Position numbers and translations under genes: made by a program
Shown here: positions 1-64,000 of the stretch, in pieces
How positions within the stretch are numbered: position 1 is the stretch's first letter
How the letters are laid out: each line of letters begins with the position of its first letter
NCBI GenBank assembly: GCA_025363475.1
Contig: JANYDS010000053.1
Location: 1-64,000 of the forward strand
Direction of reading: 5' to 3'
From: Terriglobia bacterium
GTDB lineage: Bacteria; Acidobacteriota; Terriglobia; Bryobacterales; Bryobacteraceae
Length of the DNA stretch: 64,000 nucleotides
The notes under the pieces: generated by a model
What the model saw: only the letters and a program-made list of their open reading frames with translations
The model's database searches: none
What the model was told of the DNA's origin: nothing

Positions 1-979
1 CCACCGCCACGGTCTTGCGGTCCGGTGAAAACTGCAGGTTGGCCATATCGCCCGCATCGCCCACCGTCCCGAGTCGCTTACCGGCACGATCCAGCCACGT
101 CAAACGCACGTCGTTCAAGGCGCCTTCCTGATATACCAGCACTCCGTTGGCGGAAACGGAGAATTCGCCCAAACCGTTGATGCCACGGCTTATCTGCACC
201 GACTCGGCAACGGGTACCGCTTCTCCTGTAAACGCCAGGCGCTTCCCGTCGAACGGCCTCGCTACCAGGGTGCTGCCGCGCATGAACAACAGATGTCCCT
301 GCGCGTAGATGGCAAAGCTGTTGGTGGTGTCGAGAAGCGTCCGGTCTTCCCCCGAGTCCAGCGAACCGAGCCGGATGTTTGGAGCGGGGCCACCAGCACC
401 AGCCAGGTAAAGAAAATGCCGCCCGTCCGGGAGGAACCAGGGAAACCGGTGGCTCGGCACCTTCCTATCAACGCGGGTAACCGGACGCGCGGTGCCGCCG
501 GATGCGGAGATCTGCTGTAGGTCGCCAGCGTTCGTCGGTGCAAAGACGATGACACCGTCCTGGTTCCACGTTCCACCGCGAGCGGCCGGCGCATCCGCAA
601 GCGCCGTCGCGGGACCGCCTGAGATATCCATCTTCTTCAGCTTTCCCGCGGCGAAAAAGCCGATCGTTTTGTTGTCCGGCGACCAGAAGGGAAAGCTCGC
701 ATTATCGGTCCCAGCCAGCGGTTGTGCGGTCAGGGAATCGAGCGGACGGAGCCAGAGCTGGGTCTTGCCGTCAGCCGAAATGGCCTGGAAGACGACTCGC
801 CTGCCATCGGGTGAAATGGCTGGGGGCGAAGCGTTTCCGGCGGGGAAGCTGCTCTTTTCCGGCGGCGCAAGGGTGAAACGCGTCAAAGGAATTTCCAGGG
901 GCTTCTCGCGGAAATGGACGAAAGCAAGCGCGACCGCAACGAGCGCGAAGACCGCCGCCGCAATCCAACCGATTCGACC
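1..979 (-). CDS. TM segment and PD40/TolB-like beta-propeller: C-terminal part of a frameshifted Ser/Thr kinase (partial)
   Basis: Translating the minus strand one base out of phase with the upstream kinase gives an open frame from about 979 to the window edge. It begins with a hydrophobic membrane segment (I-G-W-I-A-A-A-V-F-A-L-V-A-V-A-L), then a juxtamembrane stretch and repeated propeller blades of the type A-I-S-P-D-G-R, F-W-S-P-D-N-K and W-F-L-P-D-G-R-H-F. That is the standard C-terminal architecture of acidobacterial receptor kinases (kinase, single membrane helix, extracytoplasmic PD40 propeller). A TGA at 980-982 closes this frame just upstream and no good start codon follows it, so it is not an independent gene. 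The gene continues beyond position 1. Either a real inactivating frameshift or an assembly error would explain the split. Confidence 0.75.
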
Positions 980-1796
980 TCACCTGCTGAACTTCGACGG
1001 CGGCTCCTTCTTCCAGCAGGGCCATCGCATCGCCGATGTCCCGCAGCCGCTTCTTCGGGTCTTTCTCCAGACACCGTCGCAGCAACCGCCGAGTCTTCGC
1101 CGCCACCAAAGTCAGATCCGGTTCTTCCTTGAGAACCGCCGCCAGCGAATCCGTTATCGTGGCGCCTTCGAACAACCGCTTCCCTGTGAGCATTTCGTAA
1201 AGCACTACACCGAACGCCCAAATATCCGCGCGCTTATCAACAGCCAGACCCCGCGCCTGTTCAGGAGCCATATATCCCGCAGTGCCCAGAATCATGCCTG
1301 CGATTGACAGCATGGTGGGCGAATCCGGCCCATATTCGGCCGCCTCATTGGCCGCCTTCGCCAAACCGAAATCGAGAACCTTAACCGAGCCATCGGGCCG
1401 GATCTTAATATTCGCCGGTTTCAAATCACGATGAATGATGCCCTTCTCATGCGCCGCTTCCAGCGCATCGGCAATCTGTTTCGCGATCCCGAGAGCATCC
1501 TCCAAAGGAATCGGACCCTGTAAAATCCGTTCGGCCAGAGTCGGACCTTCTACCAACTCCATCACCAGATAATTCGGCCCGACATCAAACAACGTGCATA
1601 TATTCGGATGATTCAGCGCCGCAATGGCCCGCGCTTCGCGCTCAAAGCGATCCGTAAACTGCGCCGCCGAAACCTTGATCGCAACATCACGACCCAGTCG
1701 CGGATCACGGGCTTTCCACACTTCCCCCATCCCGCCTTTGCCCAGGGCAGAGACGACCTCATAGTGCCCGAGTTTCGCGCCAGGAGCGAGGGACAT
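771..1796 (-). CDS. Eukaryotic-like serine/threonine protein kinase, N-terminal kinase domain
   Basis: A complete Hanks-type kinase domain occupies residues 12 to about 270. The glycine loop L-G-K-G-G-M-G-E-V-W is at 18-27, the ATP-binding Lys41 sits in V-A-I-K, the catalytic loop H-R-D-L-K-P-A-N is at 122-129, D-F-G is at 142-144, and an activation segment ends in G-T-A-G-Y-M-A-P-E. All residues needed for phosphotransfer are present. From about residue 272 the frame turns into low-quality Arg/Cys-rich sequence, because the expected membrane helix and propeller continue in a neighbouring frame (positions 1-979). The family phosphorylates cytoplasmic proteins in response to an unknown outside signal. 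The STAS protein gene lies 42 bp upstream on the same strand, so the two may be cotranscribed, but a regulatory link is only inference. Confidence 0.9.
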   Translation of the reverse strand: MSLAPGAKLGHYEVVSALGKGGMGEVWKARDPRLGRDVAIKVSAAQFTDRFEREARAIAALNHPNICTLFDVGPNYLVMELVEGPTLAERILQGPIPLEDALGIAKQIADALEAAHEKGIIHRDLKPANIKIRPDGSVKVLDFGLAKAANEAAEYGPDSPTMLSIAGMILGTAGYMAPEQARGLAVDKRADIWAFGVVLYEMLTGKRLFEGATITDSLAAVLKEEPDLTLVAAKTRRLLRRCLEKDPKKRLRDIGDAMALLEEGAAVEVQQVRSNRLDCGGGLRARCGRACFRPFPREAPGNSFDAFHPCAAGKEQLPRRKRFAPSHFTRWQASRLPGHFG

Positions 1797-1838
1797 GTTC
1801 AGCGGGGTCCAGTGGTGTCAGACACGTGAAAGGGAGAG

Positions 1839-2183
1839 TTATGCGAAGCTTTGTACCGCGTGCGCCTCGTCTTCATGGACATCAAATACCGTATAAAGTT
1901 TAGTGATCTGCAACAGATCCTTCACACGTTTGGTCAGGCTCAACAACTTCATCGCGCCGCCCGCATTCGCTACCGAAGTGAAACCGGCCACCAGTTCGCC
2001 GATGCCGGAGCTGTCAATGTATGTAACATCGCCCAGATTCAGCAGAATATTCTTGTGTCCGCCGATCACCAGTTCGCGCATGGCATCGCGAAGGACGCTC
2101 GAGCCTTCGCCCAGAGTGATTCTACCGGAAACGTCAATCACCGTTACATTACCCGACTGGCGGGTATTTAGTTTCACGCTCAT
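1839..2183 (-). CDS. STAS-domain anti-sigma factor antagonist (SpoIIAA/RsbV-like)
   Basis: This 114-residue protein is a single STAS domain. The motif Y-I-D-S-S-G-I-G-E-L at residues 55-64 holds the conserved Ser58/Ser59, the phosphorylation site in SpoIIAA-type antagonists. Such proteins bind an anti-sigma kinase in a phosphorylation-dependent way and so release a sigma factor. No cognate RsbW-type kinase gene is adjacent; the next gene downstream is a Hanks-type Ser/Thr kinase, which could plausibly act on the serine, but nothing in the sequence proves it. Size and motif fit the family well. A purine-rich stretch about 13 bases before the ATG may serve as the ribosome binding site. Confidence 0.9.
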   Translation of the reverse strand: MSVKLNTRQSGNVTVIDVSGRITLGEGSSVLRDAMRELVIGGHKNILLNLGDVTYIDSSGIGELVAGFTSVANAGGAMKLLSLTKRVKDLLQITKLYTVFDVHEDEAHAVQSFA

Positions 2184-2282
2184 GAATTTGTAGACTTCCT
2201 TATCCTTTTGGACAGCATCTGTTGGGGGCCAACCCGCCTAAGTTTACAGGATAACCGCCCCGGCCGGACAAAAGACAGGGTA

Positions 2283-4082
2283 TCACTCGGCATGCAGGCC
2301 AATGGGCGGAAAATACTCGCCCTTCAATTCTCTGTGCCAGTAATCGCCGGTCTGGCGGCGCTCGTCTGGGGTTGTAAAACGGTATTCATAAAGTTCCGCC
2401 CGAATCAGTTTCGGCGGCTTCGCCGGGAATGGATTCTGCTCCACCAGGTCCAGCACGGGCGCTGAGCCGTGCAGCAGCTGCGCCATGAAGTGCAGCAGCC
2501 ACGGGTTCTGGCGGTAGTTGCCCAGCGCGGCAAACCACAGCTGCCAGTCGAGGCGCGGCTGATGCGGAGCCACCCAGCGCGGGGCCCGGGTCAGCGGCCC
2601 TGGTTTGTCTTTGAAAACGTAGGGCTTCCACACCACGCCGTCATCAGAACCCTCAATGGAAAGTTCGGGCCGCGTGGTGGTCATGCTGGCAAAGAGTCCG
2701 TAAGGATTCACGATGCCAAATGCAGACACCCGGGTCACTGCATCTTTGAGAAGCGCAGGCACGCCGGCGCCGAACATTCCGGCAAGCTGCGTAAATGAAG
2801 CAATCAGAATGACGGCGAACAGCGCGGCAGTCGCGCGCCGATTCGGTTTCGGCAGCAAACGTTTCGGCTTCGACAACACTGCGGGTTTTGCCGCGCTCCC
2901 AATCAGCGTGTCATCGAACAGGAATAGACAGAGTGCAATCGTCAACAGGTTGAAGAACGTGTAATTGCCCGTGAGGATGATGAGGACCTGCAGCAGAATG
3001 ATCCCGGCTCCCGCGATCTGCTTCAGCTTTCGCGGACCGAATATGAGGAACGGCAGCACCAGTTCGACAGCGAAAACCAGTAACCCGGACAATTTCTGGA
3101 ACCACATCGGCAACTGAACCATGTACCACGCAAGCGGCGTAGGCAGGGGCTGGGTCTGGTAGTGGAACGCCAGCGCCGTCAGATTGCGCCAGGTGATGTC
3201 GTGACTCAGCAGCTTGACTGCGCCCGATTCGAACATGAGGCGAAACAACAGCCATTGAAAGAGCCAGACGCGTATACGCGAGGGCCGCAGAAATATGGCG
3301 AGGAACCCGGCTTCGAGAAGCAGGAAATCCCACTGATAGCCCATGAAGATCTGGCCGCCGTTGACCACCGACAGATAGTAGATAAACAGCACCACAAATG
3401 CCGAACGCTGACCGGCAGTAAAGGGCCGCGCGATGGCCGCAACAACTGCAATCAGCGCTCCGCCCCACACGATGGTGACCATCGCAATATCGCTGTGTGC
3501 CCACCAGAAAAGACTCGGGGCCAGCCAGTAGCCGGAAGTTCCATACTGCCGGGCAACTTCGCGGAAGAATTCCCCTGCGGGCTGAATGCCCTGTTCACCG
3601 ATCAGGCCTCGGACCTGACGGCCAAAAGAGGCAAAAGCAATCACGTAGATGACAGCCAGCGAGCGCAGGAACCAGGCGGATGAAGTCTGGTAACGCGACG
3701 GTCTTGGGCTTGCACTCCACAGCGCACGCGTCACCTGATAAGCCGCGTTCCGGTGTGCCGCCACCTGCTGGTAACCCCATTCCGCAATTGCCGCGAAAAA
3801 AGGTACGCGGTAGAACAGTGCAAGCAGCCAGCTGCGTCCAGGCAGCAAGCCGTTGAGCTGGAAAACGGCTTCTGCTCCACGGTAGATATTGGCGCCGGAG
3901 ATGAAGTGAACAGCCTTCTGGAAATCCTCGCGAGAAATGCCAGGGAAGCGTCCGGCTGCCGACTGATACGGGACGTATTCGACGCTGTCGCCGGTCAGTG
4001 CCTGCCAGTATCCGACCCACGCCCGGCAGAAAGTGCAATCGCCATCGAAGACGAGGACGGGGCGGGTTTGATTACCAGACAC
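2283..4082 (-). CDS. DCC-family thiol-disulfide domain fused to lipase maturation factor-like membrane protein
   Basis: The N-terminus carries the DCC/DUF393 signature V-F-D-G-D-C-T-F-C with a C-x-x-C pair at residues 16 and 19 from the chosen start, followed by about 110 residues of that fold. The remainder is a multi-pass membrane region resembling lipase maturation factor (LMF1) and HTTM proteins, including segments such as G-Y-Q-W-D-F-L-L-L-E-A-G and W-L-L-F-R-L-M-F. LMF1 helps lipases fold in the eukaryotic ER; the bacterial role is unknown, and a redox or folding role in the envelope is inference. I chose the GTG at 4082 (599 residues) because a longer in-frame ATG at 4160 would overlap the divergent gene that starts at 4129. 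No clear Shine-Dalgarno is visible for either start. Confidence 0.8.
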   Translation of the reverse strand: MSGNQTRPVLVFDGDCTFCRAWVGYWQALTGDSVEYVPYQSAAGRFPGISREDFQKAVHFISGANIYRGAEAVFQLNGLLPGRSWLLALFYRVPFFAAIAEWGYQQVAAHRNAAYQVTRALWSASPRPSRYQTSSAWFLRSLAVIYVIAFASFGRQVRGLIGEQGIQPAGEFFREVARQYGTSGYWLAPSLFWWAHSDIAMVTIVWGGALIAVVAAIARPFTAGQRSAFVVLFIYYLSVVNGGQIFMGYQWDFLLLEAGFLAIFLRPSRIRVWLFQWLLFRLMFESGAVKLLSHDITWRNLTALAFHYQTQPLPTPLAWYMVQLPMWFQKLSGLLVFAVELVLPFLIFGPRKLKQIAGAGIILLQVLIILTGNYTFFNLLTIALCLFLFDDTLIGSAAKPAVLSKPKRLLPKPNRRATAALFAVILIASFTQLAGMFGAGVPALLKDAVTRVSAFGIVNPYGLFASMTTTRPELSIEGSDDGVVWKPYVFKDKPGPLTRAPRWVAPHQPRLDWQLWFAALGNYRQNPWLLHFMAQLLHGSAPVLDLVEQNPFPAKPPKLIRAELYEYRFTTPDERRQTGDYWHRELKGEYFPPIGLHAE

Positions 4083-4128
4083 TTTTCGATTACAGCAAAC
4101 CGTTTCGTAATGCGATATCTTTATCTGG

Positions 4129-5295
4129 ATGTCACACGTTACTCTTTCGCCACGTCTCACGCGCCGGAACGCTCTCAGCCTGCTGGGTCTCGGGGCCGCC
4201 GCAACCGCTCTGCCTCAGTTCGCATCCGGGGCTGCACCCTCATTTCCCCAAGGTGCCGTGATCCGCACCGTCCTCAAGGACTACGCGCCGGAAGACCTGG
4301 CCGGGGGGGCGACACTATTCCACGAACACATGTCGTTCGCCACGGATTTCATGACCCGCTGGGGCCAGTATTCGCGCGACGCCCGGCAGGCAAACATGGT
4401 GGGCGCACCCAGACCTGCCAACGCCCCGCAGCCCGGTGCCGCTCGTGCAGGCGCACCGCCGCCGCCAGCACCCCCGTCCCCCGCAGGCACTTACTTCACC
4501 CTCGATGCCGACCTCATGACTGAGGAAATGCGCATCGCAAAAAGTGAAGGTATCGCCTGCCTGGTCGATGGCGGACACCCTGACATGGGCCGCGACATTA
4601 ATTTCCTGAAGAAGATTTCCCAGCAATCCGGCCTGCCCATCGTAGCTGGCGGCGGCTTCTATTCCCAGCCGTTTTATCCCAAAGAAATCGCCACCATGAG
4701 CGAAGACCAAATCGTTCAGGCTCTCGTAAAACAGACGGAAGACGACCCCATCGGAGTCTTCGGCGAAATTGGTTCCTGGGACAACATCACGAAAGATGAG
4801 CGTAAAGTCTTCCGCGCCATCGGTCGTGCGCACGTCTTGACCGGCCTTTCCATCTTTACCCACACGGGAATCCCCGGCAAATCAGCCCTGGAGCAACTCG
4901 ATATCCTGGAAGACGCGGGCGTAAATCCTAACCGTGTAGTCATCGGCCACGTCGGAAATCTGGTGGACCCCATGATCGACGTCCACCGTGCCATCTGCCG
5001 TCGCGGTGCCTTCATCGGCTTCGACCGTCAGGGCGGTAACGGCGATGCCCAGCAGATCCCCATGGTGATGGGTCTTATTGAGGCCGGCTACGCCGATAAC
5101 CTGATGTTCGCTTCAGATCTTTCGTCCCCGAACCAGTTGAAAAAGAACAAAGGCGACGGCTACTCGAAAACCCTCAACGTCTTCGTACCCAAGGTCAAGG
5201 CGGCGGGCGCAACGGACGAAGTGCTCCACGGAATCATGGTCGATAATCCGCGCCGTTTCCTGGCTTTTGTTCCGAAGAAACCCCGCAAGGTTTAA
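4129..5295 (+). CDS. Tat-exported phosphotriesterase-like metal hydrolase
   Basis: The 388-residue product starts with a twin-arginine signal (T-R-R-N-A-L-S-L-L-G-L-G followed by a hydrophobic stretch and an Ala-rich cleavage region near residue 35). The amidohydrolase-superfamily metal ligands of the phosphotriesterase family follow in order: H-E-H-M at 65-68, a G-E-I-G segment where a bridging Glu replaces the carboxylated Lys in some subgroups, F-T-H-T-G-I-P-G, V-I-G-H-V-G-N and F-A-S-D. Most family members hydrolyse lactones or esters rather than organophosphates, so the substrate is unknown. An unusual Pro/Ala-rich insertion lies at residues 92-120 between the first strand and the rest of the barrel. 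The gene diverges from the DCC-LMF gene and overlaps the end of the convergent cytochrome gene by 4 bp. Confidence 0.85.
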   Translation: MSHVTLSPRLTRRNALSLLGLGAAATALPQFASGAAPSFPQGAVIRTVLKDYAPEDLAGGATLFHEHMSFATDFMTRWGQYSRDARQANMVGAPRPANAPQPGAARAGAPPPPAPPSPAGTYFTLDADLMTEEMRIAKSEGIACLVDGGHPDMGRDINFLKKISQQSGLPIVAGGGFYSQPFYPKEIATMSEDQIVQALVKQTEDDPIGVFGEIGSWDNITKDERKVFRAIGRAHVLTGLSIFTHTGIPGKSALEQLDILEDAGVNPNRVVIGHVGNLVDPMIDVHRAICRRGAFIGFDRQGGNGDAQQIPMVMGLIEAGYADNLMFASDLSSPNQLKKNKGDGYSKTLNVFVPKVKAAGATDEVLHGIMVDNPRRFLAFVPKKPRKV

Positions 5296-6035
5296 GGCTT
5301 GCTGACGGCGCGCAGGAACACGAGAATCAACTCCAGTTCCTGTTCGCTGTAAGGCTTCAGCATGTCAGCGTGCTTCCACGCGCTATCCGCTTTGAAGGTG
5401 ATCGAACCTTTGGCGAAGGTTCGCAGCACCGGCGGCGGAGTCGTCAGATCGTATACCTTCGGCTGTGCACCGTTCTTGTCCAGAGCAAGAGCCGGAAACG
5501 TATCTCCCTCTGCTGTTGCTGTTTCCAGTTCAGGCGTCTTGATTTGTACTAACTCCGCAAGATTCGCCGGAATCGTCTTCAGAGGCAGAGTAACAGGAAA
5601 GCCAAGTCCGTCCGCCTGATGGCAGACCGAACAACGCGTCATACCGCGCACCTGGTCCGCGAAATACTCGCGCCCCTTCTGCGCTTCAGCCGAAAGCTTG
5701 GGACGCACGGGCCCGGCCCCTAAATTTGGATTCGCAGGCGGAGTGACACCATTCAGGCTGTCCACATACGCCACCACTGCCAGCAAATCAGCGCGCTCCA
5801 TGGTGCCAAACGCAGGCATGCCGGTATGCGGTATTCCCAACCGGACTACCTGCATCACATAAGCATCGTCAAACCCGCGCGCGGCCACACGTGGCGCACC
5901 TCCGGCAGTGCCACCCACCCCATGGCAGTAACCTGTGCCGCAGGTCTTGTTGTAAATATCAAGCCCCTTTGTGACTGCGGCATTCTGACCGAAACAAACC
6001 GCTGAAAACATGACGAACAGAAGAACGCGCTTCAC
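5292..6035 (-). CDS. Secreted c-type cytochrome with two haem sites, partner of the PQQ dehydrogenase
   Basis: This 247-residue protein begins with a short signal peptide ending near C-F-G-Q-N. Two cytochrome c modules follow. The first has C-G-T-G-Y-C-H at residues 32-38, a CX4CH spacing instead of CXXCH, with a likely distal Met in G-M-P-A-F-G. The second has a standard C-S-V-C-H at 135-139. The GTG start at 6035 lies inside the stop of the PQQ dehydrogenase gene (GTGA overlap), which indicates translational coupling. The pair most likely forms an oxidase chain: the periplasmic quinoprotein oxidises an alcohol or sugar and passes electrons to this cytochrome. The in-frame sequence upstream of 6035 lies inside the dehydrogenase gene and was not taken as coding. 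Confidence 0.85.
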   Translation of the reverse strand: MKRVLLFVMFSAVCFGQNAAVTKGLDIYNKTCGTGYCHGVGGTAGGAPRVAARGFDDAYVMQVVRLGIPHTGMPAFGTMERADLLAVVAYVDSLNGVTPPANPNLGAGPVRPKLSAEAQKGREYFADQVRGMTRCSVCHQADGLGFPVTLPLKTIPANLAELVQIKTPELETATAEGDTFPALALDKNGAQPKVYDLTTPPPVLRTFAKGSITFKADSAWKHADMLKPYSEQELELILVFLRAVSKP

Positions 6036-7696
6036 TTTACGTCCTCCGGCAGTGCGAATACAATCAAAGCCGAGCCGCCGCGCGGTGCAGGACCCTCTGT
6101 TGCCGCCCGTCCCAACCCGTTTCCCGCGATGGAACCCCAGCCTGTAGGTGTTGCAATATACTGCCGTCCGTTCACCGAATAACTCACCGCTGAACCCCGG
6201 TGGCCCGCACCTGTCTGGAAGTTCCACAACTTACTCCCGGTCCGGGCGTCAAGCGCAAAGAAATTCCCATCCGGATCGCCCGTAAACACTAAGTCTCCAG
6301 CCGTTGCCAGCATCGAAGCCAGCATCAGGTCCGGATACCGGACACTCCACTGCCGCTTCCCTGTAACCGGATCATACGCATCGATATGACTGTGGATTGA
6401 TTCTCCGGGCGGCGGGTCCGTACTCCAGCTCCCACCTAGAAACCCGCGCCCTTCCACCGCTTCCTGTTCGCGCGCAATCGAGTTACTGCACGTTTCGATC
6501 ACAGGTGTATACATAAGCCCCGTGCGCGGCGAATACGCCACCTGATTCCAGCTCTTGCCACCCGCCGGACCGGGGCAAATCAGAGTCGGCTTGTCTTCCA
6601 CCGGTTCATGACGGCCCAGTATCTTGCCATCCTCCGTCATCCCGGTCAGCCATGTGTGAAACTCCACAACAGGGTACACACCAATCAGTTCACCGTTGGT
6701 GCGATCAAGAACCCACGTATAGCCGCTCTTGTTGATATGAACCAGCAGCTTGCGCATACGGCCCTTAACCTCGCGGTCAATCAACAGGCATTCGTACGCA
6801 GAGTCGTAATCCCAAACGTCTTTGGGAATCTCCTGATAGTGCCATTTGATCTTGCCCGTATCGGCATCAAGCGCAACCACACTGCTGGTATAAAGATTCG
6901 CGCCTTCACCAACTCCTGAGAAACGATTATTGGCATACATATCCGAAGCCGCATTCCCCGTACCCCAATAAATCAGATTGAGCGAAGGGTCGAACGAACC
7001 CGTCATCCACGTAGCCCCGCCGCCAAAACGCCAGCTGTCACCCTTCCAGGTTTCATTACCCTTCTCGCCCGTGCCAGGGATCGTATAAAACCGCCACGCG
7101 AGGTGCCCGGTCTTCGCATCAAAAGCCGTAATGTATCCGCGGAAAGCACTGTCACCGCCAGCGCTGCCCACCACCACTTTGTCCTTCACCAGCAGCGGCG
7201 CGGCAGTAATGTTACAGCCGCACTGGCGGGCATCATTCACCGCCACCTTCCAGGCTTCTCTGCCTGTCTTCTGATCAATCGCCACAAGATAGCTGTCAAA
7301 CGTAGCAACAAAGACTTTGCCCGCGCCCACGGCCACACCGCGGTTCTGAATATTCCCGCTGGCATTGCGCGGCACTGGATATTTGTAATGCCACAGTACC
7401 TTGCCGGTCACCGCATCCGCTGCAAACACCTGCGCATGCGTGGTGGAAAGATAGAGCACACCATCAACCACAATCGGAGTGGATTGCAAACCCTGATCGT
7501 AATCGCCGGTCTGCAGCATCCATGCCGGAGCCAGCTTCTTCACATTCGAAGCATTCACCTGGTCAAGTGCGCTGTAACGCCAGGCAAGCGGCGTTCCGCC
7601 ATAAGAGGGCCAATCAGCTTTAGTCGCCCCGTCAGGCGCGGACGGGTTCTGCCCGTACAACGCCGAAAGCGCAAACAACAGCGGCAAATATCTCAT
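6032..7696 (-). CDS. PQQ-dependent periplasmic dehydrogenase (quinoprotein)
   Basis: The 554-residue product has a signal peptide (residues 1 to about 16, ending A-L-Y-G-Q) and the eight-bladed quinoprotein propeller with repeated A-x-D-x-x-T-G-K/R-x-x-W blade motifs, for example A-A-D-A-V-T-G-K-V-L-W and A-I-D-Q-K-T-G-R-E-A-W. The segment R-Q-C-G-C-N-I-T lies where alcohol-type quinoproteins carry a cysteine pair close to PQQ, but here the two cysteines are separated by Gly. The substrate, alcohol or sugar, cannot be decided from sequence. The stop overlaps the GTG start of the cytochrome c gene, so the two are expressed as a unit. Length matches the soluble single-domain class without its own haem domain. 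Confidence 0.9.
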   Translation of the reverse strand: MRYLPLLFALSALYGQNPSAPDGATKADWPSYGGTPLAWRYSALDQVNASNVKKLAPAWMLQTGDYDQGLQSTPIVVDGVLYLSTTHAQVFAADAVTGKVLWHYKYPVPRNASGNIQNRGVAVGAGKVFVATFDSYLVAIDQKTGREAWKVAVNDARQCGCNITAAPLLVKDKVVVGSAGGDSAFRGYITAFDAKTGHLAWRFYTIPGTGEKGNETWKGDSWRFGGGATWMTGSFDPSLNLIYWGTGNAASDMYANNRFSGVGEGANLYTSSVVALDADTGKIKWHYQEIPKDVWDYDSAYECLLIDREVKGRMRKLLVHINKSGYTWVLDRTNGELIGVYPVVEFHTWLTGMTEDGKILGRHEPVEDKPTLICPGPAGGKSWNQVAYSPRTGLMYTPVIETCSNSIAREQEAVEGRGFLGGSWSTDPPPGESIHSHIDAYDPVTGKRQWSVRYPDLMLASMLATAGDLVFTGDPDGNFFALDARTGSKLWNFQTGAGHRGSAVSYSVNGRQYIATPTGWGSIAGNGLGRAATEGPAPRGGSALIVFALPEDVK

Positions 7697-7725
7697 TGCC
7701 GGTGATTATATATGAATCGCAGATG

Positions 7726-10464
7726 CTACTGAGCCGCAACGAAGACACGTTCGAAAAAAGCGCGCGTATCGCGGCGAATCCTCTTCACAACCGCTTCCAG
7801 ACTCCCGTCATGCAGCCTCTCGGGAGTCCACCGGTGTACCAGTTCAGTGAGCGTCGCAATCTGCGCCGGATTGGTCGGCAGCTTGCCCTGCGCGTGACCG
7901 GTAGAGATGCGAATGCCGTGGTCGATCGCGCGATAGAACGTCGCCGCGTCTTCCAGAAACGCGGCGTCATCGCGATTCAAAAGCCCCATTTTTTCAATCG
8001 TTTCAATCCGCGCCGGAGTGTTTAAAACCGTAAAGAAAAACCCGGCACTTTTGAGCCGCAGGTACATCAACGCAAAGTCAATATCGTAGTAACCCCCGCG
8101 CCCGGCCTTGAGCGGGTCCCGCGCACCCTGCTCGCGCTCCAGCCTGTGCCGCATCGCCGCCAGTTCCACCCGCGCCTGGCCGCTCTGGCCGTAATTGCGC
8201 CAGTCCACCTGCTGCAGTTCATTGAGAAATTCAGTGGCGCGTTCCATATCCCCGGCAACACCGCGCGCCTTCATATATGAAATGCCTTCCCACGCCTCTG
8301 CCCGGTGCTCAAAGTAATCTTTGTAAGCACTTTCAGTTTGCACCAGTGCGCCTTCACGCCCATTGGGCCTCAATCGCGTATCGATGCTGAACACCACACC
8401 ATCGCCTGTATACGCACCCACCACCGCAATGATCCGCTCCGCAACACCAGTCCAGAAAAGGACCTCGCCCGCATCTTCATCCGGAATCACAAACACCAGA
8501 TCCGCATCGGACGCCAGATCAAACTCCAGCATTCCCAACCGACCCAGCGCAATTACCATCATCTGCGTGCCCGGCGTGTAATCAAGACCAGCAGGCGGCG
8601 ACACCACACATGCCTCATCAATCGCCAGGTCATAAGCACCCGCGATAATCGACTGCGCCAGCGACGACGTCCGGCTCAGCGTCTTAAACACCGGTGCCCG
8701 GTGGTACACGCTGTCGCTCTGTATCCGCATCATCTGCTCACGGAAAAAACGCCGCAATTCTTCCGGATCACGCGGCGGATGAAATCCCGTGCGTCCCTGC
8801 TTTTCACCACAAGCCGCCTGCACCTCACGCAGCAAATCAGGATGATTGATCAACTGATGCGCAAAGTATCGGCTGTGTTCGAAAACATCAATCGTGCAAC
8901 GTGCCAGTTCGCTGTTGTTCTCCAGCATGTCGAGCCATTCCGGAACTGCCAGCGCCTTTTCCAGAAATAGTTCAAAACTCTCCTGGCTGCGCACAATCGT
9001 TCCGCTGGCCATCATCTGCGAGAAACGCGGCGCGCGCTGATCCAGAAAACGCCGCAGATTGGCGGAGGGAAATTCAGCCCGTACCAGCACCGGCGCGTCC
9101 GTATCTTCAACGTCTTCACTCAACGATTCATCACCCGCCGGCACAGGCAAAGCCAGATGCGAATGGATCACCCGTTCATAAAGGTCCTGCACGCTGGCCA
9201 GATGTGAATCAAGCTCCCGCCGCAGCGCTGCCGCTGAATGAATCAGTGGCGTACCAGCCGGCATCTTCCGTGCCATCAGATCCAGTGCTTCCTGCGCCTG
9301 TGGCAAAATATGCGTCTGGCGGTCTTCATCAAACTGCAGCCGGTGTTCCAGATTCCTCAGAAACTGATAGGCCGAAGTCAGCCGCCCGGTTTCCGCAGGC
9401 GAAAGCAATTCCTTATCGCGCAGCCGCGACAAAGCCAGCAGCGTGCCACCATGCCGCACCCACTTCTCCTGACCACCATGCAAACGCTGCAGGCATTGCA
9501 CCAGAAATTCAATGTCGCGGATGCCGCCTTTTGCCAGCTTTACATCCGTGCCAGTCTGTCTGCCCTTCCGCTGCTTTTTATGAATGCGAGCTCGCGCTTC
9601 AGACATTGCCTCAACCGCAGTAAAGTCGGTGGTGGTTTTGTAAATCAGCGGTTCAACAAACTGCAGCAGTTCCTGCCCCGGCTCCGCATCACCTGCTGCA
9701 ACCCGCGCCTTAATCAGCATCTGCAGTTCCCAGTCACGGCCCCGCGTGGCGTAATACTGTTTCGCCCCCGCCAGCGAATGTACCACTTCGCCATACCGTC
9801 CATCAGGGCGCAGTCGCAGATCCACGCGGTAACAAACACCTTCCTTCGTATATGCCGAGAGCATGTCGGTCATACGATTCGCGGCGATGCGAAAAAACTC
9901 CCGCGCTTCATCGCCCGAACAGATAAACATCAGGTCAATATCGGAACTGTAATTCAGTTCCCTGCCCCCCAGCTTGCCCAGCGCGATCACCGAAAACTTC
10001 GCATCTGCCGCCGGGGCGCCCAGCTCCTTCGCCAGATCCCTGCGGATAGCCCGCCAGGTCACGTTCAGAATCGCGCCTGCAAGGCTGGAAAGGTCTTCAG
10101 CCGTTTCCGAAAGATCGGCAAAACGGCTGACATCGCGCAGCATAATGCGCAGGATTTGCTTCCGCCGGAACAGCGCCAGATCCACCGGACGCGGCATGCC
10201 GTCCGCGGGCAAAACCTCCGTCAGCAGATCTTCATATTGCTCCGCAAGAAAGCCCCGATGCAAATCATGCGCCCTCGCAATTTCCAGTAACCATTCCGGA
10301 TAGCGAATCACCGCATCGGCCAGAAAATGGCTGTAGGAAAACACCGTCAGCGCATAGCGCAACGCGTCCTGATCCCCGGTGATCTTCAAGGCAGAATCAG
10401 GTGCCTCGGCAATCAGCCGGTTCAGAAAATGAATCGCGTCTTCCGGATTAGGTAATGAAGGCAA
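7726..10464 (-). CDS. glnE: Bifunctional glutamine synthetase adenylyltransferase/adenylyl-removing enzyme
   Basis: The 912-residue protein shows the two tandem nucleotidyltransferase domains of GlnE. The N-terminal deadenylylase site is A-L-G-K-L-G-G-R-E-L-N-Y-S-S-D-I-D near residues 161-177, and the C-terminal adenylylase site is A-L-G-R-L-G-M-L-E-F-D-L-A-S-D-A-D around residue 650. GlnE attaches or removes AMP on glutamine synthetase to match its activity to nitrogen supply, usually under PII control. Length is close to the usual 940-990. The start is uncertain: the first acceptable codon is the TTG at 10464 with no clear Shine-Dalgarno, and the frame stays open about 30 codons further upstream without ATG or GTG. 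No glnA or glnB gene is nearby. Confidence 0.95.
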   Translation of the reverse strand: MPSLPNPEDAIHFLNRLIAEAPDSALKITGDQDALRYALTVFSYSHFLADAVIRYPEWLLEIARAHDLHRGFLAEQYEDLLTEVLPADGMPRPVDLALFRRKQILRIMLRDVSRFADLSETAEDLSSLAGAILNVTWRAIRRDLAKELGAPAADAKFSVIALGKLGGRELNYSSDIDLMFICSGDEAREFFRIAANRMTDMLSAYTKEGVCYRVDLRLRPDGRYGEVVHSLAGAKQYYATRGRDWELQMLIKARVAAGDAEPGQELLQFVEPLIYKTTTDFTAVEAMSEARARIHKKQRKGRQTGTDVKLAKGGIRDIEFLVQCLQRLHGGQEKWVRHGGTLLALSRLRDKELLSPAETGRLTSAYQFLRNLEHRLQFDEDRQTHILPQAQEALDLMARKMPAGTPLIHSAAALRRELDSHLASVQDLYERVIHSHLALPVPAGDESLSEDVEDTDAPVLVRAEFPSANLRRFLDQRAPRFSQMMASGTIVRSQESFELFLEKALAVPEWLDMLENNSELARCTIDVFEHSRYFAHQLINHPDLLREVQAACGEKQGRTGFHPPRDPEELRRFFREQMMRIQSDSVYHRAPVFKTLSRTSSLAQSIIAGAYDLAIDEACVVSPPAGLDYTPGTQMMVIALGRLGMLEFDLASDADLVFVIPDEDAGEVLFWTGVAERIIAVVGAYTGDGVVFSIDTRLRPNGREGALVQTESAYKDYFEHRAEAWEGISYMKARGVAGDMERATEFLNELQQVDWRNYGQSGQARVELAAMRHRLEREQGARDPLKAGRGGYYDIDFALMYLRLKSAGFFFTVLNTPARIETIEKMGLLNRDDAAFLEDAATFYRAIDHGIRISTGHAQGKLPTNPAQIATLTELVHRWTPERLHDGSLEAVVKRIRRDTRAFFERVFVAAQ

Positions 10465-10599
10465 CAGCGCCGAAATGGTTCGGATCGCCGGTGCGGGAAG
10501 TTTACCCAGGTAAATCAGCTCCGGTTGCGGACAATCATAGTCATGTAACTCAGGGTCACTGAACTAACAACTTTCATTGTAAGTCGCCCGGTCCCGGCC

Positions 10600-11577
10600 C
10601 TACCTTTGTGCCATCGTTGCCGCTTGCGCAGCATAGCGTGCGCCCTGGGTCAGCGACGCCAGTTCTCCCAGCTCCGCAAGGTCAGCCATTGTGAGTACAA
10701 TCTCCGCCGCACCTAAATTGTCATTCAGATACGTGCGACGCTTTGTGCCTGGAATTGGCACCATGTCTGCCCCCTGTGCCAGAACCCATGCCAGGGCGAT
10801 TTGCGCAGGCGTCGCCCCCTGCCGCGTTGCCACAGCCTTCACGGCCTCCACAATTTGCAAATTCGCAGTCATGTGTTCCTCAGTAAAGCGCGGCAGCGTC
10901 CGCCGGAAATCATTCGCCGGCAAACCTTCCAGAGTGGAAAGCGCCCCTGTCAGATAGCCCCGTCCCAGCGGGCTGAACGGCACCAAACCAACCCCAAGCT
11001 CACGCGCAACCGGCAAAATCGAGGCCTCAAGCCCGCGTTCCCAGAGCGAATACTCACTCTGCAACGCACTAATCGGATGAACCTTGTGCGCCGCCCGCAG
11101 CGTCTCCGCATTCACTTCAGACAGGCCGAGGTAACGCACCTTGCCAGCCTGCACCAGCTCCTTCATTGCACCTACGCTGTCTTCAATCGGCACGTTCGGA
11201 TCTTTGCGGTGCAGGTAATAAAGATCGATAACATCCACGCCGAGCCGTTTCAGCGATCCTTCAATCGCACGCCTGGCGTCGTCAGGTGTCCCGCTGAGGG
11301 ACATGTTCCGGTCCGCTGCCATCGTGATCCCGAACTTGGTCGCGATTACAATGCTGTCCCGACGACCCTTGATTGCTTTACCCACCAGTTCCTCGTTCGT
11401 ATAGGGGCCATATACCTCAGCAGTGTCGAGCAGCGTAACGCCCTGATCAAGCGCCCGGTGGATTGTGGCAATCGACTCATCATCATCGCGCGTGCCATAA
11501 GCATGGGTCATCCCCATACAACCGAGGCCTATAGCGGCAGCGGAAAGGCCCTGCGAACCAATCTTGCGGATTTCCAT
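10600..11577 (-). CDS. Aldo/keto reductase (AKR, IolS/PLR-like)
   Basis: This 325-residue NADPH-dependent oxidoreductase opens with the family strand around G-L-G-C-M-G-M. It carries D-T-A-E-V-Y-G-P-Y (catalytic Asp and Tyr), an active-site Lys in I-A-T-K-F-G, the His of Y-L-H-R-K-D-P, and the C-terminal cofactor loop with I-P-G-T-K-R-R-T-Y-L. The ATG at 11577 was chosen because it begins just after the TAA of the upstream reductase gene and has GGGGAG 12 bases before it. Together with the preceding gene it forms a two-gene unit of related reductases, perhaps an old duplication followed by divergence. The physiological carbonyl substrate is unknown. Confidence 0.9.
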   Translation of the reverse strand: MEIRKIGSQGLSAAAIGLGCMGMTHAYGTRDDDESIATIHRALDQGVTLLDTAEVYGPYTNEELVGKAIKGRRDSIVIATKFGITMAADRNMSLSGTPDDARRAIEGSLKRLGVDVIDLYYLHRKDPNVPIEDSVGAMKELVQAGKVRYLGLSEVNAETLRAAHKVHPISALQSEYSLWERGLEASILPVARELGVGLVPFSPLGRGYLTGALSTLEGLPANDFRRTLPRFTEEHMTANLQIVEAVKAVATRQGATPAQIALAWVLAQGADMVPIPGTKRRTYLNDNLGAAEIVLTMADLAELGELASLTQGARYAAQAATMAQR

Positions 11578-11578
11578 A

Positions 11579-12664
11579 TTAGTAACGCTCCCCATCACTT
11601 GCGGGCGCGAGTTGATTCACCGGTGCTGTGACGCCGTCAATGGTTGACCCGTTATAGCCAAACCCACCCACACCAAGCAGGAAGTCATGCGGAAAATTCA
11701 ACTTCGGCTGCGACGCCGCATTCAGTTTTTCCATCTGTTCTGCCGTCAGCGTAACGGTGAGCGAACCCAGGTTGTCATCCAGCTGTTCCAGCGTCCGCGC
11801 GCCAATAATCGTCGAAGTAATTCCCGCCCGCTGCCGCGCCCACGCCAGTGCCGCCCGCGAAACCGAGGTGCCTGCTTCCGAAGCCACCGTCGTCAGAACA
11901 TCAACCACCTGAAACGCCGACTCACTGAACGCCCGACTCACAAAAGCACCGCGCCCGGGAGTGCCGGTCTTGACCGATTCGCGCGTGTACTTTCCCGTCA
12001 GCATTCCCGACTTCAACGGCGACCACGGCGTGACACCCAAACCCAGTTCCCGCGCCGCCGGAATCAACTCGCCTTCAATCGTTCTTTCCAGCAGCGAATA
12101 TTCCAGCTGTAGCGCAATCAGGGGAGTCCACCCTCGGAACTGTGCAATAGTCTGCGCCTGTGCCACTTTCCAGGCCGGTGTATCAGAGAATCCGATATAA
12201 CGAACCTTGCCTGCTGCCACCAGATCGTCCAGACCTCGCATCGTTTCTTCAATCGGCGTGAACTTGTCCCAGCAGTGCATCCAGTAGAGGTCGATGTAGT
12301 CCGTCTGCAAGCGCCGCAGCGACTGTTCACACGCATACGCCAGGGACTTGCGTCCGGCCCCGCCACCATTCGGGTCACCCTGATACATGTTGGAGAAAAA
12401 TTTCGTCGCAATCACGGTGCCTGCGCGCTTTGCCGGATGCCGCCCGATGTGGTCTCCAATTATTTTTTCAGAATGGCCCTTCGTATAGCCATTGGCTGTG
12501 TCGATAAAGTTCCCGCCCAGTTCGGCATAGCGGTCCAGAATCAGTTCACTGTCTGCAACGCTGGAGCCCCAGCCCCAGTCTTCGCCAAAAGTCATCGCAC
12601 CCAGGCATATGGGGCTGACGCGGAGGCCGGAACGGCCCAGGGAAACGTAGTCGCGGAGTGTCAT
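11579..12664 (-). CDS. Aldo/keto reductase
   Basis: The 361-residue protein has the AKR barrel motifs L-G-A-M-T-F-G-E-D-W, D-T-A-N-G-Y-T-K-G (catalytic Asp/Tyr), I-A-T-K-F-F-S-N and Y-W-M-H-C-W-D, plus the C-terminal I-I-G-A-R-T-L-E-Q-L-D-D-N cofactor loop. It resembles the YajO/potassium-channel beta-subunit-like branch, which differs from its neighbour. An in-frame ATG exists 11 codons upstream, but the ATG at 12664 gives the normal family N-terminus (M-T-L-R-D-Y-V-S-L-G-R-S-G-L) and leaves a 44-bp gap to the divergent antiporter gene. The stop lies one base before the start of the downstream reductase, indicating an operon. Confidence 0.88.
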   Translation of the reverse strand: MTLRDYVSLGRSGLRVSPICLGAMTFGEDWGWGSSVADSELILDRYAELGGNFIDTANGYTKGHSEKIIGDHIGRHPAKRAGTVIATKFFSNMYQGDPNGGGAGRKSLAYACEQSLRRLQTDYIDLYWMHCWDKFTPIEETMRGLDDLVAAGKVRYIGFSDTPAWKVAQAQTIAQFRGWTPLIALQLEYSLLERTIEGELIPAARELGLGVTPWSPLKSGMLTGKYTRESVKTGTPGRGAFVSRAFSESAFQVVDVLTTVASEAGTSVSRAALAWARQRAGITSTIIGARTLEQLDDNLGSLTVTLTAEQMEKLNAASQPKLNFPHDFLLGVGGFGYNGSTIDGVTAPVNQLAPASDGERY

Positions 12665-12708
12665 CTCTCTATACTTGAACACATTGGACTGGAACACACC
12701 GACACAGC

Positions 12709-13953
12709 ATGCCTCATACCGATCTGATTCAGCTCGTGCCGCAAACCATGCTCGTCCTGGTCCTGATCATCGTCGCTGCCAAATTCGGCGGCGAGATCAT
12801 GGTGCGCCTCGGCCAGCCGCCAGTGCTGGGCGAGCTTGTCATGGGCGTCCTCCTGGGCAATCTGAATCTGTTCGGCATCACAATTCTCGATCCGTTGAAA
12901 TCCAGTGAGCCCCTCGCCGTTCTCGCCGAGATCGGGGCCATCCTGCTCCTATTTGAAGTAGGCGTCGAATCAGACCTCAGGCAGCTTCTAGCCGTAGGAT
13001 GGTCGTCTCTGGTGGTGGCCGCGCTCGGCGTCATTGTCCCGATGATCCTCGGTTACGCCGTCTCGCTCTGGTTGCTGCCGGACGCCAGTTGGCTCAGCCA
13101 TCTGTTCGTCGCGGGCACCTTGACCGCCACCAGCGTCGGCATCACCGCCCGCGTGCTCAAAGACCTCGGTAAATCGCAGACAAAAGAAGCCCGTATCATC
13201 CTCGGAGCAGCCGTAGTGGATGACGTAATCGGACTCGTGGTGCTTGCAGTCATTACGGGCTTGGTAACGGCGGCGTCCGCACACGCCGGAACCGGCTCAG
13301 TCAATCCCCAGACAGTCCTCTGGATCGTAGCCAAAGCCTGCGGCTTCCTGGCCCTCGCGGTGATCATCGGGCGTTTCTGGTCACAGCGGACCTTTCTCTA
13401 TGCCGCACGCCTCAAAACTACAGGCGGCCTGCTCACGTTGTGTATCTGCTTCTGCTTCGTCGTAGCATCTCTCGCAGCCTGGGCAGGTCTGGCACCTATC
13501 GTGGGGGCATTCGCGGCTGGTGTTGTGCTGGAAGAGGTGCACTACAAGCCCTTCGTCGAACGCGGCGAGCGCAAAATAGGCGAACTGCTGTTCCCCCTCA
13601 CAACCCTGGTAGTGCCTGTCTTCTTCGTTCTAATGGGCCTGCGGGTTGACCTGCGAAGTTTCGCCTCACCAGCCGTCCTGGGTTTCGCCGCTCTGATCAC
13701 GGTGGCAGCAGTGGCATCCAAACAGATTTGCGCCCTCGGTGTCCTGGAACGCGGAGTCAGCCGCCTCGCCATCGGCATCGGCATGATTCCGCGGGGTGAG
13801 GTCGGCCTGATCTTCGCCGGCCTCGGCAGTACTCTCATGCTGGAAGGCCGTCCGATTCTCTCTCAGACCACGTTCTCAGCCCTGGTACTAATGGTCATGC
13901 TAACGACGTTCGTAACGCCACCCCTGCTAAAAGCCGCCTTCAGGAACGATTGA
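12709..13953 (+). CDS. Cation:proton antiporter, CPA2/Kef-type membrane protein
   Basis: The 414-residue product is almost entirely hydrophobic with about 12 membrane segments. Family signatures are L-G-Q-P-P-V-L-G-E-L near the first helices, F-E-V-G-V-E-S-D, the ion-site region G-A-A-V-V-D-D-V-I-G with the Asp-Asp pair, and M-I-P-R-G-E-V-G-L-I-F near the C-terminus. These place it in the monovalent cation:proton antiporter-2 family, which exchanges Na+ or K+ for protons across the inner membrane. No RCK/TrkA-N regulatory domain is attached, so it is the short form. It stands alone and diverges from the reductase pair; ion preference cannot be told from sequence. Confidence 0.9.
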   Translation: MPHTDLIQLVPQTMLVLVLIIVAAKFGGEIMVRLGQPPVLGELVMGVLLGNLNLFGITILDPLKSSEPLAVLAEIGAILLLFEVGVESDLRQLLAVGWSSLVVAALGVIVPMILGYAVSLWLLPDASWLSHLFVAGTLTATSVGITARVLKDLGKSQTKEARIILGAAVVDDVIGLVVLAVITGLVTAASAHAGTGSVNPQTVLWIVAKACGFLALAVIIGRFWSQRTFLYAARLKTTGGLLTLCICFCFVVASLAAWAGLAPIVGAFAAGVVLEEVHYKPFVERGERKIGELLFPLTTLVVPVFFVLMGLRVDLRSFASPAVLGFAALITVAAVASKQICALGVLERGVSRLAIGIGMIPRGEVGLIFAGLGSTLMLEGRPILSQTTFSALVLMVMLTTFVTPPLLKAAFRND

Positions 13954-14097
13954 CGTCACCACTCTGCTGATGAACTCTTCTCCGCCTCCAAGGCTCTGAA
14001 ACAGCGCCTTCGCAATTCCCCTCAGTTCGGCAAACGACCAGTTCCCGGCCAGACCGCGTAAGTCGTCATGGTTGATCGGCTCGTTCCTCAACTCCAT
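13927..14097 (-). CDS. Small hypothetical protein (56 aa)
   Basis: An uninterrupted 56-codon frame on the minus strand starts at an ATG at 14097 and ends convergently 27 bp inside the antiporter gene. The peptide is mixed, soluble-looking and holds W-S-F-A-E-L-R-G-I-A-K-A-L-F, which could form an amphipathic helix. A GGGG lies directly against the ATG with no spacer, which is poor for ribosome binding. I recognise no family. It is listed because composition looks protein-like and it fills the gap between two genes. Confidence 0.35.
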   Translation of the reverse strand: MELRNEPINHDDLRGLAGNWSFAELRGIAKALFQSLGGGEEFISRVVTSIVPEGGF

Positions 14098-14200
14098 CCC
14101 CTAAGTTTATCGAAATCACAAAGCAAGAAGCGGCCCGGGGCAGCCCCCAAAACCACAGGGACCACCAGACCGCCTCTCGCAACCCGCGAATGAACGAAGC

Positions 14201-17200
14201 TTAGAAGCTCATCCGAAGTGACAACTGAATCTGCCGGTTCGTACCCAACCCGACCTGATTCGAAACCGTCGAAGTAGCCACTCCAAAGTTTCCGCCCGCA
14301 TTGGCCACTGAGAACGCCGAACCCGGCTGCAACCCGCCCGCCGGAACCACGCCGCCCACAAACGTCCCGCCATTCGGAATCCCCTGCGCCAGCCGCAGAT
14401 TCGCCGGATTGGCAAAGTTTGCTTTGTTCAGGATGTTGTAAACTTCCGCCCGGAATTCCAGCTTGGCTTTTTCCATGATCGCGAAATGCTTGCTCAGCGT
14501 CAGATCGAACTGTTGCAGGCCAGGTCCCACCAGCGAATTGCGGCTGGAGTTTCCAAAAGTACCAGCAACCGGAATCGAAAACGCCGCCGGATTGATCAGG
14601 CTGCGGTCATTCGTCAGGTACGGGCTCACACCGGCCACCACATTCGGCCTCCGGATGTTGCGGGAGTTACCGCCGCCCAGAGTATTCACAACAGGAGTCG
14701 TATAGATTGTCCCGTCTGTACCCAACACTGCCGACGCGTATTCATTGCCATTGCGTTTGTCGATGTAAGTGATATCAGGCCGGGTGATCAGCACATCCAT
14801 CGGCACGCCGCTCCGCATATTCGTCACGCCACCAATCTGCCAGCCGCCCAGCAGAGTATCGGCAACCATCGAGGCATGGCCGCCATACTTCAGACCCTTG
14901 CCAAAAGGAACCTGATAAAGAGCAGTCAGATTAAAGCTGCGCCGAATGTCGAAGTTGTTGCTGCCGAAATCCGCCCCGAAGTTGAAAGGATTACCCGCAG
15001 TATTTGCTTCGTTGGAACCTGCCGTGTTGCCCAGACTGTGTGCCCAGTTGAACTGAGCCGCGAGCGAAAGTCCGTTGCCCATGCGCCGGTTCAATGTCGT
15101 CTGCAGCGCATTGTAATGATCCGTGCCGCCACTCGTCTTATAGTCAATTTCGGCAAACCGTGCGCCAAATTCGCGAACCGCGGTTCCCGCTCCACTCACC
15201 GGATTCATCGTCACGCCAATGATCTTGTTCGTAATGCTGCGCAGAAAAAGGTTGCGCCCCTGGCTGCCGACATAAGCCACGGTCAAGATGGCACCCGTCG
15301 GCAATTCCTGCTGCACAGAGGCAGTGTAAGAAAGAATCCGTTCCGGAATGGAGTAACCCGGAGCATAAGCACGCGGCTGATAGCCCAGGGTAGGGCTGTT
15401 CACGTTATAACCCGCATACACTGCCGCGATATCCAGCGGATACTTGTTCAAAGTTCCTGAAGCGATGGTCGTCGAGATGCGGTCATTCGCTTCCGGCTGC
15501 AACTGATCTTCCGTCTGGCCCGGTCCGTAATAGAAACCCGAACCAATGCGCAGAACCGTCTTGCCCTTGAACCGGTCCGGCGACCATGAGAAGCCGAGCC
15601 GCGGACCAAAATTCTTCTTCGAACTCTTGTACCAGGCTTGCGAAGACTTGGCGACAATATCGCCCTTGATCATGTCGAAGATGACTGCTTTGTTGCGGTC
15701 CTCATGCAGCGGCGTGTAGTATTCATACCGCAAGCCATAAGAGACAGTCAAATTCGGACGCAGCTTCCATTCATCCTGCGCATAAACAACGTTGTACTGC
15801 TGTTTCAGCAGAGCCACACCGGAAAGGCCGGTGAAAGGACTCAAATCGCTCAGCGTGCCGTTGAAGGCTACTGAACTCGGCGTGTTGGAAAGGAAATTCG
15901 TCACGTTCGCGTAGGAGTAAGTGGTGCCGCCCTGCTGGTCGTTATAGAGCCGGACCGGGCGAACTTCCACACCCACCTTCATGTTGTGATTGCCGTGAAT
16001 GACCGAGAGGTTATCGATGAATGACAGCGAGTAATTGGTATACGGCGCGCCGCGGCCGTTGAATGAACTCGACAGACGGATCAAGCCCGTTGGCACCGCG
16101 ATGCCCGCGTTACCGCTCTGCCCTGCAATACCGGCCAGAGCTACACTGCCCGAAAGGTTCAGCGTTACACCGGTCAGATCCACACCGCCGCTGGGACCCG
16201 GTTCGCCTGAAACACGCTCCTTCACGCCGTTAAAGCCAAACTTGGTTTCGTTCAGGATCGACGCGCTCAAAATCTGCGTCGCGTTGATCACGCCATTCTG
16301 CGGAACCGCAGTCTGGTTGTACTTGCTTAGCGTCGAGTTCTGCGTCTGCGAAGAGACACCCTGATCACGGAAATACCGGGCATAGAGCTTGATCTTCTCG
16401 CTCAAATTGTAGTCAAGGCGGATACCGCCCGAATTTTCATCGACAAGGCCCGGCCCGTTGACTGCAACGATGTTGAGCAGCGGATCACTCGAAGCAATAC
16501 CACCGGTCGGAAAAGCCGCGAGCAGCGGTTGAACCGCCGTTACAGCCTGCGAGCGTGCAAAAGGACTCAGTGTCGATTCCACAAACGGTGTCGCCGTCCG
16601 CTGGCGCAGGGCTTCATAGCTGCCGAAGACGAAAAACTTGTCCTTGACCAGCGCGCCCCCGAGCGAACCGCCAAACTGGTTCAGCTGCAGCTTGTCTTTC
16701 GTCGGACCACCCGTCAAACCGGTGAAGAAGTTCCGCGCATCCAGCGCATCATTGCGAAGGTATTCAAAGACTGCACCATGCAGGGTGTTCGTGCCCGATT
16801 TCGTAATGAAGCTGACCTGTCCGCCCGTGCCTGTGCCGTATTCTGCGGGGTAGTTGCTGGAATCCACGCGGAATTCCTGTACGTTCTCCAGACTCTGCTG
16901 CAGCCGGAAATTGGAAGTGCTTTCACCATTCAGATTGCCCGGTGACGCATCCACAATCGACCCGCCTTCCACACCATCAAACCTTACAGCGTTCTGCTGG
17001 TTGGAGCGCCCGCTGAAGCGGATATTGTCAAACGACCCGCCGCCGCTGTTCACGGAACCTGGCGCCATCAGATACAACTGCGAAATCTGTCGTCCGTTAA
17101 GCGGCAGTTCTGCCACTTCGCGCTCACTGATATTCACGCCGACACGGGCGCTGCTGGTATCCACATGCGCCAGTGCGTCTGCCACCGTAACCGAAGTGGT

Positions 17201-17530
17201 GCCGCCCGCGACCTGCAGGCCAATATTCTGCGTAACTTCCTGGCCAACCTGCAGCACCAGGCCCGTAAACTCGGCGTCGGTGAAGCCCGACTTTGATCCC
17301 TTCACGGTATAGGGGGCCGGATCGAGCGAGGTCAAAATGTAATAACCCTCGTCATTCGTGGCGGCCGTCCGTTCCTGACCGGTCTTTTCGTTATGTGCGG
17401 TAACCGTCGCGCCCGCTACGTGTGCTCCCGAAGGATCCGTAACAGAGCCAACAATCCGGCCCGCTGAAGTCTGCGCGTACGAGGAGCATGCGGCTGCTGT
17501 TGCCAGCAATACCAAAGCGAAATTTCTCAT
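14201..17530 (-). CDS. Oar-like TonB-dependent receptor with carboxypeptidase-regulatory-like N-domain
   Basis: The 1109-residue protein begins with a signal peptide (cleavage near S-S-Y-A-Q-T). Residues about 22-105 form a carboxypeptidase-regulatory-like beta-sandwich (G-R-I-V-G-S-V-T-D-P-S-G-A-H-V-A-G-A-T-V). Then follow a plug domain with the L-P-L-N-G-R-Q segment and a long outer-membrane barrel ending in a C-terminal Phe (S-L-R-M-S-F), the BAM signal. This Oar-like class is greatly expanded in Acidobacteriota and is thought to import large or scarce substrates with energy from TonB. The ATG at 17530 was chosen because the hydrophobic signal starts there; an in-frame ATG at 17671 would add an implausible 47 residues that run into promoter-like DNA. 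No substrate-linked neighbour is present. Confidence 0.92.
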   Translation of the reverse strand: MRNFALVLLATAAACSSYAQTSAGRIVGSVTDPSGAHVAGATVTAHNEKTGQERTAATNDEGYYILTSLDPAPYTVKGSKSGFTDAEFTGLVLQVGQEVTQNIGLQVAGGTTSVTVADALAHVDTSSARVGVNISEREVAELPLNGRQISQLYLMAPGSVNSGGGSFDNIRFSGRSNQQNAVRFDGVEGGSIVDASPGNLNGESTSNFRLQQSLENVQEFRVDSSNYPAEYGTGTGGQVSFITKSGTNTLHGAVFEYLRNDALDARNFFTGLTGGPTKDKLQLNQFGGSLGGALVKDKFFVFGSYEALRQRTATPFVESTLSPFARSQAVTAVQPLLAAFPTGGIASSDPLLNIVAVNGPGLVDENSGGIRLDYNLSEKIKLYARYFRDQGVSSQTQNSTLSKYNQTAVPQNGVINATQILSASILNETKFGFNGVKERVSGEPGPSGGVDLTGVTLNLSGSVALAGIAGQSGNAGIAVPTGLIRLSSSFNGRGAPYTNYSLSFIDNLSVIHGNHNMKVGVEVRPVRLYNDQQGGTTYSYANVTNFLSNTPSSVAFNGTLSDLSPFTGLSGVALLKQQYNVVYAQDEWKLRPNLTVSYGLRYEYYTPLHEDRNKAVIFDMIKGDIVAKSSQAWYKSSKKNFGPRLGFSWSPDRFKGKTVLRIGSGFYYGPGQTEDQLQPEANDRISTTIASGTLNKYPLDIAAVYAGYNVNSPTLGYQPRAYAPGYSIPERILSYTASVQQELPTGAILTVAYVGSQGRNLFLRSITNKIIGVTMNPVSGAGTAVREFGARFAEIDYKTSGGTDHYNALQTTLNRRMGNGLSLAAQFNWAHSLGNTAGSNEANTAGNPFNFGADFGSNNFDIRRSFNLTALYQVPFGKGLKYGGHASMVADTLLGGWQIGGVTNMRSGVPMDVLITRPDITYIDKRNGNEYASAVLGTDGTIYTTPVVNTLGGGNSRNIRRPNVVAGVSPYLTNDRSLINPAAFSIPVAGTFGNSSRNSLVGPGLQQFDLTLSKHFAIMEKAKLEFRAEVYNILNKANFANPANLRLAQGIPNGGTFVGGVVPAGGLQPGSAFSVANAGGNFGVATSTVSNQVGLGTNRQIQLSLRMSF

Positions 17531-17600
17531 AGGTTCTCTTGCAAGGTAACGAAAACATGGTTTCGGTTTGATTACAGCAAGGTAAACATTCAGCGCTGGT

Positions 17601-17700
17601 CGCGTTTGATAGATTTTGCTAATACATTTCACCAATGAAATAAATTTTCTTTGTTCTCCAACCCTTCCCATAATTTGGGTCTGACGTACCCTCCAACTTA
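17601..17700 (+). promoter_or_regulatory. Promoter/operator element, copy A of a ~100-bp direct repeat
   Basis: This stretch aligns over its whole length with 19029-19127 upstream of leuA, with roughly three quarters of bases identical and one 1-base gap. Shared blocks include GATAGATTT, GCTAATAC, CACCAATGAAATAAATTT and CATAAT at 17669-17674, a good -10 hexamer. A perfect inverted repeat ATTTCA-CCAA-TGAAAT lies at 17626-17641. In plus orientation it would drive the gene starting at 17767; it also lies 70-170 bp upstream of the divergent receptor gene. The regulator is unknown. Confidence 0.6.
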
Positions 17701-17766
17701 ACGGGGTAAACTTTTACCAGACAGCCGGGGCCGGGAAACTGGAAAGAGGCAGAACGAGACTGGCAG

Positions 17767-18234
17767 ATGGGAATATTCAGTAGTGTGGTGGCCCTGATGG
17801 CGGCAGTGGCGTTGGGCCTTACGACGGGAGCACTCCTCGCGGAGGGGGCAGTTCTCGTGCCTTTCTGGCGATCGCTTCCAGCAGAAAACTTTCTCTCGTG
17901 GTACCGGCTACATGCGGTGCTCCTTCAGAAGTTCTTTGGTCCGCTCGAAGTTGCAGCCGCAATTCTAACAGCCGTTGCCGCTGCACTGAGCCGGATCCGC
18001 GCTGATCGGCGCAGCCTCATCCTCGTGATGGCAACACTTTTCGCTGTAGCCGTGCTCGCGGTGTTTCCCATTTACTTTCAACGGGTCAATGCCAGTTTTG
18101 CCGCGGGAACCATTGCGACTGACCAGGTTGCGGAGGAACTGCGCCGATGGTCGCGCTGGCACTGGTTTCGCACGATCATGGCGATGGCCGGTTTCGTGTT
18201 TTCGCTCGCTGCACTGATCGGGCGGGGTTTGTGA
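17767..18234 (+). CDS. Small integral membrane protein, DUF1772/DUF4149-like
   Basis: The 155-residue protein has four hydrophobic segments (about residues 5-30, 52-75, 82-102 and 132-152). The loop F-Q-R-V-N-A-S-F and the C-terminal R-R-W-S-R-W-H-W-F-R-T resemble the W-x-x-W/R signature of DUF1772-type (anthrone oxygenase-like) or DUF4149 membrane proteins. I cannot choose between these with certainty and no function is established for either in this context. The gene lies about 65 bp downstream of promoter copy A, so it may share a regulator with the leucine operon. Following DNA on the plus strand carries no gene until leuA. Confidence 0.7.
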   Translation: MGIFSSVVALMAAVALGLTTGALLAEGAVLVPFWRSLPAENFLSWYRLHAVLLQKFFGPLEVAAAILTAVAAALSRIRADRRSLILVMATLFAVAVLAVFPIYFQRVNASFAAGTIATDQVAEELRRWSRWHWFRTIMAMAGFVFSLAALIGRGL

Positions 18235-18297
18235 GGTGTGCCGGTAAGGGGGCGCGGCCGCCTGAGATCAGGAACGTTGCCGGGCGATAATAAGACC

Positions 18298-18498
18298 TCA
18301 CCTCAGGGGCAGTTTACGAACCCGGACGGCGAATTGATCAGCGGAGATAGCAACGCCGGCGCCAATATCCGCAGCATACAATGCCCAGACGCGCCGGATC
18401 AGGGCAGCCTGCTGAACCGAGTTGAGACCTTACCATCCGAACCAGAATGACGGAAGGTCCATCGGATCGGGACCCTGATCGAGCAAAACCCGGTTCAT
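18298..18498 (-). pseudogene. Decayed DUF5615 (PIN-like) toxin, internally deleted
   Basis: The ATG at 18498 overlaps the antitoxin stop as ATGA, the usual arrangement for these pairs, and the frame begins M-N-R-V-L-L-D-Q-G, the normal start of DUF5615 toxins with the catalytic-type Asp. After about 12 unrelated residues a TAA interrupts it. The same frame then resumes with a typical toxin C-terminus (A-A-L-I-R-R-V-W-A-L-Y, then A-V-R-V-R-K-L-P-L-R before TGA). The frame holds 66 codons where about 110 are usual, so most of the middle is missing. The toxin cannot be functional. Confidence 0.7.
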
Positions 18499-18737
18499 GC
18501 GACCTGATTCAGATAACGAACCTCATCGTCCACGGACGCAGCAGCGTAGCGCAGGGCCTGTTGAAGGTCGTCCTCGTCGAGAAATGGGTACTCGCGGAAG
18601 ATTTCTGCCCTCTCCCGGTAAGTGGCAAGGATCTCCAGCACCCTTCTCACTGTGATTCGCATACCGCGAACGCAGGGTTTACCCCCGGCCTTGCCAGCTT
18701 CGACGGTTATCCGGTCGAACACTGCGTTCGGAATCAT
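18495..18737 (-). CDS. DUF433 antitoxin (orphaned)
   Basis: The 80-residue protein is a full-length DUF433 domain: F-D-R-I-T-V-E, then G-K-P-C-V-R-G-M-R-I-T-V-R-R-V-L-E-I-L (a helix-turn-helix-like DNA-binding segment), then Y-P-F-L-D-E-D-D-L-Q-Q-A-L-R-Y-A-A. DUF433 proteins pair with DUF5615 PIN-like toxins as type II toxin-antitoxin modules. Here the antitoxin is intact but the downstream toxin is deleted and interrupted, so it may persist as a free repressor or anti-addiction factor, or be on its way to loss. Confidence 0.85.
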   Translation of the reverse strand: MIPNAVFDRITVEAGKAGGKPCVRGMRITVRRVLEILATYRERAEIFREYPFLDEDDLQQALRYAAASVDDEVRYLNQVA

Positions 18738-18951
18738 GAAATATAACAGTCTACCTGTCTGCGGGGGAAGCGGGGAGTTTCAGGGAGAGGACCGCGGCAG
18801 TTAAGGACAGGGGCGGCGGAACTCCCAGCATGAACGATGCCACGGGGATCTTGCAACATGGTCAGGCTTATACACAGAGCGCGGCTGGTCGCATATTTGG
18901 AGCACTGACGTCTACTGTTTCCAACAATCAGACGGCGGGATAGATTACAGC

Positions 18952-18996
18952 GCGGCGTGGCACTCCCCCACTTGGGGAGCGCCAGGCCGCTTTTTT
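18952..18996 (+). terminator. Strong rho-independent terminator, plus strand, with no gene directly upstream
   Basis: A long stem pairs GCGGC, TGGC and CTCCCC with GGGGAG, GCCA and GCCGC around a CACTT-type loop, followed by six T. It works only in the plus direction. The nearest plus-strand gene upstream ends at 18234, more than 700 bp away, so it either ends a long untranslated transcript or marks the 3' end of a small RNA. Confidence 0.75.
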
Positions 18997-19028
18997 AGCT
19001 CCGGCCTCCAGTGGCATTCCCCGTCTGT

Positions 19029-19127
19029 CACGTTCGATAGATTTCGCTAATACTAACCACCAATGAAATAAATTTGCTTTATTTCGCAGCCCCTCCCCAT
19101 AATTAGGACTGGAGTACCTTCCAACCT
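19029..19127 (+). promoter_or_regulatory. leuA promoter/operator, copy B of the ~100-bp repeat
   Basis: Copy B matches copy A at 17601-17700. A perfect inverted repeat GAAATAAA-TTTGC-TTTATTTC lies at 19065-19085, ending 12 bp before a -10 hexamer CATAAT at 19098-19103, so a bound regulator would overlap the -35 region. The likely transcript would have a 5' leader under 20 bases, with GGAG 12 bases before the leuA ATG. Confidence 0.6.
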
Positions 19128-20291
19128 ATGAACAATCGCGTCTGGATCTTCGACACGACTCTCCGGGATGGCGAACAGTCCCCCGGATGCAGCATGAATG
19201 TACCTGAAAAACTGCGCGTAGCCCGCAAACTGGTAGACCTCGGCGTCGATATCCTCGAAGCCGGCTTCCCCATCGCATCTGACGGAGATTTTGAAGCCGT
19301 CGATGCCATCAGCCGCGAGTACCCGCAAGTGCAGGTGGCAGCCCTCGGCCGGGCCACCAAACTTGATATCGAACGCGCAGCCAAAGCGCTCGACAAAGCC
19401 AAACGACCCCGCATCCACACCTTCATCGCCACCAGCGATATCCACCTTAAATACAAGCTCAAAATGAGCCAGCAGCAGGTTCTCGATGACGCCTGCGCCG
19501 CCGTTGAACTGGCCCGTTCTTATGTGGATGACGTAGAGTTTTCCGCCGAAGACGGAGCCCGCACCTCAACCGACTTTCTCGAACGCATTTCCCGTGCCGT
19601 TGTAGCCGCTGGCGCGCGCACCGTAAACATTCCGGATACCGTAGGCTTTTCCACCCCCGACGAATACGCGGAAATTATCGGGCGTGTAGTAGCCGCCCTC
19701 GGCGACACCGCCATCGTCAGCGTGCACTGCCATGATGACCTCGGCCTCGCCGTAGCCAACTCCCTCGCTGCCGTGAAAGCCGGAGCCCGGCAAGTCGAAT
19801 GCACCATCAACGGTATCGGCGAACGAGCCGGCAACTGTTCTCTCGAAGAGCTGGTCATGGTCATGAAGACCCGCAATGACCGCTATCCCTTTGAAACCGG
19901 CATTAATGCCGAGGCCATTTACGCCGCCAGTCAGGAACTCGCTTCCGTCATCAGTTTCGGTCCCCAGCCAAACAAAGCCATTGTCGGCGCGAATGCTTTC
20001 GCTCACGAAGCGGGCATCCACCAGGATGGTTATCTAAAGGAACGCACCACCTACGAAATCATGCTGCCGCAGTCAGTTGGAGTGCCGGAAAGCCGACTCG
20101 TCCTGGGCAAACACAGCGGTCGTCACGCCCTCAAGGCGCGCATCGAAGGCCTCGGGTTTAACCTCACCCGTGAGGAACTCGACTTCGTCTACACGGAACT
20201 CACCACCCTGGCCGACAACAAGAAAGGCCTGATGGATCCGGAGATTGCCGAACTCGCCCGTCGCAGCCAGCAGGCCCTTGCCATTTCGTAA
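19128..20291 (+). CDS. leuA: 2-isopropylmalate synthase, short form without regulatory domain
   Basis: The 387-residue enzyme condenses acetyl-CoA with 2-oxoisovalerate, the first committed step of leucine synthesis. Motifs are [13 protein letters not shown] near the N-terminus, S-V-H-C-H-D-D-L-G (metal-binding HxH), [13 protein letters not shown] and G-K-H-S-G-R-H-A-L. LeuA proteins with the C-terminal LeuA dimerisation/allosteric domain are usually over 500 residues; this one stops soon after the linker helices, and no remnant of the domain follows before leuB. Leucine feedback inhibition in the usual way is therefore unlikely. Homocitrate and citramalate synthases are alternatives by length, but the sequence and the leuBCD neighbours favour LeuA. 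Confidence 0.93.
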
Positions 20292-20365
20292 CACTGGTTT
20301 CGTAAACTAGAAGATCAGCATATAGCCGCCTTCCGCAGCTGAATTATTCTTTAGGAGCTTATTTT

Positions 20366-21448
20366 TTGAATCTGAATATCTTAGTGCTTCCCGGTGACGG
20401 GATTGGCACCGAAGTCACCGGCGAAGCCGTCAAGGTTCTGCGCGTAGTGGCCGCTAAATGGGGCCACCAGCTCACAATCCGCGAAGGCCTGCTCGGCGGC
20501 GTTGCAATCCATAAAACCGGCACTCCCTTTCCCGAAGAAACCGAAAGACTGTCCCTTGAAGCGGACGCTGTTCTGATGGGCGCAGTTGGCCTGCCTGAGT
20601 TTGATGAAGCCCCGCCCAGCCAGCGTCCCGAAATCGGCCTGCTGAAGATCCGCCAAACCATGGGCGTTTACGCCAACCTGCGGCCCGTGCGCAGCTACAA
20701 AGCCCTGCTCGATTCCTCACCCCTCAAGAACCACCTGGTTGATGGCGTAGACATGATCATCGTCCGCGAACTCACCGGAGGGCTCTATTACGGCACCCCG
20801 CGAGGCATCACCGGCAGCGGGCTGGAAGAGCGCGGAACAAACACCATGACGTATACGCGCGCCGAAATCGACCGCGTCACCCGCATGGCTTTCGAACTCG
20901 CCCGCAAGCGTCGGAAGAAGCTAACCTCCGTCGATAAATCAAACGTCCTTGAAACTTCGCAACTCTGGCGCAAAGTCGTAATCGAAGTTTCAAAAGAATA
21001 CAACGACATTGCCCTCGACCACATCCTCGTCGATAACTGCGCCATGCAACTGGTGCTTAACCCCAAACGCTTCGATGTCGTCCTCACTGAGAATATGTTT
21101 GGCGACATCCTCAGCGATGAAGGCGCAGTCCTTGCCGGTTCCATCGGTATGCTGCCCTCCGCGTCCATCGGCGCAAAGAAAGCGAACGGCGCATGGACCG
21201 GCCTGTACGAACCCGTCCACGGTTCCGCTCCGGACATCGCCGGACAAAACAAAGCCAATCCGTTCGGCGCCATCGGTTCCGTCGCGGCTATGCTGGAATA
21301 CAGCTTCGGCCTTGGCGAAGAAGCGGCGGCAGTCAATCGCGCCATGGAACAAGTCCTCAACAGCGGTCACGTCACGGCAGATCTTCGGCCAGCGGGAACG
21401 CCAGCCACTACAGAACAAACAGGAGAAGCAGTTTGTCAGGCCATTTAA
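20366..21448 (+). CDS. leuB: 3-isopropylmalate dehydrogenase
   Basis: The 360-residue enzyme oxidatively decarboxylates 3-isopropylmalate with NAD+, the third step of leucine synthesis. It shows L-P-G-D-G-I-G at the N-terminus, the substrate region with [10 protein letters not shown], the Lys/Asp active-site segments (D-K-S-N-V-L-E-T-S), [10 protein letters not shown] and the C-terminal cofactor segment [11 protein letters not shown]. The start is a TTG at 20366 preceded by AGGAG with suitable spacing. The end overlaps leuC by 16 bp. Length and motifs are normal for the family. Confidence 0.95.
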
Positions 21449-22845
21449 GAACATTAAGCCAAAAAGTTTGGGATTGGCACCTCGTCCATGAAGAGGCCGG
21501 TGCCCCGGCGCTCATCTATATTGACCTGCATCTGGTCCATGAAGTCACCTCTCCGCAGGCATTTCAGGGTCTGCGTGACCGCAGCCTTAAAGTCCGCAGG
21601 CCTGACCTTACCGTCGCCACGGTAGACCACAGTATCCCCACCAGTGACCGGTCACTTCCCATAATGGACCCGATCGCTGCCGCCCAGGTCAACAAGCTGG
21701 AACAGAACTGCAAAGATTTCGGCATCCCCTGCTACGGCGTGCATTCCAGCCATCAGGGCATCGTTCACGTCATTGGACCGGAACTCGGCCTCACCCAGCC
21801 CGGCATGACCGTGGTCTGTGGAGACAGCCACACCGCGACGCACGGCGCGTTCGGAGCCCTGGCCTTTGGCATCGGCACCAGTGAAGTCGAAAACGTTCTG
21901 GCTTCCCAGTGTCTGTTGCAGCGTCCTTCGAAGACCTTCAAGGTTCAGGTCAACGGCACGCTGCGCGCCGGCGTCTCAGCGAAAGATATCATCCTCAAGC
22001 TGATCTCGAATATCGGCATCGGCGGCGGCACCGGCACCATCCTCGAATACACCGGGCCGGCCATCAGCATTCTCAATATGGAAGAGCGCATGACGGTTTG
22101 CAACATGTCAATCGAAGGCGGCGCACGCGCCGGCATGATCGCGCCCGACGACACCACATTCCAGTACCTCGCAGGCCGTCAATTCGCGCCCAAAGGTGCG
22201 GATTGGGATGCCGCCGTCGCCCGCTGGCGTCAGCTTCCTTCTGATCCCGGAGCCGCATTCGACCGCGAAATCGTGATCGATGGCGACACGCTCGACCCCA
22301 TGATTACCTGGGGAACCAACCCCGGCATGGGCGTCTCCATCAACGGAGCCATCCCGGATCCGTCTACTGTTTCCGACCCGATGGAACGCGAATCGCTCAC
22401 CAAGGCACTCGCTTACATGGGCCTCGAAGGCGGCAAGCCGATCCTCGGCCACCCCATCGACGTGGTTTTCATCGGCAGCTGCACCAACTCGCGCATCTCC
22501 GATCTGCGCATTGCGGCCAGTCTTCTGAAAGGCCGCAAGGTCAGCCCCAACGTGCGTGTGATGGTGGTTCCCGGTTCCATGGAAGTGAAACGTCAGGCCA
22601 TTGCAGAGGGCCTGCCCGACATCTTCCGCGCTGCCGGAGCCGACTGGCGCGAACCCGGCTGCTCCATGTGCATCGCCATGAACGGCGACCAGTTGCGACC
22701 CGGCGAATACAGCGTCTCTACCAGCAACCGCAATTTTGAAGGACGGCAGGGTAAGGGTGGCAGGACATTCCTTGCCTCCCCGCAAACCGCCGTAGCCAGC
22801 GCCCTCAGCGGCGTAGTCACTGATGTAAGAACACTGCTCGGTTAA
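21433..22845 (+). CDS. leuC: 3-isopropylmalate dehydratase large subunit
   Basis: The 470-residue [4Fe-4S] aconitase-family subunit isomerises 2- to 3-isopropylmalate together with LeuD. It shows [13 protein letters not shown] and the cluster-ligand motifs G-S-C-T-N-S and G-C-S-M-C near the C-terminus. The start was set at the TTG at 21433, because AGGAG stands seven bases before it and the protein then begins with the family N-terminus ([12 protein letters not shown]). The open frame further upstream lies inside leuB and reads as nonsense. The TTG start overlaps the end of leuB, so translation is probably coupled. Confidence 0.95.
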
Positions 22846-22850
22846 CCAAC

Positions 22851-23453
22851 ATGAAACCCTTTCTGCCCTTTGAATCCCGCCTGGTACCCATTCCGGCCAA
22901 CGATATCGATACTGATCAGATCATCCCTGCCCGTTTCCTGAAGACCACGTCCAAGGAAGGGCTGGACAAGCAGCTCTTCTGCGACTGGCGTTATGAAGAC
23001 AACGGTGACCCCAAGCCGGATTTCATCCTCAATACGCCGCGTGCGAAGGGCGTTGAAATCCTGCTGGCGGGCGATAATTTCGGCTGCGGAAGTTCCCGTG
23101 AACACGCCCCGTGGGCGCTGACTCAGTTCGGTTTCCGGGCTGTGATCAGCACGTCATTCGCGGATATCTTTAAAGGCAATGCTTTGAAGAATTCCCTGCT
23201 GCCGATCATAGTGCCGGCGGATGTCCACGCGAAACTCTTCGCTGCACCCGACGACACCACCATTCAGGTGGACCTCGCCACCCAAACCATCACTTTGCCC
23301 GATGGCCAAAAAGTCGAATTCCCCGTCGATGAGTTCTCGAAAGCGTGTTTGCTGGACGGAGTAGACGAATTAGGCTGGATTCTCAAGAAACAGGCAGCAA
23401 TCGCAGTCTTTGAAGCGTCCCGATTGGGGACTGTCAATACTCTCGCCGAATAA
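22851..23453 (+). CDS. leuD: 3-isopropylmalate dehydratase small subunit
   Basis: The 200-residue subunit completes the LeuCD isomerase. It has the N-terminal [14 protein letters not shown] segment and the swivelling-domain motif [17 protein letters not shown]. It follows leuC by five bases. Its TAA shares its last base with the ATG of phoU, so the leucine genes run directly into the phosphate genes. Length is normal for LeuD. Confidence 0.95.
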
Positions 23454-24112
23454 TGCGGCCATTCGTCTCCGAACTCGGCGAACTCGAGAACAAGATTCTC
23501 GAAATGGGTGGTCTGGTGGAAACGGCCATCCACAACAGCATCCGTTCGTTCGCCGAACGGGACGAAAGTCTCATGGCCGGCATCCGTGAAGCCGAAGACC
23601 GCATCAACGCCCTTGACCTCGAAATCGATGCTTTTGCCACTCGTCTGCTCGCGCTCTACCAGCCGGTTGCCAAAGACCTCCGCTTCCTCACCTCCACCAT
23701 CAAAATTAACAGCGACCTCGAACGCATGGGCGACCTTGCCTTTAACATCGGGCACCGTTCTCTTTCCCTGTTGAACCGCCCTGCCGTCAACCTCCAGGTA
23801 GATGTGCCCCACATGTCCAAAATCGTGGAATCGATGGTGCGCAAAAGCCTTGACGCCTTCGTCCGCCGCGATGAAGAACTGGCCCGCGCTGTGCTGGCCT
23901 CGGACGACGAGGTGGATGAGTTGAAGCGCTCCGGAAGCCGCGAAGTGATCGGTGCCATTGAGCAAAACCGGGTCGCTGTGGCTTCCGGTTTTGACATCAT
24001 CCTGATCATTCACAACCTGGAACGCCTGGCCGATCATGCCACCAATATTGCCGAAGATGTCCTCTTCCTGATTAAAGGTGTTGACGTGCGCCACAACATA
24101 AACAATCTGTAA
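23453..24112 (+). CDS. phoU: Phosphate-transport regulatory protein PhoU
   Basis: The 219-residue, all-helical protein has two PhoU repeats with the metal-binding signatures near residues 40-90 (E-D-R-I-N-A-L-D and I-K-I-N-S-D-L-E-R-M-G-D-L-A) and again near 185-200 (H-N-L-E-R-L-A-D-H-A-T-N-I-A-E-D). PhoU restrains PstSCAB uptake and, with PhoR, keeps the Pho regulon off when phosphate is ample. It is unusual in being first in the pho cluster and in overlapping leuD by one base, so it is probably transcribed from the leucine promoter as well as any Pho promoter hidden within leuD. Confidence 0.95.
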   Translation: MRPFVSELGELENKILEMGGLVETAIHNSIRSFAERDESLMAGIREAEDRINALDLEIDAFATRLLALYQPVAKDLRFLTSTIKINSDLERMGDLAFNIGHRSLSLLNRPAVNLQVDVPHMSKIVESMVRKSLDAFVRRDEELARAVLASDDEVDELKRSGSREVIGAIEQNRVAVASGFDIILIIHNLERLADHATNIAEDVLFLIKGVDVRHNINNL

Positions 24113-24130
24113 CCTGATTGAAACATGCAG

Positions 24131-24148
24131 ATGGGAGACTGATCCCAT
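24131..24148 (+). promoter_or_regulatory. Hairpin covering the pstS ribosome binding site
   Basis: A perfect inverted repeat ATGGGA-GACTGA-TCCCAT lies in the 37-bp gap between phoU and pstS. Its left arm contains the only Shine-Dalgarno-like sequence (GGGAG), and the right arm ends one base before the GTG start of pstS. Folding in mRNA could limit pstS translation. Confidence 0.4.
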
Positions 24149-24149
24149 A

Positions 24150-25148
24150 GTGCACCGTGTCTTCGCCGCAGCATTTCTGCTTTCTTCAACCCTCTTTGCG
24201 GCAGACACAATCCACGCGGCCGGAGCCACGTTCCCCGCCCCTATTTATCAGAAATGGTTCAGCGAATTCCAGGCCGGCCATGCCGGAGTCAGTATCAATT
24301 ACCAGCCCATCGGGTCAGGCGGAGGCATCCGGCAACTGACCGAAGGCACAATCGACTTCGGCGCTTCCGACATGCCTCTGACTGACCGTCAGATAAAAAG
24401 CATGAAACGGAAGGCGCTGCACTTCCCTACCCTGATGGGCGCGGTGGTGCTCAGCTATAACGTGCCGGGCGTATCCTCTGCCCTAAGACTCACACCGGAT
24501 GCCATCGCCGGAATCTATCTGGAAACGATCGCCTGGTGGGATGATCCGCGCCTTGCGGTGAGCAACCCGGGCATCAGCCTGCCGCACAAACCCATCGAAG
24601 TGATCCACCGTTCCGATGGCAGTGGAACCACGTTTGTCTTCACCGACTATCTATCGAAGATCAGCCCGGTCTGGAAACGTCAGGTCGGGGCCAGCACCTC
24701 AGTTGCCTGGCCCACCGGACTAGGTGCCAAGGGTAACGATGGCGTAGCCAGCTTCGTGAAGCAAACCCCCTTTTCCGTTGGATATATTGAACTTCTGTAT
24801 GCTGTGCAAAACCAGATGACCTTCGCCGACGTGCGCAACGCTGCGGGCAACTTTGTTCGTCCCGATCTCGAAGGCGTAAGCGCAGCGGCTGCGAATCTGA
24901 AAGCAATTCCAGCGGATTTTCGTGTCTCTCTTACGAATCCGCCGGGTGAAAGTTCTTATCCCATTTCGACGTTTACCTGGTTGCTGATTCCTGAAGAAAT
25001 TAAAGACCCTGAGCACAGGAGAACGATCATCGATTTCCTCGGCTGGATGCTCACCACGGGCCAGAAAGACTCCCGGGCCCTGAGCTTCGCCCCGCTTCCA
25101 GCTGCGCTGGTGGAAAAAATCCAAACCCAGATTGGCCTGATTCGCTGA
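24150..25148 (+). CDS. pstS: Phosphate ABC transporter substrate-binding protein
   Basis: The 332-residue periplasmic protein starts with a signal peptide (hydrophobic residues 4-16, cleavage near F-A-A-D) and then A-G-A-T-F-P-A-P-I-Y, the canonical PstS N-terminus. Phosphate-contact segments are G-S-G-G-G-I-R, D-F-G-A-S-D-M-P-L and H-R-S-D-G-S-G-T-T. It delivers inorganic phosphate to the PstCA permease. It lacks a lipoprotein Cys, so it is probably soluble in the periplasm. The start is a GTG at 24150 directly behind a small hairpin. The stop overlaps the ATG of pstC by one base. Confidence 0.95.
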   Translation: MHRVFAAAFLLSSTLFAADTIHAAGATFPAPIYQKWFSEFQAGHAGVSINYQPIGSGGGIRQLTEGTIDFGASDMPLTDRQIKSMKRKALHFPTLMGAVVLSYNVPGVSSALRLTPDAIAGIYLETIAWWDDPRLAVSNPGISLPHKPIEVIHRSDGSGTTFVFTDYLSKISPVWKRQVGASTSVAWPTGLGAKGNDGVASFVKQTPFSVGYIELLYAVQNQMTFADVRNAAGNFVRPDLEGVSAAAANLKAIPADFRVSLTNPPGESSYPISTFTWLLIPEEIKDPEHRRTIIDFLGWMLTTGQKDSRALSFAPLPAALVEKIQTQIGLIR

Positions 25149-26038
25149 TGGGCAAGCTGGCCGCCGGGGTCACCCGGCTTTTCGCGATTTCCATTCTGGC
25201 AATCACTCTGCTGCTGGTGATTCAGCTTTGGCTGCACAGCTATGAGGCGCGGCAGAAATTCGGCCTCGGGTTCCTCACCTCCACTTTGTGGAACCCGGTT
25301 ACTGATGAATTTGGTGCCCTGCCGTTCCTCTATGGCACGGTTATTACATCGTTTCTGGCGTTGCTCATCGCCGTCCCGCTGGGCGTGGGTGCCGCAATAT
25401 TTCTGGCAGAACTGACCGGGCCGAAACTCTCGGAGACTCTTACATTCCTGGTAGAGCTTCTCGCCGCAGTGCCCAGTGTGATCTTCGGCCTGCTGGCGAT
25501 CTTTACCCTGGTGCCGTTCATGCGGAACTACGTGCAGCCGGGTCTGCAGCGAGTGACCGGGGGGATCGCCATTTTCAGCGGCCATCCCTATGGAGTGGGT
25601 TACCTGACCGCTGGCGTAATCCTGGCGGTGATGACGTTCCCGTTTATCATCTCAGTGTCGCGAGAGGCGCTGCTGGCCGTACCGCGTGAACAGCGGGAAG
25701 CCGCGCTGGCCGTGGGTGCGACTCAATGGGAAGCTACATGGGACGCGGTGATTCCCTTTGCCCGCCTGGGGATCATCGGCTCGATCTTCCTGGCGCTGGC
25801 GCGGGCCCTGGGCGAAACCATGGCCGTGACCATGGTGATTGGCAATAACCCTTCTATTCGCGCATCACTCTTCGCGCCTGGCTATACGATCGCGTCTGTA
25901 ATCGCCAATGAATTCACCGAGGCTACGGGCGACGTTTATCTGGCGGCACTGGTCGAGTTGGGGCTGGTGCTGTTTGCCCTGACGATCATCATTAACGGGC
26001 TGGCGCAGTTACTGATCCGGGTAACGACAAAGCGATGA
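25148..26038 (+). CDS. pstC: Phosphate ABC transporter permease subunit
   Basis: The 296-residue inner-membrane protein has six predicted membrane helices. The family segments are P-L-G-V-G-A-A-I-F-L-A-E-L near residue 80 and the cytoplasmic EAA loop R-E-A-A-L-A-V-G-A-T-Q-W-E-A that docks on PstB. A-L-G-E-T-M-A-V-T-M-V-I-G-N is typical of PstC rather than PstA. It overlaps pstA by four bases (ATGA), so it is part of one tightly coupled operon. Confidence 0.95.
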   Translation: MGKLAAGVTRLFAISILAITLLLVIQLWLHSYEARQKFGLGFLTSTLWNPVTDEFGALPFLYGTVITSFLALLIAVPLGVGAAIFLAELTGPKLSETLTFLVELLAAVPSVIFGLLAIFTLVPFMRNYVQPGLQRVTGGIAIFSGHPYGVGYLTAGVILAVMTFPFIISVSREALLAVPREQREAALAVGATQWEATWDAVIPFARLGIIGSIFLALARALGETMAVTMVIGNNPSIRASLFAPGYTIASVIANEFTEATGDVYLAALVELGLVLFALTIIINGLAQLLIRVTTKR

Positions 26039-26865
26039 CCCGCCGCGCTATCGTCAACAAGCTGATGTTCGCGTTGTGCGGGCTGGCTGCGTTTCTGACA
26101 GTCTCCACGCTGTTCCTGATCCTGGCGTATCTGGTGTATAACGGCGGCACTTCGATCAGCCTCGACTTCTTCACCAAACTGCCGGGGCCGTCAGGCCATC
26201 CGGGCGGGATGGCCAATGCGATTCTGGGCAGCGCCGAGATCATCTTCTTCGCGGCCGTGATCGGGTTGCCCATCGGTTTCTTTTCGGGCATTTACCTGGC
26301 GGAATCCGCGGACCCCTGGCTCCCCGCCATCGTCCGTTACACGGCAGACCTTTTGAACGGCGTGCCGTCAATTGTGATCGGCATCGTGGTGTGGACCGTG
26401 ATGGTGGTGCCACTGCATCACTTCTCCGCACTGGCAGGCGGCGTGGCCCTGAGCCTGATGCTGATTCCCATTACGGCCCGCAGCACGGAACGCTTTCTGC
26501 TGCAGGTGCCACGGGAGCTGCGAGAGGGTGCGCTGGCGCTGGGCGCGGACAAGTGGCGCACCACTGCCACCGTGATCGTTCCGGCTGCACGGCGGGGCAT
26601 TGTGACGGGCATGATCCTCGGCATCGCGCGCATCTCAGGCGAGACGGCACCACTGCTTTTTACCAGCCTCAACAATGAATACTGGAGTGCCGGATTCAAG
26701 GAACCAACCGCTTCCCTGCCCGTGATGATCTACACTCACGCCGTTTCCCCCTATGCGGACTGGCACCGGCAGGCATGGGCGGCGGGGCTAGTACTGCTCG
26801 GGCTGGTGCTGGTTGGTAACATTACGGCTCGCATGGTTTTAACCCAGGGAGCGAAGCGATCATGA
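26035..26865 (+). CDS. pstA: Phosphate ABC transporter permease subunit
   Basis: The 276-residue six-helix permease pairs with PstC to form the phosphate channel. It carries [13 protein letters not shown], the G-V-P-S-I-V-I-G segment and the EAA loop [14 protein letters not shown], and the PstA-type helix [10 protein letters not shown]. Start and stop both overlap neighbouring genes by four bases (ATGA), indicating translational coupling with pstC and pstB. Confidence 0.95.
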
Positions 26866-27611
26866 GTTCGAAGATGTCGGCGAAGAACGTTAGCGTCTCG
26901 TACGGGCCTTTCCAGGCGCTGCATGACGTGACGCTTGACTTCGAAGCGAACAAGATTACGGCTCTGATCGGGCCTTCCGGCTGCGGCAAATCCACCTTTC
27001 TCCGCAGTCTGAACCGGATCAACGAAACCGAACGCGACACGCGCATTGAAGGCACCATTACGCTGAACGGCGAGAACATCTTTGACATAGACGTGACCGA
27101 AATTCGGCGGCGGGTTGGCATGGTGTTTCAGCGGCCGAACCCGTTTCCGAAATCGATCTTCGACAATGTGGCGTATGGCCCGAAAATCAATGGCATGCTC
27201 ACTGGCACTACCGCGGAAGAGGCAGTGGAAAGCAGTCTGCGGCGGGCCGCGCTCTGGGACGAAGTCAAAGACAAGCTGCACGACTCTGCATACGCGCTGT
27301 CAGGAGGTCAGCAACAGCGGCTTTGCATCGCGCGCGCGCTGGCTGTTAACCCGGAGGTTCTGTTATTCGATGAACCCTGTTCCGCGCTCGACCCGATTGC
27401 AACAGCCAGGATCGAAGACCTGCTGGTGGGTCTCAAAGAACATTGCACGATGGTGATCGTCACGCACAACATGCAGCAGGCGGCGCGAGTAGCGGACGAT
27501 ACCGGTTTCTTCCTGCTGGGCAAACTGATTGAACATGACAAGACGGATCTGATTTTCAAGAACCCGTCGAAACGCGAAACAGAAGACTATATTACTGGCC
27601 GTTTCGGATAA
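26862..27611 (+). CDS. pstB: Phosphate ABC transporter ATP-binding protein
   Basis: The 249-residue ATPase powers the Pst transporter. It has Walker [10 protein letters not shown], the Q-loop Q-R-P-N-P-F-P-K-S, an ABC signature L-S-G-G-Q-Q-Q-R with the usual L-C-I-A-R-A-L after it, Walker [12 protein letters not shown] and the switch His in V-T-H-N-M-Q-Q-A. The D-E-P-C-S-A-L-D form is characteristic of PstB. Its end overlaps the end of the convergent ppk1 gene by 20 bp, with no terminator between them. Confidence 0.96.
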
Positions 27612-29763
27612 GACCCTGTCGCGCGCGATGGCGGATAAACCAGGCCTGGCTATCCACCGCACCCTTGCCCGTTACCGGAGTGAAATCGTAAGTGCCATCC
27701 GGCTTGCCCAGGCGGGCTTTGACGTTATCGGCGAAATACTTTTCCAGCACCTCGTCGCGCAGCCAGCGCAGGATGGACCGGTTCAAGACCGGGAATAAAA
27801 TCTCTACACGGCGGTCAAGATTGCGAGGCATGAGGTCCGCACTGCCGAGGTAGATTTCTTCTTTGCCACCGTTGTGGAAATAGAACAGACGGCTGTGTTC
27901 CAGGATACGGCCCACTACGCTGCGCACCTTGATGTTGTCAGAGACGCCCGGAATTCCGGGGCGCAGGCAGCAGAGGCCGCGCACGTTGAGATCAACTCGA
28001 ACACCTGCCTGCGAAGCCTCATAGAGTAACTGTATGAGCGCCCGGTCTTCAAGAGCGTTCATCTTGAAAATGATGTGACCCTTTGCCCCGAATGCAATTT
28101 CGCGGCGGATCATATCCACCAGCCGCCCGCGCATGGTGACGGGCGCTACGAGAAGCTGACGGAAGTCCGCTTTGTGCGAATAGCCCGTGAGGTAGTTAAA
28201 AAGATCGGTCGCATCCGCGCCCAGATCAGGGTTGCAGGTGAGCAGGCTGAAGTCAGAATAAAGACGCGCGGTGGTGGAGTTGTAATTGCCGGTGCCGAGG
28301 TGCAGATAACGCCGAATGCCATCGGCTTCGCGCCGCACAATCAGGGCGATTTTGCAATGGACTTTCAGGCCCACCAGACCATAGACCACGTGAACGCCCT
28401 CGCGTTCCAGCGCGCGCGCCCATTCGATATTACTCTCTTCATCGAAACGGGCTTTGAGTTCAACCAGCACGGCAACCTGCTTGCCGTTTTCAATGGCTTC
28501 GAGCAGCGATTGCACGATGGGTGAATTGCGCCCCACGCGGTACAGCGTCATCTTGATGGCAAGTACGTCGGGGTCGTGCGCAGCCTTTTTCAGCAGGTCT
28601 TCCACGGGCTGAAAGGAATGCCAGGGATGGTGCAGCAAGTGGTCTTCCCGGCGGATGGCGGTGAAGATGTCTTCCTCCGCCTGGCTGGAAAGATCATGCG
28701 GGGTAGCGGGTTCAAAAGGTTCGTCACGCAGCTCATGCCGGTCAAGCGAAGCCAGCTGACGAACGCGCGTAAGATCAACCGGGCCGGGCACACGGACCAC
28801 ATCTTCAGGCCCCACTTCAAGATTTTCGATGAGGATTTCGAGGATGTGGTCAGAGATGCTGGTATCGGTCTGGAGCCGGACGGGCTTGTGAAAGCGCCTG
28901 CGCCAGACGGCCTCTTCGACGGATTCCAGAAGGTCATCACTTTCCAGTTCCTTGATGGCAACTTCCGCATCGCGCGTGATGTGGAAGGGATACGATTCCA
29001 GAATCACCAGGCCGGGGAAGAGCGACTTCAGATTGGCGGCAATCAGCTGTTCGATCCAGACGAATTTCTGTGGCGGCGCGGGGGCCTTCTTGCGAACCGG
29101 CAGGGAGGGAATTGATACCAGCTGCGGCAGCGCTTCGGGAACTTTCACACGGGCAAAGTGCGTGCGGCCGTCCGTATCTTTCAACTCGATGGCGAGGTTG
29201 AGGCTGAGGTTGGAAATGTGGGGGAAGGGCCTGCCGAGATCGACGGCCAGCGGCGTCAGGACCGGGAAGATCGTGTCGGTGTAATAGAGGTCAGCGGCGG
29301 CACGTTCGCGGTCATCCAGAGCGCTGTAATCGGCAATGATGATCCCGTTTTCAGCGAGTTCCGGCACCAGGCTGTTCTGAAATGTGGCGTAGATTCCGGT
29401 GACTAGTCGGTCTACCGCCTTCCGGACGCTGGATATCTGACGGGCGACCGTCTTGCCGTCAATACTCAGAGACTGAACGCCTGCGGCAAGCTTCTGTTTT
29501 AGCGCTGCAACGCGGACCATGAAGAACTCATCAAGGTTGGAACTAACGATGGAGATGAACTTGACGCGTTCGAGGAGTTTGTTGCCGGGGTCAGAAGCTT
29601 CTTCGAGAACGCGGTGCTGGAACTCAAGCAGGCTGATCTCGCGATTCATGTAGAGCGAGGGGTCGCTAAGAGCAACTGCGGGCGCAGCTGGCGTCTTTAC
29701 GGGTTTGCGCGCGGCGGCTTTCCCTGATGTGGTTTTGCGGACGGGTGGACGTTTATGCGACAC
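27592..29763 (-). CDS. ppk1: Polyphosphate kinase 1
   Basis: The 723-residue enzyme polymerises the gamma-phosphate of ATP into polyphosphate. After a Lys/Pro/Ala-rich basic leader of about 35 residues the PPK1 fold begins with [17 protein letters not shown] and [11 protein letters not shown]. The catalytic autophosphorylated His lies in the phospholipase D-like C domains (V-H-C-K, with H-L-G-T-G-N-Y-N). The GTG at 29763 was chosen over more upstream codons because it overlaps the end of phoR by only 11 bp. The order phoR-ppk1, facing pst genes, joins phosphate sensing, uptake and storage. Confidence 0.95.
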
Positions 29764-31186
29764 GGGTTTCAGTACTCGGGGGCAGAAGAATGGTGAAGGT
29801 GGTGCCTTTGCCAAGGCGGCTTTCTACTTTGATGGTACCGTTCATGCGTTCGACAACGTGTTTCACGATGGAAAGGCCCAGACCTGTGCCGCCGACTTCT
29901 CGGGAGCGGGCACGGTCCACCCGATAGAAACGCTCGAAGATGCGGGGCAGATCATCGGAGGGGATGCCGCTGCCGGTATCGGAGACAGAGATGAAGACCC
30001 GGCCTTCAGGGCTGCGACCGGAATCGATGCGGACTTCGCCATCGCGGTGATTGAATTTGACGGCGTTGTCGAGCAGATTCACGAGGGCTTGTTCGAGACG
30101 CAAAGCGTGGCCGGTGATGAAGGCGTCCGATTCGGAATTGCGTACGAGGTTGACCCCGCGCAGGCGTGCTTCAGTTTCAACCGTAAGGACGGCGGTGTTG
30201 ATGGCCTCTTCTACGGAAATGGGGCCTGGGTCAGCGTCGCGGCGTCCGGATTCGAGATCAGAAAGCGTGAGCAGATCCGAAGCGATGTTGTTGAGCCGGA
30301 TCGCATGGGCCTGAATGATTTCGACGAAGCGACGGTTGTTATCCAGATCTTCCAGCGCTCCGCTGAGCAGGGTCTCCGCATAGCCGCGGATGGCGGTGAG
30401 AGGCGTGCGGAGTTCGTGAGAAACGTTGGCGACGAAATCGCGGCGGACGCGTTCGAGGCGCTCCAGCCCGGTGATGTCATGCAGGATGACGAGGGCTCCA
30501 TGGTGAGGAACTTTGGGGTCCGGTGAGGCCAGGGGCGCGGCATAGGCTTCGAAGACAGACGCGTCATCATTCTGATCAGAAAACGGGAGCGCGAACTGGA
30601 GTTTGCGCTTGACGGGTTCGCCGGAAGCGAGGACGGCGGAAATGAGGCTGAGCAGCTGAGGGTCTCGGACGAGGCCGACGAGGGGCGTGTTTTCGGCGAC
30701 GGGCTGGCGCAGGCCGAGGGCGGTGGAGAGGGCCTGATTGCAGAAGAGGATTCGCAGCTGATGGTCAACGGCGAGGACGCCTTCCGCCATGCTGCGGAGG
30801 ATGACGTCGCGGCGGCCGGATTCGAGGCTGATGCTGTCAACCAGTTCGCGAATGCGGGTGGCCATGCGACGGAGGGTTTGGTTGAGGGCGACGGTTTCGG
30901 TGGAGGTGTCGAGGCTCCAGCCCTGATCTGGATTGGCGGGCGTGGCGGTGTCATTCTTCATCGTCAGGTCCGGCAGGGTGGCGTCGAGGACTTGTTCAGC
31001 GAAGGTTTTGAGGCGCTGAATGCGCCAGTCAATGGCGCGGGCGAAGAGCCAGGTGAGGAGCAGAGCACCGGCGAGGGAGAGGGCGAGCTGGAGGGGCGCG
31101 GAGGGGGCGAGGCGGGTAGAGAAAACGATGGCAGCAAGGAGCGCGAAGCAAGTGAGGAAGAGCCGGAACCGGAGGGATTTGGTCAC
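29753..31186 (-). CDS. phoR: PhoR-like sensor histidine kinase
   Basis: The 477-residue kinase has two closely spaced N-terminal membrane helices with almost no periplasmic loop, a HAMP-like linker, a PAS domain (R-S-M-A-E-G-V-L-A-V-D), a HisKA dimer with the phospho-His in V-S-H-E-L-R-T-P-L and a HATPase_c domain (L-L-D-N-A-V-K-F-N, D-T-G-S-G-I, G-G-T-G-L-G-L-S-I-V-K). This is the usual PhoR layout, and the ppk1/pst/phoU context supports the name. No phoB response regulator gene is in the window, so the partner must be encoded elsewhere. The GTG at 31186 starts just before the first hydrophobic helix; further upstream the frame is open but looks noncoding. Confidence 0.88.
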   Translation of the reverse strand: MTKSLRFRLFLTCFALLAAIVFSTRLAPSAPLQLALSLAGALLLTWLFARAIDWRIQRLKTFAEQVLDATLPDLTMKNDTATPANPDQGWSLDTSTETVALNQTLRRMATRIRELVDSISLESGRRDVILRSMAEGVLAVDHQLRILFCNQALSTALGLRQPVAENTPLVGLVRDPQLLSLISAVLASGEPVKRKLQFALPFSDQNDDASVFEAYAAPLASPDPKVPHHGALVILHDITGLERLERVRRDFVANVSHELRTPLTAIRGYAETLLSGALEDLDNNRRFVEIIQAHAIRLNNIASDLLTLSDLESGRRDADPGPISVEEAINTAVLTVETEARLRGVNLVRNSESDAFITGHALRLEQALVNLLDNAVKFNHRDGEVRIDSGRSPEGRVFISVSDTGSGIPSDDLPRIFERFYRVDRARSREVGGTGLGLSIVKHVVERMNGTIKVESRLGKGTTFTILLPPSTETRVA

Positions 31187-31419
31187 TTGGATTTTAGTAG
31201 TTGGGATTGTGACTGTCCGTAAGTCCAGTTTACACGGGATTTGTGAATATTTGGTTAAACGGTTTGTTCTGTTGGGGATCGGAGACAGGGTAGAGGCACA
31301 AGAGCGGGTTCCTGAGGCGGTGACGCACCCGGAAGAAAGGTTCACTGCCGTTTCGGATGGACAGGGATTATTGCGCGGTATTTTTGGGATGAGTGGCGCT
31401 GTCTCTTGCGAATCCCAAT

Positions 31420-32417
31420 TTACTTCGACAGCCCTTTGGCATCATCCGCCCGGGCACCGGCCAGGATGCCCGCTAACCCGATATTGCATTCATGGCAGGC
31501 ATACCCATAAACCGGCTGCGCGGACCGCTGCAGCGGAATCATCGCGCTCCATGGCTTGGTCCACGTGTCCGGCTCGTTCACCGTAATCTCGTATCGCAGC
31601 GTTTCGGCATCCTGACGCGTGAACCGTTCCGTGACGTGCAACTTCGCGCTCGAGATGCCCTGAAAGGCGTGCGGCCGGTAATTCGCAGTGTCGACCACCA
31701 GTGTGTTGCCTTCCCAGTGCCCGCGCGAATCCCCGAGCCACTCGTGAACTGCCGCGGCCACATGTGGTCGGTTCTCCAGATCGATGACCCACGCATCGTG
31801 GAACATTTCCGTCATGAATCATGACCGCCGCAGGCGTCTGCACGAGCTGGTAATAGCTCTGGTATCCCGCCTGGAGTCGCGGCGAGCCGGCGGTAATACA
31901 CCGTTCCCCCAGGGACCGGTCCTCCGCACTTTCCGCGCGCCGCTGCCGGGCTACCCTCTGCTCGGTCTGGAGTTGCTTCGCCAACGCGGTCAAGGAAGGA
32001 AGGCACCCATCCGGCGGGTTAGTAATCAGCGAAGTCCTGTTATCCCAGACTCTGTAATCGTTCTACTCCGAACTGTAATCGAGAGTCTCGCCGTCGGTAC
32101 TCTTGAAGCCGGCCTTCAGACCTTTCACATTCGCCCATATGGTCAGAAACAGCTGATCGCCAAATGCTGCATCAACCTTCCCGCTGATGAACATCTCCTG
32201 GGCTTTTGCCTGCATCGCCTGCACTTCAGCGCCGGACAGCACGGGATGGGCGTCGAGTTCCACTGGGACGTTCGAGCGGTGTGGCAATGTTGTTGGCCCG
32301 GAACCCCTGCAAATCCGGATGTCCATCCGAAGACAACGGCGCCTTATACTGCTGCGCCTCGCCCAACGCTGCAAAAGCTGTGGCGCAAACAACCAGACCG
32401 AATGGGCTAAACCGCAT
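31420..32417 (-). pseudogene. Degraded secreted protein of an acidobacterial family
   Basis: Pieces of one protein can be read in order but in different frames. The start at 32417 (M-R-F-S-P-F-G-L plus a signal peptide ending A-L-G-E-A-Q) is followed by S-S-D-G-H-P-D-L-Q-G and P-L-E-R-P. A shift near 32270 leads to a middle part, another to E-R-C-I-T-A-G, and a last shift near 31810 to the C-terminal block with E-W-L-G-D-S-R-G-H-W-E-G-N-T-L-V-V-D and Y-A-C-H-E-C-N-I-G-L-A. These motifs match a secreted family of unknown function that is abundant in Acidobacteriota. At least three frame changes mean the gene is dead. About 230 bp between it and phoR hold nothing I can support. Confidence 0.7.
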
Positions 32418-32532
32418 TGCCGACTCCTTTCCGCCCATGTGCGCACGCTGGCAATGCTACGCCCTCTTCAGGCGGAGGTCAATGGGAGTTGTGTCTGTGT
32501 GTGTCTGTGCTCTGCAAGCGTCAGGCTTCTGC

Positions 32533-33021
32533 CTACTTGTGCGGGGCCACCGGCCCATTGTATTCGGAGTCCGTGACGTCATTAAGCCAGGTGATTTTGC
32601 CGCGGTGGATGTTGAACTGGTTGCCGGACGTCGTTGGGGTCGAGCCTTGCCAGTGGGCCACTCCCGGGGGCGCATAGGCGGTTTCGCCGGCGCGGAATTC
32701 GATGATTGCACCGCCTTTGAGCTGATGGCGGCAGATGCCTTCTTCGCAGAGCAGAATCTGGCCGCCTTCGTGAATGTGCCACTGGGTGCGGGCGCCTGGC
32801 GTGAATTTATAGTGGGCGAAGTTGCCGGTGGAGTTCTCGTTCACCGGCAGGACGGTGCCCTGAAAGTATGGGTTCTTGATGGGATCTTTGAAGGTGACTT
32901 TTGTGAGGTCGATGACGTCAGCTACCTGAGCCACAACGAGTGACAGGCTGAAGACGGCGATGCCGCAGCCGATGCGGAACCAGATGCGGCCGGGGCTGCT
33001 GACGAAGCTGGTGATTTTCAT
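32533..33021 (-). CDS. Secreted cupin-domain protein
   Basis: The 162-residue protein has a signal-type hydrophobic segment at residues 15-31 followed by a single cupin barrel. The first cupin motif is W-H-I-H-E-G-G-Q-I-L (two His and a later Glu) and the second is Y-A-P-P-G-V-A-H-W, giving metal ligands of the usual 3-His/1-Glu type. Related small exported cupins occur beside oxidoreductases and carboxymuconolactone decarboxylases, but no such partner remains here. It is the only intact gene between the pseudogenes of this region. Substrate unknown. Confidence 0.85.
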   Translation of the reverse strand: MKITSFVSSPGRIWFRIGCGIAVFSLSLVVAQVADVIDLTKVTFKDPIKNPYFQGTVLPVNENSTGNFAHYKFTPGARTQWHIHEGGQILLCEEGICRHQLKGGAIIEFRAGETAYAPPGVAHWQGSTPTTSGNQFNIHRGKITWLNDVTDSEYNGPVAPHK

Positions 33022-33108
33022 GTTGAACCTTCCCTGGTCCTTCGTGGACTCCCTGACATTGTATTAGACGGGGGCGCACCGGCCTCTAAACGTTGACCGC
33101 GCCGTCAA

Positions 33109-33267
33109 CTTTCGCGCGATCTCAACCATCAGACAATCGGAAAATCCAAGAGCAGGCCTGGCGCGAAACAGTTCGAGTGCCGCAGCCACCGTTTCGGCAT
33201 CCCGCAGCACCAGTTCACGGTGGCTCAGCACCCCCATCAGGTTGTCAAAAAGACTTTCACCTTCAAG
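33109..33267 (-). pseudogene. Fragment of a PIN-domain (VapC-like) toxin
   Basis: A minus-strand reading holds L-M-G-V-L-S-H-R-E-L-V-L-R-D, A-A-A-L-E-L-F-R-A-R-P and F-S-D-C-L-M-V-E-I-A-R-K, matching the second half of a PIN domain including the conserved acidic F-x-D-C-L motif. There is no N-terminal part with the first catalytic Asp and the usual C-terminal F-D-R-x-L segment is replaced by unrelated sequence. No antitoxin is recognisable beside it. It is a remnant. Confidence 0.55.
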
Positions 33268-33349
33268 CGGTCGAACAGGCCCGGCACACGGCTAAAGGCT
33301 CGAATCGCTCCGGCCCTTTTCGCATTCTAACTAACCAACTATCAAATAA

Positions 33350-33560
33350 TTACTTCGGCGTCACATGAATCAACGCGCCAGGATTAGCATCTTCCAGCAT
33401 CCAAAGTGAACCGTCCGGCCCCTGCTCCACGTCGCGGATTCTCTTACCCACATCCCAGCGCTCAGCCGCCTTCGCGCCACCATGGCCGTCATAAATAAAC
33501 CGGTTCAGGGTCTTGCTCCCCAGCCCACTCACAAATATCGAGAATTCTCCTTGCTTGGCT
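33350..33560 (-). pseudogene. C-terminal fragment of a PQQ-dependent sugar dehydrogenase (GSDH/sorbosone type)
   Basis: The open stretch ends with V-S-G-L-G-S-K-T-L-N-R-F, R-I-R-D-V-E-Q-G-P-D-G-S-L-W and A-L-I-H-V-T-P-K before the stop, the closing blade of Asd-type PQQ sugar dehydrogenases. A TAA lies just upstream of about 33560 and the remaining 300 or more residues of the enzyme are absent. A 60-codon in-frame reading from an ATG-like codon exists but is only a leftover of the larger gene. Confidence 0.7.
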
Positions 33561-33743
33561 TTTTACTTCTGAGGTACCCGGGCTGATTCGATCCGGGCCA
33601 CTGTTGCTGACTCTATCGTACCGACCTATGGATGTCGGGCTGAAAGTCGACGTCATCTACTGCCGACTTCCGCAACTGATAACGCTGGCTCCGGCGCTGA
33701 TCTCGCTTAGACTGATCCCGCTTAGAATAAAGGTGGAGTGACT

Positions 33744-33991
33744 ATGTCTGACTGGCAACCCCGGCGCTATAAAGACTACGAGTGGATTGTGGCCGATCCT
33801 GAATTGCTGGGTGGTAAGCTTGCCATCTGCACACCCGGCTGTCAGTGGAAATTATCCTGGAATGCCTGTCGAACGACATGTCCCTGCAGGATATAGATGA
33901 AGCGTTCCATAGCACTTTCCCTCACGCTGCACTTCACGAAGTTCTGAAAGTGGCATCCGAGTTTGTCGGCTCATTTCATGTGGCTGCTTGA
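33744..33991 (+). pseudogene. Frameshifted DUF433 antitoxin
   Basis: The ATG at 33744 has AGGTGGAG before it and starts a normal DUF433 N-terminus (A-D-P-E-L-L-G-G-K-L-A-I). Near 33830 one base is missing; the next frame continues with L-S-V-E-I-I-L-E-C-L-S-N-D and ends at the TGA at 33989-33991. Total length 248 bases is one short of a whole codon count, agreeing with a single deletion in the G-T-R motif. It overlaps the start of the toxin remnant. Confidence 0.7.
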
Positions 33992-34312
33992 CGCAAATTT
34001 AGACGTTCATCTTCTGGAAGTATTGCGGACGTTCAGATCGACTGCGACACCGCTGAGAATCGGGGCTGGAAGGCGCTCAGAAATGGTGAACTTGTAGCTG
34101 CGGCGGTCGGGGCCGGATTTGATACGCTCGTTACACGTGATCGGTTATTCGCAGAATCGGCGGTACGCGCATGGCGCACAGTCCCAAGTCTTTGCGTCGT
34201 AATCGTGACACTTCCACAATCACCTTCCAGTCGCTATTTGGAGGATTTCGCGAGAGCCTGGACGGCCTCGCCGATTGTGCCGCTGTCTGGCAAGATTGTG
34301 ATTTGGCCTTAA
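33978..34312 (+). pseudogene. Frameshifted DUF5615 PIN-like toxin
   Basis: The ATG at 33978 begins M-W-L-L-D-A-N-L-D-V-H-L-L, the DUF5615 N-terminus with the acidic residue of the PIN-like site. A base is lost in the T-F-G-I-D-C-D region near 34035, after which the second frame gives N-G-E-L-V-A-A-A, F-D-T-L-V-T-R-D-R-L-F and a natural end at 34310-34312. The 335-base length fits a 111-residue protein with one deletion. Both partners of this pair are therefore broken, each by one base. The following 200 bp up to the promoter at 34541 hold nothing I recognise. Confidence 0.7.
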
Positions 34313-34540
34313 GGTTTTTGCAGTGCTTCGCAGGCGTCGAACCGCTCCCGAAAAACCGACTGCCTTGATTGAGCATTTTCCCGCAGCGACATCGCCTAAT
34401 TGACCTGCCCCCCAATGCGCGCCGTGTTCGAGAGGAATCCCTTGCCGCGATTAGCGATTTGGTGTCTTTTCCAAATGTGGGCCTATAGGCGCCCCAACCT
34501 GACGTCAACGGCAGCCGACCCCGACTATCCCACGTTAGTA

Positions 34541-34569
34541 TTGACAACTGGCCAGCTTAGACCACAATA
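34541..34569 (+). promoter_or_regulatory. Sigma-70-type promoter of the AAA ATPase gene
   Basis: TTGACA at 34541-34546 is a perfect -35 box, with ACAATA at 34564-34569 after 17 bp (or CACAAT after 16 bp). The predicted transcription start falls at about 34575, on the TTG start codon, so the mRNA may be leaderless. Confidence 0.5.
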
Positions 34570-34574
34570 GTCGT

Positions 34575-35807
34575 TTGACGCCGCCGGTTTATCACGTTCC
34601 GCCGCCGCACCGCCTGGATCAACTGGGCGTGCCGGAACCGCTGATTCTCGACTTGGCCGTGCGGCTTACCGGATTGCGGGGCATTTGCACCATCCATCTG
34701 CTTTCGGAACTAATGAAAATTCCGCTGGAACTGGCCGAGTCGATTTTCCGGAAGTTGAATGACCAGCAATATTTGGAAGTCCGCCGGATGGATGGCGATG
34801 ACTATGTGTTTTCACTCAGCCCCAGTGGTCGAAAACTGGCTGCGGAGCGGGCGCTATCGTCACGCTATGCCGGGCCCGCACCGGTTTCGCTGAGAGAGTG
34901 GACAGCGGCGGTCCGGGCGCAAAAGCCGAAGCTGGAAATCACCCGGCAGAAACTGCGCGAAGCATTCTTCGACATCGTGGTTTCAGATAAGTTGCTGGAC
35001 GCTCTCGGCCCGGCTCTGATCTCGCAACAGGCGATTTTCCTGTACGGCCCCAGCGGCACTGGCAAGACCACCATTTCCGAACGTCTGCTGCGAGTTTTCG
35101 ACGATGCCATCCTGGTGCCGTATGCGATAGAAGTGGACGGACAGGTGATCAGCCTGGCCGATCCGGCGGTACATGAACAAGTGGAGTTTGCAGACCTCGA
35201 TATTGACCCGCGGTGGATGGTGTCAAAGCGCCCGTTTCTGGCAGTGGGCGGCGAACTGGTGACAAGCATGCTTGACTTGCAGCGGGACGAAGCCACCGGT
35301 GCGTGGAACGCGCCATTACAGATGAAAGCCAACAACGGCATCCTGCTGATTGATGATTTCGGGCGGCAGATGATGTCGCCGCGCGATCTCTTGAATCGCT
35401 GGATTGTGCCGCTGGACCGGCGGGTGGATTTTCTGTCACTCGGAAGCGGCGGCAAGTTCGACGTTCCCTTTGAAGAACTAGTGGTTTTCTCTACCAACCT
35501 TGCGCCGCATGAACTGGCGGATGAGGCGTTTCTGCGGCGGATTCCCAATAAGATTCTGGTGGAGCCGGTAGACGCTGAGGCGTTTGACAAGATTTTCCAG
35601 ATGAGTGCCAAAGCTACCGGGATGGAATACGATCCCGGCAGTGAAGCTCTGATGCGGGAACTGTGTTTACGGCACAGCGAAGACCTGCGGCCCTGTTTTC
35701 CACGCGACATTTGCAATGCCATCAAAGCCATCACCGCTTATGAACAGAGAACCGCGAGGGTGACCGCTGCCGATCTGGAACGGGCTGTCACCGGATATTT
35801 TGTTTAG
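34575..35807 (+). CDS. AAA-family ATPase with N-terminal winged-helix-like domain
   Basis: The 410-residue protein has an N-terminal helical region (residues 20-95) that looks like a winged helix: L-T-G-L-R-G-I-C-T-I-H-L-L-S-E-L, then L-R-R-type recognition sequence and a short wing ending S-P-S-G-R-K-L. The ATPase follows with Walker A G-P-S-G-T-G-K-T-T at 158-166, Walker B I-L-L-I-D-D-F and an Asn sensor in F-S-T-N-L, plus arginines in F-L-R-R-I-P-N-K. It resembles conserved ATPases of unknown role in Acidobacteriota. A PilZ protein follows seven bases after its stop, so a link to surface polysaccharide or pili is possible but inferred. The TTG start is supported only by the conserved-looking N-terminus. 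Confidence 0.85.
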   Translation: MTPPVYHVPPPHRLDQLGVPEPLILDLAVRLTGLRGICTIHLLSELMKIPLELAESIFRKLNDQQYLEVRRMDGDDYVFSLSPSGRKLAAERALSSRYAGPAPVSLREWTAAVRAQKPKLEITRQKLREAFFDIVVSDKLLDALGPALISQQAIFLYGPSGTGKTTISERLLRVFDDAILVPYAIEVDGQVISLADPAVHEQVEFADLDIDPRWMVSKRPFLAVGGELVTSMLDLQRDEATGAWNAPLQMKANNGILLIDDFGRQMMSPRDLLNRWIVPLDRRVDFLSLGSGGKFDVPFEELVVFSTNLAPHELADEAFLRRIPNKILVEPVDAEAFDKIFQMSAKATGMEYDPGSEALMRELCLRHSEDLRPCFPRDICNAIKAITAYEQRTARVTAADLERAVTGYFV

Positions 35808-35813
35808 GGAAGT

Positions 35814-36143
35814 ATGAGGACCCGACCGGAAGAAAGGTTTCACGTTGACTTCCAGGTCTTTCTTTCCTGGCAGGAAAAATCGGGTGCAGTGCGGCGGGCA
35901 ATGGGGCGGTGCGTGGATCTTTCGGCATCCGGCGCGAAGCTGGAAACGCTGGACAAGATGGACCCTCGCAGTATGGTGCTGGTGCATTCGGAACAGTTCG
36001 GCCGGATGGGAAATGCGACCATTCGTTATTGTCTGCGCGAAGGAATGAAATACAGTGTGGGGCTGCAGTTCAGTGCGGCGTTTGGACTGGGAGACCCGGT
36101 GCGGCGCAAGATGCTGAACGGGGTCCTGTGTGCTGAAACGTAA
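35814..36143 (+). CDS. PilZ-domain protein, putative c-di-GMP receptor
   Basis: The 109-residue protein is a lone PilZ domain. The c-di-GMP-binding R-x-x-x-R is present at residues 4-8 (R-P-E-E-R), and the D/N-x-S-x-x-G motif at 35-40 (D-L-S-A-S-G). Both are intact, so binding is expected. Its partner could be the upstream ATPase (7 bp away) or the downstream membrane protein, whose GTG start overlaps the PilZ end by 14 bp. Ligand binding would be its only recognisable activity. Confidence 0.85.
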   Translation: MRTRPEERFHVDFQVFLSWQEKSGAVRRAMGRCVDLSASGAKLETLDKMDPRSMVLVHSEQFGRMGNATIRYCLREGMKYSVGLQFSAAFGLGDPVRRKMLNGVLCAET

Positions 36144-38088
36144 GGCTGTCGTCTCGCTGTCGGTGGCTGTCGCACTGTTTGCGCTGAATGCGTGGATTGC
36201 GCACCGGCTGTTTGCGACCGGGTTCACGGCGCTGCAATCGAACGAATCGGCCTTCATTGCGATCAGCCGGTTTTTCCGGGATCACTGGAATGACCTGCGC
36301 TGGTTTCCCTGGTTTGATGGCGGGATGCCGATTGAGAATGCCTATCAGCCGGTTTTGCCTGGTGTGACGGCGATTTTGGCGGGGATATCGGGCTGGCCCA
36401 TCGGGCGCGCCTATCATGTGGTGCTCGCCCTGGCCTACTGTTTTGGTCCCGTGACTTTGTTTTGGTTTGTGCTGGACTGGGCGGAGTCGCTGGCCTTGGC
36501 GGCGGTGGCGGGGATTCTGTTTTCGCTGGTGTCTCCGGCTGCGATGTTGTTCCCCGCGGTCCGGCATGTTTCGGGTGGACCCTGGGTGGCACAGCGCCTG
36601 TTCAACCTGGTTTATTACGGGGAAGACCCGCATAACGTGGCGCTGGCGCTGTTGCCGCTGGCATTGTTGTTTCTGAGGCGCGTGATTGTGCGGCGGGATG
36701 CCTGGAGTTTTGCGGGCGCGGTTTTTTGGTGTTCGGCGGTTGTTTTGTCGAACGTCTTTGGGGCTTTGACTCTGGCACTGGGGGCATTCTGTATTGTGCT
36801 GGCGCTGTGTCGTGGCTGGCTGATTGTGGCGGCGACAGGCTTTACTGCGTGGTGTTTGAGCGCACCGTGGCTGCCGCCGGCGTTGATTGCCGTAATCCGG
36901 GCAAACGCTTTTTCCGGGCGCGGGCAGTTTGATGGTGGCTTCGGGGCCTCACTCGCTTTAGCGTTTTTGCTGGCCTGGCTCGCGGGGACGTGGTGGCTGA
37001 CGCGGCGGCTGAACTCGTCATTTGAGCGTTTTGTGTGGTTGTTTGCCCCGTGGATGTGTGCTTTTCCAGCGTTCTACTACGCCGCTGACGTCACGCTGGT
37101 GCCGCAGTCGCACCGGTATCAGCTGGAACTGGAGATGGCGGTTTGTCTGGTTGCAGCGGTCCTGTGGGCGCGGGTGATGCGGAACGGGGTCGTCTGGCGG
37201 GTGTCGGCAGGCGTATTGTTTGCCGTGCTGGTGATCCATCAGACGGTTGCCTATTTGCATTTCGCGCATAAACTCATTCGGCCAATTGAGATCCGGACCA
37301 CTGCGGAGTATGATGTGGCGCGCTGGCTTGACGGCCATTTGCCCGGCCAGCGGGTGATGGTTTCAGGCGATGCGGCGTGGGTGTTCAATGTGTTTTCGGA
37401 CAATCCGCAGATGAGCGGGGGGCATGAGCCGACAGCTCCGAATTTCATCCAGCAGATTGCGGTTTATCAGATGTATTCGGGGATGAACGCGGGCGCGAGG
37501 GATGCTGAGGTTTCGCTGCTCTGGCTTAAGGCCTTCGGCAATCAGGCCGTTGTGGTGCCGGGTACGCAGTCGGGTGAGGTTTATAAACCTTTTGCCCGTC
37601 CGGACAAGTTTGATGGGATGTTGCGCGTGCTTTGGCGGGGGACGGGCGACACCATATATGAGGTACCGCAACGGTCGCGTTCGCTCGCTCATGTCATTCC
37701 GGTTACAGCGGTAGCCGAACGAAGGCCTGTGAACGGCCTCGATCTGGAACCGGTGCGCGGGTATGTTGCGGCCCTTGACGATACGAGCTTGCCGGATGCT
37801 GAATTGAAGTGGGCCGGTCAATCAACGGCTACAGTCCGCGCCCGGGTCTTATCAAACCAGGTAGTTGCGTTACAAATCAATTACGATCCAGCCTGGCAGG
37901 CGCGAGTGAATGGTTTGCAGCGCCCTGTGCGAAAAGACGGGCTGGGCATGATGGTGGTGGATACCGGGTGCGCGGGCGACTGCGTGGTGGAACTGAACTA
38001 CGGCACCACCCGACAGATTTGGCTTTGGCGTTTCCTGAGCGCGCTGGCATTCCTGGGCATGGTGCTCGGAATCATTGCGTCCTGTTAA
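36130..38088 (+). CDS. Multi-pass membrane protein resembling GT-C glycosyltransferases/YfhO
   Basis: The 652-residue product has about 10-12 hydrophobic segments over residues 1-400, then a C-terminal soluble region (residues about 420-620) and a last hydrophobic helix. Early loops contain S-N-E-S-A-F and W-F-P-W-F-D-G-G-M-P, similar to the acidic extracytoplasmic loops of lipid-linked-sugar glycosyltransferases; the soluble part with D-P-A-W-Q-A-R-V-N-G resembles YfhO-type proteins. A role in transferring sugars to surface glycans is inference. GTG start overlapping the PilZ gene suggests coupled control by c-di-GMP. Confidence 0.75.
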   Translation: MLKRKAVVSLSVAVALFALNAWIAHRLFATGFTALQSNESAFIAISRFFRDHWNDLRWFPWFDGGMPIENAYQPVLPGVTAILAGISGWPIGRAYHVVLALAYCFGPVTLFWFVLDWAESLALAAVAGILFSLVSPAAMLFPAVRHVSGGPWVAQRLFNLVYYGEDPHNVALALLPLALLFLRRVIVRRDAWSFAGAVFWCSAVVLSNVFGALTLALGAFCIVLALCRGWLIVAATGFTAWCLSAPWLPPALIAVIRANAFSGRGQFDGGFGASLALAFLLAWLAGTWWLTRRLNSSFERFVWLFAPWMCAFPAFYYAADVTLVPQSHRYQLELEMAVCLVAAVLWARVMRNGVVWRVSAGVLFAVLVIHQTVAYLHFAHKLIRPIEIRTTAEYDVARWLDGHLPGQRVMVSGDAAWVFNVFSDNPQMSGGHEPTAPNFIQQIAVYQMYSGMNAGARDAEVSLLWLKAFGNQAVVVPGTQSGEVYKPFARPDKFDGMLRVLWRGTGDTIYEVPQRSRSLAHVIPVTAVAERRPVNGLDLEPVRGYVAALDDTSLPDAELKWAGQSTATVRARVLSNQVVALQINYDPAWQARVNGLQRPVRKDGLGMMVVDTGCAGDCVVELNYGTTRQIWLWRFLSALAFLGMVLGIIASC

Positions 38089-38101
38089 TCTATTAAGTTG
38101 C

Positions 38102-38557
38102 ATGACAATTGAGGAAATCCGCGAACTGATCCAGCTGGTGGCGGAAACCGGCGTAGCCGAACTCGAAGTGCAGCGGGGCGAGAACAAGGTTCGTATCCGC
38201 CAGTCTTTCGGGGGCGACACTACTGTATATGTGCCCGGGCCGGGGGTTCCGGTGGCCACCCTGCCTGCTACTTTGGCATTGAAAGCCGATACGCCCGCAG
38301 CGAAACCAGAGCCTACGCTCATTTACGCCAAGTCGCCCATCGTAGGCACTTTCTATGAATCACCTTCACCGGACAAACCTGCCTTTGTGCGGATTGGCGA
38401 ACATGTGACGCCGGGTAAAGTTCTCTGCATCATTGAATCGATGAAGCTGATGAACGAAATCGAAGCGGATGTGGAAGGCGTCATCGAAAGCAGACTGGTG
38501 CAGAATTTTGATCCGGTGGAATATGGGGAAGCCCTCTTTGCCATCCGGCCTGTTTAA
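38102..38557 (+). CDS. accB: Biotin carboxyl carrier protein of acetyl-CoA carboxylase
   Basis: The 151-residue carrier starts with the AccB helix [10 protein letters not shown], continues through an Ala/Pro-rich linker and ends with the biotinyl domain. Biotin is attached to Lys115 in I-E-S-M-K-L-M-N, and the protruding thumb is present (G-T-F-Y-E-S-P-S-P). It shuttles carboxyl groups between AccC and the AccAD transferase in the first step of fatty acid synthesis. An in-frame codon nine residues upstream is possible, but the ATG at 38102 matches the family start. It overlaps accC, as expected for the accBC operon. Confidence 0.95.
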
Positions 38558-39890
38558 GAAAATACTCGTCGCAAACCGTGGAGAGATTGCGCTGCGCGTG
38601 ATTTGCGCGTGCAAAGACCTGGGAATTCCCACGGTTGCGGTTTATTCAGAAGCGGACCGGAACAGTTTGCCGGTGCGGTTTGCCGATCAGGCGATTTGCA
38701 TTGGTCCGGCGAAGAGTGCGCGGAGCTATCTGGATGTGCGGTCGATCATCAGCGCTGCTGAACTGACCAATGTGGATGCGATTCATCCGGGTTACGGGTT
38801 TCTTAGCGAGAACGCCGCGTTCGCGGAAGTCTGCCGGGATTCGCACATCAAGTTCATCGGGCCCCGGCCGGAAGTGATTTCGGCGATGGGCCTGAAGGAA
38901 CGGGCGCGGGCCATCATGAAAGACTACGGCGTGCCCATTCTGCCCGGCTCCGAAGGGATTCTGGGCAGCGTTGAAGAGGCTCTGGAGACGGCGGGAAAAA
39001 TTGGCTATCCCATCATCCTGAAAGCTTCGGCGGGCGGGGGCGGGCGCGGTATGCGCATTGTCCATAAACCTGAGGAACTGGAAGCGAACCTGATGCAGGC
39101 GCAGCAGGAAGCAGGGGCTGCGTTTTCGAGCGCGGACGTTTACCTGGAGAAGTATATCAGCGCACCACGGCATATCGAATTTCAGCTGCTGGCCGATGAG
39201 CATGGCAATGTGGAGATTCTGGGCGAGCGCGAATGCAGTATCCAGCGGCGGCACCAGAAGTTGCTGGAAGAATCACCCTCCCCGGCCCTGCGGAGTGATG
39301 TGCGCGAGCGGGTTTCGGCAAAGCTGAAAGAAGCGATCAAAGCGATTGGCTACAGCAACGCGGGAACGGTTGAGTTCCTGATGGATGAGAAGGGCGACCT
39401 CTATTTCATTGAAGTGAATGCGCGGATTCAGGTGGAGCATCCGGTGACAGAAGCGGTCACCGGGATTGATCTGGTGAAGGCGCAGATCCGGATTGCTGCC
39501 GGGCATACGCTCCCGGATATTCTGGGCGGACCGGTGCAGTTCCGCGGCCATGCGATTGAGTGCCGGATTAATGCGGAGAATCCGGAGACGTTTCAGCCAT
39601 CACCGGGGCGGATTACCGGTTTGAATTTGCCGGGCGGGATTGGGATCCGAGTGGATACACATGCTTTTCAGGATGGTGTGATTCCGCCCTATTACGATTC
39701 GCTGGTGGCGAAACTGATTGCACATGGTTCGACGCGGGACGAAGCGATTCAGCGAATGAAACGGGCACTGGATTTATTCATTGTGGAGGGGATTCATACG
39801 TCGATTCCCCTGCACAAGAGGATTCTGGTGGAGCCGGATTTTATTTCCGGGAATTTCGATACGAATTTTATTAAGCGCTGGATGCCATAA
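38523..39890 (+). CDS. accC: Acetyl-CoA carboxylase biotin carboxylase subunit
   Basis: The 455-residue ATP-grasp enzyme carboxylates the biotin on AccB. Signatures are [15 protein letters not shown] at the N-terminus, the ATP-binding Gly loop A-G-G-G-G-R-G-M-R, the [12 protein letters not shown] segment and the active-site [13 protein letters not shown]. The third-from-last block deviates slightly from E. coli (N-A-R-I-Q where E. coli has N-T-R-I-Q). The start is a compromise: the ATG at 38523 has GGTGGA before it and overlaps accB by 35 bp; a TTG at 38538 is an alternative. Confidence 0.94.
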
Positions 39891-39898
39891 ATTTCAAG

Positions 39899-40477
39899 AT
39901 GCGCATCGATGTTGCGGATTTTCGTGCTCGTCCATTGCGGGTACACAAGTTCCTTCATGATGTTCCACTCGAGGATGCGTGGGCTATCGAACTGAAGGGC
40001 GGGGGCAACGGGCGCAGCATTGAAGATCTGCAGAACGCTTTTACCGCGGGCCGCAGCGATACTCCGGCGTTTGTGAAGGGACTTTTCGCCCTTCGGGGCG
40101 CTTTAGGGATTTTTTTCGGCTGGGACAAGCGAAGTCCCGAATGGAAGGAAGAGTCATATATTAGCCGCCTTACTGCGTCTGATCGGGCGCTGACGAGTGT
40201 GGTGCCGGGCAGTGATGACGGGCGATTTCAATTCATTTATCGATTTGAGAACGAACAGCTAAGCGAGGTGCGCAACGGAACGGTACATGCGTTCCTGTCG
40301 CTCTCGATTCAGCCCTCGCCAACTGGGTATGTGGCTTACCTTGGAGTCTACGTGAAGCCCACCGGCTGGTTCACGAGGGTTTATATGAGTGCCATCGCCC
40401 CATTCCGGCATCTTGCGGTTTATCCGGCGATGGTTCGAAATACTCAGAGGGTGTGGGATAACTGCTGGCGAAGCTGA
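39899..40477 (+). CDS. DUF2867 family protein
   Basis: The 192-residue protein shows features of DUF2867: an N-terminal D-A-W-A-I-E, a central region with R-G-A-L-G-I-F-F-G-W-D, and a C-terminal Y-L-G-V-Y-V-K-P-T-G-W-F-T-R-V-Y-M-S-A-I-A-P-F-R-H membrane-proximal helix. The family is uncharacterised and often linked to NAD-dependent epimerases or lipid metabolism. It begins 8 bp after accC, so it may be co-transcribed with accBC. No signal peptide is visible. Confidence 0.8.
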   Translation: MRIDVADFRARPLRVHKFLHDVPLEDAWAIELKGGGNGRSIEDLQNAFTAGRSDTPAFVKGLFALRGALGIFFGWDKRSPEWKEESYISRLTASDRALTSVVPGSDDGRFQFIYRFENEQLSEVRNGTVHAFLSLSIQPSPTGYVAYLGVYVKPTGWFTRVYMSAIAPFRHLAVYPAMVRNTQRVWDNCWRS

Positions 40478-40495
40478 TCGCGCGTAGTTCGAGTA

Positions 40496-41353
40496 TCAGC
40501 CAAAGATGTCTTCAGCACTACGGGCGTCCAGCAAACGGAGAGTCGCAGATTCCAGTTCGGCAACCGGCAAATTCGTCAGGCGGTCTTTCAGCGGCGCAGG
40601 AATTTTGCCGAACCGCTTCTCCGCCAGGCGCAGAAGCAGGAAAAGCTCACCGTCGTGGCGACCCTGCTCAACACCTTGCTCTCTCCCCTGCTGAACACCC
40701 TGCTCTCTGCCCTGAGCGAGTCCGCGCTTGAACTCGTGTCCAAGGACTGCGTGATCCATGATGTCGTCTAATAGCGGCATTTGACTTGCCTCCTGTTCAA
40801 TCAGCGCTTCCAGTTTTCTCAGACCCGCCAAAATCAGGAACGTTGAAACTGCAGAAGATCTGTTCTCCAGCTTGCCTGAAACGATACTGCTGAGAATCCG
40901 CCTGACCCCCGCGCGGTGATCTTTAACTTTCGCGAGGATCGACATTATAGTGTCTTCCAGTTGCGGGCTGGCGAGCAACTTTTCGCCGTCAAACTCACGG
41001 ATATCGGCGATCCTGCACGTGAATGAGAAATTTGGCCCGTTGAGCACTCCGGCCATCCGCAGCGGCTGTTCACCCACATAAAGCACCACCTGTTCAGGAA
41101 ACCGGCCAAACTGACGCCAGACAACAGCGAAATATTCCATCATGCGCAGCGACATATTGGCGTCGTGGGTGCTTTGGAGTTCGATGTGGATGAGTCCGCC
41201 CCCCGTCGTTTCGTCCAGCAGATCAACGCCGCGGTTTCGCACCTCCGGCAATTCAACGTTGTGCCAGCGGTCAACTTCTACCGAAGCCAGCGCAAGCAGG
41301 GACTGCGTTCCGCAGCGGAGCAAATTCTTCAGGGCTGTGTCGTACTCATGCAT
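40496..41353 (-). CDS. Rpn-like recombination-promoting nuclease/putative transposase (PD-(D/E)XK)
   Basis: The 285-residue protein starts M-H-E-Y-D-T-A-L-K-N-L-L and has the Rpn/PD-(D/E)XK core: a conserved Asp in R-G-V-D-L-L-D, then the H-I-E-L-Q-S strand with Glu and Gln in the E-x-Q form. The C-terminal part carries a short imperfect repeat of Q-G-R-E-Q-G-V around residues 222-240, typical of the charged coiled tail in this family. Rpn proteins promote RecA-independent recombination in E. coli, and many genomes hold stand-alone copies. The ATG at 41353 was preferred over an ATG 30 codons upstream, which runs into a terminator-like region. Confidence 0.8.
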   Translation of the reverse strand: MHEYDTALKNLLRCGTQSLLALASVEVDRWHNVELPEVRNRGVDLLDETTGGGLIHIELQSTHDANMSLRMMEYFAVVWRQFGRFPEQVVLYVGEQPLRMAGVLNGPNFSFTCRIADIREFDGEKLLASPQLEDTIMSILAKVKDHRAGVRRILSSIVSGKLENRSSAVSTFLILAGLRKLEALIEQEASQMPLLDDIMDHAVLGHEFKRGLAQGREQGVQQGREQGVEQGRHDGELFLLLRLAEKRFGKIPAPLKDRLTNLPVAELESATLRLLDARSAEDIFG

Positions 41354-41419
41354 GGCTTCGGGATGAATGAATTGCTGTGAGCCGGAGAAAGGAAATTTCT
41401 CAATCTGAAGAGAGCGGAG

Positions 41420-41463
41420 AAAAAAAAGCCCTCCACCCGGCATCGTTTGCCGGAGGAGGGCTG
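41420..41463 (-). terminator. Rho-independent terminator after the FG-GAP gene (minus strand)
   Basis: On the minus strand AGCCCTCC, CC and GGCA pair with TGCC, GG and GGAGGGCT around a short loop, followed by eight T. It lies 20 bp after the stop of the FG-GAP gene, at the front edge of the Rpn gene, and so isolates the two minus-strand genes. Confidence 0.75.
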
Positions 41464-41482
41464 ATTTGCCGAAGCAGGTTCG

Positions 41483-42694
41483 TTATTTGGCGACGCCCTG
41501 ATTTTCGTAAACCTTGATGTTGTGCGTTGCGCCACCGATCATGACGATGTCGGGACGACCATCACCATTGAAATCAGCGATCGCGCAACCAGAAGCAGAC
41601 ATACCCATGTGATCCAGCTCTTCATGCACCCATTTGGTGCCACTGGCATCGGAAGCATAAAAAACGTGAGACGTGGAAACCTTGCCGCGGGCGCGGTCGC
41701 CTGCGACGATGTCATCGAGGCCATCGCCATTGAGGTCGCCAATGCAGATTTCATGGCCTTCGGTTAGGCCAGTGAAAATCACCTGGCGATTCCAGCCGCC
41801 TTTTTTGTTGTCCAGATAAACCACCACTTCATGGCCGTGCCACGGTTCGTTGGTGATCAGGAAACGTTCTTTGCCGAGGTGGCCGATCTTCACATCGCCG
41901 GTGCCGATGCTGTACGCAGTACCTTCGGCGTTGGCACGCTCAATCTGATCACCGGGATTGACGAGTTTGGTATTGAACTTCAGGTTTGAACCTGAGCCGG
42001 TCGCGCTGATGAGGCTGAGGCCATCAAAACCCGCGATAAAAAGCTGTTCGCGTTTGGCATCGCCATCCCACTTCACGACACGCACACGATGGGTAACGCC
42101 GCCAAGCTGGTCAGTCACCAGTTCGCGCTTCCACGGGCTGGACCAGTCTTTCGGCACGCGGTAGTAGTAGAGGGGAGCCTTGCCTTCGTACTTCGGGCCT
42201 ACCTGGCTGGGGCTGATGAGCGGAGCGTTCAGAAGCAACTTTTGGCCTGTGCCTTCCAGATCTGCCCAGGCGATGTGATGGGAAGTCGTAATGGCGTCAA
42301 CTTTGTCTACCTTCCAGAGGCCAGTCGGGTCACCCTGATGGGACAGGAGAACAACGTTGCCTTCGCTCCGTGAAGGTTGCATGGCAAAGCTGTACTCGAC
42401 CGCGATTTCGGGGATTCCATCGCCATCGATATCGTTGAAGGCGAGATTGACCAGGCCGGGCAGGTCTTTGGCCATCACGTGCGGAGTCCAGGACGGGTTC
42501 TCGTACCAGGTAAGGTCTTTTACCTGCTGGCTCAGGCCGATGATATCGGGCTTGCCATCGTGGTTGACGTCGACGGCGATGACGGCATAGCCGCCAGTCA
42601 TTTTTCCGTCAACGAGCTGCTCTTTGAATGTAACGGTCTTTTGGGCGGCTGCGAGACCGGCAAGGGCAAGCAGCAGGATGAGGCTTCGGCGCAT
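41483..42694 (-). CDS. Secreted FG-GAP/VCBS repeat protein
   Basis: The 403-residue protein has a signal peptide (residues 1-18, ending A-A-A-Q) and several FG-GAP/VCBS blades with calcium-binding loops of the form D-V-N-H-D-G-K-P-D-I, D-I-D-G-D-G-I-P-E-I, D-L-N-G-D-G-L-D-D-I and D-F-N-G-D-G-R-P-D-I. It should fold as an integrin-like beta-propeller in the envelope or outside. Such proteins are abundant in Acidobacteriota and Planctomycetota with unclear roles. The ATG at 42694 directly precedes the signal peptide; a longer frame to 42931 carries no protein-like sequence. Confidence 0.85.
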   Translation of the reverse strand: MRRSLILLLALAGLAAAQKTVTFKEQLVDGKMTGGYAVIAVDVNHDGKPDIIGLSQQVKDLTWYENPSWTPHVMAKDLPGLVNLAFNDIDGDGIPEIAVEYSFAMQPSRSEGNVVLLSHQGDPTGLWKVDKVDAITTSHHIAWADLEGTGQKLLLNAPLISPSQVGPKYEGKAPLYYYRVPKDWSSPWKRELVTDQLGGVTHRVRVVKWDGDAKREQLFIAGFDGLSLISATGSGSNLKFNTKLVNPGDQIERANAEGTAYSIGTGDVKIGHLGKERFLITNEPWHGHEVVVYLDNKKGGWNRQVIFTGLTEGHEICIGDLNGDGLDDIVAGDRARGKVSTSHVFYASDASGTKWVHEELDHMGMSASGCAIADFNGDGRPDIVMIGGATHNIKVYENQGVAK

Positions 42695-43173
42695 AGTACG
42701 TACATTATCTATGACCCGGTGCCCTGGTGCAAAGAGGGGCTGCAAATGGGGCGCAACCTGTGCGGCTGAAGGTGCGCCCGCGCACCTGAGCTTCAGATGC
42801 ACAATAGCTGCGGATCCGTCTCGCAAACACAAAGCCATGAGGTACGAACGCATGAACGAGACCGAGCAGCGCCTGCCCGCGGTGTCATTGAAATTGAAGA
42901 GGTCAAGCAGAGGGTTTAGTATCCATCGCACGGTCTAAATCAATGCGCGGGAGATCCGCTGTGCCAGACACAACATGCGTACGCCGGACGCAATCCATAT
43001 GGCCACTGCGATCCGGTTCGGTGGATCAAGGTTGCTGACTCATGACGCCGGTGTGCCCTCCGTTCCCGGAATTTCTGTTCTGATGCTGGACCGCTTACCT
43101 TAATTCAGGGTCGGCCTCAGAAGCGGGCTGCCGAAGCTGCGTTCGTCCGTCGTGTGGCCATGATAATATTCCC
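42695..43173. other. Intergenic region without recognisable gene
   Basis: These 479 bases separate the divergent FG-GAP and cytochrome c-PQQ genes. Frames on both strands are either antisense to, or upstream extensions of, the flanking genes. I see no RNA gene, repeat or convincing terminator. Promoters for both flanking genes are expected here but I cannot point to clear boxes. Confidence 0.5.
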
Positions 43174-45180
43174 GTGCGCGACGCGAATAAACCAGTGCGA
43201 ACCCTGCTGCTATTCCTTATCGTCATCACCCCGGCGCTCATGGCCCAAACGCCACCGGCTGTGCGCTCTTTTGAAAACCGCTGCGCCATCTGTCACGCCG
43301 GCGATGCTGGCGGGACTGACCGTGCGCCCGCAATCCTCGGCTTCGTCGGTTCCCATTCGGATGTGGAGATCGGTGCTCTGGTCAGAAACGGCCGCCCCGA
43401 AAAGGGCATGCCCGGGTTCGATTTTGCGAACACGGAAATGACCGCGCTGGTCACGCATCTTCGGGGTCTCTTTTCGGGGTCTATCCCCGCAGTGGCCGAA
43501 GACCCTGGCCGTGTTCGCGGCAGAGGTCCGTTTCAACCGCGCCCGGCCACTTTGAAAATTCAGGATGGAAGCACGCTTGCCGGCACTCTCACCAGCCTTA
43601 ACCCCTTCAGTGCCACGCTCCTCACGGCTGACGGCAGGTTCCATCTGCTGGCACCCGAGGGAGAAACTTACCGCGAGCGTTCCATAGAACCAAAGCGCGA
43701 CTGGACAGCTTATGACGGTGGCGACTCGGGGAACCGCTATAGTTCACTCGAACAGATCGATAAGACTAACATCGGGAAGCTCGCACCGGCATGGGTGTTT
43801 CCCGTACCCGGCGCGCCCCGCCTCGAAGTCACCCCCGTGGTGATTGACGGCGTCATGTATATCACCGGCCCGAATGAAGCCTACGCACTCGATGCTATCA
43901 CCGGCCGCCAGATTTGGGCCTTCCGCACTCCCCGCACTGCCGGACTCCTGAGCGAAGCCGGCGGCGGCGCGAATCGCGGAGTGGCCGTCGCCGGAGACCG
44001 CGTCTTCATGGTGACCGACCATGCCCACCTGCTCGCGCTCGACCGGCGGACTGGCAGCAAACTCTGGGACACCACCATGGCGGATTTCAAAGAAGGCTAC
44101 AGCGCGACGTCGGCTCCGCTCGCCATCGGCGATCTTGTGCTCTCCGGCGTCGCTGGCGGGGAGGAAGGTGCGCGTGGCTTCGTCGATGCCTATAACGCTG
44201 CCACGGGCGCACGCGTCTGGCGTTTTTACAGCATCCCGGCGCGCGGTGAAAAGGGAGCGGCGACATGGGTCGGCAACGCGCTCGAACACGGCTGCGGGGC
44301 CACCTGGCTAACGGGTTCCTACGATCCGGTTCCGGGAATTGTTTATTGGGCTGTCGGCAACCCGTGTCCCGATTACAACGGCGATGAGCGCACAGGGGAC
44401 AACTTATATACCTCAAGTGTGGTGGCCCTCGACATTAAAACCGGCATGCTGAAATGGCACTTTCAGTTCACACCACATGACACGCATGACTGGGATGCGG
44501 TGGAGCCGCTGCTGCTCGTCGATGAACAGTGGCAAGGGCACCCCCGCAAACTGCTGCTGCACGGCGACCGCAATGGCTTCTTCTTTGTTCTTGACCGCAT
44601 CAGCGGTGAACTTCTTCTCGCCAAACCGATGGCGGACGTGAATTGGGCCACCGGATACGGGAAGGACGGGCGACCCGTTCTGACGGAACATTTTGACTCC
44701 ACGCTCGAAGGATCTCTGGTTTGCCCGGCGACTGGCGGTGGCGCGAACTGGCCTGCCGCGAGTTACAGCCCGCAGTCGAAACTGTTCTACGTTCGGGTGA
44801 CCGATAACTGCGCGATTTATAAAAAGGACTCCGAGCCCATCGAGATGGGCCAGCGCTTTTTTGGCGGCACGGCGACGGGTCAGCCTGGGGGTGCCAGTTT
44901 TATTCGCGCGCTGGATATACAAACCGGACGGAAAGTTTGGGAATATCCGCTCACCGGCGGAGGAGGATCGGGAACCCTCAGCACTGCCGGCGGACTGGTC
45001 TTCTTCGGCGAGAGCGGCGGCCTATTCATCGCGGTGGAAGCGACCACCGGAAAGTCTGTCTGGCACTTCGAATCCGGCCAAACATGGCGCGCGTCCCCGA
45101 TGACTTATATGGTGAATGGCAAACAGTATGTGGCGCTCGCCGGCAGCGGCGGGATCTTTACGTTCGCACTGGTTCCATAA
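43174..45180 (+). CDS. Fusion of cytochrome c and PQQ-dependent dehydrogenase (quinohaemoprotein)
   Basis: The 668-residue exported protein has a signal peptide, then a cytochrome c module with C-A-I-C-H at residues 37-41 and a likely Met ligand in G-M-P-G-F, then a linker of about 60 residues with an Arg/Pro-rich part, and a PQQ propeller of about 500 residues. Blade motifs such as A-L-D-A-I-T-G-R-Q-I-W and A-L-D-R-R-T-G-S-K-L-W are clear. Fusing the haem at the N-terminus differs from classical quinohaemoprotein alcohol dehydrogenases, where it is C-terminal. GTG starts at 43174 and 43195 are both possible. The next gene starts 11 bp after its stop, so the two may be an operon. Confidence 0.88.
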   Translation: MRDANKPVRTLLLFLIVITPALMAQTPPAVRSFENRCAICHAGDAGGTDRAPAILGFVGSHSDVEIGALVRNGRPEKGMPGFDFANTEMTALVTHLRGLFSGSIPAVAEDPGRVRGRGPFQPRPATLKIQDGSTLAGTLTSLNPFSATLLTADGRFHLLAPEGETYRERSIEPKRDWTAYDGGDSGNRYSSLEQIDKTNIGKLAPAWVFPVPGAPRLEVTPVVIDGVMYITGPNEAYALDAITGRQIWAFRTPRTAGLLSEAGGGANRGVAVAGDRVFMVTDHAHLLALDRRTGSKLWDTTMADFKEGYSATSAPLAIGDLVLSGVAGGEEGARGFVDAYNAATGARVWRFYSIPARGEKGAATWVGNALEHGCGATWLTGSYDPVPGIVYWAVGNPCPDYNGDERTGDNLYTSSVVALDIKTGMLKWHFQFTPHDTHDWDAVEPLLLVDEQWQGHPRKLLLHGDRNGFFFVLDRISGELLLAKPMADVNWATGYGKDGRPVLTEHFDSTLEGSLVCPATGGGANWPAASYSPQSKLFYVRVTDNCAIYKKDSEPIEMGQRFFGGTATGQPGGASFIRALDIQTGRKVWEYPLTGGGGSGTLSTAGGLVFFGESGGLFIAVEATTGKSVWHFESGQTWRASPMTYMVNGKQYVALAGSGGIFTFALVP

Positions 45181-45191
45181 CGTACAAATTT

Positions 45192-46208
45192 ATGAAGAAA
45201 CTTCTGTTGCTGTCATTACTCGGCGCGTACGCTGTTTACGGCGCTTCGAAGAATCTGGAGATCTACTGGATCGACGCCGAGGGTGGTGCCGCAACCCTGA
45301 TCGTAAGCCCTTCAGGCGAATCCATGCTCGTCGATACCGCGAACCGCACGCCGGATGATCGTGACGCGAAGCGCATCTTCGCGGCCACTCAACAGGCGGG
45401 TCTTAAAAAGATCGATTTCCTGGTGACCACACACTTCCACGGCGACCACATCGGAGCCATGGCCGCGCTCGCGAAGATGATCCCCATCGGCGTGTACATG
45501 GACCACGGCGAATCGGTTGAAATCGCGCGCCCCGCTGTTGCCACCGCCTACAAGGCGTACCTCGAACTGGCCGGAACGACGCGCCGCATACTCAAGCCGG
45601 GCGATCGCATCCCCCTCAAGGGAGTAGACGTTCAGGTGATCATGTCGGCGGGGCAGGGCATTTTGAAGCCCCTCAAAAACGCGGGCGCGAAGAATGCGAC
45701 TTGCGCCGATTTTAAGGAACACGCTCCTGATACCGACCCCGATAATGACCAAAGCGTCGGGTTCCTGCTCAAGTTCGGCAAGTTCGATTTTCTCGACCTC
45801 GGCGATTTGACCCGGAATTATGAGCAGAAACTGGTCTGCCCTGTGAACCTGATCGGGAAGGTGGATTTGTATCAGACGTCGCACCACGGTCTCGACCGTT
45901 CAAACTCGCCGCAGTTGCTGACGGCGATTCAACCCACTGTCGCGGTGATGAACAATGGCCCGCGCAAGGGTGGACAGGCGACGGTGTTCGAGACGCTGCG
46001 CAAATCGGGAGGGGTGGGGGATATCTGGCAGGGGCATCTCGCGCTCGACACTCCCAAAGAGGTAAATACCGGAGAAGACATGATCGCGAATATGGAACCC
46101 ACTGCGGAGTGCAAGGGCAACATGCTCAAGGTGTCGGTGGAATCGAAGGGGACATTCATTATGACCAACCTTCGCAATGGCTTCACCAAAACTTATAACT
46201 CAAAATAA
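45192..46208 (+). CDS. Secreted metallo-beta-lactamase-fold hydrolase (ComEC-C-like)
   Basis: The 338-residue protein has a signal peptide (residues 1-17, Y-A-V-Y-G-A) and an MBL-fold domain with the metal motif T-H-F-H-G-D-H at about residues 78-84, a later D-L-G-D-L and T-S-H-H-G-L-D. The S-H-H-G segment and I-D-A-E-G-G-A-A-T-L start resemble the C-terminal domain of ComEC, a nuclease-like fold, but here as a free secreted protein. The ATG at 45192 was chosen because the signal peptide begins there; an upstream frame is antisense-like inside the preceding gene. Substrate unknown. The 236 bp that follow before uvrB hold no gene I can support. Confidence 0.85.
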   Translation: MKKLLLLSLLGAYAVYGASKNLEIYWIDAEGGAATLIVSPSGESMLVDTANRTPDDRDAKRIFAATQQAGLKKIDFLVTTHFHGDHIGAMAALAKMIPIGVYMDHGESVEIARPAVATAYKAYLELAGTTRRILKPGDRIPLKGVDVQVIMSAGQGILKPLKNAGAKNATCADFKEHAPDTDPDNDQSVGFLLKFGKFDFLDLGDLTRNYEQKLVCPVNLIGKVDLYQTSHHGLDRSNSPQLLTAIQPTVAVMNNGPRKGGQATVFETLRKSGGVGDIWQGHLALDTPKEVNTGEDMIANMEPTAECKGNMLKVSVESKGTFIMTNLRNGFTKTYNSK

Positions 46209-46444
46209 AAATGCTCATTTTTGGTTTGACTCTTCTCTCTCTGCCGCTGTTTTTGCGTGGTGGGGCCGAAATCGCTGGGCGCTGGCAAGGTGGGCGGCAC
46301 TGAAGAAAATTGCTGTTACAAGAGTGTGTTTTCTCGCCATCTGGATCGATGGTGGTGGGAAAGATCGGTTCGTGAGAGTACTTTGGTACTGATACTGCGG
46401 GTAGCGCGCGGGAGTCCGGTACAGCCTGATTCTATACTGTTGAA

Positions 46445-48407
<1,963 letters not shown>

Positions 48408-48427
<20 letters not shown>

Positions 48428-49238
48428 TCCGGATTTCAAGCCCCGCTACGGGGTTGCAGGTGCAGGCGCAGTGAGCAGAAGTCTGATTGGAAGCCTGCCG
48501 GACAGAGCGCGGACGCTGGGGCCGATATGTTGCGTTTCATATCGTGTGGCAAGAAGAATCGCCAATTCGCTGGGTGGGGGTTTCGCGGTGCGAAGCGCTC
48601 TCGATCTGAAGAGCGTGCCAGTGGTTTTATTTCATTCTCCTGCTGACCACCTGGAAACTCTTTTGGCGGTGCTGGAAGCAGAGAATGACGACTGGACGGG
48701 TCGCGCACTGGTGATCTGCGAAACAGAACTGGACGACAGCGTCGCGGAAAGGTTTCGGCGGCGCGGTGCCAGCGTGGCGCGGGTGAGTCCGTTTGAACTG
48801 CCGGGATACCTGGTCATTCACGGAACCGGGGCCGCACTGGCAGTAGCGCACCGGCTGGCGCGCGAACTGCGGCTGCATCCGATTGAAGTCAAACCCGGAA
48901 CTGAGTCAGCATTTAACGCCGCAGTGACGTTGGGAACCTGTGCATTAACTCCGGTACTGGATGCAGTAGCCACGCTTCTGAGAGAGGCCGGCCTGCGGGA
49001 AGCTGAGGCACCGAAAGTGGCTGCGGCTATGTTTTTGAAGACAGCGCGGGAGTATGCGCATTCGGGAAAGCAGAGCTGGGGCTGGTATGCAAAGAGTCCT
49101 GATGCGAACGGCCTGCTGGCGGAAATTTCCGGGGCGGGGCCGGAAACAGGACCGATGTTGCGGCACCTGATTCTGCTGGGCATGGAGATTTTCGGGAAGC
49201 ACCCGGAAGTCGCGGCGGTCATTCAGAAATCTTTTTGA
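48408..49238 (+). CDS. DUF2520/ProC-like NAD(P)-binding protein
   Basis: The 276-residue protein has an N-terminal Rossmann fold ([13 protein letters not shown]) and a C-terminal all-helical domain ([15 protein letters not shown], then A-A-A-M-F-L-K-T-A) of the DUF2520 type, related to the dimerisation domain of pyrroline-5-carboxylate reductase. Such proteins are usually annotated as uncharacterised oxidoreductases, sometimes next to panC. The true start is uncertain; the GTG at 48408 gives the Rossmann N-terminus and overlaps uvrB by 20 bp. Confidence 0.8.
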
Positions 49239-49294
49239 CAGTTTCCGACGTTCGGCTTGACGGCACCGCCAGTGATAGATTGATCACATAGCCT

Positions 49295-49663
49295 GTGCGG
49301 ACTGCCCGGATCATCCTGAGTATTGCGGCCCTGTTTTGGGGATTTCTCCAGGCGCCGTTTTACCACGTGCATGCGGAAGAACTGGACCATCCCGCTATCA
49401 CACCCGCGCATTTTCATGTTCATAGTGCGGCGGCTTTAAGTGGAATTCAGATCACCGCACATACTGCGGATGATGACGATATTGAGATCGAATGGGCGAT
49501 CGCTCAACCGGACGGCGTGGCGCTGGTTGCTGACCTGTCCGTTTCAGCTATAGCCCGCGAAAATCCGCTCACGGCAATCTCATCCGTCGGAACTCCTCCC
49601 AGTCCGCGCGGGCACGATCCGCCGGATTTCACTCCGAAGCAACCCCGATCTCCGCCCGCCTGA
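49295..49663 (+). CDS. Small His-rich exported protein upstream of an RND efflux operon
   Basis: The 122-residue product has a hydrophobic signal segment (residues 5-20, ending Q-A-P-F) followed directly by a His/Asp/Glu-rich stretch (Y-H-V-H-A-E-E-L-D-H, H-F-H-V-H) and an acidic D-D-D-D-I-E-I-E block. The C-terminus is Pro-rich and disordered-looking. Its position before the metal efflux genes and its metal-ligand-rich composition suggest a periplasmic metal-binding protein, but this is inference. GTG start. Confidence 0.7.
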   Translation: MRTARIILSIAALFWGFLQAPFYHVHAEELDHPAITPAHFHVHSAAALSGIQITAHTADDDDIEIEWAIAQPDGVALVADLSVSAIARENPLTAISSVGTPPSPRGHDPPDFTPKQPRSPPA

Positions 49664-49737
49664 CCGAGCCCCTGCGGGGCACAGAGGATTTGTGTGTTTG
49701 CACAGTTCAGGAAACGGGATGAGGAGAACAAGCACCA

Positions 49738-51009
49738 ATGGCATTACAGTCAGGTTGGTTCAGATGTGCGCTGATGTTGTCCGTCAGCTGGCACGCCGTC
49801 GGCGCACCGCAGGAAGCGGAGCCGTGGACAGAAGCACGAATCGTTGAGCGATTTCTGGAGCAAAGCCCGCAGGCGCGGGAACTGCGGGCACGCGTGGGAC
49901 TGGCGGAAGCGGAGGCGAGGGCGCGAACCGTTTACCCGAATCCTTCGGCCTCATATTCACGTGAGGGCGCGGGCTATAACGAGTTCTTCGAGGTATCGCA
50001 GGTGTTGCCTGTCAACGGGCGACTGCGTTATTTAAGAGATGCCGGCAGCGCCGCCGTTGCCGTGTCAGAGGCGGGCAAAGAGGCCGCTCTGTGGACGCTC
50101 CGGAACGAATTGCGGGTGGCCTTCCAGCGTATGGTTGCGGCCCAGGAACGTGTACGGGTTCTGGAGGGCGAGGCCGGCGAACTGGAACGGCTGCTTCAGG
50201 TTTTGCGGGTGCGGGAACAGGAAGGCGAAGGGTCCCGGTATGATCGTCTGCGCGCAGAGCGTGAGGCTTTTGAACTGCGCACTGATGTCACGGCTGCCAG
50301 TTCCCAGGTTGCGGCGGCAAGGGCCCGGCTAACGGCCTTTTTACCGGAAGGAACCAGGATCGGGAGCGTGCTTGGAGAGCTGGCTGTTGGTGTGGAAATA
50401 CCGGGCACGCCCGCGCTCAAACAACGCGCCCTCGGTACACGGGCAGACTACCGTGTGGAGCTGAGGAATCTCGCGCGATATCAAATTGAGGAGCAGGCCG
50501 CCCGGCGGTTGCGGGTGCCGGAACCGCAGATTTCGGCCGGGATCAAGCGGGCTGACGTCACTTCAGGTAAGGGTCCGGATCCGTTTGCGAACACGGTGCA
50601 TACAGGCCTTGTGTTCAGCCTCACCGTGCCCTTGCCCGTATTCAACAGCGGGCGTTATGAAGTAGCGCGCTATCTGGCGGAACAGGAACAGGCTCGAAGC
50701 CGGGCAGCGGTGCTTGAACGGCAGATGAGCGCCGAAATCGAGGGTGCGCGCGAAGTGCTTGAAATTCGCATGGGCGCGCTGAAAACTTACCGCGACCGGC
50801 TGGAAACGGCAGGGCCGGAACTGGGTCGAATTACGCGGGTGGCGTATGACGAGGGGGAGGCGGGCATTCTGGACCTGCTCGATTCGCTGCGGGTAAATCG
50901 TGCGGCAAATCTGAGACTTCTTGATTTGCAAGTGGCAGCAAAAGAAGCGCTGATCGAACTGGAACGAGCCGTTGGTGAAGAGTTGGCTGGAACAGGGGGA
51001 CGTCCGTGA
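49738..51009 (+). CDS. Outer-membrane TolC/CzcC-type channel of an RND efflux system
   Basis: The 423-residue protein has a weak N-terminal signal (near V-G-A-P-Q-E) and the repeated long helices of the TolC family, with A-R-T-V-Y-P-N-P-S-A-S-Y-S and L-V-F-S-L-T-V-P-L-P-V-F-N-S-G, the latter a hallmark of CzcC/CusC. It opens a channel through the outer membrane for the periplasmic adaptor and the inner-membrane pump encoded next. The stop overlaps the GTG of the adaptor gene (GTGA). Confidence 0.88.
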   Translation: MALQSGWFRCALMLSVSWHAVGAPQEAEPWTEARIVERFLEQSPQARELRARVGLAEAEARARTVYPNPSASYSREGAGYNEFFEVSQVLPVNGRLRYLRDAGSAAVAVSEAGKEAALWTLRNELRVAFQRMVAAQERVRVLEGEAGELERLLQVLRVREQEGEGSRYDRLRAEREAFELRTDVTAASSQVAAARARLTAFLPEGTRIGSVLGELAVGVEIPGTPALKQRALGTRADYRVELRNLARYQIEEQAARRLRVPEPQISAGIKRADVTSGKGPDPFANTVHTGLVFSLTVPLPVFNSGRYEVARYLAEQEQARSRAAVLERQMSAEIEGAREVLEIRMGALKTYRDRLETAGPELGRITRVAYDEGEAGILDLLDSLRVNRAANLRLLDLQVAAKEALIELERAVGEELAGTGGRP

Positions 51010-52538
51010 AGAGTTTTCAGATCGTAATTTTGGCTGGGGTCACGCTGACGGCGTGCTCCCGGACGCCGCCCGCTGTAGCACCGGCGGCGAAGATTGAAGC
51101 CAATGAGCCGCTCAGGACGACGGTATGGACGCCGAATGGTGAACTGTTTCTGGAACACCAGGCACTGGTGGCGGGGGTCAAGAGCAGGTTTGCGATTCAC
51201 CTCACACGCCTTTCGGATTTTCATGCGGTTCGCGAGGCCAGTTGTGATGTTGAGTTGCAACAGCCAGATAAAGAATCGCAGCGGTTCCCCTGCGACGCTT
51301 CGACCCACCCAGGTATCTTCGGTGCCAATGTGCAGCCGGGTACTGCGGGGGAGGGTCGGCTCAGTATCCGGGTTCGCGGTAAAGACCTGACTGAAACATT
51401 TGACGCGGGTATGGTGAAGATCGCGGCGGATGCAGCCTCGGCAGAACAGCCAGCGGCGGCAACGGAGGAAACCATCTCGTTCTTGAAGGAACAACAGTGG
51501 GCACTCGATTTTGGTACGCAACTGGCAGTGGAGCAGACTCTGCGGGACAGTCTGCGTGTAGCTGCGGAAACGCTGCCGCGGACGGGGGGCGAGGCAGCGG
51601 TGATCGCTCCCCTGGCCGGGCGGCTGGTGGTGGAGAAGGTGCTCGCGGTGGGCACTGCAGTGGAAAAAGGTGCAGAGCTTTGCGCCATTGTTCCACCGGC
51701 AGGTGCGGCTGCCGATTTGCCGGGCCTGCAACTGGCAGAAAGTGAAGCACTGGTTACCCTGGAGCAGGCGCGGCGTGACCAGACACGGGCTGAGCGCTTG
51801 CTCGCGGCTGGCGCGGTACCCACCCGGAGGGTTGAAGAAGCCCGCACAGCAGAAGCCATGGCTCAAACACGATTGCAGGCGGCCCGGGCCAGACTGGCGC
51901 AGTACGAGGCAACCCGAGCGGCCGATGGCACTGAGACAGGCGTGAAGCGATTCCTTGTGCGGGCACCGATCAGCGGCACTATTACGGAATCGGCTGCGAT
52001 CAGCGGAGCTGGCGCGGAAGTGGGTAAAGTGCTGTTCCGCATTGTAGATATCAACACGCTGCATGTGAGCGGGGTCGTGGCTGAATCAGACTACCCGAAA
52101 CTGCGGCAACTTTCCGGGGCGGAAATTGAGATGCCGGGTTCGGGCGCGCTCCGGGCGGCAGGCAAGTTGATCGGGGTGGGGCACGTGGTGGATGCAGCCA
52201 CGCGAACGGTGCCTGTCGTGTACGAGATCGACAACCGGGATCATTTTCTAGCGGTAAATCAGACCGTTTTTCTGCGGCTGCTTTTGACGGCGGCAGACCG
52301 CAAGCCGGCAATTCCGGAAGCGGCCATTATCGACGATGCGGGCCGACCAGTGGTTTTCGTCCAGCGGAGTGGAGAAACCTTTCTGCGCCGCCCTGTAAAG
52401 ACGGGGGTTCGCAGCGGAGGCTTCGTCCAGATCCTGTCCGGGGTGGAAGCGGGCGACCGCGTAGTGACCCGTGGTGCCTATCTGATCCGTTTATCGACCA
52501 TGTCGAGCGCTGTACCGGCTCATGGTCACGTGCACTAA
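51006..52538 (+). CDS. RND efflux periplasmic adaptor, lipoprotein (CzcB/CusB-like)
   Basis: The 510-residue adaptor starts with a lipoprotein signal (L-T-A-C, Cys17). Before the usual hairpin it has an extra N-terminal domain of about 110 residues (residues 30-140) that I do not recognise as standard. Then come the lipoyl half-motif (A-P-L-A-G-R-L-V-V-E-K-V), a long coiled hairpin rich in Ala/Arg/Glu (residues about 235-300), the second lipoyl half (V-R-A-P-I-S-G-T-I-T-E) and beta-barrel and membrane-proximal domains. It links the pump to the channel. The C-terminal end is His-containing (H-G-H-V-H), which may take part in metal binding. Confidence 0.88.
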   Translation: MKSFQIVILAGVTLTACSRTPPAVAPAAKIEANEPLRTTVWTPNGELFLEHQALVAGVKSRFAIHLTRLSDFHAVREASCDVELQQPDKESQRFPCDASTHPGIFGANVQPGTAGEGRLSIRVRGKDLTETFDAGMVKIAADAASAEQPAAATEETISFLKEQQWALDFGTQLAVEQTLRDSLRVAAETLPRTGGEAAVIAPLAGRLVVEKVLAVGTAVEKGAELCAIVPPAGAAADLPGLQLAESEALVTLEQARRDQTRAERLLAAGAVPTRRVEEARTAEAMAQTRLQAARARLAQYEATRAADGTETGVKRFLVRAPISGTITESAAISGAGAEVGKVLFRIVDINTLHVSGVVAESDYPKLRQLSGAEIEMPGSGALRAAGKLIGVGHVVDAATRTVPVVYEIDNRDHFLAVNQTVFLRLLLTAADRKPAIPEAAIIDDAGRPVVFVQRSGETFLRRPVKTGVRSGGFVQILSGVEAGDRVVTRGAYLIRLSTMSSAVPAHGHVH

Positions 52539-52561
52539 AAGGACACGAACAAGGACCCGCC

Positions 52562-55500
52562 ATGCTTGATCAACTGATTCGCGGTTCGCTCCGCTACCGA
52601 AGTATTGTGATCGCTCTGGCTGCGGCATTTTTGGGCTGGGGATTCTATGTTCTGCGCGATATTCCTCTTGACGTCCTGCCGGACGTGAGCGCACCGACTG
52701 TAACCATCCTGGTGGAGGGCAAGGGAATGGCTCCGGCGGAAATGGAATCGCTGGTCACCTACCCGATTGAGGCTGCCATCAACGGTGCATCTGGAGTGCG
52801 TCGTGTCAGGTCTGCCACCGCAGTGGGCCTCGCGGTGGTGTGGGTGGAATTCGACTGGGGCCAGGATGTCCTGCGGGCGCGGCAGATTGTGGCGGAAAAG
52901 CTCACGCTGGTGAGCGCCTCCCTGCCGCCGGATGCGGGCCAGCCGTTTCTGGCACCGGTTTCTTCCATCATGGGCGAAATCATGTTTGTGGCACTCGAAT
53001 CGGACCGGCATTCGCCGCTTGATGTCCGGACGGCGGCAGATACCGTCTTGCGGCGGCGTTTGCTGGCTGTGCCTGGAGTCTCCCAGGTGATTGCCACGGG
53101 CGGAGGCCAAAAGCAATATCAGGTTCTGGTTGATCCGGTAGAATTGCGGGAGTATGACGTGACACTGGGGCAGGTGGAGACAGCGCTGCGACAGGCAAAC
53201 CACAATTCCTCGGCAGGATTTCGTGTCACGGGCGGCCAGGAGTATCTGATTCAGGGGGTGGGCCGGGTCTCAACCGAAGACGATATCGGCAACATTGTAG
53301 TCGCTGCCCGCGCAACGCATCCGATCCTTGTGCGGAACGTTGCCCGTGTGCAAATTGGCGAGGCGTTCAAGCGGGGGACCGGTTCTCACAAAGGTTCACC
53401 CGCGGTGATTCTGGGAATCCAAAAACAGCCCGGGGCCAATACGCTCGAGTTGACCAGACAGGTGGACATCACCCTCGACGATATTCAGCGCACGCTGCCT
53501 GCGGGCATGGTGATCGACAAGCATGTCTTTCGGCAGGCGGATTTCATTCAGCGGGCACTCGACAACCTGATGGCGGCTCTGCGCGACGGCTCGCTGCTTG
53601 TGGTGCTGGTGGTGCTGGTTTTTCTTGCCAACATGCGGGCTTCATTGATCACACTAATTGCGTTACCGATTTCGCTGCTGGCGGCGGTTCTGGGCATACG
53701 ATTTTTCGGCTACACGCTGAACAGCATGAGCCTCGGCGGGCTGGCGATTGCGGTGGGCGAACTAGTTGACGACGCCATTATTGATGTGGAAAATGTGGTG
53801 CGCCGCTTGCGGGAAAACAACATGCTGGCGGAGAACGAGCGACTCCCTTCGCTCGAAGTGGTTTATCTGGCGAGCAGCGAAATTCGCAGTTCAGTAGTCT
53901 TTGCAACGGTAATCGTAATTCTGGTGTTTCTGCCGCTGTTTGCGCTGGAAAGCGTGGAAGGGCGGCTGCTGTGGCCCCTGGGATTTGCGTACATTGTGGC
54001 CCTGTCAGCGTCCCTGCTGGTGGCGCTTACCGTGACGCCGGCCCTCTGTTCCCTGCTGCTGCCAGGTGCGAAGGCAGTGCGGGACAACCGTGAACCGTGG
54101 CTGATTCGCAATCTGAAGCGTGCGTACCGACCCGTGCTTTCGTCCTCGCTTGACCATGTCTGGTTGGTGCTGGGCTTCTCTGCGCTGTTACTTGGTGCGG
54201 CAGGCTTCGGTTTGACCCAAATGGGCCGGTCTTTTCTTCCGGAATTCAATGAAGGGAGCTTGACGGTGGGTGCTGTCACGATACCGGGCACAAGCCTGGC
54301 CGAATCAGACCAGCTGGGTACGGCGCTCGAGAAAATCCTGCTGACAGTGCCAGAGGTGATTTCGACAGCCCGGCGGACCGGTCGCGCGGAACTGGATGAA
54401 CATGTGCAGGGCGTGGAGTCGGCTGAGATTGACGTGGATCTTAAAATGGCGAGCCGCCCGAAAGCCGAAGTCCTGAAGGATATCCGGGAAAAGGTGAGTG
54501 TGTTGCCCGGGACCAATGTCAGCGTCGGACAACCGATCTCACACCGGATTGATCATATGCTTTCAGGCACGCTGGCGAACATCGCGGTCAAGGTGTTCGG
54601 AGATGACCTTTCGCAATTGCGCGTGCTGGCGAAACAGGTTCAGGGGGCGATGGCGGGGGTGCCCGGAATCGTCGATCTGTCTCTGGAACAACAGACCGAT
54701 ATTCCCACGCTGAAGATCCGCCCTGACCCTGCCCTGGCTGCGCGGTTCGGACTTCAGGCGGGGGAGGTGGCGGAGCGGATTCAGGCCGTCCTGACCGGCA
54801 ATGAAGTGGGGCGCATTCTGGAAGGTCCTGTCAGCTTTCCGCTGGTGGTTCGTTATGAGGACCCGCGACGTCCCGGCGAAGGCGAGGATTCGCTGGAGCG
54901 AATTCGGGCAACACTGATCGACACACCAGCCGGGCCGCGGATTCCGTTATCGAGCGTAACGACGATTCAGGAAGACCGCAGTCCGAATTTCATCATGCGG
55001 GAAGGTGTTCAGCGAAGGATCGTGATCCAGGCTAATGTGGCTGGGCGGGATCTTCAGGGAGCGGTGGAAGAAATTCGCCAGCGAATCGGCAGCCGGGTGA
55101 AACTGCCGGCGGGGTACCGCATTGAGTATGGCGGCCAGTTTGAAAGTGCGGAGCGGGCGTACCGCCGGTTGTTGCTGCTGGGAACGGGCGTGATTGCGGC
55201 TATCTTTCTGATTCTGGGCATCGCGTTCCGGTCTTACAAAGACGCTTTGATTATCATGCTCAATCTGCCGCTGGCGCTGGTGGGCGGGGTCGCAGGAGTG
55301 TTTGCCGCTGGTGGGGTTTTATCCCTCGCGTCTATTGTCGGCTTCATCACCCTGTTTGGAATTGCCACGCGCAACGGAATCATGATGATTGCGCATATCC
55401 GGCAGTTGCGGGCAGAGGGGTGCGATGACATTCGGCAGGCGGTGCTGCAGGGAGCGGGGGAACGGGTGGCTCCGATTCTCATGACTGCGCTGGCGGCGGG

Positions 55501-55666
55501 GCTGGCGCTGGTACCGGTCGCGCTGGGCATGGGCAAACCGGGCAGTGAGATTCAGGCACCGATGGCAATCGTCATCTTTTGCGGGCTGTTGACCTCGACC
55601 GCGCTCAATATGGTGGTGGTTCCGGCTGCCTATTACCGGTTTCGCCGGTCAGGCGGAGGGAAATAG
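52562..55666 (+). CDS. Heavy-metal RND efflux permease (CusA/CzcA family)
   Basis: The 1034-residue proton-driven pump has the RND layout: helix 1 at residues 10-30, a large periplasmic loop with D-V-S-A-P-T-V near the porter entrance, five more helices, a second loop and the last six helices. Helix 4 carries G-E-L-V-D-D-A-I-I-D-V-E-N-V, with the proton-relay acidic residues; neither the CzcA form (D-F-G-x-x-V-D) nor the exact CusA form is present, so the metal cannot be named. It ends close to a strong bidirectional terminator. The three genes and the His-rich leader gene form one operon. Confidence 0.92.
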   Translation: MLDQLIRGSLRYRSIVIALAAAFLGWGFYVLRDIPLDVLPDVSAPTVTILVEGKGMAPAEMESLVTYPIEAAINGASGVRRVRSATAVGLAVVWVEFDWGQDVLRARQIVAEKLTLVSASLPPDAGQPFLAPVSSIMGEIMFVALESDRHSPLDVRTAADTVLRRRLLAVPGVSQVIATGGGQKQYQVLVDPVELREYDVTLGQVETALRQANHNSSAGFRVTGGQEYLIQGVGRVSTEDDIGNIVVAARATHPILVRNVARVQIGEAFKRGTGSHKGSPAVILGIQKQPGANTLELTRQVDITLDDIQRTLPAGMVIDKHVFRQADFIQRALDNLMAALRDGSLLVVLVVLVFLANMRASLITLIALPISLLAAVLGIRFFGYTLNSMSLGGLAIAVGELVDDAIIDVENVVRRLRENNMLAENERLPSLEVVYLASSEIRSSVVFATVIVILVFLPLFALESVEGRLLWPLGFAYIVALSASLLVALTVTPALCSLLLPGAKAVRDNREPWLIRNLKRAYRPVLSSSLDHVWLVLGFSALLLGAAGFGLTQMGRSFLPEFNEGSLTVGAVTIPGTSLAESDQLGTALEKILLTVPEVISTARRTGRAELDEHVQGVESAEIDVDLKMASRPKAEVLKDIREKVSVLPGTNVSVGQPISHRIDHMLSGTLANIAVKVFGDDLSQLRVLAKQVQGAMAGVPGIVDLSLEQQTDIPTLKIRPDPALAARFGLQAGEVAERIQAVLTGNEVGRILEGPVSFPLVVRYEDPRRPGEGEDSLERIRATLIDTPAGPRIPLSSVTTIQEDRSPNFIMREGVQRRIVIQANVAGRDLQGAVEEIRQRIGSRVKLPAGYRIEYGGQFESAERAYRRLLLLGTGVIAAIFLILGIAFRSYKDALIIMLNLPLALVGGVAGVFAAGGVLSLASIVGFITLFGIATRNGIMMIAHIRQLRAEGCDDIRQAVLQGAGERVAPILMTALAAGLALVPVALGMGKPGSEIQAPMAIVIFCGLLTSTALNMVVVPAAYYRFRRSGGGK

Positions 55667-55695
55667 AAAACCCGGTCAGGTCTGACCGGGTTTTT
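55667..55695. terminator. Bidirectional rho-independent terminator
   Basis: A 12-bp stem AAACCCGGTCAG pairs perfectly with CTGACCGGGTTT around GT, with T-runs on both strands. It ends the plus-strand efflux operon and can also serve minus-strand transcription reading out of the YdcH-like gene. Confidence 0.85.
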
Positions 55696-55747
55696 GTATT
55701 TCTGAGACTACAAGCGCACCTGAAAGAGGTCCGCTGCGGTTCCGCTG

Positions 55748-55981
55748 TTAGCGGGCCTGCAGCTTGTATTCACTCACTAATTGCCCCATCTCGTCCTTGA
55801 GCTGGAGTTTGAGTTTTTTCAGACGATGTTCTTCCAGTTCGTCAGCGGCTGTGGGAGCCTGCTTACCTTCAAGGTCAGCAACAAGCCGGTCATACTCAAG
55901 GTGTTTTTCCATGAGCTGGCGATACTGTTCATTCGTCTGCATCAGATGCGCTTTAATTTCTTCCTGCGCGATTGTATCCAT
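55748..55981 (-). CDS. YdcH/DUF465 family coiled protein
   Basis: The 77-residue protein is one helical, highly charged domain with H-L-E-Y-D-R-L-V-A-D-L-E and L-K-K-L-K-L-Q-L-K-D-E-M, the DUF465 (YdcH) pattern. Its function is unknown. Two ATGs exist at 55990 and 55981. The AAGGAGAG signal lies directly against the first but eight to nine bases before the second, so the second is the better start. Confidence 0.85.
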   Translation of the reverse strand: MDTIAQEEIKAHLMQTNEQYRQLMEKHLEYDRLVADLEGKQAPTAADELEEHRLKKLKLQLKDEMGQLVSEYKLQAR

Positions 55982-56104
55982 GCGTGGCATCTCTCCTTAG
56001 TGGAGTCGCCTTCAAAACCGGGGCGCTTCTATTTGCCAAAGCGCCGACCGGCCCATCGGGTGGGCTTCACTTCTGTTGAAGTCGCGGGCAATTGCGTGAC
56101 CCGT

Positions 56105-56572
56105 CTAGCCAGCACTGTAGCATGAAGTTTTCTTCATCACAATGGCGCTAATTTTCCCCTGGTCGTAGTACCCCTTTCGCAGGGCAACGCGTTCCCAGCC
56201 GTGGGCCAAATAGAGCGCGATGGCGGCTGAATTGTGCTCTGCAACCTCTAAAAACAGGGTCCCGGCTGCTGCCTCGCAAAGGGCTGTCAGCAGGGCTGAA
56301 GCAACGCCACGCCTGCGGTGAGTGGAGTCAACGGCAAGGTTGAGTAGTTCGGCTTCATCCGGTGCAGTTTGCCGCCATGCGCAGAATCCTGCGGGGATTG
56401 CGCCAGGCATTGGGCCAAGGAACGCAATCAGGACCGGAGTGCCAGAGTAATCCCCCAGCGGCCACTGGGCGGCTTCGGGGGCAGCTTGCTGGATTCGTCC
56501 GATAGCGCGGAAATCGTGTTCGGTCGCGGGGCGTACCGTGATCGCACGATTAGAAGCTGAATTTAACGCCAC
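56105..56572 (-). CDS. RimI-like GNAT N-acetyltransferase
   Basis: The 155-residue protein has a GNAT fold with the acetyl-CoA loop [10 protein letters not shown] and a later [16 protein letters not shown], and ends with R-K-G-Y-Y as in RimI, the ribosomal protein S18 acetyltransferase. The specific substrate is not certain without neighbours such as tsaB. The GTG at 56572 was chosen as it overlaps the end of the receptor gene by only 23 bp; in-frame codons upstream lie deep in that gene. Confidence 0.75.
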
Positions 56573-59315
56573 CCCAGATTCCGATCGGCGCCCCAGGCGC
56601 AAAAAAGGTAGTACGCAGAAGCGGGTAAACTCCATTCACAGCAGCGAACGGACGGGCAATGAAATTTCCCGCCGAATTGAAGCCCGCCACACCGAGTTGC
56701 GCCCCCGTGTAATAGTGCCGGTTCAGCAGATTGTTGACATCTGCAAACAGCTGCAGATGCGAGCGCGCCTGATAGCGCAGCCCGGCGTTGACCACGGCAT
56801 AGCCGCCGGAAATTCCCGGCCCCAGGTAATAGACGCCGTCCGCCTGATGCAGGCCGTTCTCGTTGCCACGCGCGAGAGAGCTGGAAACGGCATTCATGGA
56901 AAGTTCGGCTGACAGTTTGGTTGAAGCCTGAAAATCTGCCCATGCCTTCAGGATATGGCGTGGAGTAAGCGGGATGCGCGCGCCCGGGTTGATTTGGATG
57001 CTGCCCGGGAGGCCACGCGAGAGGGAGGTCGCGTCATTGGTGCTGTTCGACGAGCCGTTGACGGTTTCTGTGCTCTCGTATGTCGCTTCGAGGAACGTAT
57101 AGCCTGTACCGACTGTGAGCCGGCGGATTCTCGCGTCGACACTGACCTGTGCGCCCTGGCGACGGGTTTTGTCGAAGTTTTTGAAGTAGCCGAAGCCCGT
57201 TTGTGCCGATGATACGAAGAGAATGTCGTCGCGGTTGTCAGCCCGGAACCAGCCCGCATTCCAGTGGATCCCCTGCTCGAGACTGCCACGAAAACCCGCT
57301 TCGAGGGTGCGGGTAACAACCTGATTCAGGGGAGGATCGCTGGCAAGGGAATTGGGGAGCTTGCAGGGCTGCGCGGGGTCAGCACAACCGAGTTCGATGG
57401 AGGTGGGCGCGCGGCTGCCTTCGCTATAACCGAAGTAGGCATTGAAAAGGGGGCTGGGGTTGAACGTAACTCCGGCGGCCGGATTGAAGCGGTTGTAGGC
57501 ATCGCTGCCGGTCAGAGAGCCGGGGCCGGAGGGGGTGAGACGGTCACTGTTTTCGACACCGGTATGGTTGTAGCGGCCCGAGACGGTGAAGTTCCAGGCT
57601 GAGCCGAGGGTGAGAGTGTCGCTGACGTAGAGGCTGCGGGTACTGATCAGGCCGCGCAGATCGACTCGGGCATCGAAGGGTTCGCCGTTGATGTTCCCCC
57701 CGGTTATGCCGTCGGCATAAAGTCCGATTCCGGAAAATGAGCGATCCGGATTGAGGAACGCAAGTTCGGTGCTTTGTCCGAAACGGACGGTGCTGCGGTC
57801 CAGTGCTCCGCCAGCCGTGAGCTGGTTGCGGTGACCCATAAAAGGAACGGTCCAGGTGAGTTGGCCGGCAGTTCCATAGTTGCGCTGCTCGGAGCCTGTC
57901 GTGTTCAACAGGCCGTTACATTTTTCACCGGGTTCATCACGCTGCAGACCCTGGGCGATGCAGCGCCAGAAAGGGAACGGAGTGTTGGCGGCATTGGCCC
58001 CGTTGCGGGGAAAACCGGTGAAGCCTTTGGCTGTGAGAGCCGCAATATCGGCGGCGCTGGGCTGATAGACAGACTGGTCGAGAGAGTTTTCGTTAATATC
58101 CGCGGAGTAAATTCCGCTGCGGATGAAGCGGTAATAAATGTTCCCGGAGAGGCTGAGGTTGGGGTTCAGCGTGTGGCGGAGGGTGAGGTTGAAGGCTGGC
58201 GTGCGGTTGCGGTTGATGTCTGGTTTGGTGTAGACGCTGGAATAGTCTCGGGCGAGGAACCGCGGGTCTTGCAGTGCGTTGCCGCTGAGCTGGTTGTTGG
58301 CGAACTGCCAGGAAAACCCGATAGTGGTCTGGCGGTGCTGCCAGCCGAAGCGGCTGAAAAACTGTCGAACGTTTGAGGAGGAAGCGTCGCGCCAGCCGTC
58401 TTCGAACAAGAGATTACCGGCCAGATACCAGCTAACACCTTTAAACGCTCCGCCGTGCTCCATTTCAACGTTGCGGCGACCGAAACTTCCGCCGCTGATC
58501 TGGAGCGAGGTGCCTGGGTGACTCTGTCCGTCTTTGGTTTCGAGCGAGATTGCGCCACCCAGGGTGTTGAGTCCAAAGAGCGGGTTGGAGCCGGGCATGA
58601 GCGTGATTTCAGAGATGGCAATGCGGGGGATTAGATCCCAGCTGACCACGTCGCCGAAGGGCTGGTTCAGGCGAACGCCATCCATGTAGACGGAAAGTCC
58701 CTGGGGTGTGCCGAGTATTGGAGAGGCGGTGTAGCCGCGGTAACTGACGTCGGTCTGAACGGGGTTGCCCTGAATTTCATTGATATGGACACCCGCAAGG
58801 CGGCGGTTCAGGAAGGCGGATAAGTCGAGGGCTCCGCTGTCATCCAGATCGCCGGAGGTGGCGGACTGGACCGGCGCCGCGATCTGATTGGCTTCGAGGT
58901 TTACGCCCTGCAGTGGAGTGGCGGCGACGACGTCGAGTTTATAGCTTTGATTGCCCGGCACCATGGTGAGATTGCGTTCGACCGGAGTGGCGGAGGGGAC
59001 ATCGACCACTTCATCGAGTGAAGCGAAGCCAGCGCGTTCGATTTCGAGCCGGTAGCGACCAGGGGCGAGGTGTTGGAATGTGTATTTGCCTGAGGAATCG
59101 GTGTGAAAACTGGTTTCCACGCCCGTGGCCAGGCTTTCAATGCGTCCGGCGGCTTCCATAGCGGTGCCGGTGGAGTCTTTGATTTGCAGCTGGATTTCGC
59201 CGGTGGGTCGTTCACTGGTAGCTCGCTGGGCGAAGGCGACGGAGAGGGTTAGGGCTAGCAGACACAGGGGTCGCAGCAGACTCTTGGCGTTGGGATGCAC
59301 AGTTGGATATTCCAC
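56550..59315 (-). CDS. TonB-dependent receptor with N-terminal carboxypeptidase-regulatory-like domain
   Basis: The 921-residue protein has a signal peptide (ending F-A-Q-R), a carboxypeptidase-regulatory-like sandwich over residues about 38-120 ([11 protein letters not shown]), a plug (residues about 140-270, with [14 protein letters not shown] and L-G-G-A-I) and a 22-strand-type barrel ending with a C-terminal Phe (G-V-K-F-S-F). Unlike the Oar-type receptor at 14.2 kb, its plug and barrel look like those of ordinary siderophore/vitamin receptors. A 19-bp operator-like palindrome lies about 20 bp upstream, suggesting repression by a metal- or ligand-responsive regulator. Confidence 0.9.
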
Positions 59316-59882
59316 GGGAGGCGGTTTTGTTCAGGATAGTATTAGCGTTACTATTGCTAGATGCTTGGCAAACGCCCGCCAGAGAATCCATTCAGCTTGC
59401 AGGCTCATCAAGACGGCCTGCGTCCGGAGATTGATGACATCAAGCTCAAGGAACTAGTTTTCGAGTTGGAAGCGCAACGCTTTCTCGCGAAGACAGGCGA
59501 CCATCTGGCTGCACTGGCGGTGGACAGCCGTCCTTCAGTTTGAAAACCGACGAATGATAGAGTGTAGTCCGCGCCAGGCCAACCCAGCGATCCCGCAACG
59601 GGCCGATACGATCAATATCAGCAAACCAGTTTTCCCAATACATGAGGCGGGCCGGTAAGACTCTCGGTAAAACTGCCATCCGGGAGGATCAAATCACGGG
59701 TGAAGATGCTCATAAGCCACTTCCCACGCGAATCCGGTCGCTAAAAGAAACAAGCCGACCGACGCTCCCTTGACGCTTCTGGCTATCCGCATGGCTGGCC
59801 GGTTAGAACCATAGTACGTCCCTGCGTCAGGTGCATCAGACTCGCAAGCCGAAACGCTGAACAAAGTGGTGGTACAAAGAAT
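59316..59882. other. Intergenic region with short frames only
   Basis: Apart from the palindrome at 59336-59354, these 567 bases hold only small frames on either strand. A plus-strand 60-codon frame from 59361 and minus-strand pieces that include a short hydrophobic segment near 59720-59790 do not match any family I know and lack ribosome binding sites. They may be gene remnants. Confidence 0.4.
59336..59354. promoter_or_regulatory. Operator-like palindrome upstream of the TonB-dependent receptor gene
   Basis: ATAGTA-TTAGCGT-TACTAT is a perfect inverted repeat with a 7-base centre, located 20-39 bases upstream of the receptor start, so it would overlap the promoter or its leader. The centre TTAGCGT recurs in the palindrome at 63970. 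Such a position fits a repressor site. Confidence 0.45.
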
Positions 59883-60452
59883 ATGCAGATGCTCGTGACT
59901 CCTGCAAATTCGGCTACAATTGTCGGCACTTGTGATGACCCGGTGGGTGCGCATGTTTCGCTACTTGAAGAAGAGGTAGTTGGGCTTTTCGACCGCCTGC
60001 GCAATCCCCTGCTCCGCTATTTGCTGTCGTTTCGGACTCCCATTCAGGATGCGGAAGAGATTGTCCAGGAAGTTTTCCTGGCGCTTTTCCGGCACCTTAG
60101 CCATGGAAGATCCCGCTCGAATCTACCGGCCTGGACGTTTACGGTGGCGCATAATCTGGCGTTGAAAAACCGGATGCGGGGCCAGCGGCAGGTGTCCGGT
60201 GACAAGTCGGACCGCGCCGATACGGCTCAAGGGCCGGAAGATTACGCAGTTGCCCGGCAGCGTCAGCAGCGGTTGATGGCCGTGGTTCGGGCTTTGCCGG
60301 AACAGGATCAGTGCTGCCTTTCATTGCGAGCGGAAGGGCTGCGGTATCGGGAGATCGCGGCGGTGCTGGGGATTTCGCTGGGCAGTGTGGCGAATTCGCT
60401 GGAGCGATCTTTGGCTCGCGTCGCGCGGGCGGATTCTCTGAGGAAGCCGTAA
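59883..60452 (+). CDS. ECF RNA polymerase sigma factor
   Basis: The 189-residue protein has sigma region 2 (residues about 35-100, with D-A-E-E-I-V-Q-E-V-F-L-A-L-F) and region 4 (residues about 125-180, L-P-E-Q-D-Q-C-C-L-S-L-R and L-R-Y-R-E-I-A-A-V-L-G-I-S with S-V-A-N-S-L), joined by a short linker. This is a group 4 (ECF) sigma factor. The anti-sigma gene overlaps its stop by one base, so they form a matched pair. Target promoters are unknown. Confidence 0.93.
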   Translation: MQMLVTPANSATIVGTCDDPVGAHVSLLEEEVVGLFDRLRNPLLRYLLSFRTPIQDAEEIVQEVFLALFRHLSHGRSRSNLPAWTFTVAHNLALKNRMRGQRQVSGDKSDRADTAQGPEDYAVARQRQQRLMAVVRALPEQDQCCLSLRAEGLRYREIAAVLGISLGSVANSLERSLARVARADSLRKP

Positions 60453-61192
60453 TGCAGAACGCTACTTCACATCTGAGCGATTCCGATTTGATTCTGGCAG
60501 CGGACGGAGAACTGGATTTCCGGCGTGCGGGACAGGTGCGGGAACATCTGGAGGCCTGCTGGGTTTGCCGCAGCCGGCAGGCGGAGTTGCAATGTGCGGT
60601 GGCGGAGTACGTGTCAGCTTACCGGGGAGAACTGGATGCAGCTTTGCCTGCCCCGGAGGGTCCCCGCGCGTTGCTGCGTTCGCAACTTTTGAGCGCGGCG
60701 GCAGCGGGCGGGGCGTCTAGCCATTGGAAGTGGGCAACCGTACTGGCGGCTGCGGCTGTGGTTATTTTTCTGGCCTGGCCCGGCGGGTCTGGCCGTGATC
60801 TTTCTGAACCGCGCAATTTTTTGACGCCAGGTGAGACGCGAACGACGGCGCTGGATGATGTGTGCCGTGTGCAGGATGGTGGTAACCGGATCGTACCTGT
60901 TTCATTGCGGGAGCAGGTGTTTCAGGAATACGGAATTTCCGGCGCGCATCCGAACTCGTATGAAGTGGATTATTTGATTACGCCCGCGCTGGGCGGCGCA
61001 GATAGTATTCGCAACCTGTGGCCGCAGCCGTATTCAACGGTTTGGAATGCCCACGTGAAAGATGAACTGGAAGACCAGTTGCACGAACTGGTTTGCGCGG
61101 GAAAAGTGGATCTGGGTACGGCGCAGCGGGAAATTGCTACCGACTGGATTGCTGCTTATAAAAAATACTTCCGAACCAACCGGCCACTCTAA
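60452..61192 (+). CDS. Membrane-bound zinc-finger anti-sigma factor
   Basis: The 246-residue protein starts with a zinc-binding anti-sigma domain (H-L-E-A-C-W-V-C-R, H32/C36/C39), a single membrane helix at about residues 93-110, and an exported domain of about 130 residues with no recognised family, including V-N-S-type Q-Y-S-T-V-W-N-A-H. Such proteins hold the partner ECF factor at the membrane until a signal releases it. The gene begins within the sigma gene's stop. Its 3' end overlaps the convergent gene by 4 bp. Confidence 0.88.
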   Translation: MQNATSHLSDSDLILAADGELDFRRAGQVREHLEACWVCRSRQAELQCAVAEYVSAYRGELDAALPAPEGPRALLRSQLLSAAAAGGASSHWKWATVLAAAAVVIFLAWPGGSGRDLSEPRNFLTPGETRTTALDDVCRVQDGGNRIVPVSLREQVFQEYGISGAHPNSYEVDYLITPALGGADSIRNLWPQPYSTVWNAHVKDELEDQLHELVCAGKVDLGTAQREIATDWIAAYKKYFRTNRPL

Positions 61193-61704
61193 TTGTTGAA
61201 GCTGGTGACAGCTTCCTGCTCATCCTGATAGGAATGAATCAGGGTGCTGATTCCCGTCATTTTGAGCAGTTTATCGATTTCAGGGGTGGCGTTCACCACT
61301 TTCAATGCGCCTTGATTCCGCACCAGGTGCGAATAGCAGCTCATCAACTGACCCAGCCCCGCACTATCAATTCTGGTAACGCGACTAAGGTCGATGATGA
61401 CCCGTGAATCGCGCTGCTCCAGGACTTCACGACGGAGTTCCTCCAACTCATGTGCCGAATGAGTTAACTCCGCGTTGGCCCTGAAACGTAAAACGGACAC
61501 GCCTCCGGTCTGATTCCAGGAAAGACTGGAAGCGCGCAGATCGGCGGCAAGCCGCTCGCTGACACGCAGTTCATCGAAGCACTCGTCACAGCCAAGGTAG
61601 TGAGCCTCAAACTCTTCGACAGCTTCGGCGTCGAGGGACCGCGAAAGATATTTCGCAATCAAACCCTCCCGCTCTATCGTTTCCTTCTTGCAGACCATGT
61701 CCAT
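61189..61704 (-). CDS. Fusion of a zinc-finger anti-sigma-like domain and a STAS domain
   Basis: The 171-residue cytosolic protein begins with a zinc anti-sigma-like helix pair with the H-Y-L-G-C-D-E-C signature (H35, C39, C42), continues with a helical linker, and ends in a STAS domain with V-T-R-I-D-S-A-G-L-G-Q-L, whose Ser114 is at the usual phosphorylation position. There is no membrane helix. This places a sigma-binding module and an antagonist-type module in one chain. It starts five bases after the stop of the ECF sigma gene upstream, so they are a unit. Whether the protein acts as anti-sigma, antagonist, or switch is unknown. Confidence 0.85.
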   Translation of the reverse strand: MDMVCKKETIEREGLIAKYLSRSLDAEAVEEFEAHYLGCDECFDELRVSERLAADLRASSLSWNQTGGVSVLRFRANAELTHSAHELEELRREVLEQRDSRVIIDLSRVTRIDSAGLGQLMSCYSHLVRNQGALKVVNATPEIDKLLKMTGISTLIHSYQDEQEAVTSFNN

Positions 61705-61708
61705 TTAT

Positions 61709-62239
61709 CTAGTGCTCACTCACGGCAGTTCGTTTCATTTCGGTTCCGTATACACGCCGGAACCGTTCTTTGGCTCGAAATAAAACGACGCGGAATTGAG
61801 CATCACTCATGCTCCATTCCTTACAGATATCTTCTTTCTCTTTTCCGTCGAGGTAGAGAGCCCTGAGGATGGTGCGGTCCCGTTCGGCCAGTTCGGCGAG
61901 GCCTGTCTCAATGGAATCGCGCATTTCGAGGATTTCGGCTTCGGGACGGATGCCGATGTCAGGGATGGGGATGTCCGGATCTGCCAGCGGTTCGCGGCGG
62001 GAACGACGACGGTATTCGAGGATGACGTTGCGGCAGACGCCGTTCAGGAACGCGCCCACCTCTTCGGTGTTGCGGATCTGATTGCGCTGTTCGGCGCGGA
62101 GGAAACGAACGATGCTTTCCTGAACCAAATCGTCGACATCGGCGCAGTTGTGACCGACATGATAGAGAACCTTGTAACGCAGTTTGAGCCGCAGCCGTTC
62201 GATGGAGTGTTCGGGCGGCGCTGGCGCGGTGAGGTCCAT
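61709..62239 (-). CDS. ECF RNA polymerase sigma factor, partner of the zinc-finger-STAS protein
   Basis: The 176-residue sigma factor has region 2 with D-V-D-D-L-V-Q-E-S-I-V-R-F and region 4 with D-R-T-I-L-R-A-L-Y-L-D-G and I-C-K-E-W-S-M-S-D-A-Q-F-R. The R-R-R-S-R-R linker after region 2 is long and basic. It belongs to the ECF/group 4 class but differs clearly from the sigma factor at 59.9 kb. The start ATG at 62239 has no strong Shine-Dalgarno. The zinc-ribbon gene 40 bp upstream may be in the same transcript. Confidence 0.9.
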   Translation of the reverse strand: MDLTAPAPPEHSIERLRLKLRYKVLYHVGHNCADVDDLVQESIVRFLRAEQRNQIRNTEEVGAFLNGVCRNVILEYRRRSRREPLADPDIPIPDIGIRPEAEILEMRDSIETGLAELAERDRTILRALYLDGKEKEDICKEWSMSDAQFRVVLFRAKERFRRVYGTEMKRTAVSEH

Positions 62240-62279
62240 TTAAGCGGGTTTGAAGACTTCCGGAGTTGCCGGGGAAATT

Positions 62280-62585
62280 CTAACCGGGGCTACCTGCGCG
62301 GCCGTCGCGAAAACAATCCCGACAGAGCACCGGACGGCCCTGCGTGGGGCGGAAAGGAACGGTAGTCTCGCGGCCGCACTGAGAACATACAGTCGAAGTT
62401 TCGACCCTTCCGGCGGCGCGATTGCGATCCGGAGAGCCTGTTTGACGCTTCGATTTACATGCTTTGCAACGCCGCGGTTCATTACTAAAACCTTTTTCGT
62501 TATGGAACTGCTGCTCGCCTGCGGTGAAGACAAAATCGGCTCCACAATCGGCACATTTTAAAAGCCTGTCCTGAAATTCCGGCAT
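62280..62585 (-). CDS. Zinc-ribbon protein with CxxC-x17-CxxC domain
   Basis: The 101-residue protein has four C-x-x-C pairs: C11/C14 and C40/C43 form one zinc ribbon, and C-S-Q-C plus C-R-D-C 17 residues apart form the second. Composition between them is Arg/Gly-rich. Proteins of this type are common near ribosomal or RNA-related genes in Acidobacteriota and are otherwise uncharacterised. The ATG at 62585 was preferred because M-P-E-F-Q-D-R-L-L-K-C is the usual start. It follows the rpsU terminator. Confidence 0.8.
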   Translation of the reverse strand: MPEFQDRLLKCADCGADFVFTAGEQQFHNEKGFSNEPRRCKACKSKRQTGSPDRNRAAGRVETSTVCSQCGRETTVPFRPTQGRPVLCRDCFRDGRAGSPG

Positions 62586-62602
62586 GGTTGGCACCCGCAA
62601 GG

Positions 62603-62635
62603 AAAAGGGCGGAGCGCTTGCTACACGCTCCGCCC
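62603..62635 (-). terminator. Rho-independent terminator after rpsU (minus strand)
   Basis: GGGCGGAGCG pairs perfectly with CGCTCCGCCC around a nine-base loop, followed by TTTT in minus orientation, 14 bp after the rpsU stop. Confidence 0.8.
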
Positions 62636-62648
62636 GCTAGTTATAAGG

Positions 62649-62846
62649 TTATTCGACTTCCCGGCGACTCTTCTTCCGGTTCCGTTTACGGGCCAGTGCC
62701 TGCTTCACGCGAAGCTTCTCACCCGGTTTCAGGTAGAAGGAATGCCTCTTGACCTCTTTAATGATGTCTTCCTGCTGCACTTTGCGCTTGAAGCGGCGCA
62801 ATGCGTTTTCCAGGGTTTCACCGTCCTGGAGTCTTACTTCAGCCAA
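62649..62846 (-). CDS. rpsU: 30S ribosomal protein bS21
   Basis: The 65-residue basic protein matches bS21 (A-E-V-R-L-Q-D-G-E-T-L-E-N-A-L-R-R-F-K-R-K-V, then R-K-R-N-R-K-K-S-R-R near the end), a small-subunit protein involved in initiation. The start is the TTG at 62846, with a strong GGAGGTG 7-9 bases upstream; the frame is open much further upstream but without protein-like content. The stop is followed by a terminator, so it is a single-gene unit. Confidence 0.95.
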   Translation of the reverse strand: MAEVRLQDGETLENALRRFKRKVQQEDIIKEVKRHSFYLKPGEKLRVKQALARKRNRKKSRREVE

Positions 62847-63230
62847 TTTAAAAACACCTCCAACCTGATCGCGAATTTGCTTTAGCTTGTGAGGGCTAAA
62901 ACACTGATAAATTTGGGATTTAGCAGGTTTTTCTGCTGCCGTATGGGAGCGGGATTGCAGCTCAACCGATACGGGTCCGGGCGCAACTTGGAGCGGCGGA
63001 TTCCGAAGAACCTCTATGCTAGCACACATAAGTCACTGGAACTAAACGAAAATCGTGAGACGGGCTGTGGATCGAGGGTCTGGTCTTTGCGGTAAGACTT
63101 GAGCAGAATGCCTCGTCTTCAGTGGTCAGAATTGACAGGCGGCAGATCGCCGGGCCGGTCCATCCGAACCTGGTAAATCAGTGCCATCCCCAAATGGTCA
63201 CCACGATTCCCGCGCCAGAACGCCCGACAG

Positions 63231-63533
63231 TCACGGATGAACTTCAGCGCGCGCTGAATACCGAGGCACGTCAATTTCGCGCTCGCGCTTGCGGGCCTGA
63301 GTAATGTCGTAGGAGGATTGCATCCGCATCAGCGTGTCCATCTTAACTCCGAACGCCTTTTCAATTCGCAATGCCATGTCTCCCGACAGATTGGTTCTGC
63401 CGTTCAGCAGGCTGGACAACGCAGGCCGGGAAACTCCCAGCGCCAGGGCGCCGGCCGTTACCGACAGCCCCGCGGCTCTGACGATCTCAGTCCGGATAAA
63501 ATCTCCGGGATGGGGTGGGTTCTTCATTGCCAT
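63231..63533 (-). CDS. higA: HigA-family antitoxin (XRE-type)
   Basis: The 100-residue protein opens P-P-H-P-G-D-F-I-R-T-E-I, the hallmark of HigA/VapI-type antitoxins, and has a helix-turn-helix with A-L-A-L-G-V-S-R-P-A-L-S-S-L-L-N-G-R. It binds and represses the operon together with the toxin. GAGGAG stands eight bases before the ATG. It starts 12 bases after the toxin stop, in the toxin-first order typical of higBA. Confidence 0.92.
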   Translation of the reverse strand: MAMKNPPHPGDFIRTEIVRAAGLSVTAGALALGVSRPALSSLLNGRTNLSGDMALRIEKAFGVKMDTLMRMQSSYDITQARKREREIDVPRYSARAEVHP

Positions 63534-63545
63534 GATCTTGCTCCT

Positions 63546-63836
63546 CTAGTGGTAATCTTCCAGATTCACGTCGCAGATCTCGCGTTCCGTCGCGTCGATT
63601 CGGAACGTGAGGCGGCGGTTTCCAGTGACGCTCAAACTCCAGGTGCCCTTTCGGTCACCGGTCAATGAATACGCTTTCCATCCAGCCAGCGTCCGCAATT
63701 CCTCGGGGCTTTCCATATCGTCCAAATACGCAAGCATCTTCCTGAGCTTGTCCACACTGTCTGGCGGAACGCCTTTCGTACCGTCTTCCTCATAGAGCCG
63801 CTTGAGTCCCTTATGGATGAAGGTTCTGATCTTCAC
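63546..63836 (-). CDS. higB: HigB-family toxin (RelE superfamily mRNA interferase)
   Basis: The 96-residue protein begins F-I-H-K-G-L-K-R-L-Y and has the family segments L-R-T-L-A-G-W-K, G-D-R-K-G-T-W-S-L-S-V-T-G-N-R-R-L-T-F-R-I and a C-terminal D-V-N-L-E-D-Y-H. These include the basic residues and the final His of HigB/RelE toxins, which cut mRNA on the ribosome. The pair appears intact, in contrast with the two broken toxin-antitoxin loci elsewhere in this window. About 160 bp upstream hold the promoter region and the outward-facing operator at the window edge. Confidence 0.92.
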   Translation of the reverse strand: MKIRTFIHKGLKRLYEEDGTKGVPPDSVDKLRKMLAYLDDMESPEELRTLAGWKAYSLTGDRKGTWSLSVTGNRRLTFRIDATEREICDVNLEDYH

Positions 63837-63969
63837 GGGTGAATTTCACGGACAAACCGTAGCCTGTAGCTTAACACTTTTCACTTCGATGCGGCTGACG
63901 ACTGAGGGCACGGGGTGTGCGACATGAAAGTGATGGGACGAGCGGTATTCTTTTTTCGTGATGGTGTTC

Positions 63970-63998
63970 TTAGCGTTGATGTACGCTAATAAAGGAGG
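63970..63998 (+). promoter_or_regulatory. Operator palindrome and Shine-Dalgarno of a gene beginning beyond the window
   Basis: TTAGCG-N8-CGCTAA is a perfect inverted repeat at 63970-63989, followed within two bases by AAAGGAGG at 63991-63998. The gene that uses it starts beyond position 64000 in the plus direction. The half-site TTAGCG also occurs in the receptor operator at 59342-59347, hinting at one regulator family. Confidence 0.5.
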
Positions 63999-64000
63999 AT

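Follow-up and report, generated by a model that had tools for sequence, protein, structure and literature searches.

A soluble zinc anti-sigma-type domain joined to a STAS domain beside an ECF sigma factor gene in one class of Acidobacteriota

The protein encoded directly behind an ECF sigma factor gene on contig JANYDS010000053.1 of a Terriglobia bacterium joins a three-helix domain of the zinc anti-sigma (ZAS) type to a STAS domain, and the pair of sigma factor and fusion protein recurs in 26 genomes that span three families of a single Acidobacteriota class. Two usually separate signalling schemes seem to meet in this protein, whose chain has one domain that probably captures the sigma factor and a second one that can serve as a switchable input. 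An earlier note on the window (the whole stretch of 64,000 nucleotides that was analysed) had described both domains in one chain of 171 residues, the absence of a membrane anchor and the position of the gene immediately after that of an ECF sigma factor. All of these points held up on closer analysis. The note had mentioned neither the probable fourth zinc ligand, Cys5, nor the surrounding rpsU and zf_Tbcl genes, which are common neighbours in the genus.

A zinc half and a STAS half in one soluble chain

The genes for ribosomal protein S21, a zf_Tbcl protein, the ECF sigma factor and the fusion protein all lie in the same direction on the minus strand (Table 1), with four bases between the stop of the sigma gene and the start of the fusion gene, whose own end overlaps that of a convergent second sigma/ZAS pair by four bases. 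The sigma protein matches Sigma70_r2 (E 7.6e-9) and TIGR02937 above their cut-offs and Sigma70_r4_2 (E 1.1e-4) under its cut-off. Upstream of the sigma gene, the exact TAGAAT hexamer recurs in 11 of the 19 upstream regions of the genus (110 bases each) compared to a mean of 0.21 after shuffling, a difference that the shuffles overstate because the upstream sequences are related, and no conserved -35 partner of this box was seen by eye in the upstream alignment of the genus.

Table 1. Features of the locus (positions in the window; residue numbers refer to the fusion protein)
Feature	Position	Strand	Remarks
Convergent ECF sigma gene and gene of a ZAS protein with a hydrophobic segment	59883-61192	+	
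ZAS-STAS fusion gene	61189..61704	-	171 aa, soluble
STAS domain, SpoIIAA/RsbV type, residues 59-171	61192..61530	-	Pfam, structure and sequence matches
Ser114 in IDSAGLG	61363..61365	-	kept in 26/26
Three-helix zinc anti-sigma (zf-HC2-like) domain, residues 1-58	61531..61704	-	helices 9-20, 26-36, 40-57
H35-x3-C39-x2-C42 zinc motif	61579..61602	-	kept in 25/26 homologues
Cys5, probable fourth zinc ligand	61690..61692	-	Cys in 19/26, His in 6/26, none in 1/26
ECF sigma factor gene	61709..62239	-	176 aa; cognate partner by gene order
TAGAAT box	62277..62282	-	possible -10 element of the housekeeping type, 43 bases ahead of the sigma start
zf_Tbcl double treble-clef zinc-finger protein	62280..62600	-	Pfam 3.4e-21; adjoins sigma in 14/19 genus genomes
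rpsU (ribosomal protein S21)	62649..63029	-	Pfam 3e-15; upstream in 13/19 genus genomes

Profile searches supported the two halves of the protein to different degrees: The STAS domain was recovered clearly by Pfam PF01740 (E 2.5e-16, residues 65-165), while zf-HC2 stayed below its curated cut-off (E 0.0023, 18.4 bits; cut-off 22.2). The STAS half also scores just under the cut-off of TIGR00377 (52.7 bits versus 53.45) and is matched by SpoIIAA (1th8) by sequence at 1.7e-10. Structural comparison with Foldseek agrees with this assignment and finds SpoIIAA as bound to SpoIIAB (1th8_B) at 1.2e-8 and RsbV as bound to RsbW at 3.9e-7; the fold also resembles RsbS (6jhk, Z 14.6; 3zxn, Z 13.6), with a likeness to SpoIIAA that is at least equal. 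Ser114 aligns with Ser58 of SpoIIAA (MDSSGLG), the residue phosphorylated in that protein, which is replaced by alanine in the PDB sequence of 1tid (MDASGLG). The motif around it, IDS[AST]G, belongs to the best conserved stretches of the protein and is retained in all fusions, so that Ser114 is, judged by sequence, a predicted phosphorylatable serine of the D-S-x-G-L type.

The zinc half is recognized mainly by its structure and by comparison of its family. NCBIfam gave weak anti-sigma matches (the RsrA model at E 0.023, far under its cut-off), and a profile of the zinc domains of the fusion family found RslA (3hug) at E 5.7e-5 as well as, insignificantly, DdvA (8rlz) at E 0.37. The domain was modelled on its own (mean pLDDT 85.6) and within the full-length protein (mean pLDDT 86.3 and pTM 0.66 for the whole model), with helix 2 covering residues 26-36 or 26-38 depending on the model. 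Since the full-length model gave nothing but STAS matches in VIA-align, the zinc domain was searched separately, and its leading structural matches are the zinc anti-sigma factors RslA, ChrR, and RsiW. With Foldseek the top seven matches are RslA chains, and the 29 matches listed include RsiW as well as ChrR (rmsd 1.1 over 45 columns), though for such a helical domain of 58 residues none of them is significant singly (E 0.67 at best). VIA-align finds RsiW at Z 5.9 (rmsd 1.6, 51 residues), a range (Z below 8) in which scores may reflect a common arrangement alone. The H-x3-C-x2-C motif together with the N-terminal ligand probably forms a zinc site, as predicted from the sequence, and a cysteine (C3) is also found at the position of Cys5 in an ordinary ZAS protein (locus L069).

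Class I anti-sigma factors are described in the accessible text of PMC7406223 as gripping region 4 of the sigma factor with three helices and region 2 with a fourth helix that follows a linker. No fourth helix is present in the full monomer model of the fusion protein, where residue 57 closes helix 3 and STAS begins with a strand at 61; with only three residues between them there is no room for one. We therefore file the protein as a fusion of a ZAS domain with STAS rather than as a full class I member, and the model would allow that a STAS helix could stand in for helix 4. A membrane anchor is equally absent, with a maximal 19-residue Kyte-Doolittle mean of 0.66 in the fusion protein and 0.66-1.2 across the nine fusions scored versus 1.64-2.75 in eight membrane-type ZAS proteins.

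Distribution, conservation, and sigma phylogeny

The pair is present in all 19 genomes of the window's genus and in seven others (G037, G506, G541, G551, G563, G572, and G621), which rules out that the fusion is an assembly artefact, and an ECF sigma gene adjoins the fusion gene in all 26 fusions examined. Conservation of the zinc motif, which the earlier note had made a test of its reading, was largely confirmed: H35, C39, and C42 are found in 25 of the 26 proteins, as is a candidate N-terminal ligand (Cys or His), so that a chance pattern is ruled out as well. The exception is G563, which has lost every zinc ligand and has kept an intact fusion of 179 residues together with the sigma gene. 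The fusion is inherited jointly with its sigma factor: Distances between fusion proteins correlate with those between their sigma factors (r 0.93 for the 26 pairs, 0.71 within the genus), and in neither case did any of 5000 permutations reach the observed value. For the separate halves the values across all pairs are 0.93 (STAS) and 0.89 (zinc domain). Such co-divergence is expected for linked genes with or without binding of their products.

In the samples searched, the ZAS-STAS fusion is found only in this one class of Acidobacteriota. Among 396 genomes drawn from the phylum, the only full-length match listed was the window's own and the next best ones listed covered STAS alone, whereas a draw of 399 genomes from the class gave 14 matches at 1e-25 or better (12 from the genus including the window's own, G506, and G621). 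Both draws sample the available genomes, and a fusion from another phylum would escape them if its zinc domain had diverged. A contig scan with two short peptides, which misses diverged members such as G621, found 18 members of the genus, L068 (by its length the same contig as in G551 and therefore counted once), and L069, which belongs to another phylum and is the ordinary ZAS protein mentioned above. When the open reading frames of 185 sequences were inspected for other ZAS-STAS fusions, none of 21 STAS-only frames had an upstream H-x3-C-x2-C motif.

The likely ancestry of the fusion emerges from the sigma factors. In a search in which 170 of 200 genomes matched, partner genes were inspected at 30 loci, and the 14 of these outside the genus and G037 comprise five with a fusion, six where the partner is a ZAS protein bearing a hydrophobic segment and three without a clear partner. 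The nearest sigma factors outside the fusion clade have such a hydrophobic-segment ZAS protein downstream in the same position in six of eight tree rows, and the other two (L122 and L126) have no clear partner and were left unlabelled. A first tree of 36 rows, which included the very long branches L069 and L121 (the latter with neither a fusion nor a zinc protein beside its gene), separated the 26 fusion-linked sigma factors from the six linked to membrane-type ZAS proteins with a support of 96/88, and this rose to 100/100 in a second tree from which L069 and L121 had been removed. In an alignment of zinc domains from fusions and membrane-type proteins, Tyr, Glu, His, Cys, and Cys are invariant in 11 rows. 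Given that six of the eight nearest sigma factors adjoin membrane-type ZAS proteins and that both kinds of protein share the zinc domain, it appears that STAS has replaced the membrane part. This origin agrees with the view, published in the accessible text of PMC8103513, that soluble anti-sigma factors arose from membrane-anchored ones. As the sigma tree is rooted at its midpoint, we infer the direction of the change, from membrane part to STAS.

Candidate kinases, a proposed mechanism, and its rivals

A partner switch of the RsbV/RsbW type requires a HATPase kinase and a phosphatase. The earlier note had suggested that the fusion could be a self-contained switch, and this part of its proposal is not supported: Pfam and NCBIfam detect STAS and zf-HC2 in the chain and neither a HATPase nor a phosphatase domain, and the comparison found no kinase or phosphatase genes beside the pair in the 19 genomes of the genus, save for a weak HATPase match in G018 at a distance of about 6 kb. 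A switch built on this chain therefore needs a second protein. The comparison of neighbourhoods used three HATPase queries, one SpoIIE query, and one PP2C query over at most 8 kb per side, with a shorter span on short contigs and at the right end of the window. Among the seven distant pairs, RsbW and STAS genes are found 0.2-5 kb away in two (G506, where they are divergent from the sigma gene and the RsbW-type protein matches HATPase_c_2 at 9e-22 in Pfam, and G541, at about 5 kb), a PP2C gene adjoins the sigma gene in G572 and a lone STAS gene lies downstream in G621; the contig of G037 is too short for such a reading.

Potential partners are encoded elsewhere. The window's genome has eight SpoIIE-type phosphatases and nine HATPase_c_2 matches, three of them above the cut-off, and two of these are RsbW-like: L130, whose gene seems to share an operon with genes for SpoIIE and STAS proteins, and L131, a response-regulator/HATPase protein with a receiver domain. 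As genus-wide partners L130 and L131 are unsupported, with each present in only four of the 19 genomes (E up to 1e-20). HATPase_c_2 matches above the cut-off occur in all 19 genomes of the genus, which says little by itself because 10 of 14 control genomes pass too. One stand-alone RsbW-type kinase has orthologues in 18 of the 19 genomes, with a STAS match within 200 bases of a HATPase_c_2 match by coordinates in all 18, and in the five genomes examined its neighbour is orthologous to the stand-alone STAS gene of the window. It is missing from the window's own genome and can therefore not be the sole required partner. Kinase input to the fusion is thus plausible, and no single kinase is tied to it.

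Our preferred explanation, which we consider about evenly balanced between right and wrong, is that the fusion acts as a cytoplasmic anti-sigma factor with STAS as its input, probably via a serine kinase and phosphatase in trans, and with a mainly structural role for zinc. The zinc-held three-helix bundle (residues 1-58) would bind the sigma factor and keep it off RNA polymerase, most likely via the -35-binding region 4; this grip is the natural guess because 3hug, by its title, is the structure of RslA in complex with the -35-binding domain of the cognate sigma factor. The STAS domain (residues 59-171), which sits where the membrane segment and the following part stand in neighbouring ZAS proteins, would now serve as the input. 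Addition and removal of a phosphate at Ser114 would set the state of this domain, or else an HATPase_c_2 (RsbW-type) protein that docks in trans, and the zinc domain would hold or free the sigma factor according to that state. The signal most likely enters via STAS because the phospho-site is strictly kept while zinc can be lost, and zinc is probably mainly structural because G563 lost every ligand and yet retained both proteins. Given the lack of helix 4 in the model, inhibition of the sigma factor may be weak or need the STAS domain. A more tentative proposition, which we would put somewhat below an even chance, is control in cis, with a STAS domain governed by a serine kinase acting on the zinc anti-sigma domain of its own chain of 171 residues.

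The same protein could instead be a redox or metal sensor similar to RsrA and ChrR, in which thiol oxidation at the Cys/His site frees the sigma factor and STAS only dimerises or stabilises. The fusion is indeed soluble and carries the motif with a fourth ligand in 25 of 26 cases, and in the accessible text of PMC7406223 the zinc motif is present in about 72% of soluble class I anti-sigma factors and linked to cytoplasmic redox sensing. Nevertheless, we regard such a sensor as unlikely, given that the N-terminal ligand is a histidine in six of 26 proteins, that the ligand-free protein of G563 persists with its sigma factor, and that a merely passive STAS domain would not need the IDS[AST]G motif that is kept throughout. 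The invariance of this motif also bears on the idea that STAS is part of the grip on the sigma factor, replacing helix 4 on region 2, with proteolysis or, for example, a ligand in the STAS pocket as the signal. This idea would account for the missing helix and the short junction of three residues, and STAS tracks the sigma distances at least as well as the zinc domain does. However, the Ser114 motif is where proteins of the SpoIIAA type meet their kinase, and neighbouring membrane-type ZAS proteins, inspected as sequences by eye, likewise have no obvious fourth helix, so that its absence from the fusion may be no loss; we thus give a sigma-gripping STAS domain little credence.

Similarly improbable, in our estimate, is a role as adaptor or activator in which a truncated zinc domain tethers the sigma factor to a STAS-based complex, kinase-containing or stressosome-like, and leaves RNA polymerase unblocked. 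The model lacks helix 4, which contributes to a dual grip in the accessible text of PMC7406223, the STAS fold has its RsbS-like side, and the housekeeping-like TAGAAT box suggests that the sigma gene may not be under strict self-control. Yet the sigma gene comes first and the ZAS gene second, as in ordinary sigma/anti-sigma pairs, and the relatives of the fusion look like ordinary ZAS proteins.

Relation to known systems and significance

ChrR of Rhodobacter sphaeroides, RsrA, RslA, and RsiW share with the fusion an N-terminal three-helix zinc domain, the H-x3-C-x2-C motif with an N-terminal ligand, and a gene beside that of an ECF sigma factor. The C-terminal domain of ChrR is a cupin, and the entry name of RslA in the profile search is "probable conserved membrane protein". 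The fusion differs from soluble class I zinc anti-sigma factors in that its C-terminal domain is STAS and in the lack of helix 4 in its model. With RsbV and SpoIIAA, the antagonists that act with RsbW and SpoIIAB, it has the STAS fold and the Ser114 motif in common, but those antagonists consist of STAS on its own and release SigB or SigF from a kinase, whereas here STAS shares its chain with a zinc anti-sigma domain, the gene adjoins that of an ECF factor, and no kinase is linked in the genus.

The closest published one-chain design that we found, going by the accessible text of PMC10733313, is SipA of Actinoplanes missouriensis, the partner of sigma-SsdA, which combines STAS with an RsbW-like ATPase. 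Like the fusion, SipA has an anti-sigma domain and a STAS antagonist domain in one chain and acts on one particular sigma factor; its anti-sigma domain is, however, an RsbW-like ATPase located C-terminally of STAS instead of an N-terminal zinc domain, and its sigma factor is of the SigB/F/G type with a STAS domain of its own and not an ECF factor. The EcfG/NepR/PhyR partner switch likewise pairs an ECF sigma factor with a soluble anti-sigma factor and works through a sigma-mimicking response regulator, not through STAS, according to the accessible text of a review of non-canonical ECF sigma factors (PMC8999054). The same text lists conformational change, partner switching (NepR/PhyR), and mechanosensing for soluble anti-sigma factors and assigns soluble ZAS partners of unknown mechanism to ECF270 and ECF271 (the ECF270 example being from an Acidobacteria bacterium), which resemble the present pair in having a soluble ZAS protein. 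The word STAS does not occur in that part of the review, and neither zinc nor ECF occurs in the accessible part of a review of STAS-only proteins (PMC8256260). Another reuse of the kinase/STAS pair is CapK/CapS (PMC13373217, accessible text). No description of a zinc anti-sigma/STAS fusion appeared among the open-literature matches listed, and the main ECF classification may tabulate it.

If control in cis is confirmed, the two main anti-sigma schemes, zinc capture of ECF factors and RsbW/STAS phosphorylation, would be wired together in this protein, and an ECF factor without a membrane sensor would be placed under a cytoplasmic partner-switch network. The family also offers a small natural system, with a zinc-less relative among its members, in which a structural role of zinc in anti-sigma factors could be told apart from a sensory one and in which one can ask whether helix 4 of these proteins is needed at all. 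Should our reading be true, the fusion would further show how ECF sigma factors can evolve directly from membrane sensing to cytoplasmic phospho-signalling, with the zinc domain and the sigma factor retained and the membrane part swapped for STAS.

Upstream region of the sigma gene

Within the window's genus, the gene for the ECF sigma factor paired with the 171-residue zinc anti-sigma (ZAS)-STAS fusion is preceded by rpsU in 13 of 19 genomes and by a gene for a double treble-clef zinc protein in 14, a neighbourhood that may tie expression of the sigma factor to ribosomal protein S21. A TAGAAT box lies upstream of the sigma gene in 11 of the 19 genomes, against a mean of 0.21 in shuffled 110-base upstream regions, a contrast that the shuffles overstate because the sequences are related. 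This box looks like a housekeeping -10 element and not like a sign of ECF self-regulation. On the other side, a convergent second sigma/ZAS pair overlaps the end of the fusion gene by 4 bases, and a homologous pair is found near the fusion in genome G011 (L044:4380-5688).

Coordinates of the features discussed
Feature	Location	Strand	Remark
Stand-alone STAS gene	window 1839-2183	-	
ORF adjoining stand-alone STAS gene	window 771-1796	-	putative Ser/Thr protein kinase, read by eye
Second ECF sigma and membrane-type ZAS protein	window 59883-61192	+	
rpsU, double treble-clef zinc protein, sigma gene, fusion	window 61189-63029	-	
TAGAAT box	window 62277-62282	-	
Zinc-less fusion, G563	L116:2026-2565	+	natural; every zinc ligand replaced
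Sigma-side OMP_b-brl_4 locus, G621	L151:2553-6115		
Sigma-side OMP_b-brl_4 locus, G563	L155:3152-6852		
Sigma-side OMP_b-brl_4 locus, G551	L156:100-3712		

Candidate kinase partner

Orthologues of the window's stand-alone STAS gene (74-81% identical) adjoin an RsbW-type kinase, a candidate trans partner of the fusion's STAS domain, in five other genomes of the genus. This kinase is present in 18 of the 19 genomes and absent from the window's own.

Distant relatives

Outside the genus, G563 keeps the sigma gene beside its zinc-less fusion. Between the sigma gene and a divergent gene in G621, G563 and G551 lies a small ORF of 98-117 aa; two of these ORFs have no Pfam match, and neither shows detectable similarity to any other of the three. 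The divergent gene encodes a large outer-membrane beta-barrel protein (OMP_b-brl_4), homologous across the three genomes, which is a possible target.
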